A DNA stretch of 64,000 nucleotides from Posidonia oceanica (Eukaryota > Streptophyta > Magnoliopsida > Alismatales > Posidoniaceae), in NCBI GenBank assembly GCA_037176725.1, contig JAZBRS010000075.1:78680001-78744000 (forward strand). The letters are read 5' to 3'. Of the stretch, positions 1 to 64,000 are shown piece by piece (positions within the stretch are counted from its first letter, which is position 1; each line of letters opens with the position of its first letter). The notes under the pieces are model-generated. The model made no database searches. It was not told the origin of the DNA and saw only the letters and a list, made by a program, of their open reading frames with translations. The translations under genes and the position numbers were made by a program.

Positions 1-1000
1 AAAACCACGAGAAAATCGGCATAAAACCACAATAAGGCGTAAACCAGTCAAAAGTCTCAAATCTGGGTCAACATAATCATTTTATAATAATAAAACATCT
101 TTCCCAAAGCCCAATAAGCTAAACCGGGAAAACCAGATGTAAAACGATTCCAAGTAATCAAAGCACGGCCCACCAGCCAAAAAAATCAGTAGAAACCACA
201 ACGCCACAAAAAGGCGGGAAAACTCTAGGCCCAATATGGCCAAAACTCAGCAAAAGCCACTAAGTCACAAAACAGGCAAAACTCTAGGCCCAAAATGGAC
301 AGAAACCACAAACCACAACCCCGCGGGCACAACAAAACTACAACTAGTCGCATTGCCTAGCATCAAGCAAGCAACCTGGCCTCAAGCAGTAGCTAGGGAC
401 TCGTCCCCGCACTTACAGCACTGCCACGGACACCCGCCCTGTGGAGGAGCGTGCCCGTCACGGCATTCTCACACCAGAGAAGCCTCATAAAGCGATCCCC
501 ACCTGGGAAAGCTACTCACCCCACTTGGGCGAGCTGTCCTCAATTAGGACAGAACCACAGGGCACGCACTATCGATGCCCACAATAATGTCCTATGAACC
601 ACTCACGAGCTCCTAAGCACCACAAAAATCGGCGACTCCTGGTGCCTGTAGCGATTAGGTTATCACGCCTAGCTACGCAGGAGTATCATACCTCCTAAGT
701 CCACTGCTACGATACTGCAGGGTACGGTCGGCACCCCGACCCCCAAACCTCAGCCCGGGCGAAGTGTGCGACACACTAGGAACGTCGTCGCATCCCCGGG
801 TCTAAACCACACGACTCCCAGGTTTCGGCCCATAGAAAACCTCGGCAAATCCATTTGAAAACACATCCATATCTTTTCAAAAACCATCTTTGAAATCCTT
901 TATCAAACCACAAAATAATCTTAGGCATAAGCGCAAATAACTACTAATTAAATCATTAACAAACACCCCCTTAAAACAGGTCTGAGAAACAACTCAGACC

Positions 1001-1170
1001 CAGGTTTGGCAGACTGAATTTTATTCGATCGACCGAACAGAAGGTCTGGATACCATCCATACCTAGATTTAGGCAGATCGAATTTTATGGTCGGCCGAAT
1101 TCAGGTTCTGAACCGCATTCAGAGCAGGTTTCGACATACCAAATTAATTCGGCATGCCGAACCAAGGGCT
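1001..1170. repeat. Three diverged ~62-bp units with palindromes
   Basis: Three related units begin near 1001, 1064 and 1126. Each has a GAATTTTAT/AAATTAATT core followed by a palindromic stretch: TTCGATCGACCGAA, TCGGCCGA, and a perfect 14-bp palindrome TTCGGCATGCCGAA at 1148-1161. They lie inside the left-edge LTR. Confidence 0.6.
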
Positions 1171-1669
1171 TGCAGAAAAACACCTAGTTCAAATTTAAAA
1201 TCAAAACTCCCTGTACAAGCCACCAAAAATAGCATGCAATATAGCGAAATGTCTGGAATTCAATAAGGAAGCCATCCATATGAGAATCATGACATTCCAT
1301 GGCTCATAGCTCACAAAAACCCATAAAAATCACAGAACATGCTATATATCAATCGGAACCAAATAAATCTGATTAAAATCCACATAATACACCGAAAATC
1401 ACCAAACAACATCCATGCATACAAAACATAGTAAGGAACATAATTCTAGCATTTATGAACTATTTAAAACGAGATGGCAAGATGTGCACCTTGGGATAGG
1501 GGACACCCACTCTCCTCACTGGCGATCTCGTGTGACTCCGGCGACCCACCGCCGCACCAAGCTCCTCGCAGCCGTCCACGAGCTCGTCCCACCACCAGGA
1601 GGAAGACTGGAGATTGCCTACCACCGTAGGATCCGAGGAGGAGGAGAAGATGGCGATTGTCCACCACCA

Positions 1670-1965
1670 CATCCGACCCAACAGAGAGGAGGAAGGAGGA
1701 GAAAGAGGGGGTGGGAGGAAGGGGAATGTGGAGAGGAGAGGGAGGAGGAGGAGGAGGAGGAGGGGAGGAGGAGGAGATGGGCGAGGAGGAGGGGCTGCTC
1801 GCGCCGGCCAGGGGAGCTAGGGCACGGGAGAGGAGGGGAGGGGGACTGGAGAGGGAGAGGAGGGATGAGAGAATGTGGGAGAGAGAGTGAGTGGAGAGGG
1901 AGAGAAAGAGAGGGAGAGAGAGAAAGAGAGAGAGAGAGAAAGACAAATGGAATGGAGGAAGGAGG
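1670..1965. repeat. GA-rich low-complexity tract
   Basis: Almost pure purine on the plus strand, with GGA and GAGA runs. It creates overlapping open frames on both strands rich in R/E/G or S/L/P, none of which resembles a protein family. Confidence 0.9.
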
Positions 1966-2297
1966 AGAGTGGGTGTCTGTGTGTGTGCGGAGAGGACGAA
2001 AGCAGCACCATGCAGGTTTAACGCAGAGGCTCCGCCCTGCTGCAGTACGAGCGAGCTACTTTCCCCTGCAAGGCATGGATCTGGCTTCCTCATCAACCAA
2101 CACAGGCATGCAAAATCAGCTGCCACAACTGACACGCACACGCACAGTGCCATGCAGGCCCACGCACAGTAATATGCTGGGTAAATTGCATGACACCCCT
2201 CGAAGAATTAGGAAATGACAACGAACAAAAGATAGAGACCAAAGAGCAGATAGAAATAGAGCCAGGGACCAAACCACAATCTGATCCCACCAACAGC

Positions 2298-2405
2298 CAC
2301 AAGTGGGGCCCACAATAAACCACAAGTGGGACCCACATAAACACAAGCGGGACCCACAGCAAACCACAGATGGGGCCCACAAACAATCACAAGTGGGGCC
2401 CATGA
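2298..2405. repeat. Short tandem repeat, five ~22-bp units
   Basis: Units beginning CACAAGTGGGGCCCACA or close variants start at 2298, 2321, 2342, 2365 and 2388. Each contains GGGCCC or GGACCC. The array sits just inside the 5' end of the left-edge LTR. Confidence 0.85.
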
Positions 2406-2485
2406 GGCCAATAACACCCGTCCACAAATACAGGAATTCATTAAATCTGTACAATTACAAGGGAAAAGAATTCCCAGGTGTTACA

Positions 2486-3573
2486 GGTACTCTGTTTAAA
2501 ATGTAAGTTGCAGTCTTAAGTGCCTCACCCTAGAGAAATTCTAGTAATGTAGAATGACTAATTATACTCCTCAGCATGTCCTTAAGTGTCCTATTACGCC
2601 TCTCGGCAACACCATTCATGGCTGGAGAACCAGGTATGGTGTATTGTGGGATAACACCATATTCTTCTAGGAACTTGGCAAACAGGCCAGGACGTTGTTC
2701 ACCAGATCCGTCATATTTATCGTAGTACTCACTACTACGGTCAGATCTAATGGCTTTAATTCTTTTGTTGAATTGGTTTTCAACTTCAACCTTAAATTGT
2801 TTAAACACATCCAAGGCTTGTGATTTTTCATGAATAAGATATATATATATATCCATAACGTGAATAGTTGTCTATGAACGTAATAAAGTATTGTTGATCA
2901 TTCCAAGATGCCGTAGGGATTGGTCCACAAATATCTGTATGTATTAATTCTAAGACGTTTGAACATCTATTGGCACCTAATCTCCTAACATTTGTTTGTT
3001 TTCCTTTAATACACTCAATGCAAACTTGAAAATCTGTTGAGTCAAGAGAAAAAAGAATTTCATCTGACACAAGCCTCTCCATTCGTTGTTTAGAGATATG
3101 ACCTAAATACTTATGCCATAACATAGCGGAATCCTCACTTGTTTTTCGCTTTGTACTTCTAACTGTAGAATGTAGGGTTTCATTATAAGAAGCTATTGTA
3201 TCTAGCAAATATAAATTGTCATTATTAATCAAAGAACTGGTACCAATAAGATTAGAATCCTGAAAAGATTCAATTTTCCATTTACTTGAAGACAAAAATA
3301 ACCAGATTTGTCCAATACAAAAACAGAAATCAAATTCTGCCTAAAAGACAATACAATAAAAGTCTCTTTCAAATCTAAATAACAACCAGTTCGTAACAAT
3401 AATCTAAAATGACCAATAGCTTCCACTTCAACTTTATTGTCGTCACCTACATAGATGTGTCTTTCGCCATCACTTGGTGTCCGACAACTTAGGCAACCCT
3501 GCATAGACACACCAGAATCTATCCACCAAATGTATCTAGGTACAGAAGCTATATTAACTTCAGAACAAATCAA
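2486..3573 (-). pseudogene. Ty1/Copia pol fragment: protease and integrase
   Basis: Coding remnants in order on the minus strand. A protease-like segment at 3573-3300 has WWIDSGVSMQ where Copia proteases have a D-S/T-G site. A GAG-pre-integrase segment at 3250-3000 has an HHCC zinc site (HKYLGH...CIECIKGK). The integrase core has LIHTDICGPI (first catalytic Asp) and, at 2856-2530, IKAIRSDRSSEYY (second Asp) and GVAERRNRTL (third catalytic acidic residue region). The frame shifts near 3295 and 2830, and a TAG replaces a codon near 2540. The integrase continues to about ILNRVP at 2490, where the left-edge LTR interrupts it. Reverse transcriptase and RNase H are outside the window. Non-functional. 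Confidence 0.88.
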
Positions 3574-3599
3574 AGCAAAAGATGTATCTTTCTAAGCAC

Positions 3600-3868
3600 G
3601 TCAAGCGTGATACTTGGTACATTCATCCTTCTTGTGCCCCCCTTCTTGCAAAAGTAGCAGGTAAACTCAATCTGTCTTTGTTGCTTCTTGAGTGAAACAC
3701 CTACAGCTTCATTGGGCTTTAATTTTCTTTTACCTTTGTCCTTAGAGGTGGAAGCCAGATGAGCACTTTCTGTCTTATCTTGCTTCAGCCTCTCTTCCTC
3801 TTGGACACAATGCGAAATGAGCTCATTAAGAGTCCATTTCTTTTTTTGGTAGTTGTAACTGACCTTGA
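3600..3868 (-). pseudogene. Copia gag C-terminal part with zinc knuckle
   Basis: A frame different from upstream gag encodes a charged linker (SKDKGKRKLKPNEAVGVSLKK type) followed by a CCHC knuckle beginning CYFCKKGG at about 3650. A one-base shift in the G run is needed to reach the HKKDEC half, so the knuckle is broken. This joins the gag core at 3870-4394 to the protease. Confidence 0.7.
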
Positions 3869-3869
3869 A

Positions 3870-4394
3870 TTAACTGAATTGTGCAGGAAGAGAGATCAAA
3901 ACTAAATGCACGAGCAAGTCTTCCGACAGCTCTAACTTAAGTACTTTTAGTTTTGAAGCACTATTAGGCATCTCTAAAATGTACTCCCGTATATTTCCCT
4001 TGGCCTTGTACCTTATAGAAAATAAATTTACCAATAGTGTACTAGTTTCCGCCTTTTCATTTTTGGCAAATCGTTTCTCAAGGTCATTGAGAAACTCTTT
4101 GGCAGTTGTCTCTTCGGACATTGTACCCCTAAAAGTCTCTTGAATGGCGTGCCTTATAATTATCAGACTTAGCCTATTGGAACGCTCCCACTTTTCATAA
4201 GCTTTCTTGTCCTCAGCAGAACTGTCGGACTCAAAAGTAGGGGATTGTTCCATCCTTAGGGCTAAATCTAGATCCATGCACCCGAGAACAATCATAACGT
4301 TCTCTTTCCAGTTCTTGAAATTTGTGTCATTAAGCATAGGATTAGAGTTTATGTTGACAGTTATTGAAGCAGATGCATTTACTGAAGAAATTCA
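3870..4394 (-). pseudogene. Copia gag core (UBN2 / retrotran_gag type)
   Basis: The frame has MLNDTNFKNWKENVMIVLGC near its start, then LALRMEQSP and AKEFLNDLEKRFAKNEKAET, all typical of plant Copia gag. The open frame reaches upstream of the first Met (4337) through NASASITVNINSNP to a stop near 4395, so the original start codon is lost or shifted. It ends at a stop at 3870 after LPAQFS, where intact gag would continue into the zinc-knuckle region. Gag normally forms the virus-like particle of the element. Confidence 0.85.
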
Positions 4395-5513
4395 TAAATA
4401 ATTGAAAACAAAAGAATAGTTAGTCCAATGACAACCAAATTAATCTTTAATAATAAAGAAACAAACAAAAAAAGTTCAATTTATGGTAGGGCCTATTTCA
4501 AGATACCTAGCACAACATCGACATTTAGCTTTTGGGTATAAATGTTAACTTGCAAGTAGTATTATTCAATGTAGTAATCATATTCTGACAATTAGTCCTT
4601 TCAAGTAACAAGCCTTCCCTTGAGCCGACTAATTACCTACATGACACGATCATATAATTGTCACGTATTTATTACCACAGGTGTGCTTGATATTCGGCCA
4701 AATAGTAACATTCCTTTGGGCCGATTACTATCCGCATGAATCTGAAATACACTGACATCTTTCTATCCCAAATAGACTAGTCTAGGCAAGCGAGCCTACT
4801 TTGGTAGGATGTTACTTTGATTTATCTATTCTTAAATAGAAGACAATTTATATTTGATCACCAATAACGAATTATTTGATTTCATAGGTTATGGTCTAAC
4901 ATTTACTCATTAAACCATGGATACTAAAGTTCAGGGATTAAACAATAAAATTCTAGAAACATACAAAATTTTCCACAATATTAATTAACTTGAGTGTGAT
5001 AACAAGAAAACTCAGGACTAAACAGAAATAAAAGATTTTTATGGGGTTTACATTAAAACTGAGAACTTTCTAGAGTTTTCCTGATTAAAATCAAACTCAG
5101 ATTGAAAAATAAAAATTTACAAGGGCTTCTTTACAATTATTACAGAATAACTAAATGGGTGGATAAACGGATCTAACCCGGATCCGATTACCCAAAAACT
5201 CAAAAGCCCTAACAGGCTTAAGAAACACGAAGCCTGAAGAGACGACGGCACAGCAACCTATGACAGCCGGACTGCCACCGGAGGGGTGCCTCCTAGGTGT
5301 CTAGGTTCCCGCGCCTCCTGTGTGCCGAAACAGCCCGATCCAACGGCGGCCAAAAACTCGATCAAGATAAAACAATATTTTCTCGATTTTGACGCATGAA
5401 AACATGATATCAGAGTTGTTCATGCATGAAACAATCAAAGAAAGCAAAAACCAACGATTTTAAACATGATTTAGATAAAAAAACTTAAGATTTCATTATT
5501 AAATGACGTGATT
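4395..5513 (-). other. Copia 5' leader between PBS and gag
   Basis: AT-rich DNA without coding similarity, bounded by the gag frame on the left and the primer-binding site on the right. A 1.1-kb leader is long for Copia and may include other insertions, but I see no clear boundaries inside. Confidence 0.5.
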
Positions 5514-5525
5514 CCTCCGATACCA
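5514..5525 (-). promoter_or_regulatory. Primer-binding site of the Copia element
   Basis: On the minus strand TGGTATCGGAGG lies two bases after the LTR end (...TTTAACA). This is two changes from TGGTATCAGAGC, the complement of the initiator tRNA-Met 3' end used by most plant Copia elements. Confidence 0.8.
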
Positions 5526-5527
5526 CT

Positions 5528-6000
5528 TGTTAAAGCTAGGGTTCAAATAGTATATGAATTTTATATATTAAAATTCGATTTCCAAGATATTTCATGACAA
5601 ATCATCACAAAATAAAGATACGCGGAAGTATACCTAAATCTATGTAAAATTGAATAGTATTTGCCCTTGATCACGTGTTCGGGATCTGATCTTCTAAATG
5701 ACCACACACCTCCTTGTCATTTATCTTTCTCAAGATGGGGTGAGAGAGAGGAGAGGGAAAAGTATAGAGTTTGGGGACCAAGACTCCTATTTATAGAATG
5801 TCTATTTTTTCATATTTCTAATCGATCCATCAACAAATAAAAATATGTTAAATGGTCTCTACACAATCAACTCACACCACTTAAGATGTCAATAGACTTA
5901 ATTTAATCCAAATAAATTACTTTCAATGAGTATAAACATAAAATAGTCTACAATATTTTAATTGATTTTATATTAACTCATATATTATTGAATTTTAACC
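5528..6000 (-). mobile_element. 5' LTR of the Copia element
   Basis: The minus-strand LTR ends ...CTAGCTTTAACA next to the PBS. The opposite border reads GGTTAAAATTC at 6000, matching the inverted terminus TGTTAAA with one change at the first base, which gives a 473-bp LTR. The matching 3' LTR is outside the window. Confidence 0.65.
5788..5795 (-). promoter_or_regulatory. TATA box of the Copia LTR
   Basis: The minus strand reads CTATAAATAGGAG here, a consensus plant TATA box inside the LTR and upstream of the PBS, as expected for the element's own promoter. Confidence 0.65.
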
Positions 6001-6570
6001 TAGCTGGGAAATCAAAATGCTGAGAAGACTCAGATTTTTGGTTTGTTGATGTAGGCATCATTGACATAAAAAAAAAAAACTAGTAATCCAACTTATAGTT
6101 GCTAAACAGGCCTGAAGTTATACAGCCATGAATCTCTGGTAATATAACGTGACTATTCCAAGTATGAGAGGGGCGGAGCATTGAATTGACAGGGCAGCAA
6201 TTCCGAATCTGTCGGCCGAATGGCAGTGCAACTTTAAAGCATCCAATCTTGGTGCTGCAAGCATGGAATCAAATCTGCCATCATTTCTGGAGGAGAATGA
6301 GAACCGTTGGCTCTCTCCTTTACTCCAATGGTGTCTGTACACTCCACCTGCATGAGTATTAATTAACAAACTTTATGGCTGTGAAGCAAACGACTGTGTT
6401 GTTATCAGTCCCCATCACTCTTTGGAGTACGTAGTACCGTCCTTGTTTCCTTAACCCTTCTTAATTCAATTCAGTAGTTGAATTCCAATCCGCACTTCCC
6501 ACGCAGTACTGATCTTCTAAAAACGATTTGCATAGTGTAAATAAAAAATAATTACAATTATGCAACTTAT
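6001..6570. other. Intergenic, no recognised gene
   Basis: A minus-strand frame at 6118-6369 (83 codons, with GVYRHHWSKGESQRFSFSSRND) is the only stretch less AT-rich than its surroundings. I recognise no family and it may be chance or an exon remnant. Confidence 0.4.
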
Positions 6571-6677
6571 GGGTAGAATAATCCCCCTAATCGGCAACTT
6601 GATTCTGTAATTGGAATTATGCAACTTACGGGTAGAATAATCCAATTACAGAATCAAGCTGCCGATGAGGGTAATCC
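6556..6677. repeat. Compact direct plus inverted repeat (hairpin)
   Basis: A 29-bp direct repeat (AATTATGCAACTTA...AATCC) occurs at 6556-6584 and 6615-6643. A ~35-bp inverted repeat has arms at 6581-6615 and 6641-6676, reading TCCAATTACAGAATCAAG on the right arm and its complement on the left, with about four mismatches. Confidence 0.85.
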
Positions 6678-7315
6678 ATAATTGTTGACAGGCCATTGGG
6701 CTATTGCAGTAACGGAAAACTTAGAAAAGCTGAATCCTTTGTGTTTATTGACCATACATGAAAGGCCAATAAAGTAAAAGCAAACAGACCAGCAGTGAAA
6801 CAAGGATTAAATACAGGAATCTCAAGTCCCAATACATACATACCATATATATATATATGGTAGAGATTAATTACATATTCCCTCAAATTAGTGTATTTGA
6901 AGAAAGATTATTATAGGACGTTAGATTGTAATCCAACAGTTATTGTCAAAATTACCTATATACCATTAGTGTTTTTTTTTATTTTAGAGGGAAAAATATC
7001 TCCAATACTTGTCAGTTATTAATAAGAATATAAAAAGACATGTTTGTTATTAAATTTCAGATTAATTATTTTCAAAAGTTATTAATGCATTTTTAATAGG
7101 GAAGGTTTAGTTTCTTACCAAAAAATATAATTTTTTATTTTGAATTGCATTATGTTTTTGAATTTTTATTTTTTGTATTCTTTTTATTTAAATGTTTTAA
7201 ATGAATATGGTAATTTTAATTTTTTGTATTTTTTTTTCTGTTTTTACGGTAAATCTTAATGTGAATATTTTTTTTTCTGTTTTGTTCATTATATGATAGA
7301 TCTCATGATACACAT
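6678..7315. other. AT-rich intergenic DNA
   Basis: Poly(T)/poly(A)-rich sequence without coding signal or clear element ends. Confidence 0.6.
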
Positions 7316-7700
7316 TACTGATTTAGTATGACAAATTTAGTATTACGAATTAATGAAACAATTTTGAAGAACGCTCTTCAAAAAATTAGTTTAATATTAC
7401 TAAATTAGTAATACTAAATGAAAAAAAAGTAACAATTTACTATTATGTGTCAGTTTATTAAAAGTAACAGTTTACTATTCATGGGTTTGGATTTTTTCCT
7501 ATTTAATAACACTAATTCTTTAATTATCCATAACGTTGTTCTTCCATATAAGTAGTTCATTGGTCAATAATTTAGTATTACTAAAATAACAATGAAATTT
7601 CAGTTTAGTATTACTAAACTGAATAAAAAATAGTTTCGTAATTGTAATTACATTTCGTTAAAAAAAATCCTTTTTAGTATTACTAAAACAACAATGAAAT
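7316..7700. repeat. Cluster of TTTAGTATTACTAAA palindromes
   Basis: The palindromic word TTAGTATTACTAA or one-base variants occurs at least six times in about 380 bp, sometimes followed by ACAATGAAATT(T/C)(C/T)AGTTT. This looks like a decayed short tandem repeat. Confidence 0.6.
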
Positions 7701-7899
7701 TTTAGTTTGTTCTTATAGGGGAAAGGGGACACGGAGGCGGGCGTGATATAGCCGCGCTTGTCGTAGACCAGTGGTTTACTGATGGCATGCGGCCTGCTAT
7801 AGTAATTCACGTGAGGGGGGAGGCAACAACGGCAGCGTCCTTACCGTGAACACCATTTCCTGTCAAAGAATTAAGATAAGCACGCTAGTGGAAGGACAA

Positions 7900-8075
7900 G
7901 GTGGAGGGGTTGTGGCGTGATTTATGGGTGTGTTGAGAGGAAGGGGGGAGGGTGTGTTGGCATGATTTATGGTTGTGTTGGCGTGATTTATGGTTGTGAC
8001 ATGATTTATGGGTGTATTGGGGAGAGGGGGGTGAGGGTGCGGCATGATTTATGAGTATGTGCATGATTTATGGGG
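7900..8075. repeat. Degenerate TGATTTATGG(G/T)TGTGTTGG repeat
   Basis: The word (CA/CG)TGATTTATGG recurs at least six times, interspersed with G-rich runs. It gives a low-complexity PHPPLP / INHAT frame on the minus strand that I do not regard as a gene. Confidence 0.75.
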
Positions 8076-8268
8076 AAGTTTGGGAGGTGTGAATTTTGAA
8101 ATTCAAATTTTCAAATCAAATCCATGTTTTTTCCCCTGATTTTGCTTGAATTAGTAGTTTTAGATTGATTATGATTCTTAAGATGAATGGTTAAGATTAA
8201 ATCTATCTAAAGAGGAAATTGATGGAAGGTGTAATAGATCTATACCATATCAAATATCAATTGTTTCT

Positions 8269-9186
8269 GAAAATTTAATGTTAGGTGTCAGAGATAAATA
8301 AAAAATTTCAAATAAAAATAAGCCTATGAGTCATGAATTTATCGTTATATCTCAAAATCCATCCATCAATTGTGAAATCCAAAGAGTGGATATGGTCTAC
8401 ATTTTTCATGATATTTATGATCCAAAAATCAAGTGATTTTATAATTATATCTTAAGAAACAAGGTATTCATCAAATTATATTTTTAATGATTAATAAGAA
8501 ACCGATGAATTCGTGCATGTTATATTGCAAAATTAAAAGTTTTCGATTGACTTAAATTTTCATCTACATATATTTTAAGCATTTTAAATCAACATCTATG
8601 GTTTAGATTTTTCTTATGAATGATATATAATGAAATTTACAAGAAGTTTAAGAGATGGCTCATTTTAATTAAGTGAGCATCGTTCATTCAGATACTCCTC
8701 TACACATATACACACACACACTGAAATTTTAATGTTAGGTATCAAAGATAAATAAAAAATTTCATATAAAAATAAGCCTATGAGTCATGAATTTATCGTT
8801 ATATTTCAAAATCCATCTGTCAATTATGAAATCCATATGGTGGATATGATCTAAATTTTTCATGATATTTATGATCCAAAAATCAAGTGATTTTGATAAT
8901 TATATCTTAAGAAACAAGGTATTCATCAAATTATATTTTTATTGATTAATAAGAAATCGATGAATTCGTGCATGTTAGATTGTAAAATTAGAAGTTTTTA
9001 ATTGACTTGAATTTTCATCTACATATATTTTAAGCATTCTAAATCAACATTTTTGGTTTAGATTTTTCTTATAAATGATATATAATAAAATCTACAAGAG
9101 ATTTAAAAGATGACTCATTTTAATTTAGTGAACCCTCGTTCATTCAAGTACTCCCCTACACACACACACACACACACACACGCTCG
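8269..9186. repeat. Tandem duplication, two ~454-bp copies
   Basis: The block beginning AAATTTAATGTTAGGTGTC near 8269 is repeated from about 8724 with roughly 90% identity. Each copy ends in a CA dinucleotide run (8705-8721 and 9156-9182). No coding content. Confidence 0.9.
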
Positions 9187-9867
9187 TGCACACGCAGATA
9201 CATATAGAGAGAGGGGGGTGTGTCAAATTTAGCTTATGCAACTCTAAGCCCAATGATTGATGGAAATAAAGTTAAAGCAATAATAGGTGTTATGGTTGGA
9301 AATTAATCACCAATCCACTTGATAAGATCAAGGGGTTTTCCTAACGATGTATTAACCAATCAAATTATCAATGTTTTCTGCTGGTGACCATGGTTATTTC
9401 TATCAAGAAATTCATTTCATGGAGAAGTTAAGAGGATGAAAAGGCAAAAAGAAGAGCAGACAAACGTAACTACAAGATATTTTTTATAAAATATTCTTCC
9501 TTTTAAACGGTAAGTGGTGTTCAAAGTATACAGACCTTTATCCTGCTGTTCAGTATTTAACCAGTATAAAGTTGACCGCAAGCATATGCTTCCTGCAGTA
9601 CTCCAACTTAAATCCACCTCTAAGGTACAAAAAACAAAAGGAAAAGGTAAATTTTAAAGCACACTACAGTATATTACAGCCAATAAAGTATAGCAACAGC
9701 AACTTGCAAAGATTAATCATACATTCTTCACACCCATGAATCCATGATCCATCACCAGCGTAGGCAAATATAATGAACAATTTATGACTCCATCTCTACA
9801 TCCTTTGCAGCAGAGATGGAATAGAGATCGTACTCCTGTATAACCACAACTAGTATTGTTTCAGCTG
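9187..9867. other. Intergenic DNA downstream of KCS
   Basis: No coding similarity seen. A 66-codon minus-strand frame at 9417-9617 is not recognised. Confidence 0.5.
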
Positions 9868-9873
9868 TTTATT
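9868..9873 (-). terminator. Poly(A) signal of KCS
   Basis: The minus strand reads AATAAA about 50 bases after the KCS stop codon, the expected position in a plant 3' UTR. Confidence 0.6.
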
Positions 9874-9921
9874 TATAATCAAATCTTGAAATTATTGTTT
9901 CTTTCCTTGTTCTTCAAATCA

Positions 9922-11518
9922 CTACCATGAATTGAGAGGATAGCGATGGATGCTATCGCTCCATGGATTATCCTGATCCATTGTCGAATCACGGAGTGAT
10001 TTCCAGACAAGGCTGCACACTTTAAATCCAGTACCGAAAGCAAGCATCCACATCCTATCACCCTTCTTGATCCTTCCCTTGGCTTCGAAGTAAGCAAGCT
10101 CGTAGAAAACAAGACTGCTCGACGTGTTCCCGAACCGATGCAACGTCATCCTCGCCGGCTCCGTCACCTCCTCCCCAAGCTTCATCAACCTACCGACCGA
10201 CTCGATCACGGCCTTCCCTCCGGTGTGTATGCACATGTGCTCAAACGCTGTTGTGAAGTCCGGCACGTGTGGTTTCCGGGTCTGTCCGGTGAGCCATGAT
10301 GCCACGTGGTTGTAGGTGTAGATGAGGAGCTGGGGGAGTGGGAGGACATGGATAGCCAGTGTTCTTATGTGTTCCTTGAGACCTTCGCCGGCGACGCGGA
10401 TGAGGTCCTTCTTGAGCGAGACACCGACGTTGCCATCCTCATCCTCCGCCTGTTGTCGGAAAATAGATAACATTAGAGACCAATTATGATGACATATGAT
10501 GATAATAATAATTATCCGATTAATTTGACTTAAAGTAAGCAAGTCATTTAAGATCGAGTTGGATGTGCAGACTTTAATAATTAAGTACCTGAAAGGCGGC
10601 ACAGTAAGACGCATCATCTGCACCACGATGTGTACGTAGAGATCGTATGAGCTCCATCTTTGCTTGTCGACGTTGAGACGTGTCGTTGGTGAGCAGGGAA
10701 GCCGCACAACCAACGCGAAAAATGCAGTTGGTGACAAGCATGGACCGGTCCGCTCCAAAGTACCAATTCAAGCTTATGTTCTCCGTGACAACGACAAGTG
10801 CACACCGGACACGTCTCGAGCTCGACAAGATCTTGGCCGCGAGATCGATCGACATCGCGCCGGACCCGCACCCCATCCCACCGAGATTGTACGTCTTGAC
10901 GGAGGGATGGAAACCGTATCGGTTGACTAGAAGGGAAGAGAGAGACGGGGAAGGAGCGAACGCTCCACAGGTTACGACCACGGTGTCGATGAGGGAGACG
11001 GGCACTTGGGACTTGGCGAGCAGGGCGTCGACGGCGGCGAACATGCCCTCCTGCGCCTCCCGGACGGCGGACGAGTGCTTCGCTTTGTGGTCGGCTTCAA
11101 AGACGAAAGGTGGGGCGTAGGTTTCGTCGCCTAGGCCTGACTTCTTGTAGATCCCCTTCATGAACTCCTCGCTCTCCGTCGAGAATCGGAGCGAGCGACG
11201 GAGGAAGTACTCGCACATCTCCAAGCTGCACCGGCGTTCTTGGGGCGGTCGGAAGCAGGCGTAGTTGAGGAGGAACACACGGCGACGGCGAGTGGAGGTG
11301 TAGAAGGCAATGGAGACGATGAAGCACCATGTGAAGGAGAACACTAGGATTTTGTGGTGTGAGAGGAGGTGAAGGGCATGAGTAGTGCTGGTGAAGTAAG
11401 GTAGGAAGGTGTGGAGTGTTAGGGTGAGGGTTAGAAATGAGATGAAGGAGACTTGCAAGAGCTGGGTAGGAGACAGCCTCAAGAGAAGATGGAAGGGTTT
11501 CATAACCATTGTCATCAC
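9922..11518 (-). CDS. KCS: 3-ketoacyl-CoA synthase (KCS), two exons
   Basis: This is the condensing enzyme of the ER fatty acid elongase. It joins malonyl-CoA to a long-chain acyl-CoA, supplying very-long-chain fatty acids for waxes, suberin or sphingolipids. Exon 1 is 11518-10589 (310 codons); exon 2 is 10449-9922 (175 codons plus stop). The total of 485 residues is normal for the family. Two hydrophobic N-terminal segments (about residues 20-45 and 55-72) match the usual membrane anchors. The FAE1/type III PKS domain follows. The catalytic Cys is in NLGGMGCGSG, the His in CIHTGGKAV and the Asn in RFGNTSSS. Diverged spots are GCGSG instead of the common GCSAG and FRVGCAA instead of FRVGGAA. 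I took the first Met of MMTMVMKPF; the later Mets are also possible. The subgroup is not resolved. It appears intact. Confidence 0.93.
10450..10588 (-). other. KCS intron
   Basis: 139 bp in phase 0 between FQ and AEDEDG. The donor is CAG|GTACTT and the acceptor is CAACAG|GCGGAG. It is much more AT-rich than the flanking exons. Without splicing, the frame stops four codons into the intron. Confidence 0.9.
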
Positions 11519-11629
11519 TACGATGATCAGTGACTACTGACAAGTACTGGTATTTTGAGCTACTTCCTCTCCTTCTTTGTTTTGCTACTACTGGTGTTTG
11601 GGATGGGGCGGTGTGTGTATGTACACGTA

Positions 11630-11641
11630 CATATATATATG
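11630..11641 (-). promoter_or_regulatory. Candidate KCS TATA box
   Basis: The minus strand reads CCATATATATATGTACG about 115 bases upstream of the start codon. That is a reasonable TATA position for a short 5' leader. No other promoter element was identified. Confidence 0.45.
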
Positions 11642-12927
11642 GGAATGGGAAAGGGTTTGGAAGATGAGTGGAGGGATGGCGCACAGCTGTGGATGTACAG
11701 TCCATTAATTCGTATGGAGTTTGCAGTTCGCAAGTGGGAGACGCAAACGGACAACTTGGTAGCAGTATTAAATAAAGGTTGTGCGCGTTACAGGGAGTTT
11801 TTTTCCTGCAAACGATTGTAGTATTATTTTCTTTAATATTTTTTGTCTGCGGTTCGTAAGATTTGAATTTGAAGTGTTCCACTTCTTCGGGTTAGCTACA
11901 ACAGTTCATTTGACCCTGCCGACTGCTTGGTGTAGAAAACTTTGAATGCTACCTCTAACATGGTAGTGGTGGTAGTGACAGCGTCGGTGCTACAGTCAGA
12001 TTCAGTTTTGTGATAGAAGATGCCGTAGGTCGATAGGTTGTGCACTTTTGCCTCAAAAATCTCAAGTTGGAATGTTTTCTAATGGCTCGAGGTCTTTTCT
12101 CAACCACAAGTGTGGAAGATTTCCGAAGATACACCTGTCCGTGGACTTGTGTTACTAAGTAAAAACCAAATATTGAAGCTTGTGGACTTCCAAATGAACT
12201 TATCCATCGCAAGTTACCAAGGAAATCCACGACATCAACGTGTGGACAAGGCTACTTTATGCGCATAGATTTAGTAAGATAACTAATGTGAGATTAGTAC
12301 ATACAATTAGGAGTCTTCTTCGTGAATGGAATGATCATTTTGTCTCCAGACATGAATAGTTGGACACTTGGACCTAGTGGATCTTTCTATATATCTCAAT
12401 TACTCAATACAAGTAACACTAGATTATAATCATAAAATATTATTTAATGCATGTAATGTAGAATTATTACAATTTGATCAATTATAATAATGTCATAGCT
12501 CATTAACATATATAAAATCAAGTAAGAAGATATCCATATGCTCCCTCGCTGTTGCATTCCAGGAAGAATGGCAACCCCATAAAATTTCTAGGGGTGGAAA
12601 CCTTATCAAGTTTTTATTGTGGCCGACAGCCAAGAATAAAGAAATGAATCGCACAAAATGGTACTAAAAGATCTCGTATGTTGAGAACCACTGTTTTTAG
12701 CTTGCTAACTGTAATGAAACATTTTATTATAGACGAGATAAAGATCTCGTCTATAAAGATATTGCTAACTATGATGAAACTTTTTAGCTTGCTAACGATA
12801 AAGATCTCGGATGTAGAAAACCACTTTACTACAACATTTTGAAATCTTTACCTATATTGTAATTATGTTATTTTTCATAATAATAAATGAGATATTTCAT
12901 CGATATTTCATAATACCATGTCATTAA
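11642..12927. other. Intergenic DNA upstream of KCS
   Basis: Contains an unrecognised 91-codon minus-strand frame (11955-12230). At 12660-12830 a short repeat reuses GATAAAGATCTCG, GCTAAC(T) and ATGATGAAAC several times, including an inverted GACGAGAT/ATCTCGTC pair. Confidence 0.5.
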
Positions 12928-13340
12928 CAATTTTTTGACTAGACAATTTGAACTCTGGACAGGGTGCTGTTGTTTCTTCCTTTTTGGCCGAATTTAGGCA
13001 TATGCAGCAAAGTTGGGACATTAATCAAAATACTCAGCGGAATGCAAATGTTGATCTGGGACCTTCTTTGGACGCAACACCTCACCCCAACGTTCCTATT
13101 GTTGATTAGGGTCCTGGGAGGACGCAAATGCCTCCCAAATCATGTAGACAACTCCATCTTTTTGCTGAGGACGTTTACTTCCTTTTGGGTCGTAGTTCCT
13201 GTTTTCCCATCAGTCTGTTATTGGGAGAAATTTTTGGTCTTCCTTAGTATTTGAGCATTTGTAATATTAAACATGTCCTATTTTCCGTGCTTTGTTCGGA
13301 AGTCTTTTGCTAATATTATCTACCGTTTAAAAAAAAAACT
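12928..13340 (+). mobile_element. 3' end remnant of an L1-type LINE
   Basis: A plus-strand frame without a start codon encodes about 60 residues ending SLDATPHPNVPIVD-stop at about 13110, followed by a 3' UTR ending ATCTACCGTTTAAAAAAAAA at 13340. The layout and tail resemble the 3' ends of the two longer LINEs here, whose tails read ATTTAAACCGTTTAC-A(n) and AATTTACCATTTGCT-A-rich. It is severely 5'-truncated. Confidence 0.6.
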
Positions 13341-13445
13341 ATAATGAAACATTTTCAAACGAAGGAATGCTGATATCTTTGCTAGTTCTTCATTTGTTAT
13401 GGCATGTCGACTCGAATTCCCATGGTTGGAACAGGTCCACCGTCC

Positions 13446-13535
13446 AGACTCCAGATGCCTCATAGAGGGTACCCTACTTCACTTTTGCCAGAAAAATAAA
13501 ATCAACCAATTTTTTTGATAATTAAACCGAGCTTG
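13446..13535. repeat. ~85-bp repeat shared with 29434-29520
   Basis: A block beginning CCAGATGCCTCATAGAGGGT matches 29434-29520 in direct orientation at about 88% identity. In both places a hAT-related sequence lies directly beside it. Confidence 0.75.
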
Positions 13536-14400
13536 ATAATTACACCACGAATAGCATTGATTGAACTTTGCACTTCATTCATGCCATCTTTAACAATTAA
13601 GTTTAAAATATGTGTACAACATCTAACATGAAAAAACTTGCCATCACAAATGAGCTTGCTCTTTTTTGAAAAATTTTGTCTTAAGTATTCTAAGGCAACA
13701 TCATTAGAAGAAGCATTGTTTACTGTTACTGATATAACATTTTCTATGTCCCAATCAAAAAGGTATAATTTAATTATTTTACCAATTTCTTTACCACTAT
13801 AACTAGGAATCACACAAAAGCTTACGATTTTCTTACGAAGCTTCCATTCCTCATCAACGAAATGAGCTGTAAAACACAAGTAAGACATATTTTGTATTGA
13901 AGCCCATGTGTCAGTAGTGAGGCAAATTCCTTAAGTGAACTTATTTAAAATTGTCTTTAACTTCGACTTTTCAATTTCATGAAGTTTCAAGACATCTCAA
14001 TGGTAGTGCGTGACAAAGCATTGAAATGTGGTTGTGCAATAGCCATGAAATTTCGAAATCTAACACTTTCAAAAAACAAAAATGGCAATTCTTCCATAAC
14101 AATCATTTAGTAAATGCTTTTTTAGCTTTATCATTATCAAATTTCCAAGAAACTAGTTTTATTTTTCTCACATCATTTGCATTGAATACTAATGTTTTTT
14201 GCTTCGTGCCTACCTTGTATTTGAACATATCATAAGATATTTTTTTAGACTAGAAGTAGCAGTTGAACTAGAAAATTCAGACTTGCAATAATTGCATAAT
14301 ATTTTTTCAATTTACCAGAAGCATCCTATTCTCATATGAAGTGATCCCAAGCGTCAGACTTCTCCTTACTAGCTATTTTCTTGCACACCTTAGGCTCAGA
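13502..14400 (-). pseudogene. hAT-family transposase, 5' half, decayed
   Basis: Read on the minus strand, order and motifs fit plant hAT (RICESLEEPER/DAYSLEEPER-like) transposases. A BED-finger-like segment lies near 14400-14300 (SDAWDHF, then a lost Cys/His half). It is followed by FRNFMAIAQPHFNALSRTTI, then CLTTDTWAS with the catalytic-region Asp near 13915. The open frame 13888-13502 contains YLCFTAHFVDEEWKLRKK and FFHVRCCTHILNLIVKDG. Several stops and frameshifts are present, and similarity fades near 13535. The C-terminal dimerisation domain is missing. Confidence 0.8.
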
Positions 14401-14799
14401 ACTAGTTGTGGTCATTATCTCCTTTGTGTTATCTTCTACGGTTTGATTGTTGCTACTGATATTATTATCTCCAATTCTCACCATCTACTATATAAACAGA
14501 AACCAAAATTACATATTGCTTTAACAACAAAGTTACAAAACATGAAACAAAAGTTACAAAACATGAAAACAATCTTCATCTAAATCGTAAATAGCATATA
14601 CATCACTTGAGTTGGTGAGGAAAAGCTTTTAGAGGATGTCATCTTGTTGTTATTTTTAAGGCCTTTGTTCCACGACAAGTCGACAAGGTCGTAGAGGAAG
14701 AATGGTGAAGACTAAGACTGCAACTTGATAAAACCAGTGATAAGGCTTAAGGTCAACAGAAGCCAGCAGGAAAGGTAATGAAACCTGTATGTCGGTGGC
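14401..14799. other. No recognised gene
   Basis: AT-rich, with a short repeated AAGTTACAAAACATGAAA. No coding similarity. Confidence 0.5.
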
Positions 14800-15025
14800 C
14801 GCAGGTGTGGGAGGGAGTGGTAGAGTGTGGTTGTGTTGATGGCTGGTGCAGGAGGGAGTGGCAAAGTGCAACTGTGTTGGTGGTCGATGCGGGAGGGAGT
14901 GGTGAAGTGCGGTTGTTCTGGGGGGGGGGGGGGGGGGGGGGGAGTGGTGGGGTATGACTGTGTCGGTGGCCAATGCAGGAGGAAGTGGCAGAGTGCACCT
15001 ATGCGGGAGGGAGTGGCGCCTGGTC
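14800..15025. repeat. GC-rich minisatellite, ~42-bp units, with a G homopolymer
   Basis: About six units share G(C/T)(A/G)GGAGGGAGTGG and a GTGTTGGTGGC-type link, starting near 14808, 14847, 14890, 14937, 14974 and 15003. An uninterrupted run of about 20 G at 14921-14941 may be an assembly or sequencing weak point. Proline-rich frames on the minus strand come from the repeat. Confidence 0.85.
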
Positions 15026-15224
15026 GAGTCTGTAGGGTGTTTGGGAAATGGGAATAGGAACTTACCATTTTGGCCTTTGTTTTTATATAACATAGAATAA
15101 AATGAAAAGTGGAGATGTAAAGTTATCTAATCCAACGGTTGACATTCATATACTATATATATATATATAGGCAAATTCTCGGATGAGGCCCGGCCTCACT
15201 TTTGAAAGTAAGGCTCTTCATCTA

Positions 15225-15650
15225 CTGCTCTCCATTTTTTATTCTACTGTTGAGATCAAATGTGGTTTTCAATGCGTTTTTTTGGATTTGATGGCAAAAG
15301 TATTGATGAAGGCAAAGACTTTTTCTTGGAGAAAGCAACTGCACTACCTCCAACAGCAAATACTTTTCTTGTAGGAAGCAAATGTAGAAAGTTCCATGTA
15401 GCTTTATAGTACATGAATTTGTGCCACTCTTTTGATGTCTGTTGAGCTTCCACACGTTTTATTCATGATGGCGGGCTACTTTTCTCTTGGTAATGTGTAG
15501 AATGTTGGAGAAAAAATCAGAGACTGTTGGCATTCTTAGAGTAAAAAATGTGTAGACTGTTGGCATTCCTAAAGATGACCCAAGACACTCTTTCTCGTGG
15601 TTCATTATATAGGAGCTTCCTTAGCTGATTTTTATTTTTACCACAATTAT
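15225..15650. repeat. ~400-bp direct repeat, copy 1 (copy 2 at 16965-17345)
   Basis: Both copies share ATGGCAAAAGTATT, AAGGCAAAGACTTTTTCTTGG, GATGGCGGGCTA, ACTGTTGGCATTC and a closing TTTATTTTTACCA, in the same order. Identity is moderate, with small insertions. Confidence 0.75.
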
Positions 15651-16207
15651 TTGTCATCTTCAACGGCTATTACCAGTTAAAGGCTATTGTTTGAAACAAG
15701 ATTTTGGGCTCGTGAAGAAGGAGGCTAGCAAGTTAGTTGTTCGTATAATTTTTTTCATTTTTTTTGGCCTATTATGTTTCATTCTTTGACGATATTTCTA
15801 CATAAAAAGACTCTGTCCATATGTTTATTGGTTTTTTTTATTTCATTTTTAGTATGAATAACCCACATATTTATTTAATCATGAATACAGAATTATCGTA
15901 TTCATTTCTTAAACCACGACTAAGATGTTACAGTCTACATTTTTTTTTAGTTCTAGTTTTGGTATTAAAATTCATTGATTATATTCATTTTATGTTAATC
16001 TGTTGTAGTTTCAATTAATGTGTTACGTTAACGATTTATATTCCAGCTTTTTACGTATTGTTGTAGTTGTTGTTACGTATTGAATAGTTTTAGTTTCACT
16101 TACTTTTTTGACGACCATATCATTTTTAAATCGTAGTTAATGTAGCAATCGTTTTTGTTTGCACGTTTGACTTATTAGCTTGAAAATCATGTGATTCAAT
16201 AGAGAAA

Positions 16208-16558
16208 TTTAAGTTCTAGTTTGACGAGTTTTTGATTTTTTTGATGGTTATTTGTTTCAAAAGTTAGTGTTACGTTAACAATTTCTGTATATTAATTTAA
16301 GTTCTAGCTTGACGAGTTTTTGATTTTTGTGATGGTTATCTGTTTCGAAATTTAGTGTTACATTAACGATTTCTGCGTATTAATTTAAGTTCTAGCTTGA
16401 CGACTTTTGATTTTTGTGATGGTTATCTGTTTCAAATTTTAGTGTTACGTTAATGATTTCTGCATATTAATTTAAGTTCTAGCTTGACGAGTTTTTTATT
16501 TTTTTGATGGTTATTTGTTTCGAAATTACGTTTCAGTGTTACGTTAACCGTTTCAATT
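16208..16558. repeat. Four-unit 88-bp tandem array
   Basis: Units starting TTTAAGTTCTAG(C/T)TTGACGA lie at 16208, 16296, 16384 and 16471 (periods 88, 88, 87). Each contains GATGGTTAT(T/C)TGTTTC and GTGTTACGTTAA. Confidence 0.9.
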
Positions 16559-18059
16559 ATCAGTTTTAGGTTTATTGTTAGGTATCGATTAGTTTCAGTT
16601 TTATTGTCAAATTTATAACAACCATTTCTTTATTTTCTGGTACAGTGACTACATAGAAGGTTATGGTGGAAGTTCTGAAGATAGCTAGTAAATTATATAT
16701 TTGTAATTTTTCAATGTAAATCAATTTACTTTGATGAATACAATGTCGTTTTGTAATGTTGTCATTATGTACTTGAATTTTAGAATTTAATGTATTTTAT
16801 CATAATGTCAATTAAAATTATATGGTGGAATACTTCATCTCCTATTGTACATTTAAAAGTTGCTTACGGTTGAGATTTAAAGGTGTGTTAAAATGTATTT
16901 AATTGCATGTTTCGTTTTTATTTAATGTTCCAAGCAAAAAATAATAGTGAATACCGTCTCACAACCATTTTTTATTCAATGGTTGAGATTAAAAGTAGTA
17001 TTCAATATTTTTTTTGGATTTAATGGCAAAAGTATTAATAATGGCAAAGACTTTTTCTTGGAGGAAGCAATTGCATAATAATGAAGGCAAAGACTTTTTC
17101 TTGGAGGAAGCAACTACAGAAAGTTGCATGGCGGGCTTTTGGCATTCTTGTGTAGAATGATGGCGGGCTATTTTCTATTGTTAATATAAAGACTGATGGA
17201 GAACAAAATGTGGAGACCGTTGGCATTCCTTGAGAAATAAACGTGGAGACTGTTGGCATTCATAAAGAGAATCAATGGCACTATTTCTCTAGGTTCATTA
17301 TATTGGAGCATCCTAAGTTGATGTTTATTTTTACCAAAATTTAGATATTTAAACTACATCGAATTGTGTTGTGCATGGAAACACTTATAACAACAGTTAT
17401 TTGTAGAGAAGCACTACAATAGTTATTGTATCATGGAAACACAATAACAACAGTTTCAGTGTTACGGATTTTGTGACTATAAATAGTTAACGTATCATTG
17501 AAAATGATAGATACAAGTAAAGAATTACATATGGTTATGCGATTTCAAACTAACACGGAGCAGTGACCGCACACTATTTGTCTCAATAACACAACGTTGT
17601 CTAACAGTTTTATATATGTCATTGTATTCATTTTCTTCACATATCTCTAGTTGTTTTTAAAGCTTACATCGATTTCTATTCATCTAAAACATTACCATAC
17701 GTTAACCGAAACACACAACATCATTTTTTGTTTACGTATCATGCGGACAGATTAATAATAGAGATGTAGGGGCAAACAATTCACATACAATAATAAGAGT
17801 TTAAGTGTTATGGATCATGTACACATAAATAGTTAACGTATCATTGAAATCATTAACAGTTACCAACTTTTGTGTACTCCTCCCATGTCTCCCACATGTG
17901 AAACAACCAATAGGCACCAACTTTTGTGAAAAAAAACACACTTCCATTGTTAAAAAAAAATGGAAAGAAGAAGCAAACGAGCCAAAACCAAGACAAGAAG
18001 AAGGAAGAAAGAGAGAAGTGAAAAAAATCACATAAGAAAACCAACATCTATTCAATGAA

Positions 18060-18730
18060 CATACTCCAAGGACTGGGAGAAAAACCACTTGGAATGCATG
18101 GGCACGTGGAACCTGTAGATGGTAAGCGTCGAGTGCTCCTCCGACGTGACCATCACCGAGAGACCGACCGATGAGTAGCTTACCGCCAAAGCTCAAAGCT
18201 GTCACCGACGAGTAGCCCACCACCGCAAGGAGAGTCCATCACCACAGGAGGCCCGGGAGAAACCACCACAACCACGGTCCACCGTGGAAAACTCAACTGT
18301 AGCCACCACCGCGTAACGTTGTGCAAGCCTCCAGCACAACGAGAGAACCACAACATCGGGGCATGGGAAACCACCCCGGGAGACCACACAGCAAGCACCG
18401 AGAGGTAGTCGAGCACAAACCCACTGCGCCCCGACCGAAGGGAAACCGACAAAGCACCAGCAAGAGAGCCACCACCACATACACTGGAGTACTCCACGCA
18501 CGAGAGCAAGAGCACCACGCACGGAATCCACCACAAGCACTAGGAGATTTACCACGCCCAAGATCCATGTAGAACTTCTTGTCGCAGTACTTGTAGGTGA
18601 AGAAACCACGGAGGCCGGACGGACGAGAAACCGCAAGGACGAGAAACCACCGACGCCCACGTCCGTGCCATTTCCGAAGGATCTTTAGAGAGGAGAATGG
18701 GGTTGTAGGGTTTTGGCATGAAAATATTTA
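18060..18730. other. GC-rich insert inside the TIR element
   Basis: This stretch is clearly less AT-rich than the rest of the element. It has long open frames on both strands (minus 18202-18660, 152 codons; plus 18321-18572), and neither resembles a known family. It may be a captured host-gene fragment that has lost its frame. Confidence 0.4.
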
Positions 18731-19374
18731 GAAATTTTATGGGTGGGATTCTTATTCGTGGTCCGGAGAGAGAGAAAGAGAGAGAGGGAGAGAGAGAGAG
18801 AACATTAACTATTTTTTGTTTTGCATAAAACCAAATGAATGTGGGAATTGCACACGAGGTATTGAAAATTGGTCCAACTTATTACTGTATCTTTGTTGTT
18901 TTTCAATAAATTTTTGGACGGTTAGGATTTAAACATGTGTTTCAAAATCAATGGTTAAGATTATGGGCCTCACTATACAAAAGTGAGGCCATGCCTTATC
19001 TGAGAATGACTCTCTCTCTCTCTATATAGATATATCTATACTATATTACTAATTGTCACTTTTTACTGATAAAGCAGCTATGCCACGTGGCATTCGCATT
19101 TACAAGTAGTAAATCACTTATGCCAGTTATTTCATTACATAATTAATAATATCATAAATACAATACCCACCACATAAATTATAACTAATTGTTGAACCAC
19201 ATATGCTAACTTTTTAATTACATAATTAATTAAATTATAAATACAATATCCACCACATATGCCAACTATTTGATTGTATTTACACGTAATTAACCACATA
19301 TGCAACTAATCTATAACAAAATGTCATTTAAGCACATATCAATGTCATTTAACCACATCACCAATCAATGTCAT

Positions 19375-20000
19375 ATTGTTGTGTTCTGATCTCTATCCTC
19401 TCAAGTCAACTATTGTTAATTTAATTTTGTATATTACATGGTATTATATTACCTACCAATATTTGATCTAATGGAAGTAGGATATTTGATTTGATTTATT
19501 TACTGTTGTGATGGTTGTCAATAGTTGGTAGTACTATTAGCTTGCTTCATTGACATTATGTAGTAAATGACATTGATTGGTTATGAATGAAAATGCCTAA
19601 ATGACATTGATATGTGCTTAAATTACAACTAATTGTTGAATCACATATGCCAACTTTTTAATTACATAATTAATAAAATCATAAATACAATTTCCACCAC
19701 ATATGCCAATTATTTGATTGTATTTACACGTAATTAACCACATATGCCAACTAATCTATATCAAAATATCATTTAAACACATATTAATGTCATTTAACCA
19801 CATAATGTCAATGAAGCAAGCTAATAATATTACCAAATGTTGACAACCATTACAACAGCAAATAAATCAAATCAAATATCCTACTTCTATTAGATCAAAT
19901 ATTGCTAGGTAATATAATACCATGTAATATACGAAATTAAATTAACAATGGTTGATTTGAGAGGATAGAGATTAGAACACAACAATATGACATTGAGAGC
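19375..20000. repeat. Large inverted repeat inside the Helitron
   Basis: The block 19375-19620 (GATCTCTATCCTCTCAAGTC... to ...GACATTGATATGTGC) recurs inverted at about 19770-20000, and again in the inverted sense at about 21100-21320. Identity is high (roughly 90% by eye). Confidence 0.8.
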
Positions 20001-20154
20001 CTCCATATTTTCCATGAATCGTACAACCTTAATGGTCAAAAAATTGAAGAAAAAAAAAGATTAAAGGGAAGAGAAGAGAACACTATGGCATTGTTAGGAA
20101 ATATAATACCATGTAATATACGAAATTAAATTAACAATGATTTGATATGAGAGG

Positions 20155-20800
20155 ATAGAGATCAGAATCACCTTATTTTCCATGAATCATATAGCCTTAA
20201 TGGCTTAAAAATTGGAAAAAAAGAGAGATTAAAAGGTAGAGAAGAGAATACTGTAGCATTACCGGCACAAAAAAAAATTAGAAGAAAGATGAACGAACCT
20301 GTATAAGGTGCAGGAGAGTGGAGAAAAAAACTGAAGTGATAAAAGAGACAGAGATATGGACGTCAGGAGAGAGTGAGAGAGAGAAAGAGAAAGAGAGAGA
20401 GAGAGAGATTGCTTCAATTGTGGAAAATTTCTGAAATAAGTAGCATTGAATATCCCCTTCCATAACGTAAGGCCTCCTCCTTATTCTTATGGCTACACCT
20501 TATTCTTCTTCTATATCCTCCGCTATGTAAGTACGAGTAATGCTACTATCCACATGTTGAGACATTTGCACCCAATTTCATTTCTGAAAAGCCTCATATT
20601 TGTCTTCCATCTTGTGAAGGTGCTGTAAGAGTTCTCCACGGAGGTAAGCCCTTTTGGACCTCCTCATTCCTGTTAAAGAAAAATTAACAAAAGAATCTAT
20701 AAGAAAAGAACATAATTTAAAACAAAACATACATTGCTTAAAAAATATGTTCCTTTCAATCTACACATTCCTCCCTTGCTCATTACGTTCTTTTGTTTCA
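20155..20800. repeat. ~650-bp direct repeat, copy 1 (copy 2 at 24728-25480)
   Basis: Both begin GAGAGGATAGAGATCAGAA, pass through a GA microsatellite, then ATATCCCCTTCCATAACGTA, and end near TTCCTCCCTTGCTCATTA. The identical small frames they encode (MNIPFHNVRPPPYSYGYTLF...) are not recognised. Copy 2 lies on the other side of the solo LTR, so the tandem structure predates that insertion or was reused by it. Confidence 0.85.
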
Positions 20801-21488
20801 AATCAAATATCCTACTTCCATTAGATCAAACATGTAAATCATTTATGCCAACTATTTCATTACATAATTAATAATATCATTAATACAATACCCACCACAT
20901 AAATTACAACTAATTGTTGAACCACATATGCCAACTTTTTAATTGCATAATTAATAAATCATAAATACGTAATTAACCACATATGCCAACTAATTTATGA
21001 CAAAATGTCATTTAAGCACATATCAATGTCATTTAATCACATCACCAATCAATGTCATTTAAGCACATATCAATGTCATTTAGGCATTTTTATTCATAAC
21101 CAATCAATGTCATTTAAGCACATATCAATGTCATTTAACCACATAATGTCAATGAAGCAAGCTAATAGTACTACCAAATGTTGACAACCATCACAACAAC
21201 AAATAAATCAAATCAAATATCATACTTCCATTAGATCAAATATTGCTAGGTAATATAATACCATGTAATATACGAAATTAAATTAACAATGGTTGACTTG
21301 AGAGGATAGAGATCAGAACACAACAATATGACATTGAGAGCCTCCTTATTTTCCATGAATCGTATAACCTTAATGGTCAAAAAATTGAAAAAAAAAGAGA
21401 TTAAAGGGAAGAGAAGAGAACACTGTGGCATTGCTAGGTAATATAATACCATGTGATATACGAAATTAAATTAACAATGGTTTGACAT

Positions 21489-24400
21489 TGTAGACACCCC
21501 ATTTTGACAGCTTGGACGATTGGTGGATCTTGCTAGAAGCTTGCTTGGATTTCGGGATGGCTAGTCTCTCTCAAACCCACCCTTAAACCTCACCAAACCC
21601 TAAAACCTTCCTAAACCCACCTAAACCCTCACAAAACTCCACCTAAGCCTTCCTAAGCCTTAGCCCACACCTTAACCTAAGCCAAAACACTCAAAACAAC
21701 TCTTAAACCTTCTATGACTCGTTGGACGCAGGCTATAGTAGCGTCCTACGTTGGACGCGCTATGTGTCAGCGTCCAACGAGTCAGGAACAGCCACCGCCT
21801 CCGCCACCTCTGGCTCACCGCTCCTGTCTTCTCCTTCGTCAGCTCACACTTACTACTATATCCCTTCACCGCTCCTGGCCACTTACGCGCCAAGGCCACT
21901 TACTCGGCCTGCTACTGCGTCTCCTCCCCGCCAGTGCGTCTCCTGCTCTCACCACCACCCACTGCAACCGGCTACCAGTGCTCTGCCACCACGACGACTT
22001 TTGCTCCACCTCCCTGATGCCACACTTACTTCTCCTGACACCCACGACCAACTTACACTCCCCCCCAGACAGCCTTTCTCCAGGAGTGTGCCCACAGAAC
22101 CCATCTTCCTTCGCCGGCACCCAAAGGAGAACCCATCACTCCCAAACACCTCCAGCCCAACACAGACCTTCCCATATCCCACGGAAGAGCTTGAGAGGTC
22201 CTCCTAGCCACTCCGAACCTTCCTCCATACGCGAGAGAAGCCACAGCAGCCCCCACTTCCGCGAGCTCGCCGCATTCCGTCCAAGCTCGCTGGCAACCAC
22301 GCACAACTCCCACAAGCTACACGCAGGTAAGTCTCCTTCCTTCGACGCGTCCCTCACCTCCTCCTCATCGTAGCAAAGCATCACAACCAAGGAACATGGC
22401 TCACCGGCCCCTTTAATGGTCGGAGGAGGCGTGGCCGTCGACTGCGCGGAGGAGGAGATGGGTGGAGCAACCCACCCACCCATTTTTGGCACCGAGCACA
22501 TGGATATGCTCGTCGTCATCCACTCTTGCTTCCTAGCTAGTTAGATTTCAATTTTCAATCGTTTTGGCCATTGGCTTTGGCCGGGAAGTTTCCCGACCTG
22601 TTGGACGCACAGCCTGGTGCGTCCAACGTTGGACATGCTCTGTGGCAACGTCCAACATGCATGCAGGTCATTTTATTTATTTTATTTCATTTTGCTTCCA
22701 TGTTGCTATGATTTGGATGCTATTCTCTAGGAGTTTTCATTGCATGCTTTCTTTCATGTCCTATGTTGGACGCAGCTACACACAATGTCCTATACCTCTG
22801 CATGCTTACATATGTTTTAATGCTCGGATTCCGCATTTATTTAAGATGCTTGCTTGATCCATGTTGCATGCCTTGGGTTAGCCCGTTTTCAGTAGCTTGG
22901 ATGCATGTTTAAGTGGTCCATGAGCTTAGTTCTCCTTGCAGTTTGATGTGCATTTTCTCTGTTTTGGACGCAGCTGCACTCTACGTCCTATGTTGGACGC
23001 AGCTGCACACTACGTCCTATATTTCTGCATGTCTACCTGTGGCTTAATGCTTGCATGATGCTTCTACTTCTTATGATTGCTTGATCCACGCATGTGTAGT
23101 TATGCTTAGCCCCCATAGCTACTGTTTCCAAGTTTGCAAAGCTTTCCTTCAGGTTATATGCTAGTTTTTCCATAAGTGTTTGCCTCTCTATGTTGGACGC
23201 AGATGCTGCTTGCGTCCTACATAGGACGCAGGTGGTGCTTGCGTCTTACACCTTGGCTGCATGTTTCCTTATGCATGTGTCTTAAATGCTTTACTTTCAA
23301 TATATTTATTTGATCCATGTGTGCATGCTTAGCCTCCACTTGTTTACAGTAACTTAAATGTATGCCTAAATGTCATTTTATCGCTTTGCATGGAGTTTTG
23401 CTATGTCTCTGTTTGCTCTGTGCTGGACGCAGAATACACTAGTGTCCTATGTTGGACGTTGTGTGTTCTAGCGTCCAACACTCTGCATTGTTTAAATCAT
23501 CTCTATGCATGTGCCATGTTCTCAGATTCCTTTTCTGGCTTATTATATGGACTGCCTAGTATGATCTACATGACTTCTACTGCCATCTTGCATTTGCATC
23601 ATGTTCATACATCCAGCATGCATGTATTTCTTTCAAAAACCAGGCTGAGCTGTTGGATGTAGAGGATCACTGCTTCCAATGTTGGACGTAGGTGATCACT
23701 GCGTCCAACACCCTCTGCTAGTTTAAAATCATTATGATGCTTACAATCGATTTTTGGGCTTTGTGCTTTGATCTTTCAACATGGTTTATCTGCCCATAGC
23801 TCTTTCATTGCATTAAAATGCATGATTTCCAAGTTTGCATGCCTTCCTTGCAGGTTCTTTGTTTTTCTGTGTTGGATGCAAAGAATCACTGCTTCCAACA
23901 TAGGATGCTGGTTAGACCAGTGTCCAACACTTTACAGTTTACTGCACATTGTTTTTAAGCGCCGATTTCGTTTTGGTTGTCGCTTTCCGTATTTTTTTGC
24001 CTCCGGTACATGCCTTGACACCCGTGCATGTTGTCGGACCCTTATTTCCTGTTTTACGCCTTGCATCGCTCGCTTTCCCATGGTTTCTCACCTCGGACTT
24101 GTTTTCCATCGCGTGTCGCTATTCGCATTGCATAGTTTTCTTCGGCGTTTTGATTTCTTGCCTGCATCGCATTTAGGGCAGTGATAATTACTGTCTGGAA
24201 TTCTTACGAATCAGGGCTCACCCGGTTCAAAACACAGGCAGCGCTGCTGAGCACATAGGCTGCACGTTTAATTTCCCATACATGGCATTCAGGCATTTAG
24301 GCACTTAAGCATACATGGCATGACATAGCATTCCTCGCCCCTTGGGCGTACAGTTAAAGGCAATCATTGCCAACAATCCTGCAAATGCGAGCGAGTTTAG

Positions 24401-24721
24401 CCAAAAAAGACCGATTCCTTGAGCGTGTCGGGGGTGCCTAACACCTTCCCCGCGCGTAACAGGAGTCCTTACCCTTTCTTTGGACTCACAATGACCGTTT
24501 TGCCCTCGTCCTTGGCACGAGTCATCTTTTTACATAGCATTGCATTCACTTGCATGTTTTCTATGCTTTCCCCAGTTTTCCTCGTCTTTCCGATAATAGA
24601 CTAGGTGGCGACTCCGTTTTGTCTTATCTTTTGTTTTCCTTCTTCGCGTCGCTATCCATGAAGACCTCTCTCTGTCCGGGCCCTCGCCGATCCATATCTC
24701 CAAAGGGATCAGGCATTCACA
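21489..24721 (+). mobile_element. Solo LTR A (Tat/Ogre-like gypsy), 3233 bp
   Basis: Begins TGTAGACACCCCATTTTGAC and ends ...GGCATTCACA, flanked by a perfect 5-bp TSD GACAT (21484-21488 and 24722-24726). Near its 3' end it has GGGGGTGCCTAACACCTTCCC-type and GGTGGCGACTCC words that I associate with Tat/Ogre LTRs. No gag, pol, PBS or internal region is present, so it is a solo LTR left by LTR-LTR recombination. It carries eight occurrences of a hairpin motif, mostly as doublets, between 21721 and 23929. The ends and middle closely match LTR B (59302-62173). Frames at 21714-22519 are incidental. Confidence 0.88.
22600..23929. repeat. Hairpin-doublet array in solo LTR A
   Basis: Hairpin units of about 29 bp, arms GTTGGACGC/GCGTCCAAC or variants, mostly occur in head-to-tail pairs: 22600-22656, 22764-22792 (single), 22961-23020, 23192-23250, 23422-23480, 23652-23709, 23871-23929. 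One more pair lies apart at 21721-21778. Successive starts in the regular part are 231, 230, 230 and 219 bp apart. Confidence 0.9.
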
Positions 24722-24939
24722 GACATGAGAGGATAGAGATCAGAACCTCCTTATTTTCCATGAATCGTATAGCCTTAATGGTCTAAAATTTGGAAAAAAA
24801 AAGATTAAAAGGTAGAGAAGAGAATACTGTAGCATTACTAGCACAAAAAAGAAAGAAAGAGAGATGGACGAACCTGTATAAGGTGTAGGGGAGTAGAGGA
24901 AAAAAATGAAGAGATAAGAGAAATAGAGATATGGACGTC

Positions 24940-24991
<52 letters not shown>

Positions 24992-26433
24992 ATTAGATGA
25001 TGTGTTACCTGAAGAGGCGGGATCCATACAGTCGTTTCCTGTCAGTGACATCTTCGCCTTCTCCATGCAGTTAGGTGGAAATGTCATTAAGACTACTTTA
25101 ATTGTGGTAAATTTCTGAAATAAGTAGCAATGAATATCCCCTTCCATAACGTAAGGCCTCCTCCTTATTCTTATGGCTACACCTTATTCTTCTTCTATAT
25201 CCTCCGCTATGCAAGTACGAGTAATGCTACTATCCACATGTTGAGACATTTGCATCCAATTTCATTTTTGAAAAGCCTCATATTTGTTTTCCATCTTGTG
25301 AAGGTGCTGTAAGAGTTCTCCACAGAGGTAAGTCCTTTTGGACCTTCTCCTTCCTGTCAAAGAAAAATTAACAAAAGAATCTATAAGAAAAGAACATAAT
25401 TTAAAACGAAACATATACTGCTTAAAAAATATGTTCCTTTCAATCTACACATTCCTCCCTTGCTCATTATGTTTCTTTGTTTTAATATAATTTATTTTGC
25501 TACTAGCTGATGCTTCTGTATTGTCTCCATGACATTGCATTTTTTTTCCTTTATGTTTCTTCCTTTTCATATGTATTATTATTTTATTACTAGCTCATCC
25601 TTTTGTATGTTATCCATGTATTTATTTTTTGGGCATTGCCTTTCTATTCCCCATGCTATAAGTATAAAATCAAAAGAAATGTATAATAAAAAAAACAACT
25701 TGCAGAGCAAAAGAACACACAAGAATCTACATGTATCTTTCGTATAGGTCTTTGCAGGAGATTTGAATGGAACCAATGTTCTCAAATAGATCTCAACTGT
25801 CAGAGCTAGAATCAAGAAATCAACGGTGTGGATTGAGTAGGCTGTAGCAGATGTAATTATGAGCTTTGTGTGTCATATAAAAAACTAGCATCTGCTATCA
25901 TTAGAGGGTCACTTTTGTTGATTTTACTTTCAACTCAAAATCCTATAAAAGAACAAAAAATTTGATATACATTATGCTTCTTTTCCATCTCCATAATTTG
26001 ATCATTAATATAATAAAATATAAGTTTTTTGTTTATAAATTCTTATAAAGTCACTAACAATAGATATTTAACTACCAATAACATATGAAATATGATATCA
26101 ATGTAATAGATTTCTTTCTTAAACAAGATAAGTTCTCTTTGCTTGAGCATATGAATAAATGATGATAATTTTTCTATTAAATAAGAATAAATATAGTCAA
26201 GCAATGATGACAAAAATGATAAGCGACAAATGATATTTAAATAAGAAACATAAATAATAAACTTAATCTTTCAATTACATTATTATACATTATTTAAATA
26301 AAAATTAATTAATTTTCAATATCAAAATTTAAATATAAAGTTAAATTAATTTATTTTATATATGTTACAATACGTGCATCGCACGTGCCAAGTCACTAGT
26401 ATATATATATATATATATGATTGGGTTCTACTA

Positions 26434-26468
26434 TACTTTACCTCAAAATGCTATTTTGAGGTAAAGTA
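26434..26468. repeat. Perfect 15-bp inverted repeat
   Basis: TACTTTACCTCAAAA is followed by a 5-base loop and its exact complement. It lies just outside the Helitron 3' end and may be the tip of a small MITE or foldback element that begins in the TA run. Confidence 0.9.
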
Positions 26469-26689
26469 ACCTATAACTGTTAGATCTTGATCCTAGAGTC
26501 AATATGAAAATCACCCTTTTATTAATGGTGGTTTTGTATTTTGAAAGTTAATGAGAGAGAGACTATAGTCAATTAATTGTTGTTATTGAATAAAGTGTAG
26601 CTATAGTAATAATTAGTCCGGTTACCAATGATTTTGGGAATACGAAGGGTTTTACACGTTTTTTAATATGTTGGTGTTCTCTAATGAAA

Positions 26690-27890
26690 GTACTTTTCAT
26701 GGAAAAAAGTTTTCGTTTCATGAAAAAAAGCTTTTCATAGAAAAAGTTTTCATGGAAAAAAGTTTTCATTTTAACAAAATAAAAAAAACCATCATTCAAA
26801 GAGAAATTAAGACAACAAAATACAGTTACTATTTATGGTAACTGAAACAAAATGCTATTGACTTAAGTTAATATCTAAACTAGTTTCAGTATACAACAAA
26901 TATGGAGTTAAACAAAATTAACCATGACAATTGTTCAATTTTAAGAAGACATTCACATCACAAGTTTAGACAATACTGTGAAACTAAATGAAATTAGCCA
27001 ACAATAATTATACTTCTATTTTCATACATTGGAACCTCATTCATGACCTTAATGTAGTCCCTAAAATCATATTGTTTACAAAAACTATAAAACGAAAACT
27101 TTTTTACATGAAAACATTTTTTCCATGAAATGAAAATTTTTTTTCCATGAAAAACTCTTTTCATTCAGTTGCAGAACATCACTTGAATGATTTTTTTTAA
27201 AAATGAAAACCTTAAAATGAAAACTTTTTTCCATGAAAAACTCTTTTTCCCTTAAAAAATCACTTTATCCTAAAAAGTGATTATTTTCCATCATATTATT
27301 TTTAAAACGAAATTTTTTTTCCATTAAAAATTTTTTTCCATGAAACGAAAACTTTTTCCCATGGAAAACTCTTTCCATTCATTTGCAGAACATCATTTGC
27401 ATGATTTTTTTTAAACGAAAACCTTAAAACAAAAACTTTTTTCCATCAAAAAAAAAGTTAGATACAGTAATGAATCCCATTTTTCGATTGAATGAATTTA
27501 AGTTAAATACACTTTTTCAGTTTTGTATTTTAATTCAAAATAATGTATTTGAAGTTGTCATTCAGTATTCACTTGAATGATGTTTTTTTTTAATTTTTTT
27601 TAAAACAAAATCTGTAAAATGAAAACTTTTTTCCATGAAAAACTCTTTTATTCAGTTACGAAACATTCAAGTGTTTTTTTATCTTTTTAAAATGAAAACT
27701 TCTAAAACGAAAACTTTTTTCCATGAAAAACTCTTTCATTTAGTTGCGGAACATTACTTGAATGTCGTTATTATTTTATTTTATTTTATTTTAAATTTGA
27801 AACAAAAAAGATTTCCTAAAAACTTTATCCAAACAAAAGCTTTCCTAAAAAAAGTTTTATCAAAACAAAAACTTTTTTTTTCAGAGCAAG
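26690..27890. repeat. Foldback array of GAAAACTTTTTTCCATGAAA units
   Basis: At 27080-27890 the word GAAAACTTTTTTCCATGAAAA recurs at least seven times, several followed by ACTCTTT(T)CATTCAGTTGC(A/G)GAACAT. At 26690-26790 the complement (TTTTCATGGAAAAAAGTTTTC) recurs three times, giving inverted arms around a roughly 300-bp spacer. Confidence 0.85.
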
Positions 27891-28547
27891 AGGAAGGCAA
27901 TGTCCTCAGGTTTGTATAAATATAGGATAAACAAAATATATGTTCAAGCTTGCCGATAAACAAAAAAATGGCAGTGCAACTACATCGGCACCAGATCAAA
28001 AAGAAATAGAGCCAGATACAAGCACACACCATCAAAAAATTCCCAGCCTAGGAATCACAACCACACATGAATGAAGAAACCATCTTGTAATCCATTGGCA
28101 CGCAGCATTGCTCGGCAACCATGATCCACCAGCCCAAATCGAGAATCATCCTTGCGCAAGACATGGTGTGAATGCACATCCTGCCAGGCAAAGGAGACAA
28201 CAAAATAGTAGAACAACAAGGATCCACCATGCTATACTTGGTTCCTTCAGCATCCAAGGCTTTAGGGCCAGCGTGATGCAACAATTCCAGAACTGACGAG
28301 AACCCCATACCTGCAAATCCCCCCAAACACAGCCCCCAGCAAACCCACATTGCCTCAAATCAAACACTGAAACACACAATAAAACATCTAGGTCCAACGA
28401 AAGTAGCAAAAGTCACCTATTGATAAAGCATTTGTGACATTGGGAGCTTTGAGATGCTCGGAGATCCATGACACGGCGGCGACAACGGAGGAGGAGGTGG
28501 AGGTGGTGATTTCCTGATTTTTCTTGGGGATGCCTTTGGTTCTGATG
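27891..28547. other. No recognised gene; possible gene fragment
   Basis: A 100-codon minus-strand frame at 28048-28350 (with ELLHHAGPKALDAEGTKYSM) and moderate GC suggest former coding DNA. I recognise no family. Confidence 0.3.
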
Positions 28548-29003
28548 TCAATTGGGTGTTTTCACAACAAAACCTTGGGGTGATGCTCGGCGTGGGACCG
28601 TGCCGACGAGGGGCTTGGGGGTCTCAGAGGGCTTGGAGTGGAAGATCTTGAGGGCGAGGGTGGAGCAATCGAGGAGGGAGGAAGGGATGGGGAGGGTGAA
28701 CCTCTCGTTCCAAACAAGGCAGGAGGAGTCCGCGTCGTCGGGCTTGATGGCGAGGTGGCGGTCGTCGTCGTCGTCGTCGTCGTCGTCGTTGCTGTTGGGT
28801 TTTGACGAGGAGGAAGACGGAGGAGGAGGGCGAGATGACGCTATTCCAGTTGGATTTTGAGGAGGAGGAAGACGTGGATGGTGGCTTTTGGTGGGGAAGA
28901 AGAAGGGATTCAGTGGAGAAGAAGAAGTGAAGAGAGTGGGTGGGTTTTTTTGTTTTAGTTTAACGTGAGATGTAATAGATAATAAGTGTGGTGTAGTTTT
29001 CAA
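28548..29003 (-). pseudogene. C2-domain-like gene fragment
   Basis: The 151-codon frame has a Ser/Pro-rich N-terminus, an Asp run from a GTC trinucleotide repeat (28755-28795), then CLVWNERFTLPIPSS and LALKIFHSKPSETPKPLVGTV. The last two resemble the second half of plant C2 domains (VWNE...F.....LKI....KPLVGT), which bind Ca2+ and phospholipid. The first half of the domain is missing and the frame ends in unrelated sequence, so I read it as a fragment. Family assignment is by eye only. Confidence 0.4.
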
Positions 29004-29164
29004 TGAAACTTTTAATTAATGCTATAATTTAGATATTCAAAAAATACAAAACTACTGATTTCTCCTACTTGTGGTTTGTGGTTTTATATTTTTTTTAAGA
29101 TATATGATAAAATGATGGATGGCTAAGATGAAGCCTCATCTAAGAGGTGTTTTGTGGTAAGATG

Positions 29165-29173
29165 CACCAGATC

Positions 29174-29242
<69 letters not shown>
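29165..29242. repeat. (TC)n(TA)n microsatellite
   Basis: About 17 TC repeats followed by about 18 TA repeats and a short GTAT tract. Confidence 0.95.
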
Positions 29243-29253
<11 letters not shown>

Positions 29254-29433
29254 ATATGAATTGGTTCTCAGTTCGATTATGTTAACCGTACCCAGAATCA
29301 AGAATCGAATCACTAAGAGTAGTTGTAAAATTTGAGAACCAAACCAAACCATTAAATAAATCTAAATCGAACCGAACCATAAAAAATAGTTTGGTTCGGT
29401 TTGATTAATCGGTTCTTACCGAACCGTGTGCAC
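29243..29433 (-). mobile_element. One end of a hAT MITE
   Basis: On the minus strand it begins TAGAGGTGCACACGGTTCGG and runs into GGTTCGGTTC-rich sequence that matches the first ~190 bp of the complete hAT MITE at 48198-48907. It is cut by the (TA)n microsatellite; the other end is not present nearby. Confidence 0.7.
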
Positions 29434-30912
29434 CTCTAGTCCAGATGTCTCATAGAGGGTACCTACTTTACTTTTGTCAGGAAAATAAAATTGACCAATT
29501 TTTTGATAATTAAATCGATCAATTTGAAATGTCGCAAAGTGAAATTCAGCATTGACATATTATAGTAAAAAAGATTCCTATTCCTTGATGAAAAAAGCGT
29601 AAAATCTTAAAGTAGTAAACATTATACATTAAGGCATGAATAGTACAAAATACATGAAACAATATAACTTTTATAATAAATACATGTTACAACCAACTTT
29701 GGATCAGACATATATTTTGAAAGAAAATGCAAAGTTTCTCTACCATTATGAATTTTCACACTATATCAGAGTGAGAGAATCCAACTTATGTAAGGTTCTG
29801 CTCCAACTCCGGTCGGCCATATGTACTGCAAACTCGCACCATTCACTTAAGTAATTGCTCTGGTGTTGAACGTTTTTCTCTTCTTCTTTTTTGCGTTGAA
29901 CAAATTGAAATTGTACAGCGATGATTTTGTAATACTAATTTAGAAGAGTTTTATTAGTTTGCTATCTAGTTGAAAGCATACTGAGTTATCTACTAAATAA
30001 ATCTACGTGCATGAGCTCCAACAGGGCCGAAATGTTGTATTCGAAACATTAGCATTTTCTTTTTTGAAAAAATGTTTCATAACTAACATGGTATTGGTTG
30101 GTATTTGTATTCGTTGCACTTATTTGCATGACGGAGAGTGATGTGAGAGTGCTTTATTACTTGTATGGATATGTAAATAAATAATAAGAAAATCGGAACG
30201 TGAAAGGTGGAGGAACATGTATTTCGCATGTAAATTATTGGCAGTATTTTCTTATGAATTCTTTTATAAAGAATAAACTCTTCTGAATAGACGAAGTTTG
30301 GAACTTAGTAACAACTGATGCTGAATGTCTTTGTAACTTATTTCACACAAAAAACCCGTAGAATTAAAAAACCTTTAATTGAACAAAAGAAAATCTCATA
30401 TCAAATCATCTCTCTGTTATGCATGCAAGATACATAAGATAATTAAAGTTAGAACATAGCGAATTCCATTCTCTCTATGTTTCGTTTTGAGTAAGAAATA
30501 GCACCACCGGACGTGTTTCAGTGTTTGTACCTTGTTATATATGTTGTGGATGTCATCCGCATTATTATAGTACTCGACAATAAACAATTCGACAAAAAGG
30601 AAACTTCCACACTCATATTCCAACATTTGCCATAGTATATATATGTCAGTATCTTAAGGAGACATTATCTAAAAGTAGAATACTGAAACATATGGAACTC
30701 CTATCGACAAGAGGTTAATTCCGGATGGATACGTGGACCTCATCATAAATTATCGAGAACAAATTCTTCCTGTAAAATAAATTAGGGATTTTTGCTTACA
30801 TGTCCTTGAAAAATAGTGTATTTGCCAAGATGTCCTTACATAAAATCTATTTTCTTGTATGCCGGTACATACTTATCTGTTACACTTGCATGCCCTCGCT
30901 GTTAATGTCCTA
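29434..30912. other. No recognised gene
   Basis: 29434-29520 is the repeat shared with 13446-13535. The rest is AT-rich with short unrecognised frames only. Confidence 0.5.
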
Positions 30913-31926
30913 TCATGCCATCGCACGATCCTCTCTTCTTACGTCTCTTCTTTGTGCCTGCTCTCTTTTTCCCTCTAAAACCTCAACAACTCTCCTTCTT
31001 CCTCTGCGATCCAAAACATTGAGAGAGAGTGATAGAAGATTGGTACTGTGTATAATGAACGATGAGTTCGAAGATAAAGGCGCAAAACAATATTGGCAAC
31101 GTGGCATTCTTTGATATCTTTCTCTTGAACTCCAGCTTGTGGCCATTGGAAAATCCACAAGAATATCTCGTCTTGGAAACCTAAAGAAGCCCTCCTCCAA
31201 GACCATCGCTTTGCATATCTCAATGGTGAATCCCCGCAACAGGTCCAGTCGACTTCCCGTAAACCTCTCCTAGACTAAATGTTTCTTGGAGCAGTCTAGC
31301 ACGACGGAGCTACTCCACGGCGTCACATTCTCCATCTTCTCTGAATCGACATTGACAAGACCTTCCGGTCTCACCTACCACTCTCCGTCCCTGACTCAGC
31401 ATGAGGTGATGGGCAACTCGTAGTAATTCCAGTCCTCTCTGTGTAAGACATGGGTGGTGTAGTTGGACGTAACGAGCGTCGAAAAGAGTGTGATATCCAC
31501 AGTCTTCATCTTCGATGGATGCGGCGGGAGCTCGATCGTCTTCGAGAAGAACGGCTTGAACAAGTACATGCGTTGTTTGCCACCCTTCTGTTTCAGTAGA
31601 AGCCATCCCACCCTGCACGCCATGCAGACGGAGCAAGCCAATTCTGGAAGCTCAACGATGCCGCAAAGAGACGGCGTGGATAGGTTGTAGAAGAAGCATC
31701 TGTTGTTGTCGTTGTTGAAGATGATGAACGTTTGGTCGCTGGTGACATTTGGACTTGGACACCTATAGAGCCGATAGAAATGTAAGATAAACTGAGAATG
31801 AAGAAGAGGAAAAAAATGAATTATAAGGAGAAGGAGAAGCCGAAGAAGAATAGACAAAGTAAGGGACGAAGAAGAAAAAGAAGATGAAGAAGAATGAAAA
31901 CTTTCTAAGAAGAGAAGGGCATGCAA
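30913..31926 (-). pseudogene. DUF295 (F-box-associated) gene fragment
   Basis: The main frame, 31926-31396, has FYNLSTPSLCGIVELPELACSV, CRVGWLLLKQKGGKQRMYLFKPFF and KTIELPPHP. This order resembles the repeated beta-propeller strands of plant F-box/DUF295 proteins, which act as substrate adaptors of SCF ubiquitin ligases. An F-box is not visible; upstream is a Ser/Leu low-complexity run. Downstream coding continues only in other frames (31310-31636 and 30913-31239), with stops, so the gene is broken. Family call by eye. Confidence 0.45.
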
Positions 31927-32054
31927 GGTTGGTCTTCGACCAAACTATTGTGGACTATTTGCTAAGGTTGTGGTTTAGCAACCTGACAATTTACAGGAAC
32001 GTGGCTTAAAGTATTAGGCAATGGTAATACTGTAATAATCTATTCATGCACCTA

Positions 32055-32755
32055 TCTATCTATTATTACTAATTATCACTTTATAAAAGAATAAGAAGCA
32101 TGACACCTAGGTAAGCATGTCTCTTAATTATTCATCATTAGCACTATTCATCAAAACACATTTTTTTTTTCACTTTTATTATAACTAAGATAACATTAGC
32201 CTCTTCATATTCCTCTCATATTAATCCTATTAATTTTCACTTTTATTTATATTTTTAATTATTTGTTTACAAATTTTTATTTAATAGTTGATACTATACA
32301 TAGGTAAATAACTTATGCAATTGCTAATACCAAAAAACTAAAAACTGATCCAATAATTGAGTGCCACATGGAAATACACTAAAGATTATAATTTTTGAAA
32401 GTATCTATTATTAATCTAATATGCTATATAACTATTTGTCACTTATGGATGTGAAATGGTGAAAAAACAGTTCTGCTACATGTTTTTCACATCTTAGTTG
32501 TCATTAAGATAACATTAGTCTCTTCGTATTCCTTTCATATCAATCTTCGTATTTTTTATTTTTATTATATTTTTAATGATATATTCACAAATTCTCATTT
32601 AATAGTTGATAATATACATAGGTAAATAACTTATGCAATTGCTAATACCAAAAAATTGATTCAATAACTAAGTGTCTCATGGAAATACACTAAACTTTAT
32701 AAATTTTGAAAGTATCTATTGATTAATCTAATATACTATATAATTATATATATAT
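32055..32755 (+). mobile_element. Decayed Helitron-type 5' ends with a ~320-bp tandem duplication
   Basis: TCTATTATTACTAATTATCACTTT near 32059 and TCTAATATGCTATATAACTA at 32415 resemble the 5' end of the Helitron at 19035. The sequence between them is repeated at an offset of about 320 bp (for example AATAGTTGAT at 32283 and 32603). No 3' end is assigned to these copies. Confidence 0.45.
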
Positions 32756-33313
32756 ATTTATACTATATTATTAATTGTCACTTTTGTTGAAAGGAGAGCT
32801 ATATCACTTGGCATTTCATCATTAATGCTACTAATACCAACCCATTTATTACAAATCTTTGTTTTCATATAAGAAGAATATGTCCACCACAAATTCAAAT
32901 AATTAGTAATCAAATAAATGATAACATATCATCTAATTAACGATAAATGAATAGATTTACTTTTATAGAATAAAACTCCAATTAAACTCATCCAATTTAC
33001 TACTTTTTAATATCACTTATATAGGATAATTTCAATATCATTTTTGATGCCAAAGGACACAAGGATTGGGATGATTTTAATTACTTTCTACATAGACTAA
33101 TATCATTTTTACTGTAAAGAAAATACCTTATAATATATCTCTACTCATTTGAAAGAACAGTTTGCTTTTTATATACGTTAATCTTAGAATTTGCCTTATG
33201 TTTTTTTTGATCCATAGTTTTTCTAGTTCCAACATATAAGATCAAAATTTTAAAAATAAAATAAAATATATTTATTTTGTACATATTGCAATTCGTACAT
33301 GTTAGTTTACTAG
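32756..33313 (+). mobile_element. Small decayed Helitron
   Basis: It starts near TTATACTATATTATTAATTG, followed by TCACTTTTGTTGAAAGG-type sequence and CACTTGGCATTTC, as in the large Helitron. It ends CTAG (33310-33313) followed by T. The 22 bases before the end match the large Helitron end except for transitions, so the terminal stem has decayed. Confidence 0.55.
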
Positions 33314-33539
33314 TATAAAGAAAAAAAAATATACCTCGAGTAGTCCGTCCATTATTTAATTCTCGTTATATTGATTAGATAATCGAAATCATTAATTTAT
33401 TTCCTTTGAAAAGGATACGACTTGATAAACAAGTTGAATAGGAACATTCATGATTGAGTGTGCAGTTGAGATGTTATGAAATTGGACTCCATAATCTAGG
33501 AGGAATTGAAGAGGATATCGAGTCAATGCCCTACTTGTT

Positions 33540-33989
33540 TTTTGTTTTTTGTTTTTAGCAAATGGTAAATTTCTATTAATTAAGTACTTGGCTACGTGTG
33601 TCATCACCAAGTAAGCAAAATAATACAAAGTTTAGTGCATAAATGATCCATACAAAATTTGGGATGAATAAGACCCAATATCATCAATAGTTTCAAATAA
33701 ACATTTCCAAAATAGCCATAGAGAAAGATGGCCAGAAATAGAAAATCCCACTAAAAAGACTGGTAGATAAAGAACTTCAGGCGCCTGAATCATTCAGTGG
33801 AGGAGATGGCACAACTAGCTCCAATTCAGCAACTCCAGGCTCAGCAGCCAGGACCTCCTCAACATTCAACCTTGCCGACTATGGAATTGGTTGCACCGCC
33901 TGGGATTGATCCCACTCTTGTTGCATCTGCTGAATGGCATGGGAGACAGAAGCAGCAACCGAGGCATGCCCCGTCAGGAGATTGTTTGC
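33540..33989 (-). other. LINE 3' UTR
   Basis: Follows the end of the ORF2 remnant and ends in an A-rich tail (AATTTACCATTTGC then AAAAACAAAAAAC on the minus strand). A plus-strand frame at 33797-34027 is incidental. Confidence 0.6.
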
Positions 33990-36808
33990 TCAGATTGACG
34001 AAAAATGCAAAATTTGAAATAAGATAGTTGATAAGTTTCCATAGTGATTTCTAAAGATGACCAAATTTCTATTAAGCCATAAACTCCACAGAATAGCCAA
34101 CACAAGGATATGCCAGCCCAAATGATTAATATTAAATTTTGCAAACTGGATTAACGAAAAAATATCAGAAATGTATGTAATAGACAAACAAGCAGTATTG
34201 TACAAAAAGAAATCCCAAATACTCACAGCTAAAGGGCAGTGTAAAAAGATATGACTATTAGTTTTCAAATTATGACCACAAATCTCACAGTTAAGTAAAC
34301 CAATCCACCCCCTCCGTTCTAGATTTACCCTAGAGAGAGTTTAATCATGCATTACTAGCCATGCAAATATTCTAACTTTTAAAAAAGCAGTAGCTTTCCA
34401 GATGTTACGCTGGAATTTGGAACGAAGGCCACAATTATTTAGGAAGCTATAGTAGCTTTTCACACTAAACTTCCTATGTGAAGTTAAAATCCACTCCACC
34501 AAATCAGCTCCATGAGTTAATCGAATAGAGTCTATTTTATCAATGAAATCATGCAGTTTCAAAGAAGAATGAAAGGCATTAAGAGACTCCAGGTTAACTG
34601 AGAAGATTTCTAACTGTCTTTCACTATAGTTCAAAACCATTTTCTCAACAGAGCAATTTTTTTCCTAGAAATAGAATACAAATATGGCCAAGTATGCTTC
34701 AGAGCAAGGTTGCCTACCCATTTATTCTCCCAGAATATTATTTTTTTACCATCACCCAAAGAGAATGAGGATAACATATTCATAATTGGAAAGCAACACT
34801 TAAGCTCCTACCAAAGAGGGGAGGCCTTGTTGGGGGCCACATTAAGTAGGACACCCATATTATTACTAGCACAGTACCTACTTTTCACTAAACTGGGTCA
34901 TTTTAAGCGCAAGTTACTTGCAAGCAGATTCCAAAGAAGTTTACACTTGAGAGCTAAGCTGAAGTTTCTAATATTGATAATACCCAACCTATCTTGATCC
35001 TTGCTTCGACAGATATTCATCCATCTAGCTAAACAATATCCTGATTGTGTTGAGGCATTAGATTTCCAAAGAAAACGCCATCGAATGCGATCAATTTTCA
35101 ACTCCACTCTTTTGGGTAGATGCAGCATAGACAAGTAATATGTAGAGATAGCTGAAAAGACTGAATTGATTAAGGTGAGCCAACCTCCCAAGGATAGATA
35201 ACTAGTCTTCCAAGTATCCAACTTGGTTGTAATTTTGTCTATCACTAGTGACCAATCACTATATGAGGCTTTTTTAAAATGCAATGGTAGTCCCAAATAT
35301 TCAACAGGTAATGCTGAAGAGGTACAACCCAGAATTGAACAGTACCTAGCCATCCGTGCATCGAAATCCTGATCCCAGTGAGAGAGGACTTGCTAAAGTT
35401 TATTTTAAGGCCCGAACGTGCTTGATAGTAGTAAAGGATCCTTTTGAGATTAACAACACCTTCCTCACCAGGAGTTAGAAAAATAAGGGTATCATCTGCA
35501 TATTGAATGTTTAAAACTTGAGGTCCAGAATGAGGATATTGAATACCTTTGATAAGATTATTTTGCATACCCAGGGCTAGCATTATATTAAGGATATGTG
35601 TTGCTACTATGAATAGAAATGGAGAGAGAGGATCCCCTTGTCTAAGCCCATTGGAGGCTCCATAGAAATCTCTAGGCGATCCATTGACCAAAATAGAGAT
35701 TCTAGTTGATGAGGTGCACATTTTAATCCAGTTCACCCATTTGTTGCCACAGCCCAACCCTATAAGAGAGTTAACAAGGAACTCCCAGTTAACATTGTCA
35801 AATGCTTTTTCAAAATCTAATTTGAGCATGAGCCCAGGGATTTGAGACGAATTCAAAAAATGAAGAGTTTCTTGGGCTACTAGGAAACAGTCACTAATGT
35901 TGCGCTCAGGTAGGAAAGTACACTGAGAGTCATCCAAGATAGTATTAAGAATGGGGCAAAATCTAGTAGCAAGGCATTTAGAAATAATCTTGTAGCTGTT
36001 GTTTAAAAGACTAATGGGCCTATAGTCTTGGATTCTCTCAGCCTTAGACTTTTTTGGAATAAGTGTTATAAAAGTCTGATTTATGCTTTTCAGAGTGTTA
36101 ATATCATTAGCTTGGTACAAGAGCTTGAACATGTCGATAATATCACTCTTTAAATCATCCCAAAATTGATAATAGAAACACAAGCGAAATCCATCTGGTC
36201 CGGGAGATTTCTCCCCAGATAGGGAATCTACACTTGTTTTTATTTCCTCCTCAGAAAATGGTATCACTAGATTTGCAGGTTTAGCAATCTTAATTAGCAG
36301 AAGAATGTCCCAATTCATAGAGACCCCAGAGGTAGCTAGTTTGTTGAACAAGGAGAAGAAAAACTTTTCAATGGCCTTGGCAATGATACCAGGGGAGTCA
36401 GTGTGCATACTATCAACAATAAGACATGATATGGTGTTGATCCTCCTCCTATGGTTTACCATTTTATGAAAAAAGGCAATATTGAGATCCCCCTCTTTAA
36501 GCCACTAGATACGGGATTGTTGTTTCCAATATACTTCAAGATCAAGTAAGATATTATAATGCTCAGCTTTAAGAGCTTGTTTCCTATTCCATTCCTCCAA
36601 AGTAAGGGGAGTTGTCTCAACCTGAATATCCAGGTCCCGTATCATGTTCTCAATTTCTAGCAATTTAGCATTATGGTTGTAGATATCCCGTTTTGGCACT
36701 CTCCTCATTGTCGTAAAACATCATTGCATCATATCATGCTCAGTTCACCTCTAGAAGCCTTCTTCTCAATCCAAGTACTCTCCTTTGAGCCAATTACAAA
36801 TCCAGGGT

Positions 36809-37552
36809 GTTGAACGCACATTTGCGGGCGTCCAGTATTAGATGCTTGAAAACCAGCATTCTACATTGAACATTGGTTATCAAGCGTTCTATGTTGAGCG
36901 CTCCATCAAAACCGTTCTATGACCCGGAACTACTTTTGCCAGGTCAGCCCAATTGGAGTCCATCATTATCTCTTAATTTCAGCAATTTGGGTCCCGATAA
37001 TTCCTTGGCCAAATTTGGCAGGTTGATCGCCTAGGTGTGTTGAACGCTAGTTTCAAAGCGTTCAATGTAGAACGCTAAGTTCCTGGCGTTCTATGAAGTC
37101 CAGTGCTGGCCACAACTTTCTTTATTTGGACGAACTCGAAAACCAAATTATTTCTCTTTTTGGAAGCTCGTTGATCTAAGGGATGGCCAATCATGATTCA
37201 ATCAGTATTTATCCACCTTTAATTGCTAATTATCCCCTCAATTTGACAGCTGCACCTCAGGTGGTCGTTGAACGCTGGGTTTCCAGCGTTCAACGTAGAA
37301 CGCTCAGGTTCCACGCGGTCTACAGCGACAGTTTGCTGAACCAACTTTCCTTTCTTGGACGAAATCCAAAGTTTGAATTCTTGCCTCCTTTAGAGACCTG
37401 TTGACCAGTCAACAGCGCTATCTGGGCCTAATGATTGTTAATCAATCATTAGTGGGGGATTATTCCTTATCCTTGGCAGTTGGAGCTCGAGTGGTTGTTG
37501 AACGCTAGGTTTCTAGCGTTCCATATTAAACACCTGGATATCAGCGTTCAAC
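36809..37552. repeat. Hairpin-doublet array in solo LTR C
   Basis: Hairpins with arms GTTGAACGC/GCGTTCAAC occur at 36809-36863 with an extra pair to 36923, 37039-37094, 37267-37323 and 37497-37552. Starts are 230, 228 and 230 bp apart. Confidence 0.9.
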
Positions 37553-38086
37553 ACTTCTGATTTGGAGATTTTGCTGATCTATCCATTTGACCCATTTTGT
37601 TCTTCCCCTGCTTCTATAAAAGCAAGGGCACCCCAACCTTGAGAGGGGACACGGGAAATTGGGGAATTAAGGACCAGAAAAATCTTGAAGGGGAGAGATT
37701 GGAATTATAGACTAAATTTTTAAGGAGAAACCATAGAAAGGACCCAAGTAGTGAGAGAGTTTTGGAGAAAGCTAGTCTTCTTCTGTCATCGACCACGTCA
37801 TGCCGACATCTTGCATTCCGCAAATACATCATATCAAAAGGGGGTTTTCTTTAGTGTTTTTATTCTGCATTTCATTTCATATATCGTTGTAGCTAGGCAT
37901 TCATACATAATTGCAACCGGAGGGATAAAACCCCTCGGATAAGTATTTTTCTTTCTTTTTTTCAATTCATGTCACTTTTTATTTATCTTGAATCACCTAC
38001 TACACTGTATTAATCTGTATTTTTTTAAACATTATTTTGCAAGGAAAAGAAGAAGAAGAAGAAACTCACCAAGCACGGGCACCATT

Positions 38087-38106
38087 GGACAACGCTGGCG
38101 TTGTCC
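38087..38106. repeat. Palindrome GGACAACGC-TG-GCGTTGTCC
   Basis: Nine-base arms with a 2-base centre near the 3' end of solo LTR C. It is similar in style to, but separate from, the hairpin array. Confidence 0.9.
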
Positions 38107-39280
38107 CAAGGTAGTTGAGCCCACATCGATCAATCTCCCCAAGGCATCTCGAGGGCTGACGAAAGCGAACCTGGAGTGGTGATCACACTGATTTCAATAC
38201 ACGTGGAGTGTTGGGATTGACGAACAAGCAACGGGGATGCCGAGAAAGCAAAGGAGTGGAAAAACATTTGTTCCTCCAAAACCCCATATCCACAATGGTC
38301 AATCCTGCTAGTAGTCAACCATGTCTTTGTAGCTAACTTCACATCTTTCAACTTAAGGGAGAATCTAGTTATTGCATTAGCATCCAAAGAGAATCTAACA
38401 AGGTTATCCTTGATAAAACCAACAAATCCCTCCTTAAGCATCCAAGATCTATAAAATTTAAAAGGATATGGCCCCCATCTAAGAGGCAACGTATCAAGGC
38501 ATATAGGAATATGATCCGAAATTAGTCTGGCCTTTCCACTGCAGATTGCCTTAGGAAATTGAGTTTTCCACCCAAGAGAAATCAAGAATCTATCTAGCTT
38601 AACCAGAGTGGCATTTTCTTGAAAATTTGACCAAGTGTACAGGCAATTATTCGGGGAAAAGTCAATAAGATTGGCAGCGGCAATGAAATTGTTAAAGTTT
38701 GTCGTAATAGGAGAAACAGAGGATCTATTAGAGTGTTCGTGGGTGAATCTAATGATATTAAAGTCACCCCCAAGAACCCAGTGATGGCCAACAATAGACT
38801 GTAGGTGTCTTAATTCGTCTAAAATGTTACACTTGAGGTTTGCTGCACAGGGCCCATATATCTCAGTCAGCCACCACTCAAAATTATCTAAGAGATTTCG
38901 AAATCTTAAGGAGAGAGAAAAAGTATCCCTGAAAGTATTCAACTTGGAGCAGATGGTAACATTCCATCCAATAAGAATACCACCAGAAGCATCCTGAGAG
39001 GGCAAAAACTCCCATTGGGTTAAACGACCCCCTCCAATGGATCGAAGGAGTATTGAAGAGAAAGAGTCTAGTTTAGTTTCACATAATGTTAGAAAATCAC
39101 ACTTATATCAGTGCACAACATTCTTCACTTCCCTACGCTCACAGCTACTGCCAAGACCTCTAATGTTCCATAATCATAAATAAAAGGAAGATTATAATCG
39201 TAGAGCCCCCAAGAGCTCTACATATTCCGAGGACTCTTCCTAGTTAATTGGAGGTAATGATTGCTGCCTACATATATCAT

Positions 39281-42200
39281 TTAAAAAAAAATTTTCCTCC
39301 CCAGAGTTTCGGAGATTGATACCAATTTTAGCACAGAATTTAGAAAAATCCTAATAAGACTCCCAAGAGAAAATACTATTTGCCAAGTCAAACATATCAT
39401 TTGGACAGCAGGACTCTGAAAAAGCAGTTGATGTAGTAAATGTAGATTCAGAATCTGAAAGAAAAGTGTCCGCTCTAAAAGTTGAACACAGTGAAGGCAT
39501 TTTTTCCATATTTGTAGTACCTGGATTAGCAGAAGAGGATATGTGTTGCATATTGCATGGATCATAGTTCATCTCATCCATCTCTTCTTCCTCCATACTG
39601 TCAATGGCCGTAAGTACCGTCTTTAGTTTTTCCTTACTAATCTTCCGAGCTTTTGCCTTCGGAGGCCCAACCTTGCCCGAGTCAGCTGAAATGAAAATCT
39701 CATTGGCCGCCTGACTGATAATCGAGAGTGGGAGAGGGGCTGGGGCCTCAATGGGATTTGTTGTGGCATGCGACACAAAGGCCCGAGGCTGAAAGATAGA
39801 TGGGTCTGACAAGAAGGGAGGATCATTTACACTCTGCATGCTACCAGAAAGGGGCAAAGGAAGTGAGGTCACACTTGAGGGACCAGTATTCTGCTGGATC
39901 GGGAAACTGGCCCAAGGCTTAGATAGAACCCCACCAATGGACGGTTTCTAAGAAAAGCTAGGGTTTGATCCAGAGATGGGATGCAAAGGAGTCTGTTGGT
40001 TTGCACCCCCGCCAAGTTTGCTGAGCGCTTGCAAACATGTTTCCCATGATTGGCACCTTTGTTGCCAGACCTCCCCTTCTAGCCCTTGGAATTCCTAATG
40101 AATCTACCAAACAATTTATTATTCCCTCTATGAGAGGAAGTACCCAAAGAAAAGGAAGAGGAAGTGGGACCCCAGGATGAAGAGGTAGAAGAACAAATGT
40201 CCTAGCTTTTAGAAAAATGGATAGGATAAACATTTCTAGCAAAGGCATAGTAACAAACATCCGGAAGAGACTTACTCATGTGTAAAGAAATTTTGACTCT
40301 AGCATACCCTTGATACTTGGCTTGATCAATGCCAAGATCGACCTCTAAGAGTTTTGCAAAGTCACTCACCATTTTATAAAAGAGATTGACGTTCCACAAA
40401 TGATGCGGTATGCCTTCCATATGAATCCACATACCTTCATCCCTCAAGGTAAAAACAGAGCTAGAATGGACGGACCATGGGGCAAAGGAGGCTGGTAAAG
40501 CAACCAAGGAGGCCCCTGATGCCTTAAGGGCTTTATCCCTAACATTCTGAGATGAAAACTTAATCAGGAATTTACCATTGACGAATTCAAAAACTTCCCA
40601 TACTGGGGTAGAGGGCCAGTGACTCATCAGATGGAATTCTAGCTCATCCTTAGACAATTGAAGGGCATGGGGAGTAATAATAGCATAGGAAGAGAAAAAT
40701 TCCAATTGATCACAGGCTTCTTCAGATGGAGGTATAATAATAGGGCAGTGTGGTGATAGGCCTGCCATTAATGGTGGTGGATGAGAAACAACAGATCTCC
40801 GAGAAGAACACAAGAATCTGCATATAGCGACTGCGTGATCAGATGACTTACAGCGGTAACAGAAGCCATTAAATCTACATCAGGCCTTTTTATGGCCAAT
40901 TAAACCACATTTAAAGCACCTACCTGAAGTAGAACAAAATTGATCAAGCGGAGAACAAGTATTCCTCCGTAATACCTCTGTCCACCCTTCCTCCTTAGGA
41001 ATACAAGTCTCGCTATGTTCAAAATTAATTGGGGTGGTAGAAGAAGTGGTCACAGTTGGCGGAACTACTTTAAAGGGAGAAGATAGGACTGAAAAGTGAG
41101 AGCCAGAAGGACGGCAATAAAAGTCCTCACACCAAAGTTCATTTGAAATGAGTCAAGAAAGGGGGAAATCTTATCAAATCCCCCACAAATCTCTTCACTA
41201 AATGCAGGCAAGCTTTTGCGCCTGACACATCCATCGAGAGGATGGCGGGAGAAGCAGTGGGTGTGAGGAGAAAGAATCGATGCATCGACGACATTAATGG
41301 GGGGTGCGCCAATGTCACTGTGCACATTGTCCAGCCGCATGCCTCCTCCAGAAAATCTTGAAGGCGGATCATTATTCTCTAGCCATTTCTCTAAACGATG
41401 ATTTACCATAGGAGAATGAGCATTTAATGGTGATATGACTCTGTTATTTTCATTAATAATGATATTAAATGTCGAGAAATTAAAGAGGTTAAACATAGAA
41501 CCACTACGGTCCTTGAATTCTCCCGAGGCAGATTGACATAAATCCCGCCGCTCATTATGACATCGGGAATCGGGAACCACCAAAAGTTGTCGACGACCCC
41601 ACTCTTGGTGCGACAGCCACCGACCAGCTGGAGAGAACCCCGACACCATTGGCGAGGAACTGCCTGGATTTTCATACTCTAGCTCGCTTTTTTTCACTAG
41701 GCACAACAATAATGCTAGATTTGTTTCCATCGAAAGGAACCAACTAATTAATACCTTCACCACCAAAATCCACAAAGGATATGTCCCCAAAGCCTTCCAC
41801 CAGTATATTGGATACGGTGGACGGTAGATCTGGGGAAAGAGGTGACACCATGGAACCAGCCACCGACTAGCCATCACAACTATTTTTAAAAACGACTTGA
41901 TCCACAATAAGGGGACACCTAAGTGGTGACCTTCTCAAAGGATAATCCATTTGCTCAATGGAGGGTGAAGCAACCATAAAGTCCAAAGGGGCGAAAGATC
42001 GCTCTATCACTACCTCCCTTACAGGAGAAATATATGCGGAAGTTGTTGTATTAAACAAATTACCAGTATTTTGCCCCTCAACACTCCTAGGGCCATTACA
42101 ATCTGAAGTAAACCCCAACAGACTATTCAAAGGATTCACGAAGAGTACCCCAATATTTCCTTCTGGAGAGTTCAAACTAAGTAAAGAAGACAGGGAGCCG

Positions 42201-42391
42201 CCAGAAGAAAGAGAAAAAGTCCCCAACAAGGAAATGGGCGAACCCAAGAGGAAGGAAGGATCCACAGTACGCTGGGGTGGCTGAACAACCACCAGCGACC
42301 CCTTTCTCCAAGTGCAGAGGCGACTCTGCCAGAAAGAAGAAAACTTACCCATCACACCCAAGTTACTGATAAATCCTCTGAAGAGAACCAA
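39281..42391 (-). pseudogene. LINE ORF1 with zinc knuckles and DUF4283
   Basis: On the minus strand: an unplaced N-terminal region in frames 42391-41867 and 41907-41065; two CCHC-like knuckles at about 40945-40825 (CFKCGLIGHKKA-stop-C and CYRCKSSDHAVAIC); the DUF4283 domain at 40813-40202 (VWEVFEFVNGKFLIKF, WSVHSSSVFTLRDEGMWIHMEGIP); then a low-similarity C-terminal part at 39872-39281. ORF1 proteins of this type bind the LINE RNA. The knuckle stop codon and several frame changes make it non-functional. The knuckles lie before DUF4283, whereas many plant L1 ORF1 proteins have them after it. Confidence 0.8.
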
Positions 42392-42632
42392 ACTCCATTA
42401 GCTTCCTAAGATCGAGGTCCAGAAGCTGAGCCAGAGGAGAGCGCTCATGAACTCCGATCATCCTGTTGAGAGAGCAGGATACTTCACCTTGCCGAGCGAG
42501 CAAGGGACAGAACCCTACCGAGAGAGCAGGAAAGATGATGACGAGCGTAGGAGACAGAGTGTAACTCGAGTTGTGAATGCCAACACAGATCCACCGAGGA
42601 GGAGGAGGAGGAGGAGGACCACAGAATAGAAT
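42392..42632 (-). other. LINE 5' UTR
   Basis: Between the first ORF1 Met and the 5' TSD. It starts with a (CCT)n run on the minus strand. Confidence 0.55.
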
Positions 42633-42649
42633 TCAATGCGCTACTTGTT

Positions 42650-43562
42650 CAACATTGACGGCTAGGGGTCGCAAAAGAAAAGGCGACAATAACAACTTGA
42701 ATGCCAAGATTAAGAGAACTCTGAATTAAAATTATTCTATGAAAGCAAAAGTTCACACGAAATCATTCTTTCTCTAACTTTTGTAGGTTGCACATATATA
42801 TATTTTAAACCGACACTACCGAGCTGATTTTGCTAAAAGAAAACACATATTGAAGACACTAATTATTAGATGCAACCTGAGAATCCTGCACGATTAAAAC
42901 TAGCAGCTGTAAAAAAAATCTCCTCATTTTTACTACAAATCTGTTGTCAATTGTTACAGTCTAAATTAATTTTTTTTTTTTTACAAACGGTAGTAATATT
43001 ATATTCCTTGATTTCTTTTTCTCCCGTGATTTGTGAGATTTGAACTTAAAAAAGAGATGTGTGTTTCACTCTCTCTGGTCAACTGCATCATAGTAGTTGA
43101 TTAGTCTAAATTAAATTGTAACAGCATGTGTTACACACCTCTTATGTATCTTCCACAACGTTGTTCAAATTGTGGTCCATCAGTTATTCTTTAAAGTGGT
43201 ATTGTACACGGGGGTAGTTGTGTATTTATGTATTGTAACAAAAAACCATAACGGTCTCATTTTGACAATACATGACAGCAAATTGTGACCTTACCCGATT
43301 TGTTCGAATAGATCCCTTTGCTTCAAGAGATTTTTCTTGGAAGGTCTCAAGAGAACCTTTTTTTTAATGATTTTTCAAGAGAACGTATTAGATACAACAA
43401 TATGTTTACGTTTCTCTATATACATTTAGAAAAGATATCTATATATATCACAAAGTTGACGTACCCCTCAACTATTAGCAACGGAACGTATGCATACATG
43501 TGGAGTCAAGTTGTACTCGGGTTTGCCTCAACTGCAATGTATGATCAATTCGGCTTTCTCTT
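42650..43562. other. No recognised gene
   Basis: AT-rich intergenic DNA. An 82-codon frame at 43318-43566 is not recognised. Confidence 0.5.
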
Positions 43563-43565
43563 TTA

Positions 43566-43796
43566 GGATGCGTTTGGCAATTGGAGTGCTTTCCTTACTG
43601 TAGCGAGAATCTAGCACTTAGCTTGGGAACTCATGGAGCTGCATTTCTCAACTCCTCATTTTCTTTGTAAGCTACAATGTTGATAGTAGAGTTTTGGGAT
43701 GGAAGCTGGGAGCTGTATAGATTGTTTGTTTGGAGAGTCTGAGTGTACAGTAGTAGGACTAGGTGGGAGCTTGCGAGCTGGGTTGGCAAACACACC
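43566..43796. mobile_element. PIF/Harbinger-type (Tourist-like) MITE, 231 bp
   Basis: The ends GGATGCGTTTGGCAA and TTGGCAAACACACC are imperfect inverted repeats. They are flanked by a 3-bp TTA duplication (43563-43565 and 43797-43799), the PIF/Harbinger signature. There is no coding capacity. Confidence 0.75.
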
Positions 43797-43799
43797 TTA

Positions 43800-44100
43800 G
43801 TTTTTGTTTGGATTCAGAATAAGTCTTGGAATAAACTTGGAATATGAATTACTATTCGTTCGGTTGTGTAAAAATTGAAATAAATTCAAACTAGTAATTC
43901 TTATTCTAATTTACTTGTTCCAGAATAGCTATTTTGGGAGAAAAGTAGAATAAAGTTATTCTGATACATGTATGTGTACAGTATGTTTATTTAAAAAAAA
44001 AAATAATACATATACAATATAATGTATATATACTTTAAATTAAATATATATCATTTTCTACTTATTGTATTATTCCTATTTTCTTATTCTATATCAAGAG
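43800..44100 (+). mobile_element. AT-rich MITE-like copy, related to 52770-53250
   Basis: Shares CAGAATAAG(T)-TTGGAATAAAC, TGTGTAAAAAT(T/C)GAAATAAA, TTATTCTGATACATGTATGT and TACTTTAAATTA with the minus strand of 52770-53250. It is probably the left part of the same element, in opposite orientation. Confidence 0.65.
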
Positions 44101-44580
44101 GGATTTAGTCTTGTTCATAACTTGAAGACAAATTTGTCGTATACTTGTTTGTTGCACTCTGGTGTTGGACAAAACCAGCACATGGCAGCACTTATAAGTC
44201 AAACACCACGACGCATATTTGAACATCTGTTTTAGAAAATTGTCATCTTGTTGCACATTGTTTTCCCTTGAATATTTTGCATAGAAGGGACATTAAATGA
44301 TTGTTTCAACCACATGGAAACTAGAGAAATTTAATGAAATCCGAAAATCAAACATGTGGACCAAATGGTCCCCCCATGGCAGCAAGCTAGTTTTCAAGGA
44401 GCATTGATCAGGTGAGGTCAGTGCTCTCTACAACAGTTAAAAATCCAATATCTCAATCGTTGATCATAACAGTACTTAACGTAAAAAGAAACAAAATATT
44501 GTTGTAATTTTAATTTTTTTGCAATCCAATGGTCAAGATCATGTGCTCGCGAATGAGGCCTGCGAACTCCAACCGTAATT

Positions 44581-47500
44581 AGTCCCTTAAAGATCCATCC
44601 ATTTTAATCTCTTGCCCTACTCAGATCCATCAGTGGAGGGAGACTTAATAATTAAGAGGTCCTTCCCTCACAAGGAGTTTTTGGAGGAATTATTATAGAT
44701 TGGAACTCAATCTTGTGTGATAAAGTAGATCAGTGTCTTAGATCCTTCTCGCTCTCAGTTAAATTGATCAATCATGGGGATAATCTTGAGTGGTGGCAGA
44801 TAGGCATCTATGGACCCTGTGTAGCTCCTCTCAAACCTGATTTTCTAGCAGAGTTGCACCATCTTCAAATAGTGGTATCTTCCAATTGGATCTTAGGAGG
44901 GGATTTCAATATTTCCAGATATTCTCATGAACATTCGTCTCGAGCCTGAATGTCCCATATCATGACAGACTTCAACAATTTTATTGCTTCAGTTGGCCTT
45001 ATTGATTTCTCTCCCAACAACTGTCAATATACTTGGTCTAACTTTCAAGCCTCTTCTACCATGATCAAGTTAGACAAATTTTTGGTCTCACAGGGCTAGG
45101 AAGCACATTTTCCTCGATCAGTCTGTAATGGGAAAGCTAGAATAATTTCTGACCATATCTCGATTTGCCTGGACACCCAGCCCCCTGGTTGGGGTCCTAT
45201 CTCATTCAAATTCTATAAATCTTGGCTTTGCAAGAAGGGATTTGAGGAATTTGTTAACAATCTTCTCTCCAGCTTTACTAGAGAGGCTGATGCTATCCCA
45301 GCTTTGGCTGCTAAGCTTAAAATGACTAAAATGGCTATTAAAGATTGGCTGCCATCTAGGAGGATCGATCATCAGGCAAGATTGATTGCAATTGAAAACC
45401 AGATCCAAGGGTTAGATCTCCTGGCTGAATCGGGTCCTTTACCTCAAGCAGATCTTAACAGGAAATATCAACTTAGGACTGAATACTTTAATATCCTTCG
45501 TGAGCTTAAGATTTACTGGAAGCAGAGATCTAGAATTCAATGGCTAAAGAAAGGTGACCTTAATACTACTTTTTTTCACAAGATGATTAACTTTAGAAGG
45601 CAAATTAATAATATTTCTTCTTTGTCAATTAATGGAGTCTTTTCGAAGTCACCGGTAGCCATCTCCTTAGAAATTGAACTTTTTTTTAGAAATCTCTATA
45701 ATAAGCCTGCCTCTCAGGCTTTGTTCCTTAATTAGGATCTTCTACTCTGTCAAAATTAGCTAGCCTGCCTCAATGGTGGTTCCTTTCTCTGAAGAAGAGA
45801 TTAAAAATAGTGTAAACTTCCTGCCAGGGGAAAAGTCTTCTGGACCGAATGACTTTCCCTTATGTTTTTTCCAACACTTTTGGCAGAATCTGAAGTCTGA
45901 TATTCTTGAGATGTTTGACCAGTTCTATCAGGCTAGTGACGTCAATATACTCAAGTGCATTAATCAGACCTTCATCACTTTGATCCCTAAAAAGTCACAT
46001 GTTGAGAAAGTTCAAGACTTTAGACCTATTAGCCTGCTTAACAGTAGCTACAAAATAATATCCAAATGTCTCGCTAGTAGGTTTGGTCCCATTCTCAATG
46101 ATATTTTGGATGAGTCTCAAAGTACCCTTCTTAGTGGCTCAGGAGACTCTTCACTTTATGAACTCCTCTCATTCCCCTAGCTTACTACTAAAGTTAGATT
46201 TTGAAAAAGCCTCTGTGGAAGAACTTCTCATCTGCCAATTCAGGATACTCTTTGGTTAGATGGCAAAATATTTGCTATAGTAAAGAGTAAGATGGTCTTG
46301 GCATCATCAACCTCAGTAATTTTAATTTAGCCCTTAAATGTAAACATATGTGGAACCTTATGGATGGCTCGAAGAAGCTCAAATGGCGTAGCTTAGTCCT
46401 CAGTAGATACTGCTCTTTGAATAATCTTGGTTCCATCCTTAATCTGGCCTCTAATGGTTCTTCTCCCTTCTGGAGGGAATTGAAAAAAGGTTTTCCTGTG
46501 GTTAATATGCTATTCTCTGTCTCCATTAACAATGGGAAAAATACTATCTTCTGGGAGCATAAATGATTTAGGGATAGGGCGGTGAAGCATGAGTGGCCTT
46601 TTATGTACTCTTTAGCTCGAAAAAAAAAATGCTCATTGGAAACATTGTACTTGAATTATGCTAATCGGCAGTTAGATATTTTCGCAGTGAACCATGAAGC
46701 TTTGCTTGCTTTCCATTCTTCGGATGAATTACGTGAGTTTATAGAGTGCATGGAATCTCTGCAGCTTCATGTGGGAAATGATAAGGTGGATTGGGTACTA
46801 ACTCCCAATAAGCTTTTTACTGTTAAGAGCTGTTACAATTTCCTCAATGATGGGGGACTGAGATCTCGCCTCTCAGTGGATATTTGGCAGGTTGCTGCTC
46901 CCCTTAAAATTAAAATCTTCGTTTGGTTAGCAACCCATGATAAAACCTTATCTCGAGAAAATCTAGGTAAACGTGGGTGGCCTGGGCCTCAATGCTGTGC
47001 GATATGTGGCTGTAGCCTAGAATCTAATAACCATATCTTCCTTCAGTGCCTTGTTGCTGTCAGCATTTGAGAATTCTTTATTTCTAATTCGGGCAGTGCT
47101 TTGGACACCAATATTTCAAATGTTTTCTCTTTATTTGCTTACTCTAAGTTCAATGTTTCTAGGTAATGTTGGTGTATTTTGGTATTTGCCATTCTTTGGA
47201 CCATTTGGCTTAATAGGAATGCTGTAATCTTTAGAAATGCTCGTTTCAATGTAGCTTCTTCTTTCTTCAACATTTTTCACTTGGCTTTGTTGTGAGCTGG
47301 TATCCTCTTAGGTAGACAGGCGATGGCGGCCTCCTCTGCTACGCAAGCTATCCAACTAATTCAATAGGAATGGGACTCTTCCCAGGTGGTGTAGATCACC
47401 TCCAATAAGACTGAAGCGGTGTCGGACGACCCTATTATAATTTCTGATATCACGAATCTGAACCCTCTTGTTCCAGATGCGATAAATATTTAATTTGGAC

Positions 47501-47830
47501 TGTAATCTTAATACTTTCCTTTTGATACTTTGATACTCTGATACTTCGATACATTGGTTCCTCGTGGTTGGGCTTGTGGTTGGGCATGACAGGTTGGATA
47601 GTGGCCAATTGTTTTTCTTTTGGCCGTTGCTTTTACTTTGCCTAGATACTTTGGCCCTGTCATTTTGAGGTTGGGCTTTTCTCTGGCCTTTTGGCTTGAA
47701 TATGTGGCTTTTTTGTTCCTATCCTTGGCTTGGGTTCTTGTAATTTTGTAATTTGTACCTCTTACTTGGTTATGGTACTCATAGTTAAGTTTTTATCAAT
47801 AGAATTTAAACCGTTTACAAAAAAAAAAAA
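44581..47830 (+). mobile_element. 5'-truncated L1-type LINE, 3250 bp
   Basis: It is flanked by a 14-bp TSD C(T/A)CCAACCGTAATT (44567-44580 and 47831-47844) and ends in a poly(A) tail after TTTAAACCGTTTAC. The empty site is preserved near 50832-50846. It belongs to the same broad family as the full-length LINE at 33540-42632, but starts only in the endonuclease domain. Confidence 0.92.
44660..47500 (+). pseudogene. LINE ORF2 remnant, catalytic core deleted
   Basis: The endonuclease part has WWQIGIYGPC and LGGDFNISR, then SDHISICL with stops between. The frame 45304-45735 has RSRIQWLKKGDLNTTFFHK. The RT start has LIPKKSHVEKVQDFRPISLLN (45773-46180). After LKLDFEKA near 46210 the sequence jumps to the region aligning with the RT thumb/connection (LGIINLSNFNLALK). 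So about 260 codons, including the YADD site, are missing relative to the other LINE. A zf-RVT-like part follows at 46582-47070 (FTVKSCYNFLNDGGLRSRL, CAICGC). Non-functional. Confidence 0.88.
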
Positions 47831-48197
47831 CACCAACCGTAATTGATAATTTTTTAGTTTACTAGTGTCTTCACCCAATTGCTTTTCAAATATAACGTAT
47901 ATTTATTATTTATTATTTCGTGTTGAGTTTTAGCTTCAAATAAGTTTGACGAGCTGTCAAAACCACTCTGAAAGGAACTTTCAACTAAATCGGAAATTTA
48001 ATGATATTCTAACTACTTAACTCATTGGACTCCAAAACCACTCTGAAAGGAACTTTCAACTATATCGGTATAAAGTAGAAGCACAATATCCCAACCATTT
48101 CTTATCACTGGAATTGAATAGTGATGTTAATTTAATCTTGTCATGAAAGAAGATCTTACTTGTTTTGTAATTAAGACGAGGAGAAGGTTGAAGAGAC

Positions 48198-48907
48198 TAC
48201 GGGTGTACATGGTTCGGTCAAAGATCGAACTGGTTAATCGAATCGAATTGAATCATTTGTTATAGTTCGATTTGGTTTAGATTTATTAAATGATTCGGTT
48301 CGGCTTTTAAATTTTGGAACCGTTCTTAGTGGTTCGGTTCTTAGTTCTGGATATGGTTAACCAAACTGAACTGAGAACCAATCCATATATTAATATATTA
48401 TATATATATAAATATAAATATTTTACATCTCCACCCTTCATCTACCATTGGATTAAATGGATTTAAATATCTACCATTCATTTTTATTCAAAGTAATATA
48501 AAAACTTTTTACATTTCAATCCTCAAGAAATGATTTGCTTCAAAGATCTCATGTACATGTACAGTTTTACACTACTTAACACTATAAAATTTGAGAAATG
48601 ACCAATTAGAAATAGAATACAATTATTCATTAAAATGTATGTCTGTTTGTGTAATTTTTTTTTCTGTAAGTCAACAAAATATATTGTATAAGTAATGTAG
48701 AAGTTATAATATTGTTGAATCATGTTTTGATAGGTATTTAGATTAAAAACCGAGAAACGAACCAAACCGACCGACTTTTGGATGGTTCGGTTCAGTTCGG
48801 TTCTAAGTATATATATGGTTCGATTCAATTCCAATATAATGAGAACTGATAGATACGATTCGATTCATGATTCTTGTCAGAACCGAACCGAACTATATGC
48901 ACGCTTA
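48198..48907. mobile_element. hAT MITE, 710 bp, intact ends
   Basis: The ends TACGGGTGTACATGGTTCGG and (minus strand) TAAGCGTGCATATAGTTCGG are imperfect inverted repeats. A perfect 8-bp TSD GAAGAGAC flanks it (48190-48197 and 48908-48915), as for hAT elements. The single GAAGAGAC at 51191-51198 is the empty site. Subterminal GGTTCGGTTC repeats are present and there is no transposase. Confidence 0.92.
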
Positions 48908-48967
48908 GAAGAGACCACTTACGCATAAACATGTCATGAAGGCTACAAAAAGAGACTCCGGGTTTTA

Positions 48968-50369
48968 CTATTATTGTCCTATTTGTATTGTCATGTTTGT
49001 GTAGAATTTTTATTTTTTATTCTAGGTGTCTTAACTATTAAAATAACTATCATCTGTTTGATTATGGCACCTCCTATGAAGATATTGGAGCTTCTTATTG
49101 TGCCCCACAAGATGTTGGTCCATCATATCGTGGGTCACCCATGTCACGCCCGCTTATTCTCAGAACCATGTAAATAAGGCACATGATCTAAACTCTACAC
49201 TTAATGATGAGATAAGAATATCAATACATTATAAATTTGGTATTCCATCAATGGATAGTTATTAACACTTGCATGAACTCCATATGTATAATGCAAGCTT
49301 TATATGTCTATCATTATTTCCACATCAATATTTGATATATGCTAATAACCACATCAATTCTCATGTGAAAAATCCATTCACCAAAATTTTATTTAACTCT
49401 AATACTAACCGAGTGATTGTATCAACACATCATTGAGTTCATTTATCCAGCATTACATGTTTGACAAAAACATATAATTTGACATAGAATATGATCACAT
49501 AAAACATCACTTTCACATATACATAGTTATATTACAATTTACATAAAATCCATAATGGGGGCCTTAAGACAAAAATAAATAAAGACAACATCTAATCCTT
49601 CATATCTTAGTCGACCATCATTTACGTCATCTGGAAAGATTGTGTATGATGTCATCAGAATGAGTAAGACATGAACTCAGTGTGTAACAAGATCATTTGA
49701 CAAGAGAAAACCATTGACACCAACTTAAGATCATTGATTAAAGTTCAAATCAAGAGAAAACCAACTTAAGATAAATGAATTGCTTTGTTTTAAGATAAAT
49801 TGACACTACAAAATATTCTTATCTCATTTTACTTAAGAAGACCTCTAAACATCCTTTGCCGCATAATTAGGCATTGGAACATTGTCTTTGCCTAAAAGAC
49901 TGCGGCATCTACCACATGGGGCATTCCTTAACGGCAACAAACAAGGAAGAAGAAGCGGGGGAATGTACTAGAGATGTCAGCTCCAAGTATAGCAGTGACA
50001 GGGTTCAGAAGCCAACCGCTCTTATCCCTGAAGCACCAACTTTATGCCCTAATTATCCTCCAATGTGCCTTGCTCCGGACAACTGTTGGTGGAGACCGCG
50101 ACTGCTGGTGGTGGAGGTCGCAGCAGCTGGTGGTGGTGGTTGAGGCAATCATGGGTGGTGGTGGTGGTGGAGGCGACAGCAACTTCTAGTAGTGGAAGAG
50201 GAGGCGATAAAAGAAGTGGGTTTCTGGATGTAGCGGTGAAAGAAGTGGGTTTCTGGTGGTAATGCTGGCAGTGGAAGAAGTAACGATCGTGGTAGAAGTG
50301 GTGGTAAAAGAAATAGATTTCTGTTAGTAACAGTGGCAGTAGAAGAAATGACGATCGTGGTGGAAGGAC
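48968..50369. other. Spacer between the duplicated segments
   Basis: 49142 begins TGTCACGCCCGCTTATTC, a usual LTR start, and the following 0.7 kb has LTR-like AT-rich sequence, but no end or TSD is found. From about 50080 to 50345 there is a G/T-rich minisatellite (GGTGGTGG, and AAAGAAGTGGGTTTCTGG twice). Confidence 0.4.
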
Positions 50370-51250
50370 TTAGTCTTTTTCATAACTTGAAGACAAATTT
50401 GTTGTATACTTGTTTGTTGCACTCTGGTGTTGGACAAAACCAGCACATGGCAGCACTTACGAGTCAAACACCACGACGCATATTTGAACATCTGTTTTAG
50501 AAAATTGTCGTCTTGTTGCACATTGTTTTCCCTTGAATATTTTGCATAGAAGGGACATTAAATGATTGTTTCAACCACATGGGAACTAGAGAAATTTAAT
50601 GAAATCCGAAAATCAAACATGTGGACCAAATGGTCCCCCCATGGCAGCAAGCTAGTTTTCAAGGAGCATTGATCAGGTGAGGTCAGTGCTCTCTACAACA
50701 GTTAAAAATCCAATATCTCAATCGTTGATCATAACAGTACTTAACGTAACAAGAAACAAAATATTGTTGTAATTTTAAATTTTTTGCAATCCAACGGTCA
50801 AGATCAGGTGCTCGCGAATGTGACCTGCGAACACCAACCGTAATTGATAATTTTTTAGTTTACTAGTGTCTTCACCCAATTGCTTTTCAAATATAACGTA
50901 TATTTATTATTTATTATTTCGCGTTGAGTTTTAGCTTCAAATAAGTTTGACGAGCTGTCAAAACCACTCTGAAAGGAACTTTCAACTAAATCGGAAATTT
51001 AATGATATTCTAACTACTTAACTCATTGGACTCCAAAACCACTCTGAAAGGAACTTTCAACTATATCGGTATAAAGTAGAAGCACACTGTCCCAACCATT
51101 TCTTATCACTGAAATTGAATAGTGATGTTAATTTAATCTTGTCATGAAAGAAGATCTTACTTGTTTTGTAATTTAGACGAGGAGAAGGCTGAAGAGACCA
51201 CTCATGCATAAACATGTCATGGAGGCTACAAAAAGAGACTCTGGGTTTTA
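50370..51250. repeat. Duplicated segment, right copy (empty sites kept)
   Basis: Continuous 881-bp copy of the sequence split in 44105-48967. It holds single copies of both target sites, CACCAACCGTAATT and GAAGAGAC. Confidence 0.92.
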
Positions 51251-51640
51251 TCTTGCAAAATTAACCGACCAGCGACCAGCGTACGTCTTATCATCCTTCC
51301 ATCTAACCAACATGGTAAGACTCCTCCAATAATATCTAGGTTGCTTCTTGGTAAAGTTGCTGAAACCTTACCCCAAAGAAATCCGTCTAGGCTTCCTGCG
51401 TCCATTTGGCATGAAGTCATCATGCACAACAAATAACGTTCGTGCTTTGTTATAGCAGTAACCCAATATCTCTCGACCAGGCAATTGCATTTAAGTTGGG
51501 CAAGGACCCTCAACTCATTGCCCGTTCTTTCTCACAGCTTTTAGTAACCCAACTGGACCTGAATTGGTTGCAAAATATAGCCATAGGTGTCCCAATGGGC
51601 CACAATATAACTGCATACCCTGTAGAGTATGACTAGACAG
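51226..51640. other. Unrecognised open frames, possible exon remnant
   Basis: A minus-strand frame at 51226-51513 and a plus-strand frame at 51442-51636 (DQAIAFKLGKDPQLIARSFSQLLV) begin where the duplication ends. Base composition is less AT-rich than the flanks. I recognise neither. Confidence 0.3.
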
Positions 51641-51949
51641 TATTCAAGTTGTCCCAGAGTAAGCCTCCACTCTTCACAGTTTTTTTCATTGCTTTAATTG
51701 GTTACTTTTAGACAAATCAACTTTGTTCTCATGACAAGTTTGTATGGTTATGAATTATGAAACCTTACAACCATCAAAATGATGCAATGTATTGAAATTT
51801 CTAGTGCCCTTACTCAGCTGAGCTGTTGATTCACATGTTTGCAGCAATATTTTATGTCATACCCACGTTGAGGAAAGTCCAATGACTCCTTTCTTCGATT
51901 ATGTTGATGCTCAGGCTTTCTTAAACAGTGCGCTCCTACCTAGTTATTG

Positions 51950-52125
51950 TAAAGCAGAGGTTTCTTGTTTTAATTATGAACCGAAGGCCTCTGTGGCAAG
52001 ACGACCGAGACAAAGCTTTTATTATGAACTGAAGTCCGACGACCGAGACAAAGCTTGTTTTAATTATGAACTGAAGTCCGACGACCGAGACAAAGCTTTG
52101 TTTTGCAGAATCGAAATGTATATAT
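51950..52125. repeat. Three ~43-bp tandem units
   Basis: TTATGAACTGAAGTCCGACG-type units, each followed by ACCGAGACAAAGC, occur three times; the first is diverged. The neighbouring sequence to about 52290 looks unlike the surrounding repeats. Confidence 0.8.
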
Positions 52126-52299
52126 TCTAAAAAATAAGCTCTCTTTCTCGGGAAAGTCATGGATGAGATAACCTACTCGCCAAACCAAGAAAGCTTTCCT
52201 TTCCTATCGAACGAAGGGGGATGGATTTGACCAGATCGAGGTTTCTTGGACGTGTAATCCCTTTATTCTTTCCGATGAAACCTTGGTTCCTCCATGGCA

Positions 52300-53250
52300 G
52301 CTGTACGCTTAGGGTCCGTTTGGAAATCTTAGAAAATCATAGTATTGGTTAAAAAATTCCGTTTTAGAAAATATATATATTTTTTTATTTTAATTTAGAC
52401 TGTTTGGATACTAACAAAAACTTCGATTTAAAACTAAATTTTAAGATTAAATTAAGATTTTGAGAAAAAAAGATTTAATCTTTTTTTTTTTTTCAACAAA
52501 ATCATATTTTTCCAACGGCCTCCTCCTCCCTCTCATACCCCCTTCTCCCTCAACGTTTTGTGTCTAAATTCACAACTGCAAAATAGAAACAAGTGTCATA
52601 AACTCAAAAGTATATTCTAGACTAACCTTAATTATTTCATTTTTAGAGACAAATTAAGTGTAGTGAATGTTAATCTAACTTCTTGAGAAATGGAGCCCAT
52701 ACTCTTTGTGATCCATGTGATCAATAGCTTGAATCTTGGGTAGAGTTGGTCCAAACTTATAGCCATTCTTTAGATCTAGAATAAGAAAAGTAGGAATAAG
52801 TAAAAAGTGATATTAGTATTCTGAAAGTATTGCTATTCAGTTTGGAAGTGATTTTTTTTAAAGATGAATAAGTGTGTAAAAGGAGATATTCTAGTTTGGA
52901 TGAAAAATAGAATAAGTATCAGAATAAGTGTTAGAATAAATAGAAAATATGTAGATTAATAATAATCAACTTGATTATTAAGATATATATCTAATTTAAA
53001 GTATGTATACATCATATTATATATGTATTAATTTTTAAATAAAAAATAAACACATCGTATACATACATGTATCAGAATAACTTAACGGAATAACTGTATT
53101 CCACAATTCCCGCAGAGTAGTTATTCTAAAATAAGTAAATCAGAATGGGAATTACTATTCAGAGTTTATTTCGATTTTTACACACTCAAACTGAATAATA
53201 ATTCTTATTCTAGGTTTATTCCAATACTTATTCTGAAGTTAGGGCCATCA
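52300..53250 (-). mobile_element. MITE-like AT-rich DNA, copy related to 43800-44100
   Basis: 52310-52500 begins GGGTCCGTTTGG, a MITE-type end. 52770-53250 read on the minus strand matches 43800-44100 and extends further, ending near AACTTCAGAATAAG at 53240. Confidence 0.55.
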
Positions 53251-53997
53251 TATTAATATATTATACGCTAACCTGCATGGACCGGTTTGTATGCACTGTT
53301 ATTAGGCCTAGAGTAATCCCCAGGTACAGCCCAGTTTCCGTTTATGCTTGGGCTCAGGCCCTGTGCATGGTTTGAAGAGCTGCACCGCAGTGTAATCAGC
53401 CTTGGTGGATCTGCTTGGGCTTGAAATCAGTTTTGATTTTTTATTATTTTTTTGATATTACTAAAATCTAATTGAAGATGTTTAAGTTAGCCTGTTGATG
53501 TAAAAAACAAAGGAACGATTGATGTGCACTTGAGTACGATGCACTAGACACAGACTCTGAACTGATAAACAAGCTCCAATAAACATCATACAGTCCGGAG
53601 CAGATTTAATCCAGCGTATTAATTATTCAAAGCTAATCTTCAGTTGTGGTCAACCGCACGACTTTTGTGGATTTGGCCCAACTCTATCGATGGTTTCATC
53701 AGCAGAATTTTGTTGAGAACCAAAGAATAAAGAGACCTATATGGTAAGTCGTTGATCAGATCAGTGACCTGCAAGGCCTTTATGCTTATTGGGACTCCTA
53801 GTATAAAGAGGATTTTTTTTTTTATTATTTACCTCTCGTACAATTATAAAGAGATTTTACCACTAGACCAAGTGATTGCAGACTAGTATAAAGAAGTTAA
53901 TTAATTATAAGTGAAAGTCAACTAAAATGTATTGTCTAGTCGTTCTCCTGTTTGATTTTCTGCATGCATGCATGCACCTTTGTTTGGAAGATGAAGT
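53251..53997. other. No recognised gene
   Basis: Intergenic DNA with no coding similarity. A plus-strand CATGCATGCATGC run lies at 53963-53975. Confidence 0.5.
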
Positions 53998-54871
53998 AGT
54001 CAAATCTATGCCGACGGAAATTACGCTGTTCCCTTCCCCAACGACATGCAACAGCAAATCTTCCACCCCGACCTTCTGATCTTGTCTACAGATGACGAAG
54101 ACAAGTCTGCTTTCAAATTGACCAATATTTGCACCTTCTTCCACCCCACCACGCATCCATCGATTCCATCCATGCATGGAAACGTGTCATGGAGTACTGC
54201 TCCTTCTCTACGACCACCCGTTGTCCATTGTTAAATCCATGCATGCTTGGTGTGAACGTGTCGCTCTCCCGCCTAAAGTTGTACAGTTAAATAGAAGGTT
54301 TTGCGTTAGCCTGATCGAACATTTTATCACTGGTTTTGGATTTGATCCCATGTCAGAAGACTTACATGGTCATCAGGATGGTTTATATGTTCCAAGACGC
54401 GGGAAAATTTTGATTTGGGACTCCACGTTTGCTCCATCGGCATCGACGACGAAGGTGACGATGATTCCCGTTGCTGGAGAAAGGACGCTGGAGGTGTGAA
54501 TCACCCAAATATACCAATTAGTTCTTGTGAATGGAAAGCTTCATTGGCCAACCCACTACTTAATTATCGACTGGCCTGTGGAAGAAGAGATTGTATCACA
54601 GCTACATGATCTTCGCAACGAGAGGATCAGCGTCTTGCAAAGGCTTTTCACGGTCATTTCGTCTATGAAATTGAAACGTTGCAAGGAAAGCGTCTGTATT
54701 TTGAGGAAGCTGCGGATCTGCAGGGTGATGAAGGAATATGGGAAGGTGGAGTCTTGGAGCATGGACTATGTTTTGGATTGTTATTACATCCCAATATGCC
54801 TGCGGAAGAATGAACAACTTCTTCTTGTATTATGTGGTTCTCATTATGTTTATGACAAGAACACTAGCTAG
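53998..54871 (+). pseudogene. F-box-associated (FBA) domain gene, broken
   Basis: The reading passes through FITGFGFDPMSED, then needs a +1 shift near 54360 to give YMVIRMVYMFQDAG, matching the GFGYD...DYKVVR signature of the plant FBA domain. Later 54527-54871 has VNGKLHWPTHYLI, LRICRVMKEYGKVESWSMDYVLDC and LLLVLCGSHYVYD, the expected C-terminal FBA strands. FBA proteins are SCF ubiquitin-ligase adaptors. A convincing F-box is not visible upstream, where stops interrupt the frame. The gene ends directly before an LTR at 54891. Confidence 0.6.
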
Positions 54872-54890
54872 GAGAACTAGTGTCACGCCC

Positions 54891-56040
54891 CAATCCCCAT
54901 ATTGAAGGAGGACAACCACCGCAACACTTGTACGGCGAGGACCCGACAAGCATTGCTAGGCTAATTGAAACCTGCTAACGATGATAATTCATGAACCTAC
55001 ATTGCATATTATCTAAAACTCGGCAATGAACACATAATCTTCATAACTCATTTATATATGCTAAACTGAATTTATCCTCATAACTTATCTAGTACATAAT
55101 AACACAACTTATATTACATATCCATTACAAAGACCTTTCTCTAAACAAAATTTCCTTGACCCTAGCAACGAATTACCAACTATTTACAAGACATCCTTGC
55201 AGTCACACATCCCTTAAAAGAAGGTGCTTAATCACGCACTCGGATCTAAAACAAAACAAAATAAAATAGAATGAGCTAAAAGCCTAGGAAATAATTTCTA
55301 ATCAATCGATATTAATTTCATTAAATTAAAAAAACAAGGAAACACTTTCTAATCTAAACATCAAAACACGAATCTCTGTTAAATAAATTGGCAATATATC
55401 ATATTCACAATAAAGCATAATACTGATAGTGAAAATTAATGAAACTATTTAAATTTCTCAAAGATAACACCAAAACACCTCTTTTCATATTGTGGACTCA
55501 TCATCGGCTAAGGTCAGATATAAACCTTGTGACAAGGGCGTAGAAGCTAATTTTTAGCTGTATGGCTCCAACCCAGTAGGTACATTTCAACCTTATAGCT
55601 CAGGCCCAGAATAATTCTCAAAACTAGTCTAATTATGCACATGATACCATAGTATCTGTCCCGGTGGCTAGGTGCAAAACATAGCCATGCTACAAACTCA
55701 AAGATATAAAACTTATATCTTTAACAAAGCCATATAACGATCATAATCATTGAATATCCGAAAATAATACAAATGGTGTAACAATTCTGACTTCATCAAT
55801 ACTAAAAAAATCAAATAAGAAAAGAGTAGTATAGGAATTACAACGTTCAAGAACTTCACAAATTTCACGTGTATGTATATGGAAATAAGAAATGAACTCG
55901 TAAATCTATATCAATAATTTCCGTCACTTTCCAGTCAAAATTTGATAAGGTAACAAGTTTAAACTCATGGACTATATCAATAAAGTTTAAAATAGTATTT
56001 CCAATAAATCTCGAATGATATCATCGAAATTACTTACCTG
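54891..56040 (+). mobile_element. LTR-like sequence starting TGTCACGCCCC
   Basis: TGTCACGCCCCAATCC is a typical gypsy LTR start and follows the FBA pseudogene after GAACTAG. The body is AT-rich and non-coding to about 56040. I could not find its 3' end or the second TSD, so the end is approximate. Confidence 0.5.
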
Positions 56041-56501
56041 ATATGCTTAACCAAGCAAATGATGTTCAACTTATATCCCTTGTGATTGTTCTCCTATCAT
56101 TAGAAATAATTCAAATGTTAACAATGCATCAACCAACACTACATCAATATTATTTTTACTCTCTATCATTCTGGGATCCTACTATAATGGGTTCTTAAAT
56201 CAGTTCATATATATATATGATCAGCTTCCATTGAGGACATGTCCTCATTCTTGTAGTTTGTGGATAGGTATATTTGACCATTTGATGAAGATCTTGTTGG
56301 ATGATGGGTGTGCTGATGGGTGGTGTGGTCTTGGCCTGTGATGGTGTGGTCGTGGCCTACAGTAATGTGGTTGCTAGTCGACCATGTGTGAAGGAGGTTG
56401 GTGGTAGTGTGCGATGAAATGTGAGTTTGGTGTTGGGTAAAAGTGAATAATATTGATGATGTGTGGCTAGAATGGGAATTTTATCCATGAATTCCACTAC
56501 C

Positions 56502-56540
<39 letters not shown>

Positions 56541-57623
56541 TCACTTCTTCCTATGCAGATAGCTATGTCACATGGCATTTGTATTTACAAAAATGTAATG
56601 ATATAATTAATGATCGACTCCCGTAATTATTTACCAATATAAATCCCATTATCTATCTATACTCATATAATAAATTTCCTTTCGTCACCATACATCTCGA
56701 CCACACAAATATATTTTGGAGAATCAAATTAAATAGGAATCCATTAATTTTGCCTTTTCTACACCTCTCCATTAAATCTACTTCTTTTACACTTCAAATC
56801 TCATTGCCAAAAAACATCGAAGTAACAATAAAGACAATTATACAAAATATCATGGAAGAATAAAATTAACCAATATCAGGTTCCTAATCGATTAAAAAGT
56901 TATAATAGGAGTTATACAAATTTGCATCACTTTCTATAAAACAATCTCCAAATTACGTAAATTCACAAAACAGACTGGAATTGTATCTATGGAACGAAGG
57001 GATGTAAAAATCAGCTTACATTTGTTGATGATGTGCTAATAGGCTTTGAGTAGGAGTTGCAGATCAATTTTTGTTGATCCCTTTTCTCAGTATAAAAGAA
57101 AAATGAAGAATTTCTTTTGTCCAATCCTTGAGTCAAAGATCAATTCAATGTTTTGATCCTCATGTACTTACTTCTAGAAAGAAACTGAAAGTCTTTTTGT
57201 CCAAATCTTTACAAGAGCTCTTCGATTAAGTAAATGATTTAAAATGCAATTTAGCATCTATTATTGGTAATAGAAAATTCTATCAATTTAGATATTTGTT
57301 TATAAAGTGTTAAAGGTGAAAACAACTTAAATCTTTAAAAAACACTTTTTATATAAAGGAAAATATAAATGTCGGTTTCTATATGATGGTTATGTTGTTG
57401 ATGTCTTGTATCAATGCAACTTGCATGTCAAGATTAATATCAATTATTAGGAAATTTGGAAGAAATTAAAAACAAAAATTCAAACACAATACACTTGGAC
57501 ATGTCTATTAAAACCATACTTTCTTTTCCAATAATGTACTTTGACTTTCTAAACACCATACTGTTTTCAAACGTCATTAATAGAAAAATATCAACTCTTT
57601 GTGAATTTAAATCACTCTTCAAG
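56041..57623. other. AT-rich intergenic DNA with a Helitron-like remnant
   Basis: At 56515-56600, a (TA)n run is followed by AATTATCACTTCTTCC and AGCTATGTCACATGGCATTT, matching the 5' part of the Helitron at 19035. No 3' end was found. No genes recognised. Confidence 0.45.
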
Positions 57624-57930
57624 TTTGATGATGGCATGCTTGGAACTACATATCAGATCATGTGGGACGCATTCGGCTTCCATTTTTTATCTGTTTCCAA
57701 AAGAAAATATCTACATATGGTTATTATCATTGAAGTATAGCAAATGGTTACTGGAGACTTTTGATGATGGTATTATTAAAAAAATCTTTTGATGATGGAA
57801 TGATTGGAACTACATATCGGATCACGTGAGAGGCATTTGACTTCCATTTTCTATTTGTTCCCTGAAGAAAATATCTACATATGGTTATTATCATTGAATT
57901 ACAGTAAATGATTACTGGACACTAATGTAT
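57624..57930. repeat. Tandem duplication, ~164-bp period
   Basis: TTTGATGATGGCATGCTTGG at 57624 recurs as TTTGATGATGGAATGATTGG at 57788. Both continue through ACTACATATC(A/G)GATCA and ATATCTACATATGGTTATTA. Confidence 0.9.
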
Positions 57931-58108
57931 TGCTATGGATTTGAATAAGAAAGGATGATTATCATATTTGTAATTGTATCTATCAGACAAAGGCCCGTGA
58001 TAGCAACTCATTCTCCTTTTCCGACTTAAAATCCCGTCCAATGTGTCATACCTTGAGTCTTAACAATATATAAAATGGAAGTTCCTTGCAGTTTTGGTTC
58101 ATAGGGAA

Positions 58109-58349
58109 TGTAAGAGCTCCGACACAACCAGAGAAGAACCCAAACAACGTGAGGAAGGAAGGACAGGTGGCTAATTGAATTCTGTCATCTCTGTTGAGGA
58201 ATCATACATGCCTTTATATCGATTGATACAAGAATGTTCTAGAAGAATACAAGGGGCAGAAGAGTAATGTTACAAGGCATGTAGAAGCTTTGAGAAGAAT
58301 CATGTCAGAAGCTTCATGAAGAATTTGAATGCATCAGGTTATTCCAACA
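58109..58349 (-). mobile_element. 3' LTR of the second Copia element
   Basis: On the minus strand a polypurine tract (TTGAGGGGGG) is followed by TGTTGGAATAACC at 58349. The likely end is ...GCTCTTACA at 58109, giving 241 bp. The 5' LTR is not in the window. Confidence 0.65.
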
Positions 58350-59301
58350 GCCCCCCTCAAGCTATACGAAGATGAGCGAAGTGATAGCTTGGATCGTAAC
58401 CACTGATATCTATTAGCAGACAATGACTTGGTGAAGATATCCGCAACATAAAGTGCCGACGGGATGAACCTTGCTGGAATGGATCCTCGTGCCAATAGTT
58501 CTCCAATGAAATGAAAATCGATCTCTATATGCCAAGTCTGACCATGAAATATGGGGTTGTGAGCAATTTGCAAGGCGAAGACATTGTCACACAGGATGTT
58601 GGGTGCTGTTCAGAGAGGGATGCCAAGCTCCCAAAGAAGGAAGCAAAACCATTGGAGATCTGCCACAGTGGACGCCATTGCTCGATACTCGGATTCGGCA
58701 CTCAATCTAGCGATGGTAGACTGTTTCTTGGCCGTCCAGGAGATTAAGTTGGATCCGTAGAAGAGACAGCTACCTGTAACCGATAGCTGGTCAGAGTCAC
58801 TGGCCCAATTCGCATTCGAGTAAGCCAGCAACTGTGGAGTAGAAGCAGAGAACTTGAGGTGTAAGTGAACCGTCCCCTAGATATACCGAAGGATCCTCTT
58901 CACAGCCTGAAGATGTGAGGATCGTGGTTGTTGGAGAAACTATGAGACGTAGTCGACGATGTAGGCGAGGTCCGGTTGTGAAAGAGTGAGGTACTGTAAA
59001 CCTCCGATGATACTTCTATATATGGTGGCATTGGGTAGCAACTCATTGTCATCATGTTGTGGATGAACTCCAGGTCGTAAAGGAGTTGAACATGGAGAGC
59101 AATTTTCCATGTTAAACTTCTTGAGCAAGTTAGTGGCATATCTCGTTTGAGTGAGAAGTAATGTGCCAGAATTGGATGAAATTTCCATGAAGAAACTAAG
59201 AGGGCTCAAATCATGACAGTCGAATTCATGACAGAGAAGCTTGATAACTTGACCAATAAGTGAACTATTGTTGCCAGTGACTATTAGATCATCAATGTAG
59301 A
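58334..59301 (-). pseudogene. Copia RT second half and RNase H
   Basis: Just inside the solo LTR border the frame reads YIDDLIVTGNN (catalytic Asp pair), then GGLQYLTLSQPDLAYIVDYVS to a stop near 58940. RNase H follows in 58831-58610 (SNANWASDSD, TVTG-type SVTGSCLFYGSNLISW, ARLSAESEYRAMA). The pol C-terminus is at 58573-58334 (ARFIPSALYVADIFTKSL). At least three premature stops. The first half of the RT lies on the other side of the LTR, at 62179-63034. Confidence 0.88.
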
Positions 59302-62173
59302 TGTGAACGCTTGATCCCGGAGATCCGGACCGGCGAGGGCTAGGACAGAAAGAGGTCTTCACGGATAGCGACGCGAAGAAGGAAAACAAAAAGATAAAGC
59401 AAAACGGAGTCGCTACCTAGTCTATTTAATCGAGAGACGAGAAAAACCGAGGGAAATGCAAGAAAACATACAAATGAATGCAATGCTATGCAAAATGATT
59501 GACTCATGCCAAGGATGAAGGCAAAACGGTCATTGCAGGTCCAAAGAAAGGGTAAGGACTCCTTTTACGTACGGGGAAGGTGTTAGACACCCCCGACACG
59601 CCTGAGGAATCGGTCTTTCAAGGCTAAACTCGCTCGCATTTGCAGGATTGTTGGCAATGCTTACCTATAACTGTATGCCCAGGGGGCGAGGGATGCTATG
59701 TCTTGCTATGAATGCTTTACTTGCTCAAATTGCCTAAGTGCCGTGTATGGGAATTAAACGTGCGGTCTATGTGCTCAGCAGCGCTGCCAGTGTTCCGAAC
59801 CAGACGAGCCCTAGTTCGTAAGAACTTCAGACAGTAAGTATCACTACCTTAAATGCGATGCAGGCGAGAAATCAAAACGTCGAAGAAAACCATGCAATGC
59901 AAATAGCGACATGCGATGGAAAACAAGTCTGAGGCGGAAAACCACGGGAAAGCGGGCGATGCAAGGTGTAAAACAGGAAATAGGGGTCCGACAGCATGCA
60001 TGGGTGTCAAGGCATGTACCGAAGGCAACAAAATGTGGAAAGCGACAACGAAAACAAGATCGGTGCATAAAAACAGTATACAGCCAACTGTAAGGTGTTG
60101 GACGCTGGACTGACCAGCGTCCTATGTTGGATGCTGGAACAGATAGCGTCCAACACAGAAAAATGAAGAACCTGCAAGGAAGGCATGCAAATTTGGAAAA
60201 CATGCGTTTTAATGCAAGGAAAAGGCTATGCGCAGATAAACCATGCTAAAAGATCAAAGCACAAAGTTCAGAAATCAAATGCAAGCATCAAAACGATTTT
60301 AAACTGGCAGATGGTGTTAGACGCTGGGAACATCAGCGTCCAACGTTGGACGCTATGAACCTCAGTGTCCAACAATTGAGCCTAGGTTTTAAAATAAATG
60401 CATGCATGCTGAATGTATGAACATGATGTAAATGCAATATGGTAGTAGAAGACATGCAGATCATGCCAGACAAGCAAGATAACAAACCAGAAAAGATTTA
60501 AAAGCATGGCACAGGCATAAAGCTGGCTTGAAACAAAGCAGAGTGTTGGACGCTGGAATACACAGCGTCCAACATAGGATGCTAGAACATTCTGCGTCCA
60601 ACATAGAACAAACAGAGACATAAAAGCTGCTACAAAATGATGGAGAAAACATTATGTAAACCTGCAAATGATTGAAATAAAATCTAGATATCAACATGCA
60701 TGCATGGATCAAAGAAGTATCTTAAATAAAAGCAACATCTGAGCATTAAAATGCAGGCATGCATGCAGGAGTGTAGGACGCTAGATGCACCAGTGTCCAA
60801 CATAGGACGCTGGAAGCTCTAGCGTCCTACACCCAAGTAGGAGATACTTAAATATGGAAAATGAAACCAAGCCAAGATTAATGCGAGATTTAGAGCATGG
60901 CATGTAAAAGCATGAAGGGAAGCATGCAAGATGATCCACATAAATATAGCATTCAAACCAAAGTAGCATAGAAGCAAAATAAAATAAAATAAATAAAAGA
61001 ACCAGCATGGGTGTTGGACGCTGCCTCAGGGCATGTCCAACGTTGGACGCACCAGCTTGTGCGTCCAACAGGTCGGGAAACTTCCCGGCCAGAATCGATG
61101 CTCAAATCAATTCAAAATGGAAATCTAACTAGCTAGTAAGCATAAGCAAGCATCAACGATCATGGACATGCATTCAAAGCTAGAAATGGGCGCGTGGATT
61201 GGTCCACCCACCTCCTCCCTTTTGCCACCGGCGTTCATGGCATTTCCGGCCAACTGAGGGGCCGGAAAGCCATGAAGCCTGGCTGTAAAGCTTGGCTACG
61301 ACGGGGAGGAGGCGAGGGACACGCCGAGGGAAAGAAACTTACCTGTGTGCGGCCTGTAGGAGTTGTGCGCGGCTGCCAGCGAGCTTGGACGGACTGCGGC
61401 GAGCTCGCGGAGAGGGGGAGGCTGTTGTGGGCTCTCTCGCTTGTGGAGGAGGATTCAGAGTGGCAAGAGGAGTCTCTCAGGTTCTTCCCCGGGCTCTTGG
61501 GTGGCTGCTGGTGTGTGGAGAAGGTTGGGAGGTTGATGGGTTCTCCTTTCTTCTCTCGGCGGCGAAAAAAGGATGAAATGCCACACTAAGGAGGAAGAAA
61601 GGGTGGTCTGGGGTGTATGCTGGTTGTGGCTGTCAGGAGGAGTAAGTGTGGGATGTCAGGAAGTGGAGAGAAAGTCATGGGTGGCAGGGCACAGGCGGCC
61701 GATGGTAGTGGGTGGTGGTGAGACCGGAAAACGCGCCAGTGGAGGAAGGGACGCGGTGGTAGGCCGAGTAAGTGGCCATGGCGCGTAATGGGTGGCCAGG
61801 AGCGGTGAGAGGACGTGGTAGTAAGTGCAGGCTGACGGAGGAGAGGACGGGAGTGGCAGGCCAGAGGTGGCTGAGGCGGTGGTTGTCCCGACTCGTTGGA
61901 CGCTGGCACAGAGCACATTCAACGTAGGACGCTGCCATAGCTTGCGTTCAACGAGTCTAGGAGGTTAAAAGGTTGTTTTGGGGTGTTTTGGCTTAGGTTA
62001 GGTGTGGGCTAAGGCTTAGGTGGAGTTTTTGTGAGGGTTTAGGTGGGTTTAGGAAGGTTTTGGGGTTTGGTGAGATTTTAGGGTGGGTTTGAGAGAGATT
62101 AGCCATCCCGAAATCCAAACGAGCTTCCAACAAGGTCCACCAACGTCCAAGTTGTCAAAGTGGAGTGTCTACA
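59302..62173 (-). mobile_element. Solo LTR B (Tat/Ogre-like gypsy), 2872 bp
   Basis: On the minus strand it begins TGTAGACACTCCACTTTGAC at 62173 and ends ...AAGCGTTCACA at 59302, with a perfect 5-bp TSD GTAGA (59297-59301 and 62174-62178). It is the same family as solo LTR A in opposite orientation. It has no internal region. It separates the Copia RT at its catalytic motif. Hairpin doublets lie at 60097-61069 and 61895-61952. Confidence 0.9.
60097..61069. repeat. Hairpin-doublet array in solo LTR B
   Basis: Doublets at 60097-60154, 60316-60373, 60545-60602, 60773-60830 and 61013-61069 are spaced 219, 229, 228 and 240 bp. A sixth lies apart at 61895-61952, the same relative distance (about 880 bp) as the isolated doublet in LTR A. 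Confidence 0.92.
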
Positions 62174-62178
62174 GTAGA

Positions 62179-63034
62179 CCAAGATAATCACTATGGATGA
62201 TTGATGCCTCTTAATAAACAAAGAAGAATCAGAGAGGCTTGACTGGAAGCCATGGAGAAGGAGAAAGTGTTGAAGTTGATGAAACCAGGCTCTAGGGGCC
62301 TGTTTGAGACCGTAGAGAGCACGGTTGAGACGACACAGATAGTTCAGTCGAGAGACATCCTTATAGCCCGAAGGTTGCTGTATAAAGACTTCCTCCGTTA
62401 GAAAGCCTTGGAGAAATGCATTGCGAATGTCCAATTGATGAAGACACCACTGAAACATGGTAGCTAAGGAGAGAATTGTGCGAATAGTGGTGTGTTTAAT
62501 CATCGGGCTGAAGGTCTCCTCAAAGTCGATGCCCTGTTGCTGATGGTAGCCTTTGGCTACTAATCGGGCTTTGTGACGTTCCATAGTGCCGTCAGCCGTT
62601 CGTTTCACCTTGAACACCCACTTGGAGCCGATGACATTGATATGTGGTGACAGAGGAACCAGGGTCCAGGTGTTGTTACGGAGAAGAGCTTGATACTCCT
62701 CGTCCATAGTAGCATGCCAGTGGGGGAACGATTTAGCCTCTGTGTAGGATCTCGGCTCGTGAAGAAGTTCATTAGAGAGTTCGGTAGCTAACACTTTAGG
62801 CAAAGGATGAGGATGTGTGTGCCGAATGATCTCTGAAAGTCGGTGAAATTTTCTAGGTTGAGACAAGGATGATTTCGACCGATCAGGGTTGCCCGAGGAA
62901 GAAGACGATGAGTTGGCTCGCTCATGCAATGTGGCCGTTTGTGGTGAAGAAGATTTAGAAGAGAGAGAATGAGTGGGATTATGAGTAGGAGAGAGAGGAG
63001 CGTTCTATGGGGTCGCAACAGGAGCGGGAGAAAT
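62179..63034 (-). pseudogene. Copia pol: integrase tail and RT first half
   Basis: The frame encodes a Ser-rich linker, then the RT start: EEYQALLRNNTWTLVPL, IGSKWVFKVKRTADGTMERH, KARLVAKGYHQQQGIDFEETFSP, LDIRNAFLQGFLTEEVFIQQP and RALYGLKQAPRAWFHQL. It ends at ILVY where solo LTR B begins. A stop lies near 63005 in the linker, and an LTR-like sequence interrupts the element at 63035. Confidence 0.88.
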
Positions 63035-64000
63035 GATGTGAATTTTAATTAACCGCAAGTGCACGGTGTACCATGTAGTACGTATACAAAAAACAGATCG
63101 ATCCCATAGAGAAAAGAGTTTAAAAACAAAGAGATTAATTATCAGTTATTGAAAGTGGGGTTGAGATTGATGATGATTAAGAACTAAAACTAGAAGATGT
63201 AATCAAATTAATTAAAACCTAGGGTTTTGAATCCATTTATGTAGAGTACAATATGCATGATTAAATCCACTCTCTGTCTCTCTTCATGATCTAAATAGTT
63301 TACTCAATGGTTCTTATCCTAACAAGCATAACCTATATGCAATGCACCATAGATTATCAAGTCCTAAGATAAAATCACACAAAACAAACTAAATCAAATG
63401 ATATATAATAGATCTGAGATTATATACACAACCCCCAAGTTATTCTTCCCTAAGCATAGATTAAAAAGATATTATCAATATTAACCTATCAAAGTTTATC
63501 AAATAATGAATGATCTATGTAATATACATCCAGTCTACATAATCATAGCATTTAAGCATGAGAAGACAAAGAGAAACTTAATCACAACATATGCAACTAC
63601 ATAAACTTCATATAAACCCTAGATCTAGAAACTTAGCCAAGCATGATAATGAAAAACATTGAAATAAAAGAAAGGGAAAGAGAAGAGTAAGACATAATTA
63701 AGATAAAGAAATGAAATTGCATTAAAAAAATATCTTGATTACAGAAACTAAACTTGAAGAACTCTAAAACAATGAAAGAAAATAATCTAAGCCTAATGTG
63801 GAAGATGATAGCCTCTTTATGTACAAGATCCAACCTCCTTAGGGTTTACACAAGGGTCCCTTTTATAGGCTTACAAGGGCTTAGTAATCATGGAGACAAA
63901 TCCGGATACAACTTAGGAAACTGAATTTCAATTACAAGATATTTCCAAGAGATTTATGTGACGGCCAAAGACTAAGTCAACATGGTCTTCCTTGGGCGCC
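63035..64000 (+). mobile_element. LTR-like insertion, truncated by the window edge
   Basis: Starts TGATGTGAATTTTAATTAAC and soon reads CCGCAAGTGCACGG, a word I associate with the LTRs of some plant gypsy elements. It directly interrupts the Copia frame. The rest is AT-rich and non-coding. The other end and TSD are outside the window, so orientation and family are uncertain. Confidence 0.5.

Follow-up and report, generated by a model that had tools for sequence, protein, structure and literature searches.

Paired palindromes with a period of about 229 bp in three solo LTRs of Posidonia oceanica

Three solo LTRs in a window from Posidonia oceanica (the window is the whole stretch of DNA that was analysed, 64,000 nucleotides) carry palindromes in head-to-tail pairs that are repeated along the LTR at an almost constant distance. 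This raises the question of how such an array arose and which role, if any, it has for the element.

Three solo LTRs and their insertion sites

The LTRs, here called A, B and C, have exact TG...CA ends, in full TGTAGA...CACA, and perfect 5-bp target duplications within the 64-kb window:

21489-24721, plus strand: solo LTR A, 3233 bp, TGTAGACACC...TTCACA, target duplication GACAT at 21484-21488 and 24722-24726
59302-62173, minus strand: solo LTR B, 2872 bp, family of A, target duplication TCTAC/TCTAC
36678-38294, plus strand: solo LTR C, 1617 bp, by its sequence a distant relative of A and B, target duplication ATGGT/ATGGT

In BLAST, A and B align over 1547 bp (81.5% identity) and over 1292 bp (78.3%), so the two belong to one family and are 78-82% identical. 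The layouts of A and B, which the original prediction treated as separate observations, thus constitute one observation and not two. C had been described as mostly different in sequence, which is correct for most of its length but not for two segments: 17 of its first 21 bp are identical in A, which none of 300 shuffles equalled, and 39 bp of spacer match B at 82% (BLAST E 3e-4, hairpins masked). The same first 21 bp match B only weakly (15/21; 22 of 300 shuffles as good). Local alignment of positions 20-100 of B with C was not equalled in any of 300 shuffles, and the corresponding stretch of A gave a weaker match (11/300). With the hairpins masked, A and C had no BLAST match better than E 0.19, and the match between their 3' ends is not beyond chance (175 of 300 shuffles). 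Judged from these alignments, C is a distant relative of A and B.

An uninterrupted paralogous site corresponding to the target of A is found at about 20061-20254, and A is inserted in one copy of a local repeat. The repeats around A are complex (19109-21488 and 24742-25389); similarity reaches 95% between direct copies, which lie at several distances, and 97% between inverted ones. According to Pfam, which was run on 10 of the 43 listed ORFs of the window, the insertion of B splits a copia RVT_2 (reverse-transcriptase) domain, C is flanked by an endonuclease-type ORF on one side and an RT ORF on the other, and the other content of the window includes copia and LINE-type fragments. The ORFs on either side of C probably belong to one LINE. 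A 3-ketoacyl-CoA synthase-like gene (FAE1_CUT1_RppA) is located at 9922-11533 on the minus strand in two overlapping ORF pieces. With this gene and the copia and LINE-type fragments, the window has the appearance of plant DNA. Two direct repeats of 300 bp, one at 47829-48128 and 50830-51129 (99% identical, 3.0 kb apart) and one at 44098-44397 and 50363-50662 (97% identical, 6.3 kb apart), would be either recent duplications or element ends.

Form, number and layout of the palindromes

The palindrome is 28-29 bp long and has the half-sites GTWGRACGC and GCGTYCWAC, in which position 3 is T or A. It is found 37 times in the three LTRs (15 in A, 12 in B and 10 in C), nearly always in head-to-tail pairs. 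A consensus scan of the 64 kb gave 40 hairpins (80 rows when both strands are read), 37 of them in the LTRs and three weak ones outside. In 50 Markov shuffles of the LTRs the count averaged 0.64 and never exceeded 3, the consensus being derived from the very copies counted. A sequence-blind hairpin scan placed 31 of the 63 hairpins of the window within the LTRs, which make up 12% of it, compared with a mean of 2.5 and a maximum of 7 in 20 shuffles of the LTRs; these 31 include hairpins other than the palindrome, such as the ones with centres at 22275 and 22468. The shuffles of both scans rule out a chance origin of the hairpins. Together with the exact target duplications, the 37 copies bear out the originally predicted head-to-tail pairs of hairpins in three solo LTRs.

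When all 37 hairpins are aligned, the commonest form in A and B is GTTGGACGC-N11-GCGTCCAAC, and C has mostly GTTGAACGC-N10-GCGTTCAAC. Pairs are present in C as first stated, but its arms are GTTGAACGC/GCGTTCAAC and not those given for all three LTRs, and its loops are mostly of 10 nt. The difference between the arms is symmetric, GGACGC/GCGTCC in A and B against GAACGC/GCGTTC in most C copies. The best copy is the one in C at 37267. The consensus scan located the copies as follows:

21721-21778, plus strand: A pair 1, upstream and off period
22600-22656, plus strand: A pair 2
22765-22793, plus strand: A unit 3, the one hairpin left of a pair (also from the unit alignment)
22963-23020, plus strand: A pair 4
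23192-23249, plus strand: A pair 5
23422-23479, plus strand: A pair 6
23652-23709, plus strand: A pair 7
23871-23928, plus strand: A pair 8
61895-61952, minus strand: B pair 1, upstream and off period
61013-61069, minus strand: B pair 2
60773-60830, minus strand: B pair 5, numbered from its BLAST match to A pair 5 (A pair 4 in the global alignment)
60545-60602, minus strand: B pair 6
60316-60373, minus strand: B pair 7
60097-60154, minus strand: B pair 8
36809-36920, plus strand: C unit 1, four degraded hairpins
37039-37094, plus strand: C pair 2
37267-37323, plus strand: C pair 3, its first hairpin with a perfect 12-bp stem and a 4-nt loop
37497-37552, plus strand: C pair 4

The pairs are head-to-tail duplicates because the loops within a pair are alike in direct orientation (similarity 0.509 against a null of 0.387 in 18 pairs; p printed as 0.000, 3000 shuffles). 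In inverted orientation the similarity in the 18 pairs is 0.341 against a null of 0.340. The pair as one large inverted repeat was rejected since its loops are not inverted copies, though several pairs fold in that way in silico.

The distances between consecutive pairs are 879, 136, 227, 229, 230, 230 and 219 bp in A, where the start of the third pair is derived from its one surviving hairpin, 883, 239, 228, 229 and 219 bp in B and 230, 228 and 230 bp in C. Upstream pair 1 aside, A has six pairs and one remnant, and B has five pairs. The near-constant spacing of the original prediction applies to the core pairs, which are about 229 bp apart in A, B and C, but not to pair 1 of A and B or to pair 2 of A. 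C does keep the pair layout in its spacing, as had been claimed, but its first unit consists of four degraded hairpins.

The units align as tandem duplicates (67.6% identity over 259 bp for the C units, 77.9% over 104 bp for A units 3 and 4), which shows that a unit of about 229 bp was duplicated in tandem to build up the array. On these alignments the rhythm is the product of old tandem duplication, and the period in C may be inherited from an ancestor common with A and B. A nucleosome-scale spacing device is without support; the 229 bp or so are the length of the tandemly duplicated unit. The core steps fall at 219, 227-230 and 239 bp, roughly a helical turn apart, and because only two independent steps depart clearly from 229 bp no helical phasing is claimed.

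Conservation and pairing of the arms

Within the array the arms are preferentially conserved, a result that is based on three solo LTRs in one window, two of which (A and B) are of the same family. The identity among units is 0.72 (A), 0.85 (B) and 0.75 (C) for arms against 0.47, 0.45 and 0.51 for spacers, in forced unit alignments without shuffle control that omit the last unit of each LTR, which has no following pair, and retain units A2, which is short, and A3, which has one hairpin; both lower the mean of A. When the arrays of A and B are compared, 164 of 188 aligned arm positions are identical (87%), as are 510 of 684 in spacers (75%) and 72 of 117 in loops (62%). The corresponding figures for the upstream pair are 32/36 in arms and 17/22 in loops. 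The global alignment places B pair 5 opposite A pair 4 and leaves A pair 5 gapped, whereas BLAST matches it to A pair 5, and the orthology of this unit is uncertain.

Outside the array A and B are 76.3% identical in the 5' part and 86.6% in the 3' tail, which thus equals the arms. This tail, the last 790 bp or so of A (23934-24721) and its counterpart in B, holds a short inverted repeat, GGGGGTGCCTAACACCTTCCCC in A. It presumably resembles LTRs of the Tat/Ogre type.

CpG dinucleotides are far more frequent in arms than in spacers, with 18 per 234 nt against 7 per 969 nt in A, 17 per 180 nt against 5 per 701 nt in B and 17 per 180 nt against 11 per 479 nt in C. CpG-rich sequence in methylated DNA is expected to decay fastest. 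That these arms have been kept nevertheless suggests selection while the lineage was active and the LTRs had yet to insert, and we infer that such selection held the arms.

The array could also be a neutral by-product of an ancestral palindromic minisatellite that was multiplied by tandem duplication, by template switching in reverse transcription and by short gene-conversion tracts, with conversion homogenising the hairpins. This agrees with units that are tandem duplicates, with their unequal number in A and B and with neighbouring loops that share lineage-specific pieces, such as ATCACT in A7a, A7b and A8a and the loop ends TTCCA or TTCCCA in B5a, B6b, B7b and B8a. However, homogenisation would have to hit the 9-nt arms yet largely skip the enclosed loop and the adjoining spacer, the arms that should decay fastest if methylated are the best-kept part of the A-B array, and the motif is retained in the distant C. 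We regard a purely neutral origin as unlikely. Tandem duplication, named in the original prediction as the alternative, did make the period but does not on its own account for arms that are alike while the spacers have decayed.

Another explanation is that the hairpins act as RNA, either as stems formed by the LTR transcript (with U3 located at the 3' end of genomic RNA) for packaging, stability or reverse transcription, or as a source of small RNAs, or both. The predicted folds of the 18 pairs are mostly stable (15/18 with z <= -2) and several form one 58-nt hairpin, but low folding z-scores are expected of any palindrome. With all 37 copies pooled, pairing and covariation are above all 500 shuffles in a control that ignores family structure, and this signal is in large part due to the difference between families at position 5, which is A-T in the C family and G-C in A and B. 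Pairing at position 5 is in excess across families (33/37, null 22.4, above all 5000 shuffles) but not within them (p 1.0) and is thus a family trait. Global tests gave p 0.003 for the arms and p 0.002 for inner positions 10-13, again with controls that ignore family structure; when shuffling was done within families, a weak signal was left at the inner positions (p 0.07).

Arm pairing is no better than predicted from the family consensus (264/333, null 261.9, p 0.34), and all 12 base-pair positions with G-T allowed gave 351/444 (p 0.16) in the within-family shuffle. Position 3 is unpaired in 15 of the 37 hairpins, where T or A is tolerated without compensation, and the unpaired state is common to both copies in A1a/B1a, A6a/B6a and A8b/B8b. 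Among 333 arm cells compared with the family consensus, 65 deviate on one side and nine on both (5.1 expected if independent), four of the nine being complementary. One-sided changes that give G-T pairs by C to T number 19, and the strand-mirror changes that give A-C mismatches by G to A number 18, so that the former are not in excess; this is a weak test as many are probably decay after insertion.

Covariation within families is seen at position 10 (A-T/T-A, p 0.013) and at position 7 (p 0.018), in each case without correction for the 13 positions, and speaks for an RNA role. At position 10, both sides differ in five of 12 orthologous A-B hairpins, and no hairpin has a one-sided difference; the five cases are not independent, as two belong to the unit whose orthology is uncertain and adjacent A hairpins have loop ends in common. 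A permutation pooled over 12 positions gave p 0.068. Palindrome arrays in maize Sirevirus LTRs are reported, in sources available in part, to attract small RNAs as hotspots (PMC10760457, PMC5311732); the likeness lies in palindromes in the LTR cis-region with strong predicted secondary structure, while the maize consensus, CACCGGACNNNGTCCGGTG, is different. The arms studied here keep their primary sequence and not pairing alone, and Rfam gave no match at the gathering threshold in the 64-kb window. A role as RNA appears rather unlikely to us. Pairing is not clearly kept hairpin by hairpin, which favours, though not decisively, a dyad-symmetric protein site over a selected RNA stem, and in our reading the palindrome is a site with dyad symmetry whose changes are a trait of the family.

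A candidate regulatory array and comparable systems

On balance, it is probable that the array consists of multi-copy palindromic cis-regulatory sites bound by a dimeric protein that would drive or de-repress the LTR promoter. The protein-binding array is the best fit among the four roles first suggested (structured RNA, protein-binding array, small-RNA source and nucleosome spacing). The palindromes, with half-site centres about 19-20 bp apart, roughly two helical turns, would be recognised by a dimeric protein that binds DNA sequence-specifically and is most likely a transcription factor of the host. The sites were doubled head to tail and then multiplied with the unit of about 229 bp, units being gained and lost over time, and selection in the active lineage would keep the sites while the spacers decay freely. 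GTWGG resembles, as we assume, MYB sites. Two features are of interest for the promoter and splice context:

37615-37621, plus strand: TATAAAA, the sole TATAWAW match in C, putative promoter element
22325-22332, plus strand: AGGTAAGT in A, splice-donor-like, kept in B at 61337-61344, putative splice site

The array of C ends at 37552, about 60 bp upstream of the TATA-like box. A and B have no match to TATAWAW, and the order of array and promoter is not fixed there, which speaks against the protein-site reading. The main array of A and B is located downstream of AGGTAAGT, and CAGGT acceptor-like sites are found among its spacers. With these donor-like and acceptor-like sites a leader intron containing the array is possible; the array may be in such an intron or may precede a promoter situated closer to the 3' end. 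Other observations against binding by a protein are that the arms are not uniquely conserved, with the A/B tail equally so, that some stems extend inward beyond what a dimer site needs (12 bp with the 4-nt loop in C) and that some covariation signals exist (positions 10 and 7 and the pooled tests).

Palindromic motifs are known from Sirevirus (Ty1/copia) LTRs, with 3-14 copies in each 3' LTR, no fewer than 8 in an element and clustering upstream of the TATA box; the 13 consensus sequences are 10-20 nt long and 12 of them have a CGG-CCG core (Bousios et al. 2010, PMC2829016, available in part). As far as that source goes, the LTRs studied here are similar in having many dyad-symmetric, CpG-associated motifs, with 10-15 per LTR and all three LTRs at a comparable copy number (PMC2829016). 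The array of C lies upstream of TATAAAA, and A and B have no TATAWAW match with which to compare; the Sirevirus motifs form CpG islands, and by the counts given above CpG is concentrated in the arms here (PMC2829016). They differ in the core, GRACGC/GCGTYC instead of CGG-CCG in the forms of both A/B and C, in the dyad of 28-29 bp, in the paired sites, in the period of about 229 bp and in the ends TGTAGA...CACA (PMC2829016). The motif is not assigned to Sirevirus because the CGG-CCG core is lacking and A, B and C are known from solo LTRs alone; further characters of Sirevirus elements are a copia-type pol, multiple polypurine tracts and a large gag. The best reading by analogy is that the array would work like the palindromic motifs of Sirevirus LTRs, though its core is another one, its dyad is wider, its sites are paired and its period is long. 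In the Retand lineage (Ty3/gypsy Tat) the LTRs of surveyed recently active elements are 315-1194 bp long according to a source available in part (PMC11963269), a length that A, B and C all exceed.

The heat-responsive element of ONSEN is similar as an LTR cis-element that has grown by duplication of a proto-element and is bound by an oligomeric factor, binding that would be expected here also (PMC5059998, available in part). Compared by consensus alone, ONSEN differs in having a compact cluster of adjacent nGAAn for heat-shock factor trimers (PMC5059998).

VANDAL transposons contain motifs in tandem arrays to which VANC proteins bind, removing silencing marks (PMC5735166, PMC10398659, both available in part). 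The array could accordingly be the target of a VANC-like factor encoded by the element; factor and target would then have co-evolved, and the motifs of A/B and C would differ for that reason. Motif variants that are specific to a family and amplified in non-coding tandem repeats fit the VANDAL pattern, here with two families only (A/B and C) (PMC5735166, PMC10398659). CpG-bearing sites amid CpG-poor spacers also speak for such a factor. On the other hand, VANDALs are DNA transposons with motifs of 8-9 nt that by inspection lack dyad symmetry (PMC5735166, PMC10398659), A, B and C are solo LTRs without internal genes, and the factor is hypothetical. We consider a factor of this kind very unlikely.

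The pattern of the pair junction was also searched for in other genomes. One stretch was found in viral contigs (L001), where the last 601 of 5300 bases hold one short palindrome and no array, and five in prokaryote genome contigs (L002-L006, with bacterial record titles). All six were treated as chance matches and not as relatives; a rough hand estimate for the prokaryote scan is about 13 chance matches. No description of the GTWGRACGC palindrome or of a paired-palindrome period of about 229 bp was met among the titles and abstract openings of the literature searched, which does not imply absence from print.

Similar arrays are known in another plant retrotransposon group, and the core, the wider dyad, the paired sites and the long period look new here. 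The other core, the paired form, the long period and the other LTR ends suggest that lineages repeatedly reach, or share, arrays of dyad-symmetric sites. As a far-reaching and quite improbable extension, paired-palindrome arrays in a class of plant LTRs might be docking platforms for a dimeric factor. This factor would co-evolve with them, would possibly be encoded by the element and would keep the LTR active or free of methylation; its changes in specificity would be recorded in the G/A difference that separates A/B from C and in the A/T switch that distinguishes A from B at position 10. If true, retrotransposons would have a counterpart to the VANDAL/VANC system. The symmetric difference in motif between A/B and C is a handle for finding the binding factor, and the two versions are ready-made probes.
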